This document shows positions 1 through 64,000 of a stretch of DNA of 64,000 nt, piece after piece. The DNA comes from Hysterium pulicare CBS 123377. Its lineage: Eukaryota > Ascomycota > Dothideomycetes > Hysteriales > Hysteriaceae. How positions within the stretch are numbered: position 1 is the stretch's first letter; the number at the start of each line of letters is the position of its first letter. A model generated the notes under the pieces. That model was not told the origin of the DNA. It worked only from the letters and a program-made list of their open reading frames with translations, and made no database searches. Location: NCBI GenBank assembly GCA_000467715.1, contig AJFK01001090.1, positions 248,001 through 312,000 of the forward strand. The letters run 5' to 3'. Position numbers and translations under genes: made by a program.

Positions 1-74
1 CCTCACCTCAGACCTCTTTCCAAACCGACCCCTTCCAATCTTTCATACCCAGCCTCACTCCAATTCCACTCATC

Positions 75-1512
75 ATGCACTCCGAGTACCAAACGAAAGA
101 ATCAAAACCCTACAACGCCACCTACCTCTTCTCCCTCCACGGCGGCGTCTGCGGCTGTCGTGAATGGTGGGGTCTATCACCCATTCAGCCTCCTCCACCG
201 CTAAAACCAGACACAATGCTACTGGAGTCGCGTGACCGCATTATACCTCTAAATAATGACACCTCATTTACCACACTACCTTCGTCACTCGAACTTATTC
301 ATACTCCGATTAATACAGCAACTTCACCATCCAAGCCAAATACAGCAATTCCATCTCCAGACGCGGATAAATCCGATTCCATCCGCGAAACCTGCTTCTT
401 CTGGTACCACAACGGCAGCTGCAGACGTTTCCGCGAATTGCGAACTTGTAAATTCGAGCACGAGACCAGACCTACGTGGCCAATACCTCCGCCGCCCGGA
501 TACGTGCATCGCCAACCCTGCCATCTCCCACTCTGTCCACTAAAAGAAGGAATGCCAAAAGCAATTGAAGAAAAAGAAGAAGAAGACGGAACCTCGACCT
601 CGACAACAACCTCCGGCTCCGCAACACCTGTCTCCAAGACTACGCCCACAACGGCAAAACTTAGCATCACGCCTCCGTTGAAGCGGACCCGGGAAACGCG
701 AGGCCGAGCCCAAGGTGAATTTCTGCCTCCAATGGCTCCGAGTAGCAATCGTAAGATCTGCTTCTTTTGGTATCATCACGGCGATTGCAGGACTAGGAGT
801 GGGAGGCAGTGCCCTTATATCCATCGTCTGGAGTATGGAGTGAGGGAGGTGAGTAAACCGTACTGTGTCCGCTGGCATAAGGATTGTGATTTGCCGCTTT
901 GTCCATTCGTGAAGCGCGGTCCATATCTCAGTGATAATGCAACTGGATTTAAGGGGAGTGGGCAGGTCAAAGAGAACAGGGAAAGGGAGAAGGAGGGCAG
1001 TGGACTTGAGGAGAGGGTTAAGAAAGTGGAGGATTCAAGGATGGAGATGGAGAAGCAGAGAAAGAGGGAGAAGTGGAAGAGATTGAAGGCTAGAAATCAG
1101 GAGAGGAAGAAGATGGTTAAGGAAGGGAGGGTTCTGGGTATTGAGCCTGTTTCTGAGCCAATGGCCTCTTCGGTCGTCATTGGGGCGCCGAAACCAAAAT
1201 GGAATAGGAGAAAGCGAAATGGAGGTGATATTCAGCCGTTGGTCTCATTGCATGGAAGACGTGAGAGACCGGTGGAGCTCGTAGAGAGGGGTGAGGGAAT
1301 GAGCGATGATGGTGAAGTTGCGAAGGGTGGTTAGAGGGGATATGGGTGACTGGTGGTTAGAGGGGTTTCCAGATGCCAAGGCTTCTGGAGAAGATAGCGG
1401 AAAGATAGGTGGAGTCCAAAGCGGAAAGAGGGCCGAGGGAATGAAAGTTGAGGATGAGGAGAGAGCGGAATGGGATACCGATGAGTTGAGGAAAGCTTTC
1501 GGAGAGATATGA
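75..1512 (+). CDS. Tandem CCCH-type zinc-finger protein
   Basis: Two copies of one unusual cysteine/histidine module are visible. The first is C107-x8-C116-x8-C125-x3-H129 and the second C229-x8-C238-x7-C246-x3-H250. Each opens with CFFWYH and is followed about 20-25 residues later by a short C..LPLCP element (near 149-154 and 271-276). The spacing resembles CCCH fingers, which usually bind RNA, but the first gaps are longer than the common C-x8-C-x5-C-x3-H. The C-terminal third is a Lys/Arg/Glu-rich probable coiled coil. I place an intron at 1291-1372 (GTGAGG...TTCCAG); it joins the long frame to a downstream frame ending at 1512 and gives about 451 residues. Without that intron the protein stops at 1334. 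The function is inferred from the finger type only. The upstream region is cut by the window edge, but the ATG at 75 has an untranslated-looking leader. Confidence 0.7.
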
Positions 1513-1966
1513 AGGGAGGTGATCGGATTTGTGATGAGTATTATGGGGACACTGCCCGATCATGGAGATGGCCTTCAGGCGTCTGGCATTTGAAGTTGTT
1601 TACACGAGTTCATTTTTTATTGAGAAACCGTGTCGATAGAGGTTATCTAATGCTTGATATTGACAGGATAATTGACCAAAAAAATTGATCTGGACGATGG
1701 GTGCTATCTAATAAAAGTGGGTATAATATCAAACCAAGATTATGTAGATGGGTGTCATGTACCACGCTCTTGACTAATCCTGGGTTAGCATAAGTGCCTG
1801 TGCGAAGAACCTGTGGCGAAATTCTTGAATAGGCCGTAAGGTTGCGAGATTTGACGCCCTCAAATAAAGCTGTGGAGCTAGTGCATGGCTTCGGTGCTCA
1901 TGAAAGACGGACCGTCGGCATGTTGAAGTGGTAGACTCTAGGAAACCTCGTTTCTGTTGGAGTTCG
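1513..1966. other. Intergenic, convergent 3' ends
   Basis: This spacer separates the CCCH gene from the 3' end of the convergent short-chain dehydrogenase. I see no credible reading frame or RNA gene in it; it should hold both 3' untranslated regions. Confidence 0.6.
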
Positions 1967-3118
1967 CTACCATAAGTAAGGTTGATTTTGATAAGTCCAG
2001 AATGTACCGCTATGCTGTATTCCTTTACTCTGAATGACGTCGATCATTTTCGACACAGACTCTTCTGGTGTGATTATTCCTTCAACTTGCCAGGGTAAGT
2101 TAATGTTTGCCATGTCGCTGTAGAAGATTAGTGGGGACAATTCAGACAACAAGACAGCACACCTACGTTGCGACTTCCCCTGGATGCATTGCAAGAAGGA
2201 TGGTGTCATCGTCCTTTCTCTTAAGCTCTGCGGCCATATGCTGAGGTCGAGGTTAGCAACCATAGGTTTTTCTTAGATCCATACACGTCCAGGTCAACAT
2301 ACTCTTATTGACATGTTCAATGCGGCTTTCGAAGCGGCGTAAGCTGCAAACCTAAGTCGTATTAGAACCAGTCTCCCGCTCCGATAGTCTATCTCAGTAA
2401 ACGCACCCATCTTCTATCTCCCTGAAATTTCCTTGAGATCCGGAATCACTGGACATAAAAACGATAGTGCCAATGGGTATATTGGTTTGGAGAAGCTTTT
2501 GTGCAGTAATGATTGGGCCAATGGTATTCGTGTGAAGATGAAAAGCGAACTCATCAAAGGAACTATGCAATCCATTAGAAGTGGAAAGGGAAGGATGACC
2601 ACCAAGGATCATCAAGCGTCAAGGGAAAGAATTGACGGGATTGGAAAGGGAAACGAACACTTCGGTCGATCTCTGCCTGAGTCAGTCTAGACCAAAATGA
2701 TACATGTACATTGCCAGCTTACATTTGGGTATCTCAGAACTCCAGCATTAAGTACAACATAATCAATCTTGAGGTTCGGGATGGTGGTCAATTGGCCGAC
2801 AAAGTTCTACGCCATAAGTTAATCACTGCTTCTAGGTAACCATTGGTCGGAAGCTGGTCGGGCACAAGGTCGTACAATAATGCTTTCCTCGGATAAGATG
2901 TCACAAATGTACATCTGGCAACGACCATGGTCGCTTCCGGCCTGACCCCATAGGGCGGATGCATGAGCAGCCCATGTCTCCCGGACGGTAGCAATGATGC
3001 GCTCTCCCCTGGCGAGGAGTTGACGCACGAATTCAAGGCCAATGCCTTTGCTCGCTCCAACAATCAGCCAGGTGGTGAAGTCTTGGTCGGCATAGAGTAC
3101 ATCGGGAATCTGGTTCAT
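1967..3118 (-). CDS. Short-chain dehydrogenase/reductase, seven exons
   Basis: Joining seven exons on the minus strand (3118-2876, 2806-2723, 2672-2659, 2562-2407, 2351-2303, 2240-2167, 2117-1967) gives a 256-residue protein, the normal size for a classical SDR. It has the NAD(P)-binding GASKGIG at residues 21-27, the NAG motif, Asn126 in HTNTIGP, Ser151/152 in the VFMSSDSG strand and the catalytic YAASK (Tyr170, Lys174). It then has HPGEVATDM and the fungal-type end FWTYQNQPYLW. All introns are GT-AG and 49-96 nt. The third exon is only 14 nt and encodes RSTEV before SFDEF; that peptide fits the family and is the only choice I found that keeps frame. It is probably a soluble oxidoreductase. 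The substrate cannot be told. Confidence 0.88.
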
Positions 3119-3695
3119 CGTCCAAGGTCCTGTGGCGGGGGACCGGGTGGCGGAAGGCTGACGACACTAATGAATGCGGACCGATAAGTAGGAAGAAGTT
3201 GACTGCCCAGGTGCAGGAGTGCAGCGAGGAAGCACCCAGCTTAGCCGTTTACAGGAATCGCAAGTACAGCGGCTCTCACGCCTGATACAGAGTCGTGTAG
3301 AAGTAAAGGTAGTGGTGAGCAGCCGAGAAACTGGGCAACGGCAATGGCGGGATCAGATAAGTCACGGAAGCCTTACGGGCTGGGTATTATTCAAGAATAT
3401 TTTCGAGGTGAGTAAAGATCCCTTGCATGGCCGTAGGATAAGGCATCATTGATTTTGTTTGCCATATTTCCTGAAGACGATCTTGGCGCCAGCAAATGTC
3501 AGCATAGGTGAGAAAGGTATGGCTAGACAAACGACTTGACAATCACAGACACTCATGATGCAGACGACGAACAATCGGAGAATCGTCCACCATTCAACTT
3601 ATCCTCTCGAGGAATGTCCCAGCAAGCAGAGCCGAGTCATCGCGATCCCGTTATCTCCCGGCGTCCCGACCGAGATTTGTTTCGACAAATTTTTG

Positions 3696-3700
3696 ATTGG
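3696..3700 (-). promoter_or_regulatory. CCAAT box upstream of cytochrome c
   Basis: ATTGG (CCAAT on the minus strand) lies about 200 bp before the cytochrome c start in the sequence TTGATTGGCCC. CCAAT boxes bound by the HAP/CBF complex are known regulators of respiratory genes including cytochrome c. Binding here is inferred. The rest of 3119-3900 shows no gene; it is the divergent promoter shared with the SDR gene. Confidence 0.45.
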
Positions 3701-3900
3701 CCCAAGGCGCCACACGCGAGCTGTGGCGGTGCCCGGAGATGAGTGACGAGCCGCCAATTCTTTTTCTCTGTTGTCCTCACCCTCCTAAACTTCTATCCTC
3801 AACACCACTTGCACCCATCAACCAACGCTCCACCTCATCTCTATCACTCCTTTCAAATTCTCCTTATTTCCATTCTCCATCTACAGCTTTTCTAGACACA

Positions 3901-4655
3901 ATGCCTGGTTTCGAAGACGGTACGTTGCTTTCCTCATCCAGACGTCATCCAAGTTGCATCGCGTTGCCACGGCCCTCTCTGCTCCCACCGACTCGATCAT
4001 CGTATGGGATATGATTGAACCTCCTAGATACGCTTTCCGCTGTTGAGCGCTCTGTATCTTAGGCTTATAAGATGGTCGCTAACAACTTTGCGCCGCGGAG
4101 AGACCTTGCCGACCGACTTTCGGAAGTGGCTGGACGAGTCTTTCATCATGCACGAAGCTGACACATTATGCTAGGTGACCAGAAGAAGGGTGCCAACCTC
4201 TTCAAGGTACGCTTACTACAATTCTCAGCTCTCACCCGGCGGGCTTCTCATTTCGGAGACGTTCTCCGAGCCACCAAAGTTTCAATCTAACATTTCGCAG
4301 ACAAGATGCGCGCAATGCCATACCCTGAAGGAAGGCGAAGGCAACAAGATCGGTCCTAACCTTCACGGCCTATTTGGCCGCAAAACTGGTCAAGTCGACG
4401 GCTTCTCATACACCGATGCAAACAAGCAGAAGGGTATTACGTGGAAGGAGGATACTCTAGTAAGTGTCCTGTTCTCTCCATCTCGATATATCTATGCAAT
4501 GTGCTCCGTCATGCTGTATACTAACCATTCCACAGTTCGAGTACCTAGAAAATCCCAAGAAGTACATTCCTGGCACCAAAATGGCTTTCGGTGGTCTCAA
4601 GAAGCCCAAGGACCGCAACGACCTCATCACTTTCCTCCGCGAAGAGACGAAATAG
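3901..4655 (+). CDS. CYC1: Cytochrome c
   Basis: Four exons (3901-3919, 4175-4206, 4301-4459, 4536-4655) encode 109 residues. The haem-attachment motif CAQCH is at residues 20-24, followed by [13 protein letters not shown]. The axial methionine lies in PGTKMAF and the conserved end is [15 protein letters not shown]. It is the mobile electron carrier between complexes III and IV in the mitochondrial intermembrane space. All introns are GT-AG. The first, 255 nt, is long for this window and lies within the seventh codon, a position where regulatory first introns are plausible. Length and sequence match fungal cytochromes c throughout. Confidence 0.97.
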
Positions 4656-6046
4656 ACGTCACCTCCCATTAGGATCCCCATTACCCTCATCAACATATTC
4701 ATCCGCATCCCCGATATCTCTCCATAACTCTCCATTTCCTGTGTACCATCAGAATTGGCATTTGATAGACGTACGATAAAAGGTGGTGGTTCGAATGCTT
4801 TTCTTCTCTTCCCTGTAAAAATATGTTTTGTAGTATGCAAGCGCGGGTTTCGTAATTTTGGTGTGATGTGACCAGTCTAGGAACGGGCAGCAGGATTTCG
4901 AATACCATCATTCTCCTCCTCCAATCATTATACTTAATTGAAGAGAAGGCGTGACATCCGTGTTCCGAGGTGGTTCTACCTACTGGAAGTATCTATTGAA
5001 ACATGCTGGGAATTGCCCAACTCCTGCATTTGGTCACTAGTACCTGCTTAAATCTCATTGCTCACAGGGTAGAAGAGTGTGAACCAAGGCGCAAAGTGTG
5101 CATAGGTAGAATGGTTCTAGCGTCAAGTCCACGACCTTGAATCATGCAGCAGCAGAAATTGTCCAGATATATGTCATCCAAATATATTGATATAGATGCA
5201 ACTCGACAAGCACGTGCTCTCTCAAAGAAGCAGTCTAGTCCTCTGACCAATGGAGATAGGTTTGTATGGAATCCACACGCCCGGCATTCACCGAGTGTAA
5301 AGACAGCGGTGCATAATTTTAATCACGTAGCTCGAAGCTGCTCGTGCGACCAGGCTACTCGGGGCTGAGGAAGCCCAGCTGTCAGGTACACAAGCACCTC
5401 CGTTAGTCCCCGACGGAGCTGGCTGGTAGAGCGGAAATGGAGCATTTTTGGTTACCCGAGGATTGCCATCGCCCACATATGGGATGAACTTCAAAGCACT
5501 CCCAGTTTGTCTCCATAGGCGAGCTCCTCCTGGAGACTCATGTTTGTGCTTTGCTTTTGAGAGGAGGAAGACGTCTTACACGAAAGTGTTGCGTCAGCTG
5601 AGCGGTATTTCGACAGTCAGGCGGGAGCAGTTTGGACAGGCATTTTCTGCTTTCCCACGTGAAAGGGAGTTAGCTTGGTGCGGGAGGCTCACAATGTGTG
5701 GGGAGCGGCTAGAATATCGTCTCTGATCGCATGTCAGAGCAGCAACCTTGGAGACTTCACCACTTACCAGTTCCCCACGCCAATTGCCTTGTCCACAGCC
5801 TTCTCAGCCAAATTTAATACCGGCATTCTCCTCCAACACTCTCAGCACTATCTCAATACACACCTTTCATCCCTACTACTGCATCATCCCAGACTTCTAA
5901 CCTCGGTTTACTCGATTCGAGTTAGCGTCATAAGGTAGCGGGGCGGAATCCGTTCTACGAGCTCCGTGTAACACACGACTCACAGAGGTCAACACTTTGG
6001 CGTTGTCGCAATCTTCGAGGCCGGACGGCCTGGGATAATAGGAAAG
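4656..6046. other. Intergenic, no gene seen
   Basis: About 1.4 kb between cytochrome c and the mitochondrial kinase, both on the plus strand. Only short open frames without recognisable composition occur. The last few hundred bases are pyrimidine-rich and probably hold the promoter and leader of the kinase gene. Confidence 0.5.
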
Positions 6047-7661
6047 ATGTCGTGGAAAAGTTCGGGGAAGCTGATAGATACCATCAAGGTAAGCATTTCG
6101 TCCCTCATCCGCAACCTTTGGTATGTTAATCTTGGTGTAGCATTATAGCAACTTTCCCGCAACCGGTATGCCATTCTTCATTCAACTCTACTCCACTGTT
6201 CTCTAATCATCAATCAGGTGTTTCACTACGGCAGATGGTACAATTTGGAGAGAAACCCTCTATAGGAACTCTTTTCCGCGCTTCGCAGTTTCTCTCCGAA
6301 GAGCTTCCCATACGATTAGCACACCGAGTGCAGGAGCTCAGTGACCTTCCAGATGGGTTGAACGAGATGCCTTCGATTGAAAGAGTGCGGGATTGGTATG
6401 CACAATCCTTTGAGGTACGTGAAATCCCTCCCGTCCCGTCTTGACGCTCTGACTCATTCGGCCTTAGGAATTAACCACCCTACCACGACCCAATCTATCC
6501 TCAGATATTAAAGACCGCTTATTACGACCAGCAAGGCGAAGTGGCAAAGATTCAAAGATATTAAGCCAAACAACACAAAATCCGAGCGTACAAAGAGGTC
6601 AATACAAATCTGCCCCAGCCAGTAATGGAAATGGAAACGGAAACGGAAACGGAAATGACAAAAAGGGATCATCATCAAGGAGATATTACGCTGCAGCGGA
6701 TGATGGACTAGAATGGCCACCTGAGCTGAGCACCTACAATACTAAGTTTGCAGAAACTTTGGAGAAGATTAAAAGACGGCACGACAGTGTGGTTACAACT
6801 GTTGGTACGTCCACCATCATTTCAGCTTCCTTCGTTCAATTTCATTAACGCTAACGTTACAATCAGCCCAGGGTATTCTGGAATGGAAACGCAAAAAGCA
6901 ACGAATGCAAATAGACCATAACATCCAAGCCTTTCTCGACCGTTTCTACATGTCTCGCATTGGCATCCGTATGTTGATAGGGCAACATATCGCCCTCACA
7001 GATCAACGGCAGCGGTCAGATCCCAATTACGTCGGAATTATCTGCACCAAGACCAATATCCGCGAATTAGCGCAAGAAGCCATTGAAAATGCACGGTTTG
7101 TTTGTGAAGATCATTACGGTCTCTTCGACGCACCAAAAGTCCAACTGGTTTGCAACCCCGATATTAGTTTCATGTACGTTCCAGGCCATTTATCTCACAT
7201 GCTATTCGAAACATTGAAGAATTCGCTGCGCGCTGTTGTGGAAACGCATGGTCAAGACAAAGACGAATTCCCGGTGACAAAAGTCATTGTTGCCGAAGGC
7301 AAAGAAGATATCACGATCAAAATCTCTGATGAAGGAGGAGGAATTCCAAGAAGCGCGATACCCCTTGTTTGGACTTATATGTACACGACAGTAGACCAGA
7401 CACCGAGTCTAGATCCGGACTTCAACAAAAGCGATTTTAAGGCTCCGATGGCTGGTTTTGGTTATGGTTTGCCGATTAGTAGATTATACGCGCGATACTT
7501 TGGAGGCGACTTGAAACTGATTAGCATGGAAGGGTAAGTAATTACCATCCCACATCGCCCATCAACCTTTGGTTTATCAAGACCTAACTCTTCGTAGATA
7601 CGGCACGGACGTCTACCTCCATCTCAACCGTCTCTCATCCTCGTCGGAACCACTCCAGTGA
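6047..7661 (+). CDS. Mitochondrial pyruvate dehydrogenase/BCKDH-type kinase
   Basis: Six exons (6047-6088, 6141-6165, 6218-6414, 6468-6804, 6867-7533, 7598-7661) give 443 residues. The N-terminal helical domain carries HYSNFPATGVSLRQM and FLSEELPIRLAHR, typical of mitochondrial PDK/BCK kinases. The C-terminal GHKL ATPase domain shows the N box ETLKNSLRAVVE, the G1 box DEGGGIP and the G2 box GFGYGLPISRLYARYFGG. Such kinases phosphorylate and switch off the E1 subunit of the pyruvate or branched-chain dehydrogenase complex in the matrix. A Ser/Asn/Gly-rich insertion of about 50 residues, including an NGNGNGNGN run encoded near 6627-6655, lies between the two domains. Which dehydrogenase it serves cannot be decided from sequence alone. 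Confidence 0.93.
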
Positions 7662-8333
7662 CAATTACCAGTCATGAGGGAGGAATGGGACACGAGCGTC
7701 GCACCCATTTCTACTAGATCCCAAGGATTGACGCAGTCTAGAGGTTCTTTAAGCTCGAACTCATTATCTCTGTCAATGACGTCCAAGGCCATGCGCTTGA
7801 AACTTAGCGGGAAGCTGAGCAGAGAAGTTAGCGAGAGGAGGCAGGTGGGTGATGCGGTGGATATGGTGAATCAGGGTGGTGAATCGCCTTGGTGGAAGAA
7901 CGTTGGGATGGATGAAGGGTTGTGAATGGTGGAAGTAAGTGCCCTAACTTAGTGTCGGTGTCTGTGGAGGAAGATTCTTGCGACGTTTTGACTTCTTTGT
8001 ATTTATTTGTACTTTGATTTTTCGACAGAAGTTGTGGGATGGGCATCTGGACTTATCGTGTCTATATGGGATGGATTCATATTCCTGGCGAAGGCGGTTC
8101 TGTGTGCGATTTTTATTGGGTAGAGAGAGAAGGTATGGATGGATAGGAGGCGGATTGAATAATATCAAATATTAGTTGATTTCATAAGTCGTGCTGGGTA
8201 TAATGCTATGTTTCCACCCTTTCGTTCTGGATCTCATGGGCCTCATATATCATGATGTCCCCATTCCCACACCTCCTACTCTTCCACCTATCTCTATCCC
8301 TCATACTCACTCCAAAACCCCTACCTTCTACCC
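7662..8333. other. Convergent 3' region
   Basis: This spacer lies between the kinase stop and the end of the minus-strand gene at 8334. An 83-codon plus-strand frame starts 13 nt after the kinase stop (7674-7925). It has no recognisable domain, and I treat it as 3' untranslated sequence. Confidence 0.45.
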
Positions 8334-8964
8334 TCATACCTTCCTCCTCTTCTTCCTCGACCCCTCACCACTCTCCTTCTCCCCAATCCCAGCCCCACCA
8401 GGTCCCTTCTTGTTCTTCCGCTCCTCGCCCCCAACAGGCCCCTTCCTCATCTTCCGCTCCTCACTCTCATACGCCTCCATCCACTCCACACTCTCATCAT
8501 CGGAATCAATCCTCGCGACGATCTTCTCGAAATGGAGGCGTGTTTGCGGTATACTCTGCTCCCAAACAACACAAACATCAGCACAGTGCCGTTTCATTTA
8601 CTTCACGATTGCGCGAAATGAGCGGATGGGAAAGGGAGAGGGGGAAGTGGAAGGGAGCTTTTCAGTCGCTAACCTCATTCCTCGCCCCCGAATACCAAAT
8701 CAACATCTCATTATTCTCCAATATCGCCGCCGCCTGCAGTCGCTTCTGCGTGCTTTCGAAGCTCTCGTCGGTTGCATATGCGGCGTCCATTCCTAGACCC
8801 TGGGCCTGGTTTTGCTTCTGCGAACTCCGCGATGAAGAGGCGGTTGTTGTGGTCGTTGTTGTGGGTGGGGGTTTGTGGGTTGGACGGTTCCGCGATTGGC
8901 GGGATTTTTGGAGAGAGGTGTAGGTGGATGTGGAGGGTTGGGTGGGGTTTGGGAAGGGGTTCAT
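8334..8964 (-). CDS. Small hypothetical protein with basic C-terminus
   Basis: Two exons (8964-8674 and 8558-8334) encode about 171 residues. The N-terminus is Ser/Thr/Pro-rich with a poly-Thr run. The middle, ESTQKRLQAAAILENNEMLI followed by WYSGARNE, joins across a 115-nt intron to QSIPQTRLHFEKIVARID and reads as a conserved folded core. The tail is Lys/Arg/Glu/Gly-rich and ends RKKRRKV, a possible nuclear localisation signal. The intron acceptor is a GAGCAG tandem, so either Gln98 is included or it is skipped. I do not recognise the family. The frame is coding by composition and splice fit only. Confidence 0.6.
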
Positions 8965-10430
8965 GGTTTTGGGGAGAAGGGTTTGGGATAAGAGGGTTGA
9001 GGTTGGTGAGAGGCTGAGTTCACGATGCTCGTGGGTTGGTGTTGAGGGACGTGGAGCTTCGAGCTCCTAAATGATCGGCGGGGTGGTGGGGCCAGGGTGG
9101 TCAATGCTTCTTCAACGTCGTTTGACATTCACCATTCTTTGATATGTCTATTGCACGCATGAAATGATGTATTCGATTCGGTTTACTCTGTTCTACAGGA
9201 TTGTGGAGCAACATTTTCGAAAGTTCAGATTGAAGGCTTGAGCTGGTCCTTCAAAAACCACGGAGAAGACAGATCAGCATGATCAAAATCCCCTCACCAC
9301 CATCACTATCTCTTCTGGTGAAGTCCATTGGGAAGTACAATCCTCATCATTCCTCGGGAAGACTCGAACCATACCCTTGAAGTATCAAGGAACGCGGAAG
9401 CCGTGCGAAGCACCGCTTTGGGGAGTCTTCCTTATTCAACACCGGTCCATCGGGCTGCTTACCAGCAGTGTGGACTGCTGATCCTAAATGGAACGCAATG
9501 TCGAAACCTGACAGTTCTTCTGGTATCTGGTCTATGCCAGCGCTTACGACAAGATCTATTTATGAATGGATCCAGAGATCCCTTTGTCCCGTCAGGAGAC
9601 TACGAACACTCGCGAGAGGAAGTGAAATTGCGATCTCTGCCTAGACTCGTCGCATATCCCCAGTTGGAGTTCCCTAGCTTCGTCAAGTTAACCCACTCGC
9701 GATTTCGGTTCTCTGTCAATACCTGTTGAGGTCGACCTACCTTCATATTATATGAAGGAATGGATTGACTATGGCTTCATCATAGCCTTTGGGAATATCC
9801 GAATTGGTGGACTCTTCTTTCTTACCTTCGTACCCTGTTTTCTTAGCACCCGCAGAACAGCACCCGGAATTTCAATCTGTAACCCGTCCCTCCGGGAAAT
9901 CCAGTCACCTTCTCTTCATCTTTAATCTTCGTCCCACTGCTACTAACCGGCCCATCGGAAAGCCCAAGAGTAAGCCTTACTGGCCATAACATAGGTGTCT
10001 TGTCAACTATTCAGAATGAGGATACAGGAAATTGGATGAGGAGTATTCCTCGCCACTTGTTATCCTCCGCTTGTCTCATGGTACATAGATCTGTTAATCG
10101 CAGTTGAAGACTACGACATCTCTCTAGCTCCACTGCTATGACTATCTAGCATGAAGTGCTATAGAGCTAAGTCGCCGGAAGCTGTCACGTCCTATATCCT
10201 AGGATAGGCTTAGAATAAGAGCATTATCTTGCCACTAGTATCTAAAATTTTGGAAATTACAAAGGCTATAGAGGGGAAAGTCCTCTCTAGTTCTTTTCAT
10301 TCTCTTCCGTTATATGTATTTGTTCTGATATGCTTAAGCTTCTTTCTTCAGTATCACAGTTCAGATCTTTGAGGCTTAGGTAAACTGCAATAATTACACG
10401 AGGCATTAGGTATTTCTTCTCTGTTTCAAT
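8965..10430. other. Gene-poor region, AT-rich towards its right end
   Basis: The left part is the promoter side of the small minus-strand gene. A 133-codon plus frame at 9328-9729 has no recognisable motif, and I do not call it. From about 10140 to 10480 the sequence turns AT-rich with many TAG/C-to-T-looking changes. This may be an old repeat degraded by repeat-induced point mutation, but I cannot name an element. Confidence 0.4.
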
Positions 10431-10645
10431 AAGCTGCAAATGCAATTCACTAATAAAATCTAAAGGATATTTCCCTAACACTCAAAAGCAGAACTCCAGA
10501 ACTCCGAAAAACTACAGAACCAACCATACTACTATCGCCTGTAACCTCCCAGTACCAAAAGCTGCAAATGCATGTTACAAAGGAAATCTAGAGGGTATTT
10601 CCGGACTATCCTAAACCAGAACTCCAAAACTCCGAAAAATCACAC
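10431..10645. repeat. Two diverged direct copies of about 88 bp
   Basis: The copies at about 10431-10520 and 10559-10645 share AAGCTGCAAATGCA at the start, a middle GATATTTCC/GGTATTTCC and the ending CAGAACTCC..AACTCCGAAAAA. They differ at scattered positions, so the duplication is not recent. They lie just beyond the stop codon of the minus-strand gene at 10688. Confidence 0.7.
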
Positions 10646-10687
10646 AAAGGAAAGCACCACCGACGCCTTTCACCACCAGCCACCTAA

Positions 10688-11353
10688 TTACTTCCTCCCA
10701 GAGCCTTGGCTGAGGCGCCTCACCGCGCCATCCAGCTGCCTCGCCACTCCCCCCAACTCCTGGGCAGAGTCACTAAACCGCCTCGCCACAGCACCCAAAT
10801 CCTCCGCATCGCTTTCCGGCGTACGCAGAACCGGCTCCGGGGAAGAACTCACAACGGCTTCCTCCACAGTAGGCCGCACAGTCACCTGCCTACACTCCAT
10901 CCTGTCCCCCTTCAGCTTGATAAGAAACTTGGTGTTTTCCGGCCCAGGCTGAACTGGACCCGAAACCCTCTTCGCCCGGGCATTGGCGCGCGCTGATTTG
11001 GTGACTTTGGCCCCTTTCCCCGAGGTCGATGGGGCTTGGCGGCGAAGGGGTCTGGTGGCTTGGCGCCTGTTCCCAGTGCTCATCAGCCTGGCAGCGATGG
11101 CCTGCAAGGCTTCTATCTTCTGCTGGATTATTTGAGCGCGGGTTGTGGTCTGGTTCCTTGAGCTGATGCGGGTGAAGCCGGAGTTTGGGTTGGCGGGGTC
11201 GGCGGGGATGGTGTAAATGGTGCGGGCCATTTTGGATGGATGGGTAGATGGGGTTGGGGTGAGGTGGGAAAGTGGCTTTGCGCCGGGACACGAAGCGCAA
11301 ATGGGTTCGGGAGAAGGCGGTGAAGTGGCTTTGAGTGGTGTCGTAAAGCTCAA
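10688..11353 (-). CDS. Hypothetical basic protein
   Basis: A single open frame encodes up to 221 residues. The likelier start is the internal ATG at 11230 (MARTIYTIPADPANPNSGF), which leaves 180 residues; the 41 residues before it are low-complexity Pro/Ser/Thr. The protein is rich in Arg and Ala, with a helical stretch RAQIIQQKIEALQAIAARL. Near the end is a duplicated amphipathic segment, LGAVARRFSDSAQEL and then LGGVARQLDGAVRRL. No known domain is recognised. Confidence 0.5.
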   Translation of the reverse strand: MSFTTPLKATSPPSPEPICASCPGAKPLSHLTPTPSTHPSKMARTIYTIPADPANPNSGFTRISSRNQTTTRAQIIQQKIEALQAIAARLMSTGNRRQATRPLRRQAPSTSGKGAKVTKSARANARAKRVSGPVQPGPENTKFLIKLKGDRMECRQVTVRPTVEEAVVSSSPEPVLRTPESDAEDLGAVARRFSDSAQELGGVARQLDGAVRRLSQGSGRK

Positions 11354-11670
11354 ATGGTATCAGGGAGCGGCGGTCAAGTGGCTTTGAACAGTGTAGTAAA
11401 GCTCGATCGAGATTGGCGGTGTGTGGTAAAAGGCTTTTAGGACCTTATCAAATGTCGAATCGAGATGGGAGATGGTAGACAAAGTGAGTTGAATGTATTC
11501 TGCGAAGTCTGAAGGTGTAGATTTTCAGGGCTGCCTTTCTTACCTATATACTCGAGGTCTGCCTGCTCGTAGAGTATGGGCCAGTGGTTCAACCTTGGTA
11601 CAGGTTCAAGTTCGTGGGGAGTCACAATTTTCCCCCCATCATGTTCAGTTACGGGTGTTGAAGATTGGGA

Positions 11671-11838
11671 TCTATGTCACAGTGACAGCGAAGAAAGGTG
11701 TAGCCTGAGCAAGTCTCCTCTTTAAAGACCAAGCTAACTACTATCAAATGTCGATATATGTCACAGTGACAGCGGAGAAAGGTGTAGCCTGAGCAAATTA
11801 CAACATTGACGACCAAGCTGACGACTATCAAGTTCCGA
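11671..11838. repeat. 84-bp tandem duplication with a 13-nt palindrome
   Basis: Two units, 11671-11754 and 11755-11838, abut exactly and are roughly four-fifths identical. Each begins with TGTCACAGTGACA, a perfect inverted repeat around a central A, followed by GAAAGGTGTAGCCTGAGCAA. The units lie between genes and no coding frame explains them. The minus-strand frame through them just translates the repeat twice. Confidence 0.8.
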
Positions 11839-12962
11839 TATCCATGCCCAGTAGATTCGGGAGCCTCTTCATTTACGACATGTAGCGGGTTTGGCTTGAG
11901 GACCACGATACCTTTCCCCTTTACGCCTTCCTCGAGAGCGGACTTGAAGCTCCTTCCCCCTAATCTCGAGTGCATCGCCCTCTCAAATATAGACATCTAA
12001 AGCTCCATCAAGCTCCTTCTGCCTTCCCCGAGTCACATACAATACCTCCCCTTTCACCACCACTAGAACTACGAGTCCCGCTAACTCATCAAGCGTTTGT
12101 TTTTTCCTATGCCGCTTGGTTCTTACATCAACACCCAGGGTTTGGAGAGTGAGGCTGTATCAAAAACTACATTCGATACCAATGACTCACGAGTAAAAGA
12201 GAGCGGGTATCCATGGTACGACCAAATAGATTTTCACATTCGTCACAGCGCCGAATCTACTATTCCGTTTCCGACGAAGACATCTAGCTTGGGAATCGCG
12301 ACGACTTGACTCCATACGGTTCAAAGTTTTGACTGCGCAAAGCGAGAAGAGAACTATTGCTTTTACATACTACTTCGGGATGCGCTGCGAGGAAAACGAG
12401 TTCTGCAGGCTGCGATCGAGTTTCCACAATCTCTATGAAAAGTCGAATTAAGGTCTATGGTTGGGACTCGGATGGACCCACACGTACAGTACGCGTGACT
12501 GTGTGACATTGACATTGACCTTGAACCTTGGCTCAGTCTTCGACTTTTTTTCCGTCGCTCAATTTGATATTTATCTATTTTTTATTTGGCATCGGTGGGT
12601 GCATTGCGAAAAACAACCAACTACAATGACCGCACCTTCTTTTCTAGACAGCCTGAATTGATGGCGTCAGGGCCATCCGATATCATTAGTTATTGCCCTG
12701 CTTTCATTGATTGTGTATCCAGTGATCGCTCCCACCCCAACCCGGCCAGAGAATGGCCTGTATAACGCTTAGGTGGTGAACGATATTAGGTCAGGGATGG
12801 AGGAAGCATGCAGGGTGGATTCTATAGATCGTTAGTAGTCTCCTTACAAACTTCTCTACATATCAACAGCAAAAAAGTACATTGCCTCCTGCCTTGATCG
12901 ACCTGCTTGGAACCCCCATCCCCCGTCTCCAGCCCTCTTCGCCTCGGTCTTCGCCCCGGCCC

Positions 12963-12999
<37 letters not shown>

Positions 13000-13543
13000 C
13001 CTGCATCCTGATAAACGAACCAGACATATCAGAACTTAAGATGCGGCACCATATCCCACCATGGAAACTGGCTAGGGAGTATATCCGACTCTGCAAACGC
13101 GAGAATTAGCCCAAGTCACTAGCGATGCGTTTCAGTAATCATGACGATCGAATCCATCTGTCTATTCCTTCCCTCCCTATCCTAACAGGTCCCCGCCCAG
13201 TTGACGCCGCCACTTCGAAAAAATCTACACACAGAGGCAAGAGCTGAGATGAGATGAGCAGTAGAGAAACCATCGATTGATTGACTCCGAGACCGAAAAA
13301 CACCAGCCCGATTCCCAGAGATGCGATATCCCATTTTCGCAAATGAAGAAGAGAAAAAGCCGTGAATGGAGGCTTTTAGATGAGAACCCCAGTCTAGATG
13401 CACGCCCGAGAAAAATCGTACCCATGTTATGAAGCAAAAGAAACAAAGGGGAAAAAGAGAGAGAGAGAGAGAGAGCCTATGCACATACCCGGGAATTTGG
13501 CAATCCCGGAATCTCGAACTTCTCCCTCTCCACCCACCCACCC
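11839..13543. other. Gene-poor region
   Basis: I see no supported gene here. Open frames are short and shift composition. The stretch contains a (CA)n tract and, near 13455-13475, a (GA)n tract just downstream of the PFK-2/FBPase-2 stop codon. Confidence 0.45.
12966..12998. repeat. (CA)n microsatellite
   Basis: About sixteen uninterrupted CA units lie in noncoding DNA. Such tracts are usually length-polymorphic between strains. Confidence 0.9.
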
Positions 13544-15094
13544 CTAAGACTGCGATCCCGTCGATCCAGACGCAGACGCAGAACCCGACCCCGACCCCGA
13601 CCCCGACCCCGAAGCCTCCTCGCTCTCCTGATGCTTCGCCGAACTGCCCTTCCCCCTCCACGTACTAACCGCCGGGATATCCGCCCTCAGCCTCTCTTCC
13701 TGCGTACTATAAGCCTTAGGCGTCAACCTGATAAGCGTATGCAGCGGGACCTCCATCCACGGGCTCTGTTCCTGGGGCACGTTCATGAAATAAGCATAGA
13801 TGCACCTCAGAATCGCCTGGTGCGTCACAATCAGGATGTTCTCGCTGCGCTCTAGTTCCATAATGATGGGCTCGAGCCGGATCACCACGTCGCGGTACGA
13901 TTCCCCGCCGAGGTAGCGGTAGTTGTATTTGTCGTCGTCGCGCTGGCGGAAGTCTTCGGGGTATTGCGATTCGATTTCGGCATAGGTGAGGCCGTCGCAG
14001 ACGCCCGAGTCTAGCTCGTCGAGGGCTTTCCATTCGAGCTTTTCGAGGGGCAGGAAGCGTGCGGTTTGGATGGTGCGTTTGAGGGTTGAGGTCCACACGG
14101 TGAGTTTGCGGCCGTCGCCCACGGATTGCTTTACGAGGTTGGGGAGGGCGCGGGCGTAGGCTTCGCCGCGCTCCGAGAGGTCCGCGTCGCCGCCGATTTT
14201 GCCTGTTAGGTTGTATTGGGACTCGCCATGCTGGGAATAGATTAGTACTGGTATGGTGAGTGGAGAGGTGGGGAGGGGAGAAGACTCACTCGGGATAACC
14301 AGATTGAGCGGGGCTTGATATGTAGGTTCATAAGGTAGTACACCACGCGGCTCTGGAGATAGTCCTGGATCTGATTTATAATGACATGTCTCCCCACATC
14401 GATCAATTTGACATAAGTCAAATCGCTCTCATCCTCATCAATGGTCTCGTAAACCTTCTCGTAATTCCGAATCCTGTTTCGAAAGTCGGCAGCGGCCATC
14501 TCAGGATCCTGGCCTACATAATCGGGGGATGTAGTCTTGACTTCCAGGATGTTGCTCATGATCAAATCCTCATCGTCGCATTTGGATTCCACAAATAGAG
14601 CCTCTATGTTCTCTTTCGCACATCGTTCTTGTATCCATCTCCGTCGGCTTTTGGTGGAATTGGTAGCGTCAAGAATCGCGATCAGGCCTTTTCCTTCAGC
14701 AAACCACTTGCACATATCATTGACTGCCGCCTCTGCTGCCGCTTTACGGAGCTTCTCTCCTTCTGGATTCGAGGTGTCGAAGAATTCGGCGGTGGGGTTG
14801 GGCGTGGCTGTCCGACGGTATTGGCCTACGTTGAAGGTCTTTGCCGTTATGGATAACCAGTGGAGGTACCGAACAACTACAGCCCAATTAGTAGCAATTC
14901 GGCCTACAATAGTGACTGGTCTCACCTTTCTGCGCTATTAAACTCTTCCCCCTCGCCGGTAGACCAACCATAACGACACATATCCGCGTATCCTCAGCCT
15001 GCACACCCACACCATTAGTCCGTTTGCTTGGAGTGATGAAATCGCCGGCGGGCACAGCGCGCAGGTTTGGGGCATAGAAGCCATTGGCAGCCAT
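13544..15094 (-). CDS. 6-phosphofructo-2-kinase/fructose-2,6-bisphosphatase
   Basis: Three exons (15094-14926, 14876-14290, 14230-13544) give 480 residues. The N-terminal kinase half has the Walker A loop GLPARGKS (44-51), VVRYLHWLS, NVGQYRR and ILDATNSTKSRR. The C-terminal phosphatase half starts with RHGESQYNLTGKIGGDADLS, carrying the phospho-accepting His253. It continues with DELDSGVCDGLTY and the second catalytic His in VTHQAILRC. Both active sites look intact, so the cytosolic enzyme should make and break fructose 2,6-bisphosphate, the main regulator of glycolysis against gluconeogenesis. The C-terminus is a Gly/Ser/Ala repeat tail encoded by a CCCCGA repeat. I prefer the start MAANGFY over MIAMAANGFY, 9 nt upstream. 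Confidence 0.95.
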
Positions 15095-16613
15095 GGCGAT
15101 CAAGTAGAGCGAGCCTCAGCTCATCAACAGAAAATAGGCTACAGAAGGAGCGGAAGAAGCTGAAAATTGGAGAAAAAAGAAACGACGAAGATGGTCCGGG
15201 AGCTTTTCCGAGCGGCGGCAGAATATTTCCAAATGCACTGAAACCGAAGGGGTTGAGGGTGGAATGGATGGGGGGATGATTGCCGGTAGGAGAGGAGGCC
15301 TGAAGCGTGTGAGTTGTCGTTTGGCAGGGCAGACAGTCGCAATGGGGGAGTGTTGTTGGCGTGGTCGATGATGATGCTTTAGCTCGGCTTTGCTTTGGCG
15401 AGGGGAGATTTTGCTGGAGCTTGGAGTAGTGCTGCCATCCCCGCATTATTATGCCATGATCCACAGATCCTTTTGTGACTGCTGCCAACACCAGCATCGT
15501 CTGAGCTGCCACCACGACCTGGAGCGCTGCGGTGTCGTGTGGTTCCACTGGCCCGGTCCACTCTGGATTTCGGCCTTGTGGCTGTTTCGCGTCGAAAAAT
15601 AATGCACCTCCTTCGCGGCCATTCTGCTATAAAGGACCGCGGTGACTTTTGTTGCAGCTCTGCTCCAGCTCGTGCTCCCCACATTCTTGCACCTAGCCCC
15701 TCTCCGATGGTGCTCGTTGCTACTTCAATTGCACGCATTATCCATTATCCAAATGCCACAGGTGTCGTGTGCGCCACAGCAGCTCGTTGGCCGACCAGCC
15801 CAGCCTAAGCCGCTGCTTTCCCGCGCACACTCTCGCTCTCTTCGCCGAAACTCGGGGAACGAGGCTCCCACCCAGCATGCTCCCGGTCCATGGGTAGAGG
15901 CCAGAGGGGAATAGATGAAACGATGCGACAATATAAGAGATATAGGCGAACAGCACTCACCGTACTGAACGAGTAATTCCGAACCCGGGGCATGGCGAAT
16001 CCTTTCCCTCTGACCTTTTCACTGAACTTTGGCGATCGCTGAAATTCCAGAGTACGTCCGAGGTGGCTTGAGCCCGCCCGAGTCCGCCGAGTGGGGTGAT
16101 GGGCAGAACTGTTGTTGTAGCTTTGACTCGGTCGAGTTGCAACTTGTACAGCACAAGGTGGAAGAACTTCGAGATTGCGAGTCCGTCTGAAGACTCTTGA
16201 AGCTGGAACGAGAGCCTCGCGGGTATGAATGTCTGGGATCTCGGGTTGCGAATCGGGACTCCGCTCTTATCACGCACGACATGAAAAAGCACCGATATCA
16301 ACAAATTTATAAGTCATCCAGACATCACATTTTCACTTTTGCGTTTCAACCCCCGAAAAATAATGCTGTCGCTACTACAAGCCTACCATGACTACCAAAA
16401 TGACGCTATTTCGTTACAGCCTCAGAGCTTATGCATCGACCGTGACAGTGGTAAAGTATGGGTATATAGCAATGCTGAACAGAAACCGAAATGTGAACAA
16501 GCCCGTATATGGGCACAGCTCACCAGACATACTTCGCAACAAATACCAATCATATCGGGAAGAACATGAAGTAAATGGACCGCAATGTTTTCAGAATCTT
16601 GCCCCTCGCAAAC
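15095..16613. other. Promoter side of the PFK-2 gene and Rxt3 3' region
   Basis: Several overlapping open frames exist on both strands (up to 177 codons), but none has a recognisable motif or splice continuation. I treat the left part as the leader and promoter of the kinase/phosphatase gene. Confidence 0.45.
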
Positions 16614-19600
16614 CTATGCGTGTAGCAGCTTCGCAGTTCCGTTTGCCTTTCGAAGCGTGTTGTCCCCGCTCATCAAACTCAACAGCGTTTTACCTGCATC
16701 TAGCCTCCGCTTCAGTGCAGCTGCGCCTCTCTCCTGTCCCCGCGTCCTATAGCCCTCGTCCACCCATTGCATTTTCTGAATCATGAAACTGAGCCCGTCA
16801 TGATCCTTGCTTTTCCGACTTGAGATTCCGTGCTCGCAGGTAGAGTAGTACTTTTCAATCCGAGGCAATATCAACAGTGTGATGTGTAGCTCCATATCCG
16901 CCGGTGGAGTTACCGGAGCCGCGGGAACCTTGCTCAGCATGTCTTCTGCGTCGCTCGGATCGTTTGGTGCTGTAACGCGGGGATCTAGCATGTTCACATC
17001 CACGGTATCATCCCACTCTCCGCGAATCCATCCCGAGTGAATCGCCGCCGCAATCGGGTCCGAATCGTCTCGGTAGATACGGGCTCCCCACAAGTGTCGT
17101 TGCAGAACGATCTGCTGTCTTTGTCTTGGCTTCATATAATAACGGGGCACCCTGATGGTGAGGGTACAGTTGATTGGATTCGTATCGAATGTTGGAAGAG
17201 GCTTCGGTTTGGATGCGTAACTGAACTGGTCATCCAATTGCGAGTTTGGTTTTGGTAGTTCAGGGATCGCATCGTACAGTTGAGATCCCAAGTGACGTCG
17301 AGGCTCCTTCGCAGCCTCATCCAAAACAGATTGAATTTCGTGGATCTTGGGAGGAACCTTTGGATATGAAATAGGAGCGGGCTGGCTGGCTCTAGGCGCA
17401 TGATGGTGGTGATGTGGAGCGGGATGGTGATGATGGTGATGATGAGCAGGCTGTGACGTAATACCATTTTGTGGAGTGCCAGCGTTGTATCTCGCGTTAT
17501 CGAACGGAGTCGTATTTCCAGGGGGAGCGGAACCCGACATTTCATCATCGGGCTTGTGATGGTGGTGATGGTGGCTGTGTGATGTGAGACAAGGTAGGGA
17601 GGTTCATGATATGATTCAACTTACTGGTGGGCATGGGTATAATGGTGATGGTGATGGGTAGTATGGGAATGTTTATTTCGTTTGGGTCCACGTCCGCTAA
17701 TCAGCTGCGGAGTGCCTCTGCCATCTACACTTTCGTTATCAAGCATGTGGTCTTCATCTTTGACCCTTTTAGGTTTACGTCCGTTCTGAGAATTGACCCT
17801 CTGTAACCTCAACTCGTTAAGATCTACACCGGGAGGTAGAGGTTCCATGCTCCCCTGGGGAAGAGGACTTTGCCTGGAAGGCGTGTTTGCACCAAGTCCA
17901 CTGCCAAGCCCGGAGAACATCCTGCCGAATTCGCTTTTGATATTGGGATCCTTTCCGATGGAAACAGGTTGGGCCTGCGCTCCTTGAACAGCTTGGGGTA
18001 GTGGGGAGGCCCGACCAGTCCTACGATTTGCCTCAGGTCCAAGTCCAAGGAAGGATTTTGAAGGTTGCATCTCTTCCCCCATCCTGCGCGGCTGCTCATA
18101 GGGGGATGGACGCCCTTGGTACGATGCCCCAAGAGATTGAGCCAATTGCTCGGCTCTTCGCCGATCATTACTATTCGGGTCTGATGTTGGCGGAGCATGA
18201 TATTGTTCAACAACACGATGTAGGAGCTGATCAGAACTCCGTCGCCGAGCTGTCTCTTCCGATCCCGAACTACTAAAGGAGGCAGGGGGGTATGGACCAA
18301 AGTTCGGTCGGAATAGGCTAGGATCTTCTCGACGTATTTCGCTCGATTCTCTTGGTATATCCTCTGGACGATGCTGACGCCAAAGATTCCTTTGCGGTTG
18401 TTCAGATCCGCTTAAGCTTCGTTGATCCCGGGGTGGGCTGAATGCTGACTGCGCAACAGGTTGAACGATGACAGGGCGATCTCGCTCTGAAGTCGGTTGA
18501 ACGACTCCTCCTAACAGCTCGGCCGCAGTTGGCCGTGAATGATGCGATTCTCCCAATGTACGTCTTCTTTCTTCCGGCGACTGTCCATACACTGCTCGTC
18601 GAGTTCCCACAGCATCGTATCCAATCTTTGTTTCAGGTTCGGATGGTGGAACTGGACCAATCGGTTGGCTACTTGGTCGTGGAGGAAGGCCGGTACCAGA
18701 TTGACGGATGTCTCGTGCAATGGAATCATTCGGGGAAGGACCGTAGGGTCTTGATCCCGAAAATACCATCGGTTTGTACGGTTGCGATGTTTGGGGTAAG
18801 CCTTGGCGACTTTGTTCTGGCGAGCCCTGGTTAGAATATGGTCTCGGTGGGGAAGCGGCAGAGTATCCACGGCTCTCCATCAATCTCGATGCAGTGTTTG
18901 AATGTGTATGTCTTTCGGGAGATGGATTACGGCGGAAGTGTGGAAATTCCGATCTGGGTCCAGATGAAACGCCACGTCTGGGCGAAGGGGGTTGCATCGC
19001 GTGGTTATTGGAAGGAGGCGCGGCCACTGGGGCATTGGGGGGTGACGAGTGAGAGTGTGATTGTCGATTGGACGAAGATGCATCACCGCCAATTAGGGAC
19101 GATATGGACATGCTACTCCCCGGACGATGGCCTGGCCCAAGTCCAGGAAGCTCCCGTCCGCCACCAAAAGATGCCGAAAAGTGTGCGCGTTGGTTTGGAG
19201 GTTGGGAGACATGATTATGCTGCTGCGTGGGGGATGAAGGAGGCGGCATGTGCGTTCGTGCAAAGGACGGAGGAGGTGGTGGAGGGTCGTGAGAGGCAGC
19301 TATAGCACGTTCAGCTTGGGGACTTCACAAACATGGGGGTAGAGTCGCTGGGTCTGGGGTGTTTCACCTCCGTATAGGTTCGGGGAGCTTGCTCCTCCCA
19401 GAGATCTTCTGCGTGGAGCGTCGTAGCCATATGGAGGCTGTCCCGAAGTGTTGTGCGAGGTGGGCATGGATGGGGGAGGTGGAGGAGGTCCAGAAGGTGC
19501 ATGGTGATGCCCTCCATGGTGTACGTGAGCTGTCGCTAAATACCGTGATCAGCGAGCGAATCAAGAAACTTGGACGATAGGGTTTAGCGCGACAGGGACG

Positions 19601-20417
19601 ACTCGCTTAGCGTGCCATATGTGCGGGAACCAGAGATTGATGATGCTTGATGACTTTTCATCTCGGAAAATGAAGGGTGGAAGGAAAACGAAATGATATT
19701 CCATGTTCACACACAGTCGCGACGATGTACCTTGGTGGCAGATGTCAAATCTTGGCCCGCTGTAGACCCCTGTGAATATCTGCGGTTGCGCATGGTTGAG
19801 CATCCAAGGAAGCCAACAGTAGAGTCGCTATAGCTGGCTCTATATTGATCCAAGAGCACCCAGTATTCGCAGAGCACATCAAAACGAGCAATGCTCAAAT
19901 TGAGTTGCGCGCAGGAGAGCCAGCGAAGCCAGACTGTATTCTGCCCCAGAGGTTCAAACGTGCCACGTTGTGGATTGCCCGTCTCAATCATTCCTGCGAG
20001 CGCGCAAGACTTGGACTGCAGAATGTGAATGGCAGTGGATTTATTCCATTACTTCCTTTCGCTAATAACAATCGAAGACATGGAGGGGCAATCATGAACC
20101 GTACCTGTATTTCCCCAACTACCGTTCACCGCCTGTCTCTCTCCTTGTGCCGAGGGTATACCTTCGCCAGAATGCACTCCATAGCTGCCTCTTCGTGCAT
20201 GTTGCGAGTTTGTGGGGAGAAACGGGTCGCGACGTGAGGAAGTGTAAGGGTCGGTGAAGGGCACATGGACGGGAGCTTGTGGCTGCGAACCCGAAGGAGG
20301 ATAGTTTGGGTACGCCTGAGGTTGTTGGGCTTGGGGAGCCGATTGGTGATTAGGGTTATGGATCAGAGGACGGTCGGGTGGTCGAGTGAAGGGATGCTGG
20401 GGCGGTCGAGGATCCAT
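16614..20417 (-). CDS. RXT3: Rxt3-type subunit of the Rpd3L histone deacetylase complex
   Basis: Four exons (20417-20105, 19529-19368, 19314-17625, 17574-16614) close in frame and give 1041 residues. The first two thirds are disordered and rich in Pro, Ser, Gln, Arg and His, with proline runs and His tracts such as HHHHHHHPAPHHHHH. The conserved domain is near residues 850-990: TLTIRVPRYY, then LWGARIYRDDSDPIAAAIHS and GWIRGEWDD, then ITLLILPRIEKY. This is the Rxt3 family signature (compare WGTDIYTDDSD). Family members sit in the large Rpd3 deacetylase complex and help repress transcription. The first intron (20104-19530, 575 nt) is unusually long here, so the two N-terminal exons are less certain than the last two. 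Confidence 0.85.
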
Positions 20418-21196
20418 CTTTTCCGTCCCAACTGTAAAATAGAGGAGGCTCGAAAGTGAGGATGCTTCGGCGGTGAATGCGCGACCTAAGCTCTCGAGGG
20501 TGGCAGTAGCATGGTTAGGAGACCAACGCTTGTGGCGAGTGGGCAGAAGAGTCGGTGTCGAAAGATTATGCAAAGAACTCGCGAGTGAAGCCGTGAAGAG
20601 GAGAAGAGCCAGGCGAGAGAGCACGAGCACTGCTTAATCACAGGCCCAGCTTCAAGGGTGGAGGCATGGACTGGCCCGCCACGATTTGACACTTGACCGT
20701 TCCGAGACAGCGCAAACAGCGTTGCATGCGGTTTGGGAACAACAGGCATTGTGGAGAAGCCCATCCCCACCAGACCACACCTCCAGCGCCCTTGATAGGA
20801 GCCCCCGCCCGCGAATGACAGCGACATTCCTTTGAGGCTTACATGCGCGCTTCGTTGCGGCAAATGCGCCCATCATCTCTACAGAGCTTCAGAGGTCGGG
20901 TCCTTGCGCCGGATTTGCGATATGTAGCCAAACACAACGGCTGGTACCTGTGTTTTGCATCTCACGACTGATCGCCCTAAATTGAGAACAGCCAATCGAT
21001 ATCCACATTCCCCTTGGCACCCGGATTCCTCCAAGCCCTATCACGAGATACTCTAACGCTGCAATCCACCTGCCATTAATGTTCGTCGCTATACCCCCTA
21101 CATGTCTTTATCCGGGGTTAGGCATACTCATAATGTGATCCTAGACCAGCTGTATACTCCTGTTCACTTCTAACACCTCTAATACCGCTAGTCCCG
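20418..21196. other. Divergent promoter between RXT3 and BTN1
   Basis: About 780 bp separate the two divergent start codons. A pyrimidine-rich TTTTACAG just before the RXT3 start suggests an acceptor for a 5' UTR intron. No gene is seen. Confidence 0.45.
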
Positions 21197-22721
21197 ATGC
21201 CCGGATCTCCTTCTTCATCTTGGTCTGTATATCGAGCGCGATTCAAATCGGCGTTTAATAGTGCTAATTTTCGAGTCTGTGCTGCCTTCTGGCTTTTCGG
21301 TATGCTAGTCCATGCAGTATCTCCCCCCTCGGAGCTCCATTCCAAAGAGGCATGTCATAGTCTGTAACTAATTTCATTCAGGCCTTATCAATAACGTCCT
21401 CTACGTAATCATCCTCTCGTCTGCTCTCGACCTCGTAGGCCCTTCAGTCCCCAAGGGTGTTGTACTCTTAGCGGATGTCATACCATCATTTTTAACGAAG
21501 TTGACCGCGCCCTACTTCATCCACAAAGTTCCGTACCATGTCCGCATCCTCATCTTCGTCGTACTATCAGCTTGTGGAATGCTTCTCATCGCTCTCACCC
21601 CTGCCTCACGAGATGGAGGTACAATAGGAATAAAAATGAGCGGTGTCATACTGGCTAGCTTGAGTAGTGGAGGCGGAGAGCTCACTTTCCTTGGGCTAAC
21701 ACACTATTACGGCCATTTTAGTCTGGCTGCATGGGGAAGCGGTACTGGCGGGGCTGGCCTGATAGGTGCTGGAGCCTATGTGATTGCTACAACGACGCTT
21801 GGACTCAGCGTTCGCACTAGCTTGTTGGCCTTCTCCTTTTTGCCCGTCATAATGCTCATCAGCTTCTTCATTATTCTACCTCGTGGACCTCTTCAAACTT
21901 CGGCAGGCAAGAGCCAGGAATATGAGAGATTAAACCAAGATGAACAACGTGATCCGAACAATGACGATGCTGAAGATAACACTGGGCCAGCTCGACATAG
22001 TGAAGATGATGGGCTTTTAGCCTCATCGGGGCATTCTGCCTCAGGTCGCAGTTTTAGCTCCCTCAGTCGGACGCAGAGTGCTTGGAGAAGCCTCACAGCG
22101 AACCTCACACGCTCCCGAAGCCTTTTTTTCCCTTAGTATGTGATAGAGCTTTCACAAATTCTTCCTTGTCAAAGCATAAGCAAATCCCTAGCTAACAAGG
22201 CCGCGTTTCCCAGCATGCTTCCACTACTTCTCGTATATGTGGCAGAGTATACCATCAACCAAGGTGTCGCTCCAACCTTGCTCTTTCCCATCTCCTCAAG
22301 CCCATTCGAACATTATAGATCATTCTACCCAACCTACAATGCCATCTATCAAGTTGGTGTATTTCTCTCACGGTCATCGACGCCGTTTTTCCGAGTCCAC
22401 CACTTATATCTCCCTTCGCTCCTGCAAGTAGTCAATCTCGTTGTCCTCACCGCACATGCGTTGTTCAACTTCATTCCTCATTTTTCTATCGTATGCATCA
22501 TTATCTTCTGGGAAGGATTGCTGGGCGGGCTGGTCTATGTGAGTACATTTGCAGAGATCACAGATAATGTGCCAAAGGCCGATCGAGAATTCAGCTTGGG
22601 GGCAACAAGTGTCAGTGATTCGGGCGGAATCTGCGTGGCTGGCTTTATCGGCATGGCATTTGAGGTGTGGTTATGCAATTGGCAAGTCAGCCATGGAAGA
22701 GATTATTGTAAAAAGCTTTAG
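21197..22721 (+). CDS. BTN1: Btn1/CLN3 (battenin) lysosomal-vacuolar membrane protein
   Basis: Three exons (21197-21299, 21382-22135, 22214-22721) give 454 residues with many membrane segments. Typical CLN3 family stretches are [111 protein letters not shown] and [14 protein letters not shown]. In yeasts the protein acts at the vacuole and affects pH and basic amino-acid transport; the human homologue is mutated in Batten disease. A hydrophilic Ser/Asp-rich loop of about 80 residues lies before the last intron. The TA|GTATGT donor removes an apparent stop and joins FFP to [10 protein letters not shown] in frame. Confidence 0.95.
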
Positions 22722-23079
22722 ACATCCCTCTGTAAGAACAAGGCATATGCGGGTTATCAGAACTTCAATCATGCCAGAAAGTAGACTGCTACATGTTCGT
22801 TTAAGCTATGCTCTGCAGGCCTCTTTCTGTTGATTTCTCTGCGTAAGATGTTGTTCTTTTGTCACGGGTAGGTAAGAGCATCTCGCGTTCTTTCCTCACC
22901 TGGATTGGGCCGCGAACCCTCGCGCCAAACTCGACGTCGAACTTTCGTCTCACCTCCACATTGCTACACCAATCCACTTTCTTCGGTCTCAAGATTGTCC
23001 CCTTTCATTGCTAAAGCCTCGATCAACCAACAGCCAATTGCGCCCTTTGTAATGCGATGTTTGCGCATAAATAGACGAA

Positions 23080-24701
23080 ATGCGATACGTACGTAGCGTA
23101 CCTCCATATCTACCCTCATTTTACTGACATCTACCAATACAGGACAGGCAATTGTTCATTTCGTACATCACGGACCGGCTAGGCGTGACGCCTTTAGAGG
23201 CTCTACCACCATCGTGCCGACCTAAAAGCGAGGACGATCTAAGTACGAACCTCTTGCATAATTATGTCCTACTCGCCCGCCTTGAGAACAACGTCAATGA
23301 ATTGCGGCGGAGGATAATACGAGCCAGAGGGCTTCGGCTTGTGCGTAGCAAGACAAACATCTGGCGCGACTTATCACCCGAGCTACGGGCAAAGGATCTG
23401 GAGAGGGCGCTGGAGGAAATTCGAGAGGAAAGGGTAGAGCGACATCAGCAGCTGACCGATGTCGACATCCAGGATGTCGGTAGCATTCACCAGGTGGATT
23501 CGACTCACCCTCCTTCCACAGGTCAACATTCATTGTCCGAACAACAAGAAGACCACACTACTACGAATTCGACTTCGGCGCGCAAATCTCAATCTAAACT
23601 GCTTCTCAAGTTGAAAATGCCTAACGTCCCGGATGTTTCTCTACCGCATCATTCTTCCAAGCCTTACTTAAACAAAAGCACAAATCATCCGTCAGTAGGC
23701 CCTAACTTGAGGATATCACCAAATAGCACAAGTGAACCATTTCACCTCGCCGGAGAAATGAACCAGGGGAAAATTATCACTGCCGAGTCGCGTTCGGATA
23801 CGTCCGATGACGTGCCGTTATTCGAGAAACTGCAAAAGCTGAAGAAGGATAAAGAGGCCACACTGTCCGATTACACTACACCTCAAAGGAAGAGAAAGTC
23901 TTCACCCCGTCAACAAACTACCAGCAAGAAACTGAAGTCATTTGTGAGGGACAAACACTCGCTTCTGACACCTCCTTCCATCAGTGGTCGCCAATCCAGA
24001 GAGAGCGAAAACCTTTCTAAAGAGACGCTTAAGAGACCGCTTCTAAAATCTTTGAAGCCAAACTTCATTCGCGAGGAAGAACTGTTGAATATCACGGACT
24101 TTGACTCAGTCAGCTTCCCTGTGGAATTGGTACGTAACGATTCACCTGCGCCCGAATGAAACCCTAGCTAACATCCCAGTCTGTCCCTCATGAACCGCAC
24201 ACATTCCGATTCATCGCAAACGCTCGAGATCTCAAAGCATTGGCAGAAAAGGTAAAAGAGCAACGCGCGAGACGAGTACGCACGATATCCACCCCCACGA
24301 CCGTCGAGCCTCGCAAGCCCCGCACGCCCCGGGAGCGTCCAAATCCAAACCACGTCTTTCTTGATCAAATCCAGCAAGAGTTCGCTAATCACATGTTCTT
24401 CGTCGTGGGAAGCGCGCGGAGAACCAGAGGGAGATATCTAACTGTAGGGGAGGATGAGCGTATCGACCAACTGGAAGGCAATTTCCTTGCGGATTTCAAG
24501 AAAGCTAGAGCAAGATTCGAGGATGGCTTGAAGAACATAGGGATATTGCCACGTGAAGATCCTCCCGTCAAAGCTGTGCCAAGCGTGTCAGCATCTACGA
24601 CGGAGGACCGTGGGAATGACAACACGCGCACTGAAAGTGCCATTATCGATCTTCTGGAAGGCTATGTCAGTACTGAAGATGAGGACGGAAACGAGGAATG
24701 A
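23080..24701 (+). CDS. Hypothetical nuclear-looking coiled-coil protein
   Basis: The main body is two exons (23143-24129 and 24180-24701) joined by a 50-nt GTACGT...CCCAG intron. A 9-nt first exon (ATG CGA TAC at 23080-23088, donor GTACGT) gives an in-frame start, because the body has no early ATG; the total is 505 residues. The N-terminus DRQLFISYITDRLGVTPLEA is followed by a charged helical region with many Arg and Glu, then a basic linker with Lys/Arg clusters. The C-terminal block is FRFIANARDLKALAEKVKEQ and LDQIQQEFANHMFFVVG. I do not recognise the family. Basic charge and coiled coils suggest a nuclear or chromatin role, which is inference only. Confidence 0.6.
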
Positions 24702-25153
24702 GAATGATAGGTTTTGTATGTGTGAACTCTGTTAGGTTTGTTAATGAACATGTAGCTCACCTCATGTTGCAGCGAGATTCTAATGATTGTGAGGGACGAT
24801 TTCCTGGTTTAATGTGTACTATACATGCTTCAAGTAGTAGCTGTGTTTCAGGGAGTTTATCAAGGTCTTCATGTACTATATCCGAAATGAATGCAAATAC
24901 TCACACGATTTCTCTTGAATTTGTTGGAGAGAATCTCGTCCTTCCCTTCCTTCTTTTTCACTCACTATCTGCCGGATACACGGGATCGGGCTCAGAGAAT
25001 ATTTACCGGGATGCACTATATATCCTACTTGCGAATAACGGAGAGAAAGTAGATCGATTGACAACCCTATCTAAAGTATACAAGGCTCCGTCTCCAGATC
25101 CTCTCCTACCACACGAGCTATCACCATCTTGCTAGATGGGTCTTTTTTTTTAT
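24702..25153. other. Convergent 3' region
   Basis: The unknown coiled-coil gene and the ATP5 gene end facing each other here. A 145-codon frame (24698-25135) has no recognisable motif. I see only 3' untranslated sequence. Confidence 0.5.
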
Positions 25154-26006
25154 TTACAGAGTATCTTTGAGCAATTTGTTCATCCTTGCCATCTTAGCAG
25201 CGACGCTAAGATCGATAGTTCGGTCGCCGATTTCGACAACGAGACCGCCTCGGATGTCGGGGTTGACTTTAGGAACAACCTTGAGTTTCTTGCCTTGTCC
25301 GACATATTGAGATTTCGAGATGACACTTTCCAGGCGGCTGAGGACTTTGTTGTCGAGTGGCTTTACTTATAGTTAGCTTCGATTGCGAGCGATTCGTCAA
25401 TTTGGGCACGGAATGAAAAGCATACCGCAGCAGATGTAACAACCAATTCAACCTCTCCCCTGTATGCGCCCATGAGCACACCGAACTTCTCACAAACAGA
25501 TTCCAAAACGCCCAATCGGTTGTTGTCGGATAGAGTCTTCAAGAAGTTCTTCACTACATCCCCCTTGTCCGCACCTCCGATGTGCTTCTGTAGCTCCGCA
25601 ATGATCTGCTTCTTGTCGCTGGCACTAAGAGTCGGGGCCGTGAGAACCTTTCCTAGTTTCGGGTCTTTCTTAAAAACGGAGGAGAGGTTTTCTAGGGCTT
25701 TGGCTGTGGGGTCGAGGGCAGAGGATTTGGCCGCTGCTGTGTACTGTTTTTCCCCTTGGCATTAGCGATTCATCCCAATTGCATCCAATACCCCAAATAT
25801 ATCTTTCCGAGGGGAAGTGAGGGGTCGGTAGAGCATACCAAAGCACTGGCGTAGGTTCCATCGATGCCAAACAGCGCAACAGGTGGTTTTGACGAAGTGG
25901 CCGGAGCTGCGGCTTGAGCGTAGCTTCGTACGGCGGCGCGGGACGCAATTGAGGCGCGGGGAGCTGCTGATCGCGCTGCGGCGGCCAATGCTCGACTTGT
26001 GAACAT
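25154..26006 (-). CDS. ATP5: ATP synthase subunit 5 (OSCP), mitochondrial
   Basis: Three exons (26006-25839, 25743-25426, 25360-25154) encode 230 residues. A mitochondrial presequence rich in Ala, Arg and Ser (MFTSRALAAAARSAA) precedes PPVALFGIDGTYASALYTAA. Family-typical parts follow: FLKTLSDNNRLGVLESVCE, GEVELVVTSAAPLD and the C-terminal PDIRGGLVVEIGDRTIDLS. OSCP caps the F1 head and joins it to the peripheral stalk of the F1Fo ATP synthase. Length, exon phases and motifs all fit. Confidence 0.96.
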
Positions 26007-26526
26007 TATGGATGGAGTGGGGAAGGATGAGGGAGTTGGTATGGCGGAGGGTCAAGATGGACAAATGGGTTGAGGTTGCTGTGAGGGAAAACTATCTTAG
26101 GTAAGCGGCTTAGCGTGGTTGTGAGAGCCGGGTTGGCCGATTGAACTTCATTCACTCCTTCATCAAGCATTCGTTCAGCTAGTCGAAAGCAGAGATGTAG
26201 TCATGCTTCTTTGCCTCTTTGAGGCAGGCGACGTTTGAACTCAAGCTGACTTCTCTCCAGTCGACATCAGGTTACGATTGCTATTATTCTAATGCATTAG
26301 TGGTTCTTGCCCGTGCTACATGATGTAGGAGCAACCCGAGCGGGAGATGCTTAGAGTATCGAATGGACTCTCTCTGTTCGTTACACATTTGCTTTGGCTG
26401 GATAAACTTTAGCATCCTAATCAACCGTCTTTCACTCGTTATCGTTCTCACAGTATTACTTACCAGTAGGCGTCAATGGTTATGTTGCACATCCGATCAA
26501 TGCTCACTAACCTGCTTTCCATAGGA
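26007..26526. other. Divergent promoter region
   Basis: This lies between the OSCP start and the 2EXR-like gene. A probable 5' UTR intron runs from GTAGGCG near 26464 to TTCCATAG at 26524, with a CTAAC branch-like site. It makes the ATG at 26527 the likely start. Confidence 0.4.
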
Positions 26527-27393
26527 ATGGATCGTTGGGAACTGCAGTGCCAGCAATCTTCCAGAGCCCATGCCGGAATTAGCTTTCTCGACCTTCCCGA
26601 CAAAGTACGGGAAAACGTCTATCGGTATCTGATTCCCTTTAGCGATGCAAGCATCATTTCTTTAGAGGAGGACCGCAGCATAGACATTCTGGTAGATCGG
26701 TGGGACTACATAGCGCTGGGTCGGGATCGAACACCGCTTGAAACTTCCTTGGCCCCGATAGTGAACCGGAGAATTCTTCATGGGCGGTTCGCCAGGTTGA
26801 GGAGCTTGTTCTTCATATGCCGCCAGATCCATGTCGAAGTGGCTCGCCTGTTGTTCGGTCTCGGTATCCAGGTCTGGGACCCTTGCATACCTGGTCTAAA
26901 TACCTTTGATTTGGAGGAAGGGTCTTGCCGGGAGGCCGTTGGGCAAGTGCTTCGAACTATTCCGCTCCGATACGTTCCCATGATAAAAAAAATGGAACTC
27001 ATTCTGAATATGCCAATCGTCTCACCGCTCAAAGAGATTTGTTTGAGAGAACACCAATGGATCAAAAGCACCTTCAGTGGGCTCGAGAAGCTCAAGATCA
27101 CTCACGTATATAAGCTTCGTCCAGGCGAACGGAGATTCTGGACATTGAATGGATTACCACAGCCAAGCACGATGTATGACTCTTTGAGCGATGTGGAGAA
27201 GCGCTGCATTGCCTGGCTTCATCAAGAATTCGAACTTAATAGCAACATGATAATGCCAGACTGGATCCATTTCGGCGTTATAGGATGCTCTTTCGAAAAA
27301 AAGAGAGTCAACGAAGCTTTGGACTTTTGGCATTTGCATTTGAAAGCTCCGCTTCTTCGTAAGTCTCCAGCAATATTTAGGCGTGATAAATAA
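26527..27393 (+). CDS. 2EXR/F-box-like domain protein, copy 1
   Basis: This open frame encodes 288 residues from MDRWELQ. The N-terminus SFLDLPDKVRENVYRYLIPF is the leucine/proline-rich opening typical of the fungal 2EXR or F-box-like family. It is followed by RLRSLFFICRQIHVEVARLL, where such proteins have their second helix block. These families are greatly expanded in Leotiomycetes, and their partners are unknown. Near the end, IMPDWIHFGVIG matches the neighbouring gene at 28031. A strong donor GTAAGT at 27359 and acceptor TCAG at 27413 allow an alternative end at 27469, with 18 different terminal codons. Confidence 0.72.
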   Translation: MDRWELQCQQSSRAHAGISFLDLPDKVRENVYRYLIPFSDASIISLEEDRSIDILVDRWDYIALGRDRTPLETSLAPIVNRRILHGRFARLRSLFFICRQIHVEVARLLFGLGIQVWDPCIPGLNTFDLEEGSCREAVGQVLRTIPLRYVPMIKKMELILNMPIVSPLKEICLREHQWIKSTFSGLEKLKITHVYKLRPGERRFWTLNGLPQPSTMYDSLSDVEKRCIAWLHQEFELNSNMIMPDWIHFGVIGCSFEKKRVNEALDFWHLHLKAPLLRKSPAIFRRDK

Positions 27394-28030
27394 TAACATA
27401 GTAAATGCGTCAGGACGCTTATCACGGCGGGAGCCTCACGAATCCCGACGGATCATATCGCACTATTAGTCCGAGGATTTGGCTTCCGTAACACAATGAG
27501 AATGTCAGGGTATGTCAAGAGGTTGTACAGGGGTTATCACGACTCCATATGTAACGTGCAAAGTTGTAACTACAGCATGGAAGCTGCAGACAAATGCTGT
27601 CACCTCACAAATGGCAATCACACATTAGGATTACTTCGATTTCAAGCTTGATTATCATTAACGATGAGTGCTGTAATTTGTGCTTCTCTAGATAACATAC
27701 GATACATCCTCTAGGTCCTTGGATCGATTCACCAACGGTGACATGTGAATCAACTTGTTCACCAAGCTTTCAAGATAATACACCACATCATCCGACATGA
27801 CGTCTAATTCTTCACCTTCCTATTGTCTTATTGACTATTGTTCTCTCAGCCTTATATCGTTTTCAATTCTGCCATCCTCCGTACTTTTCAACCTCATCGT
27901 TTCTTCCTCCAAGATCTTCATACGAAGCTCTGTCCTATCCCATACAGACTTACACTTTGCCGCACCTCAAGATATACTTTTCATTTATACAAGCGCCGTT
28001 TCGTCCAATCTCAGCTGATATTCGTTCAAC
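27394..28030. other. Intergenic between the two 2EXR-like genes
   Basis: No gene is supported. The right half is pyrimidine-rich and looks like the promoter and leader of the next gene. Confidence 0.5.
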
Positions 28031-29485
28031 ATGGCCGAAGAAGCCATCGTACCAACAACCCCCTCCCCACCCAAGACCCTCAAGTCCTGCCTCATCACAC
28101 CACCATCTTCAGGCAGAGTCAAAAAGCGAGTGAGATTCGACCTAGAAGGCGATCCGCCGGAGCTTGAAAACCGCACTCGCAGACCTGTTAAACGTCCGAG
28201 GTTTCTTCTGTCGATCGAACCGGGTCCCGCAGTCGATACTCAGAACCTGGATTCTCCCGGTGAAAACGGCATTCAGAAGCCCGAGTGCGCTGAGAGGCCA
28301 GTGGTGGATAACATTGGTGTTGCATCTGCACTGCCACTGGATGGAAGCCACGCTGATAGTCAACCTGTCCAAAGCGCTTCTGTTGACGAAAGCTCTTCTG
28401 TCATCGAAAACAATAACACTCCTGTCGTCAAGAACACTCCTGTCCTCGACAACACTTCTGTCGTCGAAATCGCTCCTGTCGTTGAAAGCTCTTTTCCCAT
28501 TGAAGGCAATCCTAACGCAAGCATTCCTATCGTCGAAACCTTCACTGTCGAAAGACCACCCGTGGAGCCTTCTACTGAACTTCACCCCTCATTCGATTTC
28601 CTCGGCCTTCCAATCTCAATACGCAAACGCATTTACACTCTGATCCTCACCGTTCCCGGCTTGGTATGCGTTCGTCAAAACCGCACCGCAGACATTCATC
28701 TCCCTGGCGGCGAAATCTACGTAAATGCCGAATCCCTCGCTCTGCTTCCTGGTATCTCATACGCACTGGTTCTAAAAACACCGATGAGCTTCAAAGAGTC
28801 AGTTACGAGAGCAAAATACTTCAATATCAGTATAATGAGGATCAATAAGGCCATTCATGAAGAGGCGAAGGAGATTCTATACGGCAACAACATCTTCGAA
28901 TTGCGGAACACCAGTGACGATATCCACAAATCCTGGGGCACCATTCCTCCAGCCGACTTCTCCGTACCGATTTTCGGCAACGGATACATTGGCCGAGTTC
29001 AACACCTCTGTATCCAAGCGAATGAGTTTAGTGAGCTGATCTGGATTACGACGAAAGGCTGGAGGGGTCTAAAATCCGCACATCCAGGCCTCAAGAAACT
29101 GACTCTCTCGCTCTGGCTTAACGTTCTCGAGCTCCCGTATGGTAACTTGCTAAAGAGCAAGGGCGAGGGGAAAAGTGGACGATATGCAAAGCGACTCCAT
29201 CGTATCATTGCGAAGGAAATCTTTGATGGCAAGGAGTGCGTCATCCCGGAATGGATGCATCTGAGGGTTGTGTTTGGGCGGGAGGCGTTCGACGAAGTTT
29301 TGGAGAGGCATGGGAAGAGCGAGGAAAGTGAAGATGAAGGTGCTTTTGAAGGCGACGACTTGTTGGGAGCTCTCAAAGAAGGTGTTGTTGAAGCTTGGGA
29401 TATGTTCAAGGTGGTAGCAGAGGTCCCTGGTGGTGATAAGCAGGAATCCAGCCAGGAGACCGTTGAGGGTTGTGGTAGTTCTTAG
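28031..29485 (+). CDS. 2EXR/F-box-like domain protein, copy 2
   Basis: A single exon encodes 484 residues. The first 185 are disordered and include basic patches (GRVKKRVRF, RRPVKRPRF) and a five- to six-unit repeat of NTPVV-like hexapeptides. The folded part opens with FDFLGLPISIRKRIYTLIL, the same kind of motif as the upstream gene, and continues with INKAIHEEAKEILYGNNIFE, a signature common in these fungal proteins. It then has CVIPEWMHLRVVFG. An acidic tail (SEESEDEGAFEGDD) follows. It is probably a nuclear or cytosolic adaptor. The function is not known and the family call is by motif only. Confidence 0.75.
   Translation: MAEEAIVPTTPSPPKTLKSCLITPPSSGRVKKRVRFDLEGDPPELENRTRRPVKRPRFLLSIEPGPAVDTQNLDSPGENGIQKPECAERPVVDNIGVASALPLDGSHADSQPVQSASVDESSSVIENNNTPVVKNTPVLDNTSVVEIAPVVESSFPIEGNPNASIPIVETFTVERPPVEPSTELHPSFDFLGLPISIRKRIYTLILTVPGLVCVRQNRTADIHLPGGEIYVNAESLALLPGISYALVLKTPMSFKESVTRAKYFNISIMRINKAIHEEAKEILYGNNIFELRNTSDDIHKSWGTIPPADFSVPIFGNGYIGRVQHLCIQANEFSELIWITTKGWRGLKSAHPGLKKLTLSLWLNVLELPYGNLLKSKGEGKSGRYAKRLHRIIAKEIFDGKECVIPEWMHLRVVFGREAFDEVLERHGKSEESEDEGAFEGDDLLGALKEGVVEAWDMFKVVAEVPGGDKQESSQETVEGCGSS
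28391..28504 (+). repeat. 18-bp coding minisatellite
   Basis: Units of 18 nt starting AACACTCCTGTCGTCAAG recur at 28415, 28433, 28451, 28469 and, more weakly, 28487. They encode NTPVVK, NTPVLD, NTSVVE, IAPVVE and SSFPIE. The unit length keeps frame, so copy-number change would be tolerated. Confidence 0.85.
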
Positions 29486-29713
29486 ATCGTCTTTGTCTAG
29501 GTGTTGACATGCGGACCTCAAGAGGCAATGTTGGGCCATATGGGATATTACCTATTGCACATCGCCAGGTACTGTGTGGCGGACAACCACCGCTAAAGGA
29601 GCTGGATCTAGTCGTTATCGTTTCATATTACTATATGAGAAATTGAACTTTGACTATTTGAGATTCATAGCTAGACCTAAGTTTTACTTACTTCTAGTAT
29701 TTCTGAAATTCAT

Positions 29714-30392
29714 TTAATACTGTTGAGTCTTTCTTACTAAAGATGAAATAAGAAGATACGTTGGCAATGCTCGCGACGGCGAAAACGCTTGAATACATAT
29801 CGGAATGAGAATGGAATGGTCTTCGATGCCCTCCGAAGTTCCAAGGAAATTTTGATCATCGCCATCATGAATAGAACGGTTTACCCAATCAAGCACTCTA
29901 AATCCATCTTCCAAAACTTCCAAATGTACAGAAATATGACAACCTGCCCGAAGCACAAGATCGGAAAGCGGAAATACCATAGCGACGTGCCCCCCTCGAC
30001 ATCATCAACGCCTGTTTATACAGATCTGAAAAACGATTGAGCTGCGCACGTCTGTCCGAACTTGACATCGAAGATCGGAGTTTAGCGACCATTAGAATAT
30101 TTTATCGACAAGATGCTCCATCAATTTCTTCGAAACGTCCGACCTTTCGATTCCCGTGGAATTGGAGGAAGCTCTGTAGGATGATGCTAGCTACAAAGTC
30201 GTTTTTGAAGCTGTGATTGCCATCCGTTCGGATCGAGTCCCTAGACCAGGAGGTTGTTAACGCGTAGAAGTAGAGTAGGACTGCTTTGAGCATCGAAGTT
30301 TGGAAGTAGCGTTCGCGCACAAACAAGCAATCTCGGACACGGGGGAGTTTTCTGTTTCGTCGAAGGGTGCGAAAGTCGTGATTGCAAATTTT
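29714..30392 (-). pseudogene. Decayed extension of the gene at 30393-31070
   Basis: Directly after the stop at 30393, the same minus-strand frame continues as coding-like sequence (NHDFRTLRRNRKLPRVRDC, RYFQTSMLKAVLLYFYAL, KNDFVASIILQSFLQFHG, QLNRFSDLYKQALMMSRGAR). It is broken once by TAA near 30110. It then shifts frame near 29990 into LSDLVLRAGCHISVHLEVLE and FRVLDWVNRSIHDGDDQNFL. I find no splice sites that remove the stops cleanly. I read this as the eroded C-terminal half of an unidentified host gene; a mis-modelled multi-exon gene is the alternative. Confidence 0.4.
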
Positions 30393-31070
30393 TCATCCTG
30401 AATTTTCCTCGTGATGCGGGAATCGAGTCTCCAAGTCTTCCTTGTACGTCCGTAAGATGGCCTCTTGATCCCAAATCAGAGAGGAATCGGCGAAATCGTC
30501 GAAATCGTAAAGTACTAGCGGGATCACTCTTTGGTCTGCCCAGTAGTCAGATGGGTCGTCTGGTGAGGAGTTGTCGCTGCTCGAGCTGGACGAGTTAGTT
30601 GGCTCTTCATCTGCTGATTCGGTCGAGTCGATGCTTGGTTCGGAATATCTGGTCGCACACTCGCTGTCAGATGCGATCAAGGTGGCTTTCATTAGTACCG
30701 CACTCCCTTCAACTTCATGCACCTCTAGGTATCGCGCAGGTTTAGGGGAATTCAAGGGAATATCCTCCACTGTGCGAATGAGCATCGGATAGTTATCGTC
30801 AGTCTGGCCTGCGAGTTGAGGAATGGGGTTGAGCTCCTTTGATTGCGAGTACGAAGCAATATGAAGAGGGCCAATATGGGACTCAGATTGACATGGCGGC
30901 GGCAAGGTTCTCTCAACTTGGTATTGTCCTTCGTATTGGTATTGCATCACGGGCAATGTGGTATCCCATATATCCATCCAGTCTGAAGAAGTGGAAGACT
31001 GGCGCACTTCATCTGGGATCTTCGATCGGTTGCGGCGGAGTTTACGGAAAAAGGTTGAAAACGGTATCAT
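30393..31070 (-). CDS. Hypothetical acidic protein, possibly truncated
   Basis: The open frame encodes 225 residues. It starts MIPFSTFFRKLRRNRSKIPD, has a Ser/Asp/Glu-rich middle with a long serine run (NSSSSSSDNSSPDDPSDYW), and ends DFADSSLIWDQEAILRTYKE before the stop. No domain is recognised. Because coding-like sequence continues in the same frame beyond the stop (see the pseudogene entry), this may be the N-terminal half of a longer ancestral protein. Confidence 0.45.
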   Translation of the reverse strand: MIPFSTFFRKLRRNRSKIPDEVRQSSTSSDWMDIWDTTLPVMQYQYEGQYQVERTLPPPCQSESHIGPLHIASYSQSKELNPIPQLAGQTDDNYPMLIRTVEDIPLNSPKPARYLEVHEVEGSAVLMKATLIASDSECATRYSEPSIDSTESADEEPTNSSSSSSDNSSPDDPSDYWADQRVIPLVLYDFDDFADSSLIWDQEAILRTYKEDLETRFPHHEENSG

Positions 31071-31568
31071 GAGGGTTTGTTTGAAGTGGTAAAAAAGTGA
31101 CTTACGGAGACACTGTTAGATGAAGAGCCTTGTGAACAATCGAGATATATAAACTCGGCTGCCTGGAGGAAGCTTTTTCGATCCGTGGTTCGGTATGTCA
31201 CAATAAAGTTTGGTGACGAAAATTCACAAAGTAGGTAAGTTTTTTTTCTTCCCAAGTACCAAATACAATCTGACTTGGCGACCTCAGAACTGGCAGGAAC
31301 ATCTCGATTTTGATCTTCGCTGGAGTATATAAGATGGTAGATGGCAATTTGGACATCACTCATTCTTTTGATTGCAGAAGGTCTTAGTCGCATGCTTGGC
31401 CAGAAAAATGGAGTAAGTATATCGGAGAATACAAACCTCCTTTTTAAGTACGAAGTAATTAAGTATCAATCAGCGAACGCTACAGTGCAAGTAAAGTCAG
31501 AGACACACAAGAACGTACGAGTAGGTAGCAGATATAGCAGGTGCTGGGCTACACCTGGCTTCTACAGA

Positions 31569-32276
31569 CTACTTCTTCCCCGACTTCTTGAACGTAAGCG
31601 CACTTTTAAAGGTTTTCAACCCCCGTACGATATCCCTGGTCGGCCCCGCCACACCTGGCGCAGCAATATCCTCCCAAGGCTTCGACTGGTCCCGACCTAC
31701 CATGCCTGAATATCGCCTAGTCGCGGCGTCTTCTCCACCTCCACACATGGAATTCGAAATCATCGACGTTAGAGATGTCGGGCGCGGGGAGCGATAGCTC
31801 TCAAACCGCGGGAAAGATTCATAAGACAAGCCTTGGTTCGATGGTGTCAGTGAATGGCGTTGGGATGCGGCTAGATGGGTACGTCCCGGCGTGCCTGGCG
31901 TGCCTGGCGTGCCTGGCGTACGCGGAAGATGAGAAGTCGAACCACGAGGATCGGGCTTACGGAGCCGCTTCCTAGGTGTAGGATATGCGGGGGGTGTTAT
32001 CGGTTGCTCGTGTGAGAGATTCGAGAAGAATGCTAATTGCGCTTGTTCGGTCTGCCACTTTGGCTCTGGCGAGGGAGAGCTTAGAACTGGTTTCTTGAGA
32101 GGTTGCGAAGCAGATGCCAGATGCGCTTCGAACTCTTGAATTTCTATTGAGTGCGAAGAGTTGATGCGTCGAGGAGGTCGGCACTCTAAAGTGGGAGTTT
32201 CTTCGAAGCCTGGTGCTTGGAGAAAGTCTGGACGTTGGGGCGATGGTGAGGGGGCTTTTTGGCTGGGGTTAGACAT
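31569..32276 (-). CDS. Hypothetical low-complexity protein with TPG repeat
   Basis: From MSNPSQKAPSPSPQRPDF the frame encodes 235 residues; an upstream in-frame ATG at 32300 is less likely. It is rich in Pro, Ser, Thr and Arg and probably disordered. A run TPGTPGTPGTPG is encoded by a GCCTGGCGT repeat near 31889-31920. The C-terminus RDIVRGLKTFKSALTFKKSG is basic and could bind membrane or nucleic acid. No family is recognised. Confidence 0.55.
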   Translation of the reverse strand: MSNPSQKAPSPSPQRPDFLQAPGFEETPTLECRPPRRINSSHSIEIQEFEAHLASASQPLKKPVLSSPSPEPKWQTEQAQLAFFSNLSHEQPITPPAYPTPRKRLRKPDPRGSTSHLPRTPGTPGTPGTPGRTHLAASQRHSLTPSNQGLSYESFPRFESYRSPRPTSLTSMISNSMCGGGEDAATRRYSGMVGRDQSKPWEDIAAPGVAGPTRDIVRGLKTFKSALTFKKSGKK

Positions 32277-33080
32277 AATTGCAATCAGTACGTATACCAA
32301 GGTTTCTTCAAATGAAGTGGCTAATGTGAACGTGCATAGGCAATTGCTATAAACGGTCGTCTGGACGAATGCCCTCTGGAAGTAGAATTCCTTTTATGGC
32401 GCTTTGCTCGGCCCGACCGCCCATCTAGTGAGTATACAATGGTCATAAATTTGCTTGAGTGTGGTGTAGGTTTCTTATGGTTATGACTGGCCTTTCATAG
32501 TGGATGCACAATGTAACGAGGAGCTTCGTATGGACTCAGAACCGGCTCGATTCACATTATGGATGTAGCCTTTCGCAATGTTAGACATGCCATACCACTC
32601 ATTCTATCGAACGCTGATATATGTCAATCGAGCGAGAAGATGCATGATTGGATGGAAAGAAAAGAAAATGCGGCGATAAGCGGTATATTGACACAAGCTG
32701 ACGCTTTCTTATATGCAAGCTCAAGTATTTTTTATATCTACTACTCTTGACGTTTTATAGATCACCAAGCATTCAGAGAGAGCGCGAAGATTCAATCGTG
32801 TGTCATGGTATTCTAATGAGACTGTTCCAGCACTACACGCTTAGCTCCAACCGTCACAATCACCATCACTACCACAACCATCGCCACAAGGCAAGATCCG
32901 ACAGACTGTCTCATCTTAGCCTTCCCAAGGAAACACCGATTCGGAACCGGAAACACCTTATATTCATTTCGTGACTTCACCCTTCTATCGGAAGTCTAGT
33001 GATAGTGTGCTAAGAATATATAGTCGGCTACTCGAAAAGTAGCTGATATATACACCGTTAGTATATACCGTCTCAATATC
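32277..33080. other. Intergenic, AT-rich
   Basis: No supported gene. Short frames of mixed composition only. Confidence 0.45.
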
Positions 33081-34802
33081 TCAATTCAGATACCGAGATT
33101 CGAGTCCATTAAAATCCTTCTCAGTTAACCGACCCGCGTAATACCGTTGACGACCCTGTGCAGAAGTCGGTGTCAGCGGCTGAGTCCCAATTGAATTCGA
33201 CCGAAGTGGATTATCGACTCCACGAACAGCACCCTGACCGATCTGACCGGAAGAACGGTGGAGATTTTGAGCTGTATTCATAGGCATGCTGAGATGAGTC
33301 TGACCTCCGCCAAGGGCATTCGCACCAGGCGCGCCCAGAGTCATCGGTCGTGAGAAATTACGTTCAGGGAGTCCAGTTTGAGGCCTAGACTGTTGAGACT
33401 GGTCTCTATGACCGAGATCTCGCTGGAAGATGCTCATTGGGACTACGCTGATGGGTCGTGAGATATCTTCTTTCTTAATTGCTTTCTTGCGAGGTTTGCT
33501 GAGTGCGCCGAGCAACTTTCTAGGGTCAATTGCTGTCTGAGGTCTAGGTTTCAAAAGCCCGTCTCCATGGATCATACCTCGCTGGATGTCGCTCAATGGA
33601 GCTTGGGTTATAGGGCGCGAAATATCCTCTTTCTTGAGAGATGTCTTGCGAGATCCGCTCAGTGCCCCGAGCCACTTTCCAGGGTTCAAGGACCTATACC
33701 CAGAGCGTGCTTGCTGTATCCCACCTAAATGACCCTGGCTCATAGGTCGTGGTATATCCTCTTCCTCGATAGACTCCCTATGAGATCCACCGAAGCCTCC
33801 GAGCCATTCCTCACACCCCTTAGGCCCTTCTGGACGGTTTCGTGAATAGATCTTTGCGGGAAATCCCGGGACCTTCAGTTGAATTGGGGCGTATGCGTCT
33901 TCGACATGCTCTTCAGTTGGGTGTTCATGTGGGGATACTTTCTCCTGAGCTTTAGGCTCGGGGTTCGGGTTTGGTACTGGTGGGAAATAACTCCCTGGTG
34001 CCATGCGAGGATATTCAGGCTCCTGCTTACCAGTTTCACATCTACCTTGGGACAAAGAATGAGGGCGTAATGGTTGAAGATATTGCTTCAGGATTTTCTT
34101 ACGCATTTGCTGGTGGTAGGCGCGTTCAGTCGGCAGATCGGAGCGAGGTTGGACACTCTCTGGTTCAGATTGCACAAATTCTGATTCGTTTTGTTCAGGT
34201 TCTAATTCAGATTGTGTACGTTCTACGGTCGGCGAGGTGTTTGCACTTCCACAAGGGTTCTGGCTTAGGATATTTAGCTCGTCGTCGGGTGAGAGAGACT
34301 CGCCTTGTAAAGATGCACCTTGAGTCCGGGGACGGGGAGGCATGGGAGCTGGAACTGGTGGAGGAGGTAGTGGACGATGTTGGTAAGCTTGCCAATCCTC
34401 CGGTGGTGGAAACAGCTCCTTACCTTTTCCATCTTCTTCCTGCTCATCTTTTCGCCCATTTTGCTTCTCTATTGTATCCCCCAAATGCTCCGCCACCCCT
34501 CCTCGGCTCGGATTCAAATACTCCTGGCTCTCGAATGTGAACTCAGGTACTACAGGCGTTGGGATGCATAACTCGTTATGCTCATTACGCGCTGAGGTCG
34601 AAGCGTTGAATGAAGTGAGAGAATGCAGACTCAGTCGAGATGTAGAGTAAGAGGGAGTTAAACAGAGGGGATGCTCTGGGAGCTGGAGCTCTGTGTGCTC
34701 GTTTCGACTAGGCTTAGAGGCTAGGAAGGAAGTAAAAGAGGACCGATGAAATGGAAAGTTCGAGTGTCGAGGAGTTAGGGTTTGGGGATGGAGATGAGGC
34801 AT
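33081..34802 (-). CDS. Hypothetical repeat-containing disordered protein
   Basis: A single exon encodes 573 residues. Two kinds of internal repeat are visible. Near the N-terminus, SFLASKPSRNEHTELQLPEH resembles SFNASTSARNEHNELCIPTP about 40 residues later. In the C-terminal half a module of 45-50 residues occurs three times: WLGGFGGSHRES..EEDIPRP, WLGALSGSRKTS..KEDISRP and LLGALSKPRKKA..KEDISRP. Each is followed by a conserved I/VxQ-type segment. Between them are proline runs and charged linkers. A repeated short motif in a disordered chain suggests a scaffold that binds the same partner several times; this is inference. No known family is recognised. Confidence 0.65.
   Translation of the reverse strand: MPHLHPQTLTPRHSNFPFHRSSFTSFLASKPSRNEHTELQLPEHPLCLTPSYSTSRLSLHSLTSFNASTSARNEHNELCIPTPVVPEFTFESQEYLNPSRGGVAEHLGDTIEKQNGRKDEQEEDGKGKELFPPPEDWQAYQHRPLPPPPVPAPMPPRPRTQGASLQGESLSPDDELNILSQNPCGSANTSPTVERTQSELEPEQNESEFVQSEPESVQPRSDLPTERAYHQQMRKKILKQYLQPLRPHSLSQGRCETGKQEPEYPRMAPGSYFPPVPNPNPEPKAQEKVSPHEHPTEEHVEDAYAPIQLKVPGFPAKIYSRNRPEGPKGCEEWLGGFGGSHRESIEEEDIPRPMSQGHLGGIQQARSGYRSLNPGKWLGALSGSRKTSLKKEDISRPITQAPLSDIQRGMIHGDGLLKPRPQTAIDPRKLLGALSKPRKKAIKKEDISRPISVVPMSIFQRDLGHRDQSQQSRPQTGLPERNFSRPMTLGAPGANALGGGQTHLSMPMNTAQNLHRSSGQIGQGAVRGVDNPLRSNSIGTQPLTPTSAQGRQRYYAGRLTEKDFNGLESRYLN
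33420..33815 (-). repeat. Three in-frame copies of a 45-50 codon module
   Basis: The modules carry a shared core, (W/L)LGAL(S)..RK..(K/E)(K/E)EDISRPI, spaced by about 140-150 nt. The two copies nearer the C-terminus are most alike, which suggests stepwise duplication. Confidence 0.75.
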
Positions 34803-35909
34803 GTTTCGTAGATGATGTTGAGGGGTGCTGTAAGGATCTTGAATACCTAATTTGATCTGATTTTGATTCGATCTAATTCGATCTTCTTTGGTTTAGATTG
34901 GCCCAACTGGGTGGTTGGAGAGGTGTGTTAGACGAGTGTCTGTGTATCTTTAAGTCACGAGATGGAGTGGACTTTTATATGGTGCTTATTTCCCGCATTG
35001 TGCATTCCTGACCAAATCCAGACGTTGTTAAGAGTCCGTTGAATGAAATTGTGTGGCTGGTGCCTTGTCGTGCACAACGCGGCAGAAGGGGTAGAGTAGT
35101 ACATTGTGAAGATGCCTAGGTGGATAACCTGATTAGGACGGAGTCTGAAGGCTAGAGACGTCTTACATAATATACTACGTGGCGAGTATAGAAATCGATT
35201 CAAGGCTGCTGTAAAGTTAGGAGGGTACTAATATTGTGATGGTTCTAGATCCTGCGTATCGAGGAGGGGCTTTGTTGAATAGGGGGTGGATCTTATGAGG
35301 AGTTATGGTTTTGGTAGAAGGCGAGAATATCATCGAAGCAAGAAATACTAATTGCCTGTCCTCTTGAATGAGAAATTTCACGGTGCTTCATGCTATAATC
35401 ATGTGGTAAGTTGAGAAGTAATTGGTGACCATAGGGATGTTCGTGGTGACTTGAAAATAAAGTACTGCGCGCTGATTGGTTGAACGGCCGCGGCATGCAT
35501 GACTAAGTATTAGCTAATCCGAAACCTTCGCACGATCTATTTCTCCATTTTCCTCGTCTCCTGTAAACATCACCACAAATTCTTCAACAACATCGAAGCC
35601 TCACTTCTTTGAAGCTGTCGAGTAGGTTGGAGTTGAGACATGCGAAAGGATGGATGACCTGTGGCCGCTGAGCCTGTGGAGTGCCTAGAATCATGAAAAC
35701 ACCCCAACTAGCTCAACGCAATGGAAGAGAGATGGCTGAAATATCTCTATCCTAGCTCCTTTATCTTCATCGTGGTCTCGAGCAATAATTTCGAGACCGC
35801 CCACCACCAATGGCTCCTACAATTTTTCCATCTCTCTTATTCTGCCAAATCATTACACATACGATCCATAATATCACTGCCTATGACGATTTATCGACTA
35901 TTTTTAACT
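34803..35909. other. Intergenic, no gene seen
   Basis: About 1.1 kb. It begins with the promoter of the repeat-protein gene, where GATCTGATTTTGATTCGATC-like short repeats occur near 34850-34890. Open frames are short and unconvincing. Confidence 0.4.
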
Positions 35910-36580
35910 TCACACTATAGTAAATAGACATGTAGAGATGTTGCCTGTCATTTTGCGTTGGCGGTGATTGATTCTTAGAACTTTCACCCCGGGTATGTAG
36001 TGCTTTTCAATACCTTTCCTCGAGCCCGTTTCTTTTAATCGAAGTACTCTCACAATATTGAAGCCCCTAGTGCGGAGTTTATACCGGTCATCTTCATCGT
36101 TAGTGAGAGCATAGCGCTCCACTAACTACATCCTTAGAGACAAGGTCCTCTCCGCTATTCTCTTCATACATCGTACCACAACGATCTCTTCATCCTTTAC
36201 TCAAGAAGCTTAAAATTCTGTTGAATCTTTCGGACGACCCTCAACAGATACTATCATGTGGCTTTCGCTCAATGACCTTCCCGGACCTGGTCTCTACTCG
36301 AAGTCTAATGGAGCAATACTTCTCCACTGTATGATTAATCATTGTTGAAGTTAGCCTTCCCAAATGATGATCATCGCCTAAATTAGCTAGATCGAGCGAA
36401 AACCTGGGGAGTCCTGAAGATCTCAATGCTTATTCCCGGATCTTGCTGCTTCATAGATTCGGGAGTTTGCCTGTCAATGTACATCACTTCTTCCCTTTTG
36501 ATATCATTAGGATGCTGCACCACCATCAAAGCTTGAAGCCCTGTCACTGGATGACACTGTAAGGAAATCTAAATTGGTTG
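35910..36580 (-). pseudogene. Decayed unidentified gene
   Basis: On the minus strand three coding-like blocks follow one another in different frames: LMVVQHPNDIKREEVMYIDR and onward; LANLGDDHHLGRLTSTMINH with RLRVETRSGKVIERKPHD; and EEIVVVRCMKRIAERTLSLR with VERYALTNDEDDRYKLRTRG and VRVLRLKETGSRKGIEKHYI. Frame changes and stop codons separate them, and I could not find introns to connect them. Their composition (balanced charged residues, few runs) looks like real protein. The family is not recognised. Confidence 0.4.
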
Positions 36581-36800
36581 CTCTGGAAATATATATGTCT
36601 AAGTACAGTCTCGATGTTCTTCCTCCACGGTTAGAAGTCTGACTAACAGCCTGCCAGACTGGATGGATGGAGTCCCACACTATTCACCTCGGTCTGCCGT
36701 CATAGTCATGTAATGTCGAGTCGCAAAAACCATCCCCGCAGCGGACCGATTGAAGTACCAAGAGGAGGGGTATTCAGGTTCCGCGTTGGAATCATAAAGT

Positions 36801-36810
36801 TTATATAAAC
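36801..36810 (+). promoter_or_regulatory. TATA-like element
   Basis: TTATATAAAC lies 76-85 nt before the hydrolase start codon, a usual distance for a fungal TATA box. Confidence 0.45.
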
Positions 36811-36885
36811 ACGGCCCTTTGTTCACACAAAAGCCTTTTAGGCCTCTGTAGATATCTAGGAATTCCCTCGAATCAAATATTCACG

Positions 36886-37961
36886 ATGCCGAACACCAAA
36901 ATAGTAAAGGTGCCCCACCTCAAGAACACAGCCGCAGCCTATCAAACCCCCAACAACCAACCCATCGATCCGAAAAAGCCGACACTGATCCTCGTAAACT
37001 CCTTCACGACTTCTTCGGAACTTTACCGCGCTCAGTATGCGGATAAATCTCTCACAGACAAGATGAACCTTGTCGCCATCGAGCTGCTCGGCCACGGGCA
37101 GACGAGGACGGAGAATGAGAACTGGACGTATTGGGATACGGCGATTATGAATGTGCAGGTGATGGACGCATTGGGTATCGAGAAGGCTTTTGTGTTGGGG
37201 ACAAGTCAAGGGGGTTGGATCACTGTTAGAATGGCTTTGGTGGCACCTGATCGAGTACAGTTCTCCCTTCTCCCAACATTTCCGGAATCCCGAACTCTAC
37301 ATATACATAGAAACATGGCCTTCTAATCAATCAATCCCTTCTAGATCCTAGGAATCATTCCACTAGGCACATCCCTAGACTTCGAATCCGACCGCACCCG
37401 TTCTCTCGGCTGCTGGGATGCCCCTAATCTCCTGACCTCCAGCATCAACGAATGGACCAGCAACGAGAAAACCCCCAACTTCGAGCCCAGCGACGACTAT
37501 TGTAATTTCCTGATCGATATTGGTTTCGGCAAGAACTGTCCTTCCGATGTCCGCGAGCTCTGGAAGAAAACCATCAAGTCTAACTACCAAGGCGATGATG
37601 GACGGCGACGAGCCAGAATGGCTGCGATCAATTTAAGGGATAGAGATGGATTGCATCCGAGGTTGTGGGATATCAAGTGTCCGGTGCTTTGGTTACATGT
37701 AGGTTGGCTCTTTCCCTTCGCTTTCACTACTAGACGGCTTGGATTGCGGGAAAGGAGGTGGAGCAATGTTGCTAACTGACGCAGGGTACGGACGATGCTG
37801 TTTACTCAGTTGCGAATGCGGAGCAGGAGATCAAGCTGTTTAAGAATTCACCGGATGCGAGGTTGATTACTGTGAAAGATGGACAGCATTTCTTGAGCTT
37901 TTCACATCCAAAGGAAGTTGCGGAGAATCTTGTCCAGTTTGTTGGAAAGTATGGAAAATAA
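36886..37961 (+). CDS. Alpha/beta hydrolase
   Basis: Three exons (36886-37254, 37345-37698, 37785-37961) encode 299 residues. The fold is clear. TLILVNSF is the first strand with the oxyanion region, and ELLGHGQTR follows. The nucleophile elbow is GTSQGG with Ser107. GTDDAVYS holds the acid (Asp244 or Asp245), and DGQHFLSF holds His276. The spacing is that of a monomeric esterase or lyase-like alpha/beta hydrolase without a signal peptide, so probably cytosolic. The substrate cannot be told. Both introns are GT-AG and phase 0. Confidence 0.9.
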
Positions 37962-38165
37962 GCTGAAGAAGACTTGGCTGTTGGGACAAAGGTGTTATAA
38001 TATTTAGGATTGTTCTCTCACTTCACATACCGTGTTCAATTAGCTGCATCCCATCTCTATTTCTCCCCACATACTTCTGGATATACTCCACCGAAGGAGT
38101 TGAGATAATTCAAGTCTTCTCGGATGACGAGGAGATTAGGAAGGAGTATGGCAAGTGTTCATGCC

Positions 38166-39132
38166 TCAGGCCGATAGAGAGCAAATTACTCCAATCAACC
38201 CAATTATCCTTTCTAGTTCACATCCATCGAGTCCAATAATAAAGAAGTGAACTTTACCAAATTTGCCTAGAAAACAACACGCGAGATTGTAGTAGTCAGA
38301 GGCTGGGGTTGAAATGCCTCGGTCGCGTTTCTCTGCATAAAAATTATAGATTCTGGCGAACCTTCGGTCATCCAGATCCGAGATATAGTCGAGCGGGTAG
38401 AATCGTCGAAGCTTGAGCAGTGACCTGGACGTCGGATGTTGCTGAAGAAGAAGTGTACTATGGCCTTGTATTCGGTTTTTGGAACGATGGTGGCAAAGTG
38501 CTGACTGTGATGGAAGTTAGATAGGCAGTCGCCACAATATCAATACAGCCAGCTCTTGCAGCCTGGTCTCTAACAACCACTGCCCTTGTTAAGCGTGTCC
38601 AGTTTGGTTATCCCTGCATTAATATCGAGCTCTGACTTCCTCCGCGCGATCTTCTTAATCTTTTCTTACAATTCGGTAGACTGCTGTAGTAACGCCTATC
38701 TTGATGGTTTCGATGCGAGCGTTGATCTCCTCTTTCAGGCACTCGATATGTTCCAAAATGATTCTGATATCTTTGAGTTGATCACAACCCATAATATGCA
38801 GCGACTTCTCCAACCCTATCTTCTTGTATACTCTTATATCGAGTTCGGTCTCTTTTCGAGGTATTTGGATGGCTCTCCGATATTCTCCAATGGTTGTTCC
38901 GGCTTGTAAAATCATGGAGTAGGTAAGCATATGCGAATGCGCCTGCTAAAAGGCCCATAGGAATGTCAGCATGCCAGCAATACTGGCAGTGATGGAGAAG
39001 GGGCTGTTCCGCGTGGTAAATAGAGGCAAACTGGTTCTCTGGGGATGATATTGCAATCATATTTCGAGAGAGCTGATTCAGGGTGTTTTCCAACTCAGCT
39101 CTCCAACTCACATCACCATGTTCAATCCACAA
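38166..39132 (-). CDS. Uncertain multi-exon gene or decaying gene
   Basis: Two 3' exons are well supported. One ends at 38670 with GTAAGA (RRAIQIPRKETELDIRVYKK, LKDIRIILEHIECLKEEINA, VTTAVYRI). The other starts at 38504 after TCACAG in the same phase (SALCHHRSKNRIQGHSTLLL, RRFYPLDYISDLDDRRFARI, SDYYNLACCFLGKFGK) and stays open to 38166. Upstream, a frame from 39132 (MWIEHGDVSWRAELENTLNQ) and a hydrophobic segment, ITASIAGMLTFLWAF, in the exon frame suggest a soluble part, one membrane helix and a charged coiled-coil part. I cannot join the 5' part without crossing a TAG. The family is not recognised. Confidence 0.4.
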
Positions 39133-39340
39133 ATTGCCTGAAATGTAGTGTTATGCCATTGTATTTTGCAGGATCGTAGTGAAATCCGGCTTTCGTAGGA
39201 TGTAAGCCTTAACCTTCATGCACACCTTCGTAGGCTGTAGAGAGCAGGTGCTGATGTACATCTTCGCAGTAAGAGAATCCCAAATCAACACCACCCGTTT
39301 CCTTCCTACTCGCACAGTATGCCGTTGTCCATGCACGCTT

Positions 39341-39937
39341 CTAAACCTCTGCAATTTCCCTCAATCGTCGGATCGTTGAACGTGTAGCCGCGGCTGCTGG
39401 AGTTCTGTCCCAAGAATCATGATTAGTATTCATTGTGATAGAGTCCGAGGCCTGAATCCAGTGGGTTAGAGGGGTTATCTTACGACACTGTGTATGCACC
39501 ACCAGCGGTTGTCTTCCTGCAAGATCGACATTTCCAGATACCAACAGCTTCCCTCTTGACAGCGACCTTGCCGCAGAATGTGCAGGTGTAGCGGGCGTGT
39601 TGGGTAATCTAATGAAAAGCATCAAGTCAGCAGTTTGATCCTGACGCATCCATTCCACTTCCTCCATTTCTCTTGCTTCTGACTCCCAAATTCACAGCTT
39701 TATCGCAGCAATCGCGGTCGTGAGGGCTGAATCCGAAGTAGATTTGGGTATGCAGCAGGTAAAGGCAGGATTAAGATTTGTAGGCTCTCGTACCTCCATC
39801 TTCTTGACTTGCTTTCGCAGGGAAGCGCCATAGCGCGTGCCGTATTTTCCTTTCCATAATTAATATCATTTCAGAATTGTTATCCTTTTTAGACTTTATT
39901 TACCGGTAATGCCGACTTTCTTCGTTCGCTTCGTCAT
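39341..39937 (-). CDS. RPL43: 60S ribosomal protein eL43 (L37a family)
   Basis: Four exons (39937-39904, 39849-39794, 39608-39484, 39404-39341) encode 92 residues, the standard eL43 length. The sequence [19 protein letters not shown] is followed by the zinc-ribbon [19 protein letters not shown] and CRSC, then [19 protein letters not shown]. It binds zinc and sits near the E site of the large subunit. Small first exons and several introns are usual for fungal ribosomal protein genes. All introns are GT-AG. Confidence 0.97.
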
Positions 39938-40480
39938 TTTGTCGGTTTGTGTGGTTGAGGTTGCGGTGGAGGTCTCTAATTTGAGTTTGGGAGAAATTGT
40001 GGCTAAGGTTAGTTTAGCGAGAGTTATGCGACGCGGCAAAATGTTGTTCCGGTTCCGCTATCAAAGTCGCCTCGCAAGTTCATTACCTTGGCAAGCGAGT
40101 AGTACCTAAGAATAGGTAACTAGGTGATAAAACAAATAGCTAGGAGCCTTCAATGTCCATTTTCCAATTTCGTGGTGAGATTTGGCTATGTTCACTGCAG
40201 GAAGTCGTACCCTAACGAATAAAGGCGAATTGGGCTCGGTATGTATGATAGAAAGGTTATGGGAGGAATCGGAACTGGAAGAATCACGTGTGCTGACCAT
40301 TTTCTAATGCGCAATTTCTGATTGGTTGGACAATGGCTGCTGATGACATAGCTTCTTGGCACTCGGATTTCAAAGACGCATACCTGAATATTTCACGCAA
40401 CCCATTGCCTCTCCTATTCCTTCTCTGCTTCCTGTGATCTAGCCTAAATTCCCTAAATCTCTTTCCCGCTACTGGCCAAC
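39938..40480. other. Divergent promoter of RPL43 and ISA1
   Basis: About 540 bp between two divergent start codons. It contains a CACGTG near 40286 and two ATTGG (inverted CCAAT) sites close together near 40320-40326, which are plausible elements for a ribosomal/mitochondrial gene pair. Confidence 0.4.
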
Positions 40481-41203
40481 ATGTCATTCCCGCGATCCTC
40501 AACGGGTGCGCTGCTCCGAGTTGCCTCAACGACTTTTGCGCCACGGCGCTGTCCCCAATGTTTCCGACCGTTCTCGTCCTATAAGCCCTTCAAATCTGCC
40601 TTCAAACGTCAGATGCAGACTGCAACAGCTTATCATCCTACTTCAATGGACACTGAACCTCCACCGCCCCGTAATTTTGGAGTTCCAGATATTTCTATTG
40701 CGGGCAGTGGGCTAGAGGCCAAGCAACAGCAAAGTAGTACACCGGAAAATGAGGCACAGAAGAGCTCGCTGGCGCCAGTATCGAAGCCACCCCCTAAACC
40801 TCGGCGCTACAATTTCGGAGCTCGGAAAGCAACCATCAAGCTCACCCCTTCGGCTGTATCGCATTTACGACAACTCCTAGACCAACCAGAACCGAAACTC
40901 ATACGGATTGCGACAAAAGCAAAGGGATGCTCGGGACTGGCATATCACCTGGAATATGTGGACAAGCCTTCGAGGCTGGATGAACAGGTCGAGCAAGATG
41001 GGGTCAAGGTCTTGATTGACAACAAGGCATTGCTCAACATCATCGGAAGTGAGATGGATTGGTTAGAAGACAAGCTCAACGAGCGGTTCGTCTTTAAAAA
41101 TCCAAATATCAGTAAGTCACCAGATCCTCATGGATTGTCGAGCATGGCTAATTGTACGATAGCGGAACAATGCGGCTGCGGAGAGTCCTTCAGTGTTTCA
41201 TGA
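40481..41203 (+). CDS. ISA1: Mitochondrial iron-sulphur assembly protein Isa1
   Basis: Two exons (40481-41111 and 41163-41203) encode 223 residues. A long Arg/Ser-rich mitochondrial leader and a disordered linker precede the A-type carrier domain, which starts near IKLTPSAVSHLRQLL. The three conserved cysteines are Cys150 in AKGCSGLAYHLEY and Cys214 and Cys216 in EQCGCGESF. Isa proteins bind iron or [2Fe-2S] and act with Isa2 and Iba57 to make [4Fe-4S] clusters for aconitase, lipoyl synthase and others. The intron is 51 nt with no in-frame stop, so the unspliced frame is also open; splicing restores the canonical NPNITEQCGCG. Confidence 0.95.
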   Translation: MSFPRSSTGALLRVASTTFAPRRCPQCFRPFSSYKPFKSAFKRQMQTATAYHPTSMDTEPPPPRNFGVPDISIAGSGLEAKQQQSSTPENEAQKSSLAPVSKPPPKPRRYNFGARKATIKLTPSAVSHLRQLLDQPEPKLIRIATKAKGCSGLAYHLEYVDKPSRLDEQVEQDGVKVLIDNKALLNIIGSEMDWLEDKLNERFVFKNPNISKSPDPHGLSSMANCTIAEQCGCGESFSVS

Positions 41204-41352
41204 AGAATCCTATACTCTATCTATCAAATTTCATTGTACATATTCATTACACCTTGCATAGCATTCCAGCGACCTGGCGTTATACATTGGCGGCACTTTG
41301 AACGATTCGAAATCAAATCACGAACCATTTACCGGCATTTTCCTCCTCCAAG

Positions 41353-41807
41353 TTAGAACTTTCCGGGCTCAAAGTCCACTATCCGAACATGTTCCAAGAC
41401 TCCCTCAAGACTCGCCACGAACTCTAAATGAGCCGGGTCCTTATTGAGGTAGTGTTCACGATCTTCCTCATTCTCGAACTCAACGACGAAACCGTGCGTG
41501 AAGCCACCCTACAATCGATTTATTAGCGTGATGGTATAACACGCATACCGGAAGGAAGGGGGTTCAACTACTTGATGTCCTTCGGGACTGTTGTCACGTC
41601 CGCCCATGGAAGACTTTAAGTATGGCTTTTTGGTGGTCGGATGGATGCATTTGTCTCGGAGTCCGAGCATCCGGTTGCAGACCTGTAAGCTGCTGCATCA
41701 GATAGAGCTCTATCAGTATATATCCCAATGAAAGGACTCACGTCTTGAACTTGCTCATGAGCGGTTGTCGGCTTGAATTCGAAGAGGACGATGTGGATGA
41801 TTGTCAT
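41353..41807 (-). CDS. Stress-responsive A/B barrel (Dabb) domain protein
   Basis: Three exons (41807-41742, 41682-41572, 41508-41353) encode 110 residues, the size of a single Dabb domain. Typical features are the first strand MTIIHIVLFEFKP, LRDKCIHP, the conserved GGRDNSPEGHQGGFTHGFVV and the end EFENEEDREHYLNKDPAH followed by EFV. Dabb proteins are small dimeric ferredoxin-like folds, some enzymatic and some stress-induced. The specific role here is not known. Both introns are phase 0. Confidence 0.92.
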
Positions 41808-42173
41808 TTCGGCTTGATCTATGCCTATCTGTAGTGCTGTTGATTTCCGAAGCAATTGTTTTTGAAATTGGAGGCTTTGGAGGGGCATATATATCTTCGA
41901 AGCTTAGTAAAGCAAAGGTAGAGAGCGGCGGAATGACGTTCAAAGCTGCCGCAGCCAAGCGAACGAAAACGATGTGAAGCTCCATCCATCAGATCGTCAA
42001 AACCGCAATGCGGACGTTTACGTTCATGCCTCTATTAAACGGCCTTCACTTCAGACGCGTTGTACAGTAATCCGCTTATTGATTATTGTGCATCTACATC
42101 CCTCCTTCTAGGCCCGCCCTCATCACCCATCCGGCAAGGAGCTCCGCATCCATCTCAATACCTCAATACTGTG

Positions 42174-43142
42174 ATGATGGCTGCGACGACCCTCCCCGAA
42201 GAAATCCACTACCTCATAATACGATTCGCAGCCTCAATCCCAGACCTTCCTCTCTCCATCTCGTCCCCCAGAACAAACACAACTCTCACCCTCAAACGCC
42301 TAATCCGCTCCTCACTTCCCCCAACGCACGCCTCATCCCGTCTGCGCCTGATTTACGCAGGAAAAGTACTCGCAGACACAGCGCCATTATCCCTTTCCCT
42401 CAAATTACCGCCTCCCCCACCACCGAAGAGCGGGACATACAATGAAAATGGTCCAGGTAGTAAAGGCAAAGGCAAACAGCCCGTCCGCGACGACTCCACA
42501 CCAGCGGACGAGAGCAGCATATCCAACAGCCACAAATACTACATCCACTGCTCTCTAGGCGACGATCTCTCACCCGCCGACCTCGCCGCCGAAGCTTCCG
42601 CAGCGCTAACTTCCGAAACCGCGTTGCGGCGACGAGAAGCCAGTTCGAAGCCTCTCCGAACACATGGCAAGTCCAGCAGCGATGCTACAGATGGCGTTCC
42701 AGGAAGAAGAGGCAGCTCGACTACCACGCCTGCGCCCCAGGGATTCGACAGACTCCTTTCGGCCGGCTTCACGGCATCCGAAGTCGCGAGTTTAAGATCC
42801 CAATTCCTGACCAACCTCTCGTATACACATACGCCTGATAACATGCCCTCGCCCTCTGTGCTCCGCCGACTCGAAGACCAGTGGTTGGATTCGTCGGCGA
42901 ATGTAGAGCAGCCTCAATCGGCTACAGATCTGGGGGATTCTGGGTGGGGCGCGGGGTTTGGGGTTGAAGATGGCGGACTGGATGATATGCTGTTTGGATA
43001 CTTGACGGGATTTTTGTGGCCGCTTGTTGCAGTGGTTTGGGGGATGAGAGAGGAGGGGGTTTGGACGAGGAGACGGCAAGTTGCGGTTGTGATGGGTTTG
43101 GCGTTGAACTGTGCATTTGGGTTTTTGAGGTGGAGTTCGTAG
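42174..43142 (+). CDS. dsc3: Dsc E3 ubiquitin ligase complex subunit 3
   Basis: The frame encodes 322 residues from MMAATTLPEEIHYLIIRFA. The N-terminal half is a ubiquitin-like domain with SSRLRLIYAGKVLADTAPL, split by a Pro/Gly/Lys-rich insertion and resuming at KYYIHCSLGDDLSPADLA. The C-terminal half has the DUF2407-type helix GFDRLLSAGFTASEVASLRS. It ends with two probable membrane helices (YLTGFLWPLVAVVWGM and VAVVMGLALNCAFGF). In fission yeast and Aspergillus the Golgi Dsc complex ubiquitinates substrates so that SREBP can be cleaved and hypoxia adaptation can occur. The open frame extends 38 codons upstream, but the residues there do not fit the domain, so I chose the ATG at 42174. Confidence 0.88.
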   Translation: MMAATTLPEEIHYLIIRFAASIPDLPLSISSPRTNTTLTLKRLIRSSLPPTHASSRLRLIYAGKVLADTAPLSLSLKLPPPPPPKSGTYNENGPGSKGKGKQPVRDDSTPADESSISNSHKYYIHCSLGDDLSPADLAAEASAALTSETALRRREASSKPLRTHGKSSSDATDGVPGRRGSSTTTPAPQGFDRLLSAGFTASEVASLRSQFLTNLSYTHTPDNMPSPSVLRRLEDQWLDSSANVEQPQSATDLGDSGWGAGFGVEDGGLDDMLFGYLTGFLWPLVAVVWGMREEGVWTRRRQVAVVMGLALNCAFGFLRWSS

Positions 43143-43452
43143 GGGGTTTGGGATTGGGGCCTGCCAATCGGATTCATGTATCAATATACCATTTAGCATG
43201 AACCTAGTAAATATATTTCATAGCAGAGGTCTTGGAGCGGATCACAAATCCTGCATTGAGATGTCACCCCCCTGTAATACGCTCCGAACTGTTTAAGTAA
43301 CACCCAGCATGCATAGGTTGAGATCCCAAAGGTTAAGAGTAGGTTGAAAGAGACAATATGTATGAGGTGTTGGAGTACAGTGCTGATAAAACCAAAGCGC
43401 CATTTGCAGTATCTCGTACAGAAGTTTCAAAACGCCGGATCCCCTCATTCAT

Positions 43453-44402
43453 CTACCTCCGGAACTTGCTAACAATGACGGCAATAATAAGCAGAACCAG
43501 AACCGTGATGATCGCAATCGTAATGATCTTATTCGTAGCCATCCTGTAACAGCATCGTCAGCACGCTTCCCGTTAAAAAAGCCCGAATCTGCACTCCGAA
43601 TCAGATCGGTGACTCCGACGAGTCAAGCCAAGAGTAAAGTATGAAAGGAAATTCAGGGAAAGAGTGAATCCATACCTCCTAGCCATTCCCTTGAGCGTTT
43701 TAATACTCCGATCCGTGTAACCTTCACTCTCTATCAACCTCCCTCTCGTGTTCTCAATCTGTTCCCTTTGCCTTGCCAAATCACCCAACGTATTCCTTCC
43801 AATATCTTCTGTCTCAAGCGCAATCCTCTGACTCTCCCTCAACCGTCCACTACTCCTATCTAGCCGTTCTGTACCGGACAAAAGCTGCTGGCGCTGTTCG
43901 AGCTGGTCGTCTGTGGTTGGGTTGTCCGTGTATCGAGAGCCAAAGAGCGCGCGCCGATCATCGGAGAGGGATTTGAGTTTGCGCGAGAGTGAGTCGATGT
44001 CGGATTCGTGGTTGCGGAAGCGGGAGTTTATGGCGGACTTGGAGGGGGCGGGAATGTTGGGTTTTTCTATGCGCATTTGGTCTAGCTATTCATTGTTAGT
44101 ATGTTCTCTATTCTAGGTTAATAGAATTGATGAAGCAGCTCCGCTTCAAGCCTTTGGAATCTGTAAAGGTGCTGCAGCAGTAATATTGCTGCCTTCGAAG
44201 TATAACGGAGGGATACACCCACAATCTCTTTCGCTTCCTCCAACGCCCTCTCTGCCTGTCTAACAGCCGCTTTCCTTGGCTCCCCGGATAACTCTGGTAT
44301 CTGATCTAGTTTCTGATTCAAGTCCGCCTGTACGAGCTTCAGCTCTGCCTCGTAACCATTGAAGCGTTCAGAACCGGCGTCTGAGTCTAGGAGGTTCGAC
44401 AT
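43453..44402 (-). CDS. VTI1: v-SNARE Vti1
   Basis: Three exons (44402-44223, 44085-43676, 43543-43453) encode 226 residues. The N-terminal three-helix domain reads YEAELKLVQADLNQKLDQI and SGEPRKAAVRQAERALEEAK. The Qb-SNARE motif covers ETEDIGRNTLGDLARQREQI and GRLIESEGYTDRSIKTLKGM. The last exon supplies the single C-terminal anchor, IITIAIITVLVLLIIAVIV, with a few basic residues after it. Vti1 functions in Golgi-to-endosome and vacuolar fusion. The first intron is 137 nt; reading through it gives a false end near 44118. Confidence 0.95.
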
Positions 44403-44576
44403 TGTGGTGATCGCGGTATTCGTCGAGTACGGTTAAGCCAGTTGGTGTGAGAGTAAATTCGTGAAGTGTATACGGTGGTGAGGATGTGGTGTGGTGTTGA
44501 ATAAAGGTTGGAGGCGATCTGTGACGTTTGAGAATGGCGCAGGCACCGCCGAACCAAGCAAGGGTCCTTGTTGGGT

Positions 44577-44594
44577 CACGTGCCGTCAGCCAAT
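44577..44594. promoter_or_regulatory. CACGTG and CCAAT in a divergent promoter
   Basis: A CACGTG (44577-44582) and a CCAAT (44590-44594) lie 8 nt apart between the VTI1 start and the amine-oxidase start. Close spacing of these two elements is common in fungal promoters bound by bHLH factors and the CCAAT complex. Binding is inferred. Confidence 0.35.
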
Positions 44595-44873
44595 AGGGCT
44601 GCAGATCAACATTCCACGCCTATTGTGTACCTCCTCTCATATCAACACCAAAAATGTATACAGCTATTTCCAGCTCTAAAAATTGGCCTGCTCTTCTAGG
44701 GTGTTGTTCAGGGTGGTTCCAATGTTCGATATTCTGCCGCTAACATGAAACTATATCTGCTTCAAGAATGGATGACTTCATGACTATTCTTCGGCGTTTT
44801 CATTGTTCAATTCTATTCAGTTCTCACGTTCTTTTCAAATAGTTCGTGTCATTGATCTACTATCACTGAGGAG

Positions 44874-46592
44874 ATGGACAAGAAACGCATAGCCATAGTA
44901 GGTAGCGGCGTCACCGGACTAAGCACTCTTTGGACCCTTCGAAACACACCTCACGAGCTCCATCTATTCGAAGCAGAAGACAGAATAGGTGGGCACACGA
45001 ATACCGTGACTTTCAAGCACAATGGACATAGTACGCCCGTGGATACCGGGTTTATTGTAATGAATACCGCTACTTATCGTCAGTATACCATTCAGCCGTA
45101 CTCGCTGCGGGATTGTGGTTAATTTGAGTTTTAGCAAACTTCATCCCCTTTCTCAAGGAACTCGGAGTCAAGACAATACCCACAGACATGACTTTTGGTG
45201 TATCCCGTGACCACGGCGCCTTCGAATGGTCAGGTACATCCCTCAGCTCCATCTTCGCTCAACAGAGCAACTTGTTCAGACCCAGGTTCTGGCGCATGAT
45301 CTTCGACATAGTTCGTTTCAACCAATTCGCGCTTGATTTGTTGTGCAAAGAAGTTACCAACGCCTCGAGCCAGATGAAAGAGCAGAGTATAGGGGACTAT
45401 CTGGAGCAAGAGGGTTACTCAGATGCCTTCCGTGATGACTATATCATTCCGATGACAGCTTGTGTATGGAGCACCGGCCCTGATAAATGTGCTCTAGAGT
45501 TCCCGGCCATGACGCTTGTGAGGTTTATGTGGAACCATCATTTGTTAAACACGGTTGCTGCGAGAGCGCCTTGGTTGACGATAGAAGATGGTTCACAGAA
45601 GTACATTGATGCGGTTCTTAGAGATGTACCACAAGCGAACATTCATCTATCCACCTCAGTTAGCTCCTTGGAGAACAATGATGTTGGCGAAGTAATACTA
45701 CACCTTGGAGGCCAAGGTGAAGGAGGAGAGGAAATCTTCGACGAAGTCATCCTAGCCTGCCATGGAGACCAAGCCTTCCGAATCTTGGGCCTATCCGCAA
45801 CCAGCGAAGAGAAAGATGTCATGAGTGCCTTTGAAACAACCCCAAATATGGTCTACCTACATTCAGACCTCTCAGTATGTTCTCAATTCTCCTTCACTCG
45901 ATCCCTCATTTGCCTCAAGCCAGATTCCAATAGGCCATACTAACTTCTTTCCGCAGTTCATGCCCAAACGCCGCATTGCCTGGTCCGCCTGGAACTACCT
46001 CACCACCTCCGAACGTCCCGATCATCCCACTACCCCTGCGTCCGGCTCCCTCGAAACAGTGTGCCTAACCTACAACATGAACATCCTCCAATCCCTCCCT
46101 ACCTCTACTTACGGCGACGTTCTCGTAACCATGAATCCGCCTCATCCACCCTCCCCCTCTCTAATTCAGGGAGAATATGCCTACAGACACCCTCTCTACA
46201 ACGCCCGCGCCGTCAAAGCGCAGGAGGAACTAGAAATTATCCAAGGGAAGAGGGGGGTTTGGTATTGTGGGGCTTGGACTGGCTATGGGTTCCATGAGGA
46301 TGGATTTGGGAGCGGAATGAGGGTTGCATTGAGGCTTGGGGGCGATGTACCGTGGGAAGCTGTGGATGCAAAGTTTGTTAGGGGAAGGAAGCCCGTGTTT
46401 GGTTGGAAGGAATATGTGGTGAGGGTTGGGATCTTCGTCATCCAATTATTCATTGGAGTTTTGGAGAGGGTGTTAGGAAAGGTTGGACAGGTGGGACAGG
46501 TGGGACAGGTGGGAAAGGCATCTTCCAATGGACATATGAATGGGTATGCTAATGGAGGTGCGACGGGGAATGGAAAGATCAAGGAATTGTAA
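44874..46592 (+). CDS. FAD-dependent amine-oxidase-like protein
   Basis: Three exons (44874-45078, 45135-45874, 45957-46592) encode 526 residues. The N-terminus has the dinucleotide-binding motif AIVGSGVTGLSTLWTL, followed by EAEDRIGGHTNTV and VDTGFIVMNTATYPNF. The FAD-binding C-terminal segment is GVWYCGAWTGYGFHEDGFGS. This layout matches the NAD(P)-binding amine oxidase / cyclopropane-synthase-associated family. A hydrophobic stretch, RVGIFVIQLFIGVLERVLG, near residue 490 may anchor it to a membrane. It is followed by a GQVGQVGQVG repeat and a Gly/Asn-rich tail. The substrate is unknown. Confidence 0.88.
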
Positions 46593-47509
46593 GTTTAGAC
46601 GATGTTGCGTACTGTATCGATGAGGAATCACAAAATTTGTACATTACTTTTCCATTACTCCTAATCCCTACACTTAGCTGTTACCTCGTCTCTATCTACT
46701 CCCCTACGGCTACACTAGGTTTATTCTGTCTCAACCCAGAAAGAGCGGACCAGTTATACTACAGCGCAACATTGTCAAGACATGCTAAATCATTCATGAT
46801 AGGGTCAACGACTTTCAGAGTACGTCAATTACAAATCTGTAGTTTTAGTTATGCCCAATCGTCGTTATATATGTGCTCTTGTTCTTTAATACCCATGCGC
46901 ACAGTTAGTGTAGGCTTTGTACAAAGCATCAAGCCACTTCACCACATAGTGTCAACGCTTGTCAAGCTTCAAACCTATATCCTAGACGTAAGCAAGCTGT
47001 ATAATAGGTAGTTTGGTGACTAGTGCATAAATCTACCGGCAAGATGTACTTTGGGAGGAGAACTGGCCTTGCTCCCTGGTATGAGCCCAATTGTCGTGTG
47101 CGCAAGGCTGCAAAAGTGCATCCTGCTGCCGTACCGAGATTCATTGTGATATGGGAAATGAGAAGAGGTTGCTAACCATCATGGTAGTTTGGTTATCTCC
47201 AGCTCTACATCAACACACTATTAACTCTAATGACTAGAAGCCACTTAAAAGTCTTTCAATATCTTCTTCTATAAGTCTAGCTTTACAGCTAATATCTTTA
47301 TTAAATCTTCTTTATGTAAGCTTTTTTCTCCATTCCTTCAGTCAGACCCACAACAAAAGCTACTGTTCTGGTATGCGCCAAGCGGTCCACTCCTCTAAAC
47401 CCCCTTCGCAGAGGTCAAATCACCTCTATAGCTGGTGGTACCGGAATAAATAGGGGTAAGAGTAGATTTAAGCGCCACAAATTACTTCACCTCCAACAGC
47501 TGCCCAATT
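46593..47509. other. Intergenic, AT-rich patch
   Basis: No supported gene. From about 47200 to 47330 the DNA is strongly AT-rich, with the look of a mutated repeat. On the minus strand a short stretch reads IEEDIERLLSGF, but no element can be named from so little. Confidence 0.4.
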
Positions 47510-49506
47510 TCACAACGTAACAGGATACTTCTTTCGAATCCACCCCCCATACCTAAAGAAAATCAACGGCACAGGCGTAACAGCCAAAAGCACAAACCCC
47601 AATAACGTATTCCCCCATCCAAACCCCAACTTCTCATACAGCCTCGGCCCGATCAACGGCAGAAAGCCCCCGAACAGGCATCTAAGGCAGACTAAAGCGG
47701 CGACGGCTGATGCAGAAGTTTGCAAGAAAGCGTCTACCATGTAGGTTTGGCAAGGGACGAAGATCCCGAGAAGGCCGAAACCGAAGGGGACGAAGGAGAG
47801 GCAGGGAATTATCCAGTGTGTGTGGTATTGTGCTGTCCAGCCGTAGATGAAGAGGGAGAGGGGCATGAAGACGGCGAAGTAGACGGTTGCTGCTAGGCGC
47901 ATTTCAGCTGGCGGGGAGGTCAGCATGGGCCATTGAAGTCGGGGACAGAAGGGCGTTGAGCTCTGTCTTGATTATTGAAGGAATGTTTCAACCGCTCACA
48001 GATGAGTGAAATCTTCAGGGTCCAATGCTGGTTTGAGATTGGGGGGGAATTGGAATTTGAAAGTAGGGATTCTGTTATCAAGGGAGAGAATAAACGTCTA
48101 ACTTACGCTCGAAGACTCCATCGTTCTTTTCTCTAAGTCGTACCACGGTGGCATCGTTAAATTTCATGATACACGCAAGAGCCATGAACATCCCGACCCC
48201 GAGTCCAAGGTATGCAAGACCAGTGTACTGAATAGAAAAGTGGTATGTCTCTTCAAAAACGATAGGTATGGTTGTGAAGAGTAAGTAGAGTGTACCGTAC
48301 ACTATAGAAACGTATAGACTGATCAGGAAGACGATGGGTGACCTTGAAAGGAACTTGAGCGGCCGTACGATACTCCTTGCGAGTACTTCACGAGGTGGGA
48401 GTGGCATCTCTAATTGTGAGTGGAGGTCATCGCGCTCGAGTTCTTTCTTTAGCCGTTTCGTTTTTTTCTCGAGGATGGTAGGGTGGTTAGATTCGTCCAT
48501 GAAAATCATCATCGTGATATTTAGCGGACCGCTGCCCATGAGGAGGATCCAGTAAGCCTGAGTATATTGATGAGTAAGGAAATAAAGAATAGGATCGACC
48601 GACGTACCCAGCGCCAGCCAAGATGCTCCGAGATAAATGCTCCAGCGATGGGGCCGACTATCCTGATGTGTTAAGTCTAATATCTAAAAGAAATGTTTTC
48701 ACAACGGCTTACTAATTGGAGCCAAAGAAGGGGTTCCGACGACGATAGTTGAAGCCGCTGCTCGTTCATGAACGGGAAACATGTCACCCACAACCGACGA
48801 CGTAATAGTCATGACAGCTGATCCAGCAATCCCAGCTAGCAGACGCATTATGATTAAACCTGGCATATTGGGAGCAAAACTACACCCTAGTATGAATGCG
48901 TTAAATAACACGGTTGAGATATTGACGACGGGCGCTCGACCGTACATTTCGGAAAGAGGAGCGAGGAAGAGAGGACCGAGTGCGTAGCCGAGGACATAGA
49001 TGGATATCATGAGAGTTCCGATGGTTTGAGAGGTAAGACCGTATTCTTCTAAAGTGAGTGATGTTCCGGGTGCGCAAAGCGAAGATGCCATGGGGCTGAA
49101 GGTACTCGAAGCACCCATGAAGAACATCAACAACCATTTTCGTCGAGGAGTCCAATTCCTCCAAAAGTTGTTAGTAGTGGTTCAGAAGTTAATGTTGGGT
49201 AGTTGCAACTCACTGGGGATTTTGAGGGTCATCATCGTCTTCCCACCCAACCATTCCGTTCGCTAAGTCCATATACACACCCGGTCGATCTCCTGTTGAT
49301 ATTACCACTTCTGGGCCGTTCGGGGATTGGAAAAATCCTGCATCTTTCTCTGCCATGGCTATCGTCTCTTTCTCGACATGTTCGGGCAGTGATTTTTGAG
49401 AATCACATTCAGTGATTCTTTCAGCCTCGTCCATTCCAATATGTGGATCATTCGAAGGGTCAAGACCAAGCGTCGGTCGATCGACACTCAAATTATGCGA
49501 CGGCAT
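47510..49506 (-). CDS. MFS multidrug transporter, DHA1 type
   Basis: Five exons (49506-49214, 49158-48713, 48657-48608, 48557-48107, 47907-47510) encode 545 residues. A hydrophilic N-terminus ends WEDDDDPQNPQNWTPRRKW, the classic start of fungal DHA1 drug/H+ antiporters. The motif LAPLSEMYGRAPV follows helix 2, and GSAVMTITSSVVGDMFPVHE, IGPIAGAFISEHLGWRWAYW and LFGGFLPLIGPRLYEKLGFG are all family-typical. There are about 12 membrane helices, and the central loop is highly charged. It is probably a plasma-membrane exporter. The 50-nt third exon and the 199-nt last intron are unusual, but phases close. Confidence 0.92.
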
Positions 49507-50516
49507 TCATGGGCAATGGCCGAAGTCTTACCAGCTCGACTTCTTTCGCACTCGGCTATATCGTTCGACTTTGCCTGGCAGCTTGATCCGAAATCCAAAA
49601 TTGGCCCTTGGTGTACAGAAATAGCAACTTTCCTTTTTTCTGAGGTATCGAAGCGATCAGGTAGAGTACAGGGCTCTCGTTCTGCTATAAACGGAAGGAA
49701 GGTAAAATTGACAACGAGAAAAAAAAATACCAGAAGTATTATGCCATACAAACACCGCCGACTTAGCGGGGTATAAGCAGAACTTCATATTATTTTGATT
49801 GGTTCTTGGGCACCTTGCTATATAGCTGGCGCCAAAGATTCGCGGGAAGTCGGCCGATGTTAAAGCTTGACGTTCTCCATATTTGCGGATATTGAAATCC
49901 GATATCCCGTTTGGGTTAGTATCATTCACTAAGAGCGGACACCAATGCACGAGCCATTATCAAACATGAATCGATCCTCAACTCCCAGCTCTCAGACAGA
50001 AGGATCAGAGGGGTTTCAGCATCTTAAATGAGTACTCAGCCCATTTGGCAAAAGGGACTGTCAAAATGATGAAGTTCATATAAAGTACAGATATGGCGCT
50101 AGGGGATGATTTACCGAGACTCAAGTTGGGAATATTTCTGTGAGAACCCCGAGAGTAGCTTGACTTTCTGATGCCGATTAGCCGGTAAGCATATGAGTAC
50201 CTTCGAACTATCCAATGGACAACAAGTCATGTTCAAATGCTGTCGTAAACCTTGGTCCTCTGCGACTGTGTCTGCTTCGTCCAGGTCAATTATCATTAGT
50301 TCACATAGTTCATTTGATCTTAGCGAAGCGCTATGGAGTGAGTTGAATCCCTGAAGCAAATCAAAAAAGTAGCAAACAGACCATGTTTCGTTTGATGGGT
50401 TCGGAGAAGACTGGTTCCATTGCATTATGAATGACGACGTACAAAAAAAGAGAAGAGACTGAGCCACAACGTTCATATTAAGAAGTAAAGTATCCATGAA
50501 CGACACACGTTTAGCT
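49507..50516. other. Intergenic, no gene seen
   Basis: Between the transporter start and the end of the GMC gene. Short frames only (up to 131 codons at 50111-50506 minus, without recognisable motifs). Confidence 0.45.
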
Positions 50517-53702
<3,186 letters not shown>

Positions 53703-54437
53703 ATGGAATCCCAATATAATTTTGAGTGGTCACCCGAAGATGCCAGTCTTATGACAGGTGGGGACGACCCTACCACGGACCCCAGCATTTGCTTCTTTAG
53801 TAGCAGCCCTTCAGTAAGCATTACTATCGAAACGAAATGTGGATTGTCCTTATACTCGATAGCAGATTTTTTCCAACCTCTACATGTCACCGAGACAGAC
53901 TCAGCAAGCCTCTAACTATCCAAGACCAACAGACACGTCGGTCAGTTTCCAAATGTCATCAGCACCAATCGCTGGCAGCCCAGACGAGGGTACGCCCCCC
54001 TCAGTAGCCGCAGATGATGGAGCTACCCATTCACCGAAACGAGTGTGCATTACAAACGAGGTACGTAGATTAGGGTAACGTGGATTTCGACGCCGCACAA
54101 ACCTAGTCGATGCCGAAGGAAAGTCATTTCGCGTTACTAATTATGCGTCCTGCAGAAACAAAGAGCCCGAAATCGTCAATCACAGAAGGCTTTTCGAGAG
54201 CGCAAGGAAGCCCACATCAAAGATCTCGAGACCCAAATTGAAATCCTGACTAAGAGGGCCAAAGAGCTGGAGAGCGCAAACGCGGAACTGAAATCTGAAT
54301 GTGGAAGACTGAAAGCGTTAGTGAAGCTCTTGATGGGTGATCAGTCTGATGGGTCTGCAGAAGAGTCTGCAGATAAGGAATGCAAAAGAGCCACTAGGCT
54401 GAGGAATCTATTGAAGATATTGGATGAAGTGGAGTAA
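53703..54437 (+). CDS. bZIP transcription factor, Yap/AP-1-like
   Basis: Three exons (53703-53813, 53905-54060, 54156-54437) encode 182 residues. It begins MESQYNFEWSPEDASL and has a disordered Ser/Pro/Asp-rich middle. The basic region RARNRQSQKAFRERKEAHIK (residues 92-111) is followed by a leucine zipper through LETQIEILTKRAKELESANA and LKSECGRLKALVKLL. The NRxxQKAFRERK form is that of fungal Yap-type factors, many of which control oxidative-stress genes. No cysteine-rich redox domain is seen, so redox sensing like Yap1 is not indicated. It lies next to an oxidase and a catalase gene, but a regulatory link is inference. Confidence 0.85.
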
Positions 54438-54861
54438 AGGTAAGGCAAGAACCTTGTGACTACTTTCAAGCGCGTTCATTCCCAGCGCTAGTCCGTATCG
54501 CACGCTTCAATCACCGCACGTTCCCTTGTGCATCCAAAAGCCGAAGTTCCAACTACGCGGCCACCTGCATCTTGGATATACGCATGCTATGTAAGCACCG
54601 GTCAACTACTAGGGGCTTTGGTAATTACATTCTTCTGCATTCTTGGTGATTCCTCATGCTTTGTACGATGTGCATATTGTCAATGAAAGACTTTGTCATG
54701 TCTAGTCACCCATACCAACCAGGAAGCAGTATGTACGATTCAGGGGACTACTCGCATGCTTCTCGAGAGGATCATATCTACTTTTAAGGGCTCAATCTAA
54801 GCAACGCATCTACATCTTCATCATATCCTCTTCAACATCAGTTACCAACCAGATATCTCGT
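54438..54861. other. Promoter side of the catalase gene
   Basis: The region shows no gene. It should hold the bZIP 3' end and the catalase promoter. Confidence 0.45.
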
Positions 54862-56853
54862 ATGGATGCAGTACCAATGTATACTTTGGCGGAAGGTATG
54901 ACAAGGCACCCTCTACTTTCGCACAAACCACTCATGAAACTCTCAGGCCGCCCAGTTCCAGATCCAACAACCACTACTCAATTCGGCGGACAAGGCCTCA
55001 AAGGCCTCGCGCTCCTCCAAGACACCCAATTGATCGAAACGCTTGCCCACTTTAGTCGGGAACGCATACCGGAGAGGTCGGTGCCAAGCACACCCTACTA
55101 ATCTTAGAAGAAGCTGACGAAGGAGCACGTTACAGAGTCGTCCACGCGAGTGCGGTTGGCGCCTTCGGCGAATTTGAAGTAACGCACGACATATCCGACC
55201 TTACATCTGCGGCGTTCTTGAATGGAGTCGGGAAGAAATCCCAAGCTCTTCTTCGAGTTTCTACTGTAGGGCCTGAGAAAGGGGCGCCGGATACTGTGCG
55301 AGATGTGCGGGGCTGGGGTTTGAAGATTTATACCGAGGAGGGGAATCATGACTTCGTTTTCAATAGCATTGTAAGAAGCACACCACCATTGCGCTGGTTA
55401 TAGAGCGGCGCGGACCGATGTTGGGGGTTTTCTAGCCAGTCTTCTTCGTTCGCGATCCTATCAAATTTCCGTCTGTGAATCGGTCTCACTAGCGACATCC
55501 GAAGACACATCTTTTTGATAGCACGATGGCAAGTCTTTTTCAAATGGCAATTCACATATCGCGCTGACTTTTTCAACGCAGTTTTGGGAGTAAGTTACAT
55601 GAGCGAAGTCGCTAAGAATCCAGGTACTAATGAGATAAAGCTTCCACAATAACAATCAAGAAGGAATACACGCTTTAATGCATCTTTTCAGTGGCCGCGG
55701 TACTCCAGCGTCAGTTCGATGTATAAATGGTTATAGCAATCACACATACAAGCTCACTAAAGAAGTAAGAAGAAAGCTGGACACCAATATGTACTGTTCA
55801 TTCAAAGGCTGATCAGAAGCAGGACGGAACCTTCAAATACGTCAAATTCCAGTTCAAAACGGACCAAGGCATCAAGACCTACACTCAAGCAGAAGTCAAC
55901 AAGATCGGCGGCGAAAATCAAGACTACATTGGCGAAGATCTTTACCGATCCATTGAGAAAGGCGATTATCCTTCATGGACACTATATATACAAGTAATGG
56001 ACCCGGCTGATGCGGAAAACTATCGCTTCAACATCTTCGATATAACAAAAGTATGGCCGCACGCAGATTACCCACTACGCCCAGTCGGAAAGCTGACACT
56101 GAACGAAAACGTAAACTTCTCCAAACCTTCTTCCGCATTTTAGTATATTGACATCTCTCCCAGCCATCAAACTACTTCCGCGATATCGAACAAGCCGCCT
56201 TCTCCCCCTCAAACATGGTCCCAGGCATCGGCCCCTCTGCAGATCCGCGTAAGTTCTCCTTCCAACAACCCTTTTCACCCTTTCTATAACCACATCACAG
56301 TCCTCCAAGCCCGCATGTTCGCCTTTCCAGATGCAGCGCGCTACCGCCTCGTCGTAAACTACCAAACGCTCCCCCCAAACGCGGCTCACTCTCCCGTATA
56401 CTCTCCCTACCAACGCGACGGCTTCATGACCTTCACGTCAAACTACGGCGGCGATCCTAACTACGTCCGCTCATCTCTCCGTCCGGTAAACTTCTACAAC
56501 AAGTCGACGGGGAAAGGTAGACGTCTAAGCCAAGCACTAGCTCAGCACGAGAAATGGGTTGGTGAGATGACGGATTTCTTGAGTGAAGTTGAAGATATCG
56601 ATTTTGTGCAGTCGAGGATGCTGTGGGAGGTTTTTGGGAGGAGGAAAGGGGAGAGGGAGGAGTTTGTGGGAAATGTGGCCGGGCATTTGAGAGGAGCGGA
56701 GTTGGGGGTTCAGAAGGAGACTTTCAGTAAGTTGAAGTCATTGTTGGAGAGAGAGTTTGAACTAATGTTTGTGTAGAAATGTTCGAGAGGGTTGATGAGG
56801 AGTTGGGGAGGAGGATTAAGGAGGCGACTATTAAAGCTGTGGTTGAGAACTAA
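54862..56853 (+). pseudogene. Haem catalase with an in-frame stop and altered haem ligand
   Basis: Nine exons (54862-55076, 55136-55370, 55436-55528, 55582-55589, 55641-55764, 55823-56110, 56164-56248, 56301-56726, 56777-56853) total 517 codons, the length of a small-subunit catalase. His75 (RVVHA), Asn148 (FVFNS), FFVRDPIKFP, NNNQEGIHALMHLF, DYPSWTLYIQVMDPADAENY and the block from KVWPHADYPLRP onward match the family. Two defects stand out. Codon 169 is TAG (55490-55492) where catalases have Lys in SHKRHP. Codon 358, the proximal haem-ligand Tyr of RMFxYPDAARYR, is Phe (TTT at 56324). Exon 4 is 8 nt and follows a GC-AG intron. Everything else is open, so decay is recent or the TAG is a sequence error. 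Confidence 0.85.
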
Positions 56854-57322
56854 GATTTGGTGGATAGAGAAGAGATGTTGTTAACATCTGGTTGAGATTT
56901 ATTTCTACCAAATGCATCAATTAGTTTGTGGTGTTTCGCTGTTGTGCTGACTGCCCTTGATTTGGGACATATCTCGGCTCCCATCTCGAGACTCGGCCTG
57001 AATTGCGAATTAACGCCGAATCATGGTGGTAACGAGAGGATACGAACAAACAACATATAAAGCTAAATCAGACGAGAAATGATTTACGTATAACATTCAT
57101 TGAGTTACGTTGGTATGGACAGTATTTAGCGAGCGCCGCGCGCTAACGTCATGATTTCTAAACAAAGGAAAAGAGTTTTGTCCAGTTCCCGCCCCGTAGC
57201 CTATACAATATCATAAAGGCCGTTACAGATATCATACAAGGCGCACAGCGCCAGACAAAGCAAACATACAATCGACAGACAACAATGATACAGTTTCCAG
57301 CCCCAACGAATCTATCATCTCG
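56854..57322. other. Convergent 3' region
   Basis: 3' ends of the catalase and rhodopsin-domain genes face each other. No gene seen. Confidence 0.5.
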
Positions 57323-58772
57323 TTAAACCGGCAAAGGTGTTGTTGGTAACGGTTTCTGCACCGACGGTGCCCTCGACCGTTGAATTTGCGCCGACTTCCG
57401 CTCCGAATCGAATTGCTGTACATAAGCAAGAGTGCTAGAGATCCTACCCTCCATAGAGCCGACCTGCGAAGAGTTGGCTCGCGAGTGTGGTGGGCGCTGG
57501 ATCTCGACCATTCGCGCTTGCTCGAACGTCACTCTTCTTGCGTGGCCTTGGATTCTGGGTTCTGTGACGGCTGTGTTGGGTCGAGTATCTGCGAATTCTT
57601 CCATTTCATTGTCGTGGTTTGAGAGGATTGATTTTCGGCCTTTGCCTAAGCTCGAAAATGTACTGCGGGATATTGTTCGCGTCTCACCCCTCTGGTTCTC
57701 TTCGTCTTGGGAGTGGGCGTCAGAGAGCCTGGATAGGTTCGTAAAAAAGGAGGGTAGGAACTGGGAGATGAGGCGGCGTAGGTAAGGTAAACAGGCGCAA
57801 ATTATGCCGACGTTTGATTCTATCGACGACCAGGTGGCTGCGGGCGGGTTGTCAAATGTGGGGTCTGTAGAATTTGAAATGACGACGAGGGTCTGGAGAC
57901 GGAGGATTGAGACAAGGCAGACACTAGATGATCGATGTCAGGTTTTGATAATGTGAGAATGGAGTGGTACTTACAATCCCCCTAATGCGAAGACGACCAT
58001 GAGCGCCCATTTCTGTCGGCTGGGTAGATTCAAGGTGCGCAAGACTGGCATGGGCAAGATGACGATCGCAAAATCAGTCGCGATGTTGACGGCCGCGTTT
58101 GTGAACCAGACAGCGAGTTGATTCATGCAATGCCCATTTTTAATTGATCGATCCCAGAAGAAGGCAACGGGAGTGCATTCAAAGATGCTGCCGAAGAACG
58201 TCCATACGCCATAGATGGCAACGAAACCGAGTAAACTAAGGCTGGCGATGCGAAATTGTGCTGTCGTGAAGAACCGGAGATACTGGAGGAGTAGAGAGAT
58301 CTTTGTAAAAGTGAGGCTGAGGTAATAAAGCCAAATGCTCGCCCAGAATGGCTGTATTCTTTCGTCAGCTAGAATAACATAACGTTCAAGGTAGAAACTA
58401 CCTTCAAGAAGTTCGTCATATCTTCTTCAGTCAATGTGTCAATATGTTTCCCCATCCCATATTTCACCTCTGCGATATATTAGCCAGGACATATGTAGGA
58501 ACTCATGATTACTTACGACCCCCAATGGTTCCTGTGAAGGCGATTGAGCAAACCTAGCATAGGGTCAGCACAGGTCCACAGTTGTATTAAGTAGTTGGCC
58601 CTAAATCGATCACACGGAAACTTACCATAGCAAATGCAATACACCCATCTTCGAGACCCGCATTTCGCGAAAGAAAAATCCTTGTGAACAGTCGCAAACC
58701 GAGTACCACAGAAGCAATAACGGTAAAAGAGACTGTAATGGCAATGGTTTGTTGTCCGTTGTAATGAAGCAT
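57323..58772 (-). CDS. Rhodopsin-domain (PTH11/SAT4-type) integral membrane protein
   Basis: Five exons (58772-58626, 58553-58517, 58469-58402, 58351-57975, 57923-57323) encode 409 residues. Seven hydrophobic segments are expected, including AITVSFTVIASVVLGLRLFT, FWASIWLYYLSLTFTKISLL, IASLSLLGFVAIYGVWTFFG and FAIVILPMPVLRTLNLPSRQ. The signatures DDG-like EDGCIAFAM, QYLRFFTTAQFR and the CMNQLAVWFTNAAVNIATDF region fit the fungal rhodopsin-domain family, which includes PTH11-like proteins. The cytoplasmic tail is rich in Ser, Arg and Gln. No CFEM domain is present. A receptor or transporter role is unproven. Confidence 0.9.
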
Positions 58773-61446
58773 GGCACCAATATTCGTGATTTGGTATATA
58801 TTATTTGAAAAGGTCGGCGGGCTCTAGGTTATACAAGAGTGTGCTAAGTAGAAGAGTAGGATGGCAACTAAGGTCTCTGATTTTACTGGGGGGCAATGAC
58901 AGAACGGGAGATGTTCATAGCTGAGACACAGAAAACGTGCGACATGGGTGCTGTGGGTAAAGGCTGTAGTTCGTGTGATGAGACACATCCGAACTGTATC
59001 CACTGTGACTAACGTATGATTGACTTCCTCTGTGGCTGGAAGACTTACTCGTGAGTAGGACCGGAGGGTTGATATCCGGATCCTCCTACATTATTAGCAG
59101 TAAGTTTGCCCCAAACGACCGACAGGCCGAATGATAGAAATCGAACAGATGCTGGTCATCTTGGAGCATGAAGAACGTATGGTGGTGTTCAATTACATCT
59201 GTCAGCCCTGTTGAGGTTAGAGTTGAATCCAGACGAACGGTTGGAAGGGGTTGGTGCAGAAGGATTGTTGCAAACTCGTGGCCGCATTGCTCACAAAGTG
59301 ATACTGGCAACTTTTAATAGCAGCAGGATTGCGTCAGGCCGCCTGGTAAGGCCTAAGCTGGCTAGGAGTTTGAAGACTGGAGGTCGCTTTAGGCTGCGAG
59401 AGCTTCAATGGTGCGGTGTTTAGCGTCCGGGGCAAGCAAATGAACGTTTGCGGAATGATTTCATATGGTGCTGCTGTTATTGGTATTCTACAAACCTCTC
59501 AACCGCTGCCAAAACATTCCATCCTCGTCGCACTCCTCCGCTCATCGACCTCTCTTCCATCATCTTCATCCCGAGGCGACCAAGTTGCTGCTGTCACCGT
59601 TCCTCAACGTTGTCTGGGCCCTGTTGTCGATCACAACCGTGCGACAGGTTTTGTGCGAGTAGCGGTTGCAGATGCACCTCAAACAACCCAGCCCCCTACT
59701 CTGAAACCTCAGCAAAGACCCTCTTGCGCCCTTCTTCTTTGCTTTCAACCATCATCCTCGAAGGCTTTCTCGGTTAGTAACGTTTTCAGCCTGATAGGCG
59801 AGGACGAAATCTTGGTAGCTGGGTACGAAGAAGGAGGGTTGTCCTGGAAAAGCTCGAGCAGCTGTGCAACATCCACTCCGCGCCGCCCCGTCAGTTTGCT
59901 TAACAACATTCCGGCTAGCATACGGAAGAATGAGCTGTAGCAGTTCGTCTCCACGGCTTCGCAACACTAGCCGGCTTCTTAGAGTTTCATAATGACCGCC
60001 GACGACGTTTTTCCGCCTCGCCCTCGCCAACCCACCGCGCAGCCCTTTCGACTTCGACCACATCCGGCTTTGTGGACAGAAAGGCTATAGTACCAGACAT
60101 AATGCGTCCGAAACTCCTACATCTTGCTGAGAGCGAAGGAGATGTTGCCGATCTGGAAGGAGAAAGGCTGCCCGCGATGGCCGCGTAAACAACATCTCGA
60201 CGAAACACCCACACCACCTTCTATACACCCCGAAAGCACATCGGTTGCTGTAAACAAGATGGTTCAGGAGCAGGAGACACATGCTGCCGTGCGAGATACT
60301 GCAGATACGCCCTCGGATATCGAGAAGGCCGAACATGGACGTCGCAGCACCCAGCATCGTTAAGCTGCACCTCTGGAACCTCGAAACGATCTGAACAGCC
60401 CGAACAATATCCAAACAATGTTTGATACATTTGATATACCAGGCACAAGGGGATTTCAAGCTGGAAGACATCGCCTGACCACCCATGAGCTCCGGTTGCG
60501 ATGACGAGGCGGCCTGCTAGTGTACGGCAGACTTTTTGCCGTAGGAACCTTAAAGGTTACCAACACGCCTCTGATGAGACTCGCATCGATGAGCTGGTGT
60601 TAGGCAAGGATGCCTGTCATTATTGGAGATGGCCCTTCTGGATGCATCACGAGCAGCCTTAGCACATGCCATCCGAAGGTATCACAAGCGACGCCATATT
60701 GCGTGAATGATAAATCTTTGCACGAAGTGACACATTCAACTGTGGTAAGGCTCTCGTTAGAATTTCGTGGATCCGTGGATCACCATTTGATGGTCTCTCG
60801 ACCGAAGATGTCATGACGCCTCATGAACATGTAGCGTGATTTTTCTTATCGTCATTTCATACATCATTGCTTCATGTCGTAGATCATTTCCGGTCCGAAA
60901 GTGTCCTTGAAATCTCTCATGCATCCGTGGACGTTCAATATTCCACCAGTTTTTCTTTCAGTCTCTCCCAACATTTATGGTTCGAAGGATGTTTTGATGG
61001 AACGAAAACTAAAAGAGAATGGGAGAGAAACAAAAGACTTTGATGTTACGAGACAATTCCGTTTTCCTTTCACGGATGTTTCGGGAATGTTGTTCAGGGC
61101 TATGCTGCGCAAGGGGTCTAAAGCAAGCTTCCTTTGGACAGTACGGCCCCGACTTTGCAACGCGGCTTCCGAGACGCACAAGTTTCGTCAATTTCTAATC
61201 GACTGAATCTCAGGTTAGATTTTAATCGGCTTAGGCAGGCTTCTCGGATTTGCTGGTGTGACTGCCTGTTGGAAGGGTGATGGTTGATTCGACCACGCGG
61301 AAACACAGTCTAAGAGTTCGACTCGAACACCTTCAATTTTCTCGACGTACAGCCCATTGGCTAAAGGAGAGGAAATGATTTCTATTGGCTACTCAAAGAC
61401 TGCAACAATGAATTCTTGTAGATGTACATGAGTCCAGAGCTATCGA
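58773..61446. other. Accessory region without a gene model
   Basis: Several short overlapping frames on both strands (for example 59416-59940 plus, 60085-60486 minus) show no recognisable motif or splice continuity. Base composition is more GC-rich near 59500-60500 than to either side. A stretch at 60259-60363 plus reads like an acidic N-terminus (EQETHAAVRDTADTPSDIEK) but leads nowhere. Confidence 0.4.
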
Positions 61447-62487
61447 TCACACCGTGGTGGGCAAACAAGCTCGTAGTTCGTCGCTGACAGACTGATCTAC
61501 GTTCTGAGTGTCATCGTCATCTGGCGACTTGATCAAAGGCAACTGTTTCGTGATATCAACCTCGCCAGGCGCTTCTTCAGTATCCTCTTCAAGATTCTCT
61601 GTTTCTGCTGCGCCAGCAAGATCCTGTTGGCTACGACTGCGACGATAGATGGCATACGAGCCCCGTGTTTCGTTGAGTGGAGCGTCCCCTGGCGATACGG
61701 ACGAATCAGAAACAGCTTGTGAGCGCAGTCTGCTGGGCCACAGTAAGACCCTTCAGGAAATCAATGTGGCTGAGGAGTTCGGTGACTTCGTTCAACCCCT
61801 CCTGGGTCGGATCAATAGGTGGAAGACAGTTGGAGTCTTTTGCGTTGTGATCCATTGTGCTGGTGGTCGTCGCCTTTATCCCTATTTGTGGATTTTGTGG
61901 CACCTTTTCGATGACTTGATTCTCCGAAGCCTTCGCCGAGTTTTGTGAAATCAAAAATGATTAGCAAACTTGAACAGTTGGAATACTGGGCAGAGAGCGG
62001 GCCCGGGGGAAGGAGCGGCTTTCACTTCTAGCTCAAACTTGGCGGGATCTGGAGCATCGCGAATGTCTTCTTCTTTCCTGAGGGACAAGATTCCGGTTTG
62101 AATAGTGGCTTTCATTTGGTCATGCATTCTCAGACTCCGGACGACCCTCTCCCCATACCATGATCATTCAGGAGCATTCGAATGGAATTCTGGTGTTTCT
62201 GCCGTCTCCATGCAATAAAATCTGACCAGATTGCCAATGACCTTTTTCACAACAACGGATTTTCCTACATCGACTAGATGGCTGATCAGTCCAGCAATGG
62301 CAGCAGAGCACCTGGCCCCAAGCTCTAGAACCTGGTGCGAATTTTTTATGTGCTGGTCATTCGCCAACGGCCGGCTTTCCTGAGACGACTTGCTTCGGTA
62401 ATCTGCCACGTCGAGGTGCCTCGGCGAAGTTTTTCTCTGATTCATATTTGTATGCTGGCCGGTCTCGATTGGTTCTACCTTGTTCAT
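61447..62487 (-). pseudogene. Coding-like remnant of an unidentified gene
   Basis: Minus-strand blocks with protein-like composition follow one another. First is MNKVEPIETGQHTNMNQRKT with AAIAGLISHLVDVGKSVVVK. After a TGA in the same frame come ERVVRSLRMHDQMKATIQTG and RDAPDPAKFELEVKAAPSPG. Then comes LNEVTELLSHIDFLKGLTVA. After a frame change there is a Ser/Asp/Glu-rich end (NLEEDTEEAPGEVDITKQLP). No introns connect them convincingly and no family is recognised. It may be a decayed host gene or a badly resolved multi-exon gene. Confidence 0.35.
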
Positions 62488-62517
62488 TGTGACCTAGGTG
62501 ATTGAAATCATGTCCCA

Positions 62518-62676
62518 CTACAGACGCATCTCGCGGATGCTGTAGACTTTGGAGGTCCAGATGTCCCAGGCGGCTTTATCGTCGAGACAGACGTCGCGCG
62601 GAGGCTCGTTCTTGCCAATGATGATCGGGTCGGGAATATCCCCAGCGATCACCTTCCCTCGTGGGAATGCCTTCGA
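62518..62676 (-). CDS. C-terminal exon of an unidentified gene
   Basis: After the acceptor AATTAG the frame encodes 52 residues starting SKAFPRGKVIAGDIPDPIII and ending TSKVYSIREMRL before TAG. Composition is strongly protein-like. A 52-nt intron with donor GTAACA (62728-62677) joins it in phase to RYCHEGP. Beyond that the upstream frame meets a stop, so the 5' part (possibly within 62730-63330) is not resolved. Confidence 0.45.
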   Translation of the reverse strand, partial: SKAFPRGKVIAGDIPDPIIIGKNEPPRDVCLDDKAAWDIWTSKVYSIREMRL

Positions 62677-63573
62677 CTAATTCGTGTCGGCGATAGAAGA
62701 GTGACCCGAATCATGGATCAGATGTTACTGGGCCCTCGTGGCAGTACCGCTACCGGAGTTGGTCCGCACAGACCTTCATCTACCGTTTCAAGCCCTCGAG
62801 CTTGGAAGCAACATATCCTGAGCCCTCTTCCGGAAGAATATGAGGCGTTGAGTGTCCAAATCTAGGTTCATGTAGGTTGTGGAGACGGCTGGCGTCTAGG
62901 TGTACGGATGGCTCCGCAGTAGGACCTCTGCATATCTCACTTCCATCACTCGGAGGAAGACTGCGGACGTGAAAAATCGGGTTGGACGAAGTCGTACTTG
63001 GGCGACGAGACGGACCACCCGATTCCGACCAGCACAGCAGCCTCCTTTCCAGGCACAGTGATAAACAGTATCTGACGCCCGTCATATCTCAGCCATCCCA
63101 CTCGTGCTTTACACGCATCGCGCCATTGCTGACTTGACTTTCCGGAACCACCTGAATTGCTACGAGAAACGATGCCGACAGCGTATCTGCAATCCGGACG
63201 TGGACGTCGACTGGGAGACTCGTCGCAATTAAATGTTTGGGGTCTTTGACTTTTGCCAGGATGCCACCCGCTCCTGTCTCTTTTCCGTCGCCGTCCGAGC
63301 TTCTTGAAATGGCTCAAAGGCAAAAAGCCTCTCCTAAAACCATGAAGCAGGCCACCTGCAAGACCACCTCCTGATTTGTCTTGTTGTCCTCAGCCAGGAA
63401 GAGTTACCCCTTACCTGGTATCATCGGACAGGAATCTGAGGTTGACGATCCAGCGGGTAGTCTTTCGGGAAACGTCCTCAGGTATCCCGTCACCGTATAG
63501 TTGTCTATCGACCCTTCGTCCTCGTGATATGGATAACAAGGTCACAGGTCCTTAAAAGGTTATCCCTCACACC

Positions 63574-64000
63574 TTAAACAACAATCACCGTCCCAGCCGG
63601 AACAACACTATGAAGCTGCTTCATCGGATCGTAAACGTACGCCAGCAGAAACAGCGCATCGAAGTCGGCATCGGTTTCCCATACGTGCAGGCTCTTCGAG
63701 TCGCAGATCCTTGGCCCTAGCCGGTGGATTCGAGGTGAGCGCGGACATGTAGCCTGATGGCATGTTCGAAACCGTCTTCTGGAATGAGGGGAGGTCCTTG
63801 CACCAAGGTCGCTCCGTGGCAGCCTATTGCGAATTGGGTGATTGCAGTGACGGGCTCAAGGCAATGAAGAGGGGGAGTCATCTTTTGGCTTCAGCGACTG
63901 CCATCCCTTTCCAAAGTTCGTGAAGAAACCAATTGCTACTCCAGCGGTGACCAGATGGTAACTGCGTACTATGACTCCTGGAATCAGATAATCGGGAAGT
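63574..64000 (-). CDS. 3' part of an unidentified gene running off the window
   Basis: The last exon ends PRICDSKSLHVWETDADFDA, LFLLAYVYDPMKQLHSVVPA and GTVIVV at 63574. Upstream on the same strand, VRSYHLVTAGVAIGFFTNFG with GWQSLKPKDD, and PVTAITQFAIGCHGATLVQG with PPLIPEDGFEHAIRLHV, look coding but lie in frames that need an intron or a shift near 63735-63850. The gene starts beyond 64000. I do not recognise it. Confidence 0.45.

Follow-up and report, generated by a model that had tools for sequence, protein, structure and literature searches.

In the 64,000-nucleotide stretch of Hysterium pulicare DNA analysed here (the window), a catalase gene on the plus strand (54862-56853) carries an in-frame stop codon and has phenylalanine (Phe) at the place of the tyrosine (Tyr) that binds the haem iron. 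The question raised by this locus is whether the gene is in decay, has been misread, or encodes an altered haem protein that is made when the stop is overcome. Most probably the gene, a fungal catalase of the small-subunit type (clade 3), became a pseudogene recently, a disabling lesion being found within an otherwise recognisable gene.

Structure of the catalase gene

The gene was modelled by hand as ten exons (54862-54895, 54947-55076, 55136-55370, 55436-55528, 55582-55589, 55641-55764, 55823-56110, 56164-56248, 56301-56726, and 56777-56853) comprising 499 codons and a stop. A spliced alignment reproduces these exon edges, though as a check of consistency only, its query being the translation of the hand model itself. 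The Pfam Catalase profile (PF00199) matches the model over positions 1-381 of 383 (E = 5.9e-168, with X at the stop), followed by the C-terminal Catalase-rel domain (PF06628; 4e-10). The full-length domain and the size of about 500 amino acids place the gene by descent among the small-subunit (clade 3) haem catalases, in agreement with the original prediction of a full small-subunit catalase between these ends. That prediction counted nine exons, as it overlooked an 8-nt exon (55582-55589), which has a GC-AG intron before it and a GT-AG intron after it and holds part of the FWD motif. When introns 4 and 5 are merged and this exon is dropped, a stop codon follows a few codons on. All nine introns measure 50-65 nt, eight with GT-AG borders and one with GC-AG (55529-55581). 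Splice damage was considered at the 8-nt exon and at two unusual donors (GC at 55529 and GTCGGT at 55077) and was rejected, as frame and motif are recovered with these sites. Apart from the TAG, the frames and splice sites of the gene are usable.

The closest solved structures are PDB 6rjn, 2xq1, 6rjr, and 1a4e. The window gene has the order of its domains, its size, the distal His and Asn, and the proximal Arg in common with these fungal small-subunit catalases and with C464, a paralogue in the same genome, but differs from them in its early stop, Phe for Tyr, Val for Gly, and a Ser-Ala-Val run. In a tree of 71 rows, the window catalase groups with the fungal rows (three yeast rows and C464) with support of 100/99. 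Its end branch is the longest, at 1.22 against 0.83 for C464, and the program flags such rows as unsurely placed. The length of this branch may reflect missing orthologues.

Residues lost and retained

Residues were compared in an alignment of 66 prokaryotic catalases of both small- and large-subunit type (67 loci, one duplicate removed) and the paralogue C464. The TAG at codon 152 (55490-55492, plus strand) replaces a Lys present in 67/67 aligned catalases, and codon 341 (TTT, 56324-56326, plus strand) encodes Phe at the haem-iron position, where all 67 have Tyr. Both substitutions had been predicted, as had the retention of the distal His and Asn, with which the alignment positions agree. 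The residue numbers then given (75, 148, 169, and 358) are those of bovine catalase. Of the features of a working haem catalase, the distal pair is in place and the proximal Arg is retained; the proximal Tyr ligand and an open reading frame are missing. PMC7712995 describes the Tyr and the Arg as invariant among all functional members and counts two adjacent Phe of the channel among the conserved residues.

Three further places depart from the alignment. Directly past the distal His, within the sequence HASAVGAFG, codons 60-62 (55149-55157, plus strand) read Ser-Ala-Val; at the first two of these changed places, 52/53 nearer catalases have K and 52/53 have G. The distal Asn is followed by Ser, where all 67 aligned catalases have Asn, and nine residues past the codon-341 Phe stands Val, where all 67 have Gly. 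The Ser-Ala-Val run, which needs several changes within nine bases, may predate the stop. Some of the changes at invariant sites may be usual for the fungal subfamily; the comparison rows are prokaryotic apart from C464.

Catalases elsewhere in the genome

The genome, a 37.2-Mb draft in 596 contigs, contains at least six catalase-family loci including the window gene, and the other five (C464, C145, C589, C504, and C529, the last by eye) all have the Tyr ligand. C464 is an intact paralogue with an open frame of 590 amino acids. The aligned core of C145 is without stop or frameshift, C589 has one stop close to a poorly aligned end, and C529 is a small, catalase-like locus. A relic at C504 (L010, G000:C504:57500-61500) is heavily broken, with six stops and five frameshifts relative to C464, and has kept its Tyr ligand.

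Phe forms were also sought directly. A pattern scan of a wider collection of genome contigs for a Phe ligand gave 44 stretches, none of them a catalase in tblastn with two catalases; the scan is a weak one, as it lacks a Tyr control and covers some codon wordings only, such that it would overlook the motif of the window gene itself. A scan of viral contigs gave no match. Among the open-licence PMC papers listed in literature searches, no title or abstract opening mentions Phe as the ligand in a catalase.

Extent and age of the probable decay

The two lesions had been taken to argue for decay of function. Decay remains the best reading, but it is not broad. In a leave-one-out count of departures from invariant columns, the window catalase departs at 4/46, the stop being one of these, against 3/49 in the intact C464 and 3/49 in one bacterial catalase; among the remaining rows, one departs at two columns, seven at one, and 57 at none. 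Broad decay of the gene was rejected on this count, and the window catalase is distinguished more by which sites it has lost than by how many.

The age of the lesion was bounded from the 3.4% of random substitutions in the catalase coding sequence that would be nonsense, together with 36 splice-site bases, the start and stop codons, and an assumed 0.05-0.15 indels per substitution. At these assumed rates, a single nonsense lesion in a gene free of frameshifts translates into 5.5-9.9 neutral substitutions since the release from constraint; the upper limit (one-sided, 95%) is 26-47, or 1.7-3.1% of the coding sequence. The expected number of missense hits in 45 invariant codons is 2.2 at 34 neutral substitutions and 0.45 at 7. 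A gene released from constraint only recently could thus carry Phe and Val at invariant sites, more readily so close to the upper limit. Since a few dozen neutral substitutions can yield the Phe, its presence at the ligand position needs no new function, and the earlier suggestion of a neofunctionalised haem protein is not supported.

Repeat-induced point mutation (RIP) was rejected as well. The RIP indices of the catalase (TpA/ApT 0.82, second index 1.07) are shifted slightly toward RIP relative to the window (0.70 and 1.22) and fall short of the thresholds of 0.89 and 1.03.

A broken formate-oxidase-like neighbour

A formate-oxidase-like gene (50517-51928, minus strand, outer ends placed by eye) lies 2.9 kb upstream of the catalase on the opposite strand. 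It matches the formate oxidase PDB 3q9t at 62% identity (167/269 residues, E = 5.2e-104), but lacks residues 109-314 of that protein. The part matching up to residue 108 runs directly in frame into the part that matches from residue 315 onward, with a seam near 51500, and 206 residues are gone. Both the N- and C-terminal parts are present, in what is not a complete GMC protein. None of at least 33 GMC_oxred_N matches lies within 69 kb. A search of the organism's own genome returned at least five other matches, all partial and at no more than 41% identity, and no second formate-oxidase-like gene is among the matches listed.

Hydrogen peroxide is a product of formate oxidase (PMC11236828). We infer that the oxidase and catalase were once functional partners, and that the catalase was no longer needed after the oxidase had been lost. 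Among the open-licence PMC papers listed in literature searches, no title or abstract opening mentions a formate oxidase-catalase gene pair. Between the two genes lies a small bZIP gene (53884-54437, plus strand, exon edges by eye; bZIP_1 E = 4.5e-10 on 54141-54434), with a basic region that looks AP-1/Yap-like.

Other neighbours were checked for damage in chosen frames rather than by systematic survey. The Dsc3, histidine phosphatase, Rxt3, and Fe-S_biosyn frames and, by eye, the major facilitator gene show no evident damage; nor does CLN3, which in the one frame tested matches to profile position 236 of 395. A possible break near 48700 in the major facilitator gene (47.5-49.5 kb, minus strand) was rejected, as an intron, seen by eye, explains it.

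The broken oxidase also bears on whether the lesions are real. A sequencing or assembly error in a catalase that is intact in the organism would fit a draft of 596 contigs and a gene with one nonsense codon only. However, the Phe, the Val, and the 206-residue gap in the oxidase would then represent several separate errors inside 6 kb, and this explanation is improbable. The original prediction set the two catalase lesions against a single base-call error. The conclusion stands, as the broken neighbour argues for real decay, although the Phe does not have to represent a functional step of its own.

Possible editing of the stop codon

A less probable alternative still is that the UAG is corrected by A-to-I editing, which would read the stop as Trp and give, on demand, a full-length protein whose haem pocket has Phe. 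Such editing is known from sexual stages of some filamentous ascomycetes. UAG to UGG editing is documented in several ascomycetes (PMC7306014, PMC11087585, PMC11169179, and PMC11156358). UAG is a favoured target, with G or A preferred at +1 and +3 (PMC11169179 and PMC11156358), and editing of CHE1 of Fusarium graminearum is described as raised by H2O2 (PMC11169179). The catalase TAG has G at both positions, its A falls inside a hairpin loop at four of five fold sizes, and the remainder of the gene is intact. The editing activator Ame1 is assigned to the DUF726 family (PMC11087585), and genome G000 has three DUF726 loci (C107:155890-156927, C366:46602-47748, and C433:124658-125771).

Such features are, however, common among background TAGs as well. 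At half-windows of 10, 15, 20, and 30, the sizes that the background covers (none was made for 50), 375, 399, 362, and 242 of 800 sampled background TAGs lie within a hairpin loop. G or A occurs at +3 in 362/720, and the fold z-scores at the catalase TAG range from -0.33 to 0.38. The context of the catalase TAG fits editing no better than that of background TAGs. In addition, Trp would replace a Lys found in 67/67 catalases, and the Eurotiomycete and the Leotiomycete examined for editing showed none (PMC11156358). The codon-341 Phe (TTT) has no A and hence is beyond the reach of A-to-I editing.

Possible splicing around the stop codon

It is just as doubtful that the TAG is taken out by an alternative intron, the product being a functional but diverged protein of the catalase fold whose haem pocket has Phe. 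The suggested splicing around the stop is feasible on paper: 57 introns of 40-400 nt would remove the TAG in frame, 13 of them with a better donor. Both haem faces are altered (Ser-Ala-Val and Phe). Yet at least 45 nt would be lost whichever intron is chosen. Splicing from the regular donor, 55371, to the AG inside the TAG costs 57 nt and skipping of exon 4 costs 93 nt, and both translated products lose VFFVRDP...FP. An intron at 55475-55581 shares the regular acceptor and keeps this strand at the cost of the 18 codons around the stop, but its GTGAAT donor is weak.

It is highly unlikely that the gene is retained for conditional use, with the UAG overcome by editing or an alternative intron in fruiting bodies, for example, or during oxidative stress, to give a catalase-fold haem protein that lacks the Tyr ligand and serves as a sensor or another haem enzyme instead of a catalase.

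Proposed course of inactivation

Under the pseudogene reading, the UAG would end translation after 151 residues, ahead of most of the haem pocket, and the locus would then evolve under little constraint. The Phe at the iron ligand and the Val at the invariant Gly would most simply be substitutions from this relaxed phase. Other catalase genes (C464, which is intact, C145, and C589) would make the loss tolerable. The likely, though unproved, trigger would be loss of the adjacent formate oxidase, whose peroxide the catalase may have removed. We infer the absence of a catalase product, the order of these events, and the link between oxidase and catalase. In favour of inactivation are the in-frame TAG, the loss of a Tyr found in 67/67, the longest end branch, the broken oxidase neighbour, and the redundant catalases; against it are the single disabling lesion, the usable state of all splice sites, and a number of departures barely above that of the intact C464.

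Comparison with known systems

Catalase gene loss has been proposed in Chaetomium thermophilum var. dissitum (PMC7712995, section 3.4). There, too, a redundant catalase gene was lost with others remaining, but through deletions in a large-subunit gene, whereas the window gene is of the small-subunit type and carries a nonsense codon. PUK1, AMD1, and CHE1 of Fusarium graminearum, whose premature stops are corrected by A-to-I editing, resemble the window gene in having a single UAG in an otherwise intact gene; in contrast to them, the sequence context of the window TAG is at background level. The catalase fold is also common to the window gene and EasC (PDB 9jdb), as well as coral allene oxide synthase, which keeps the Tyr ligand where the window gene has Phe (PMC5617202).

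Implications

To the original prediction, this analysis adds the exon structure, the leave-one-out count, a bound on age, the broken oxidase neighbour, and the editing and splicing alternatives with their controls. Should editing or splicing turn out to bypass the stop, this would be a conditionally controlled redox-enzyme gene whose haem pocket has no counterpart among the catalases compared. As a pseudogene, it would be ordinary for fungi, a redundant catalase recently lost. The neighbourhood points to a possible co-decay, in which a peroxide-making oxidase and a peroxide-removing catalase are broken inside one 6-kb stretch. If relatives hold both genes intact side by side, a small formate-oxidation module would have been lost as a unit.
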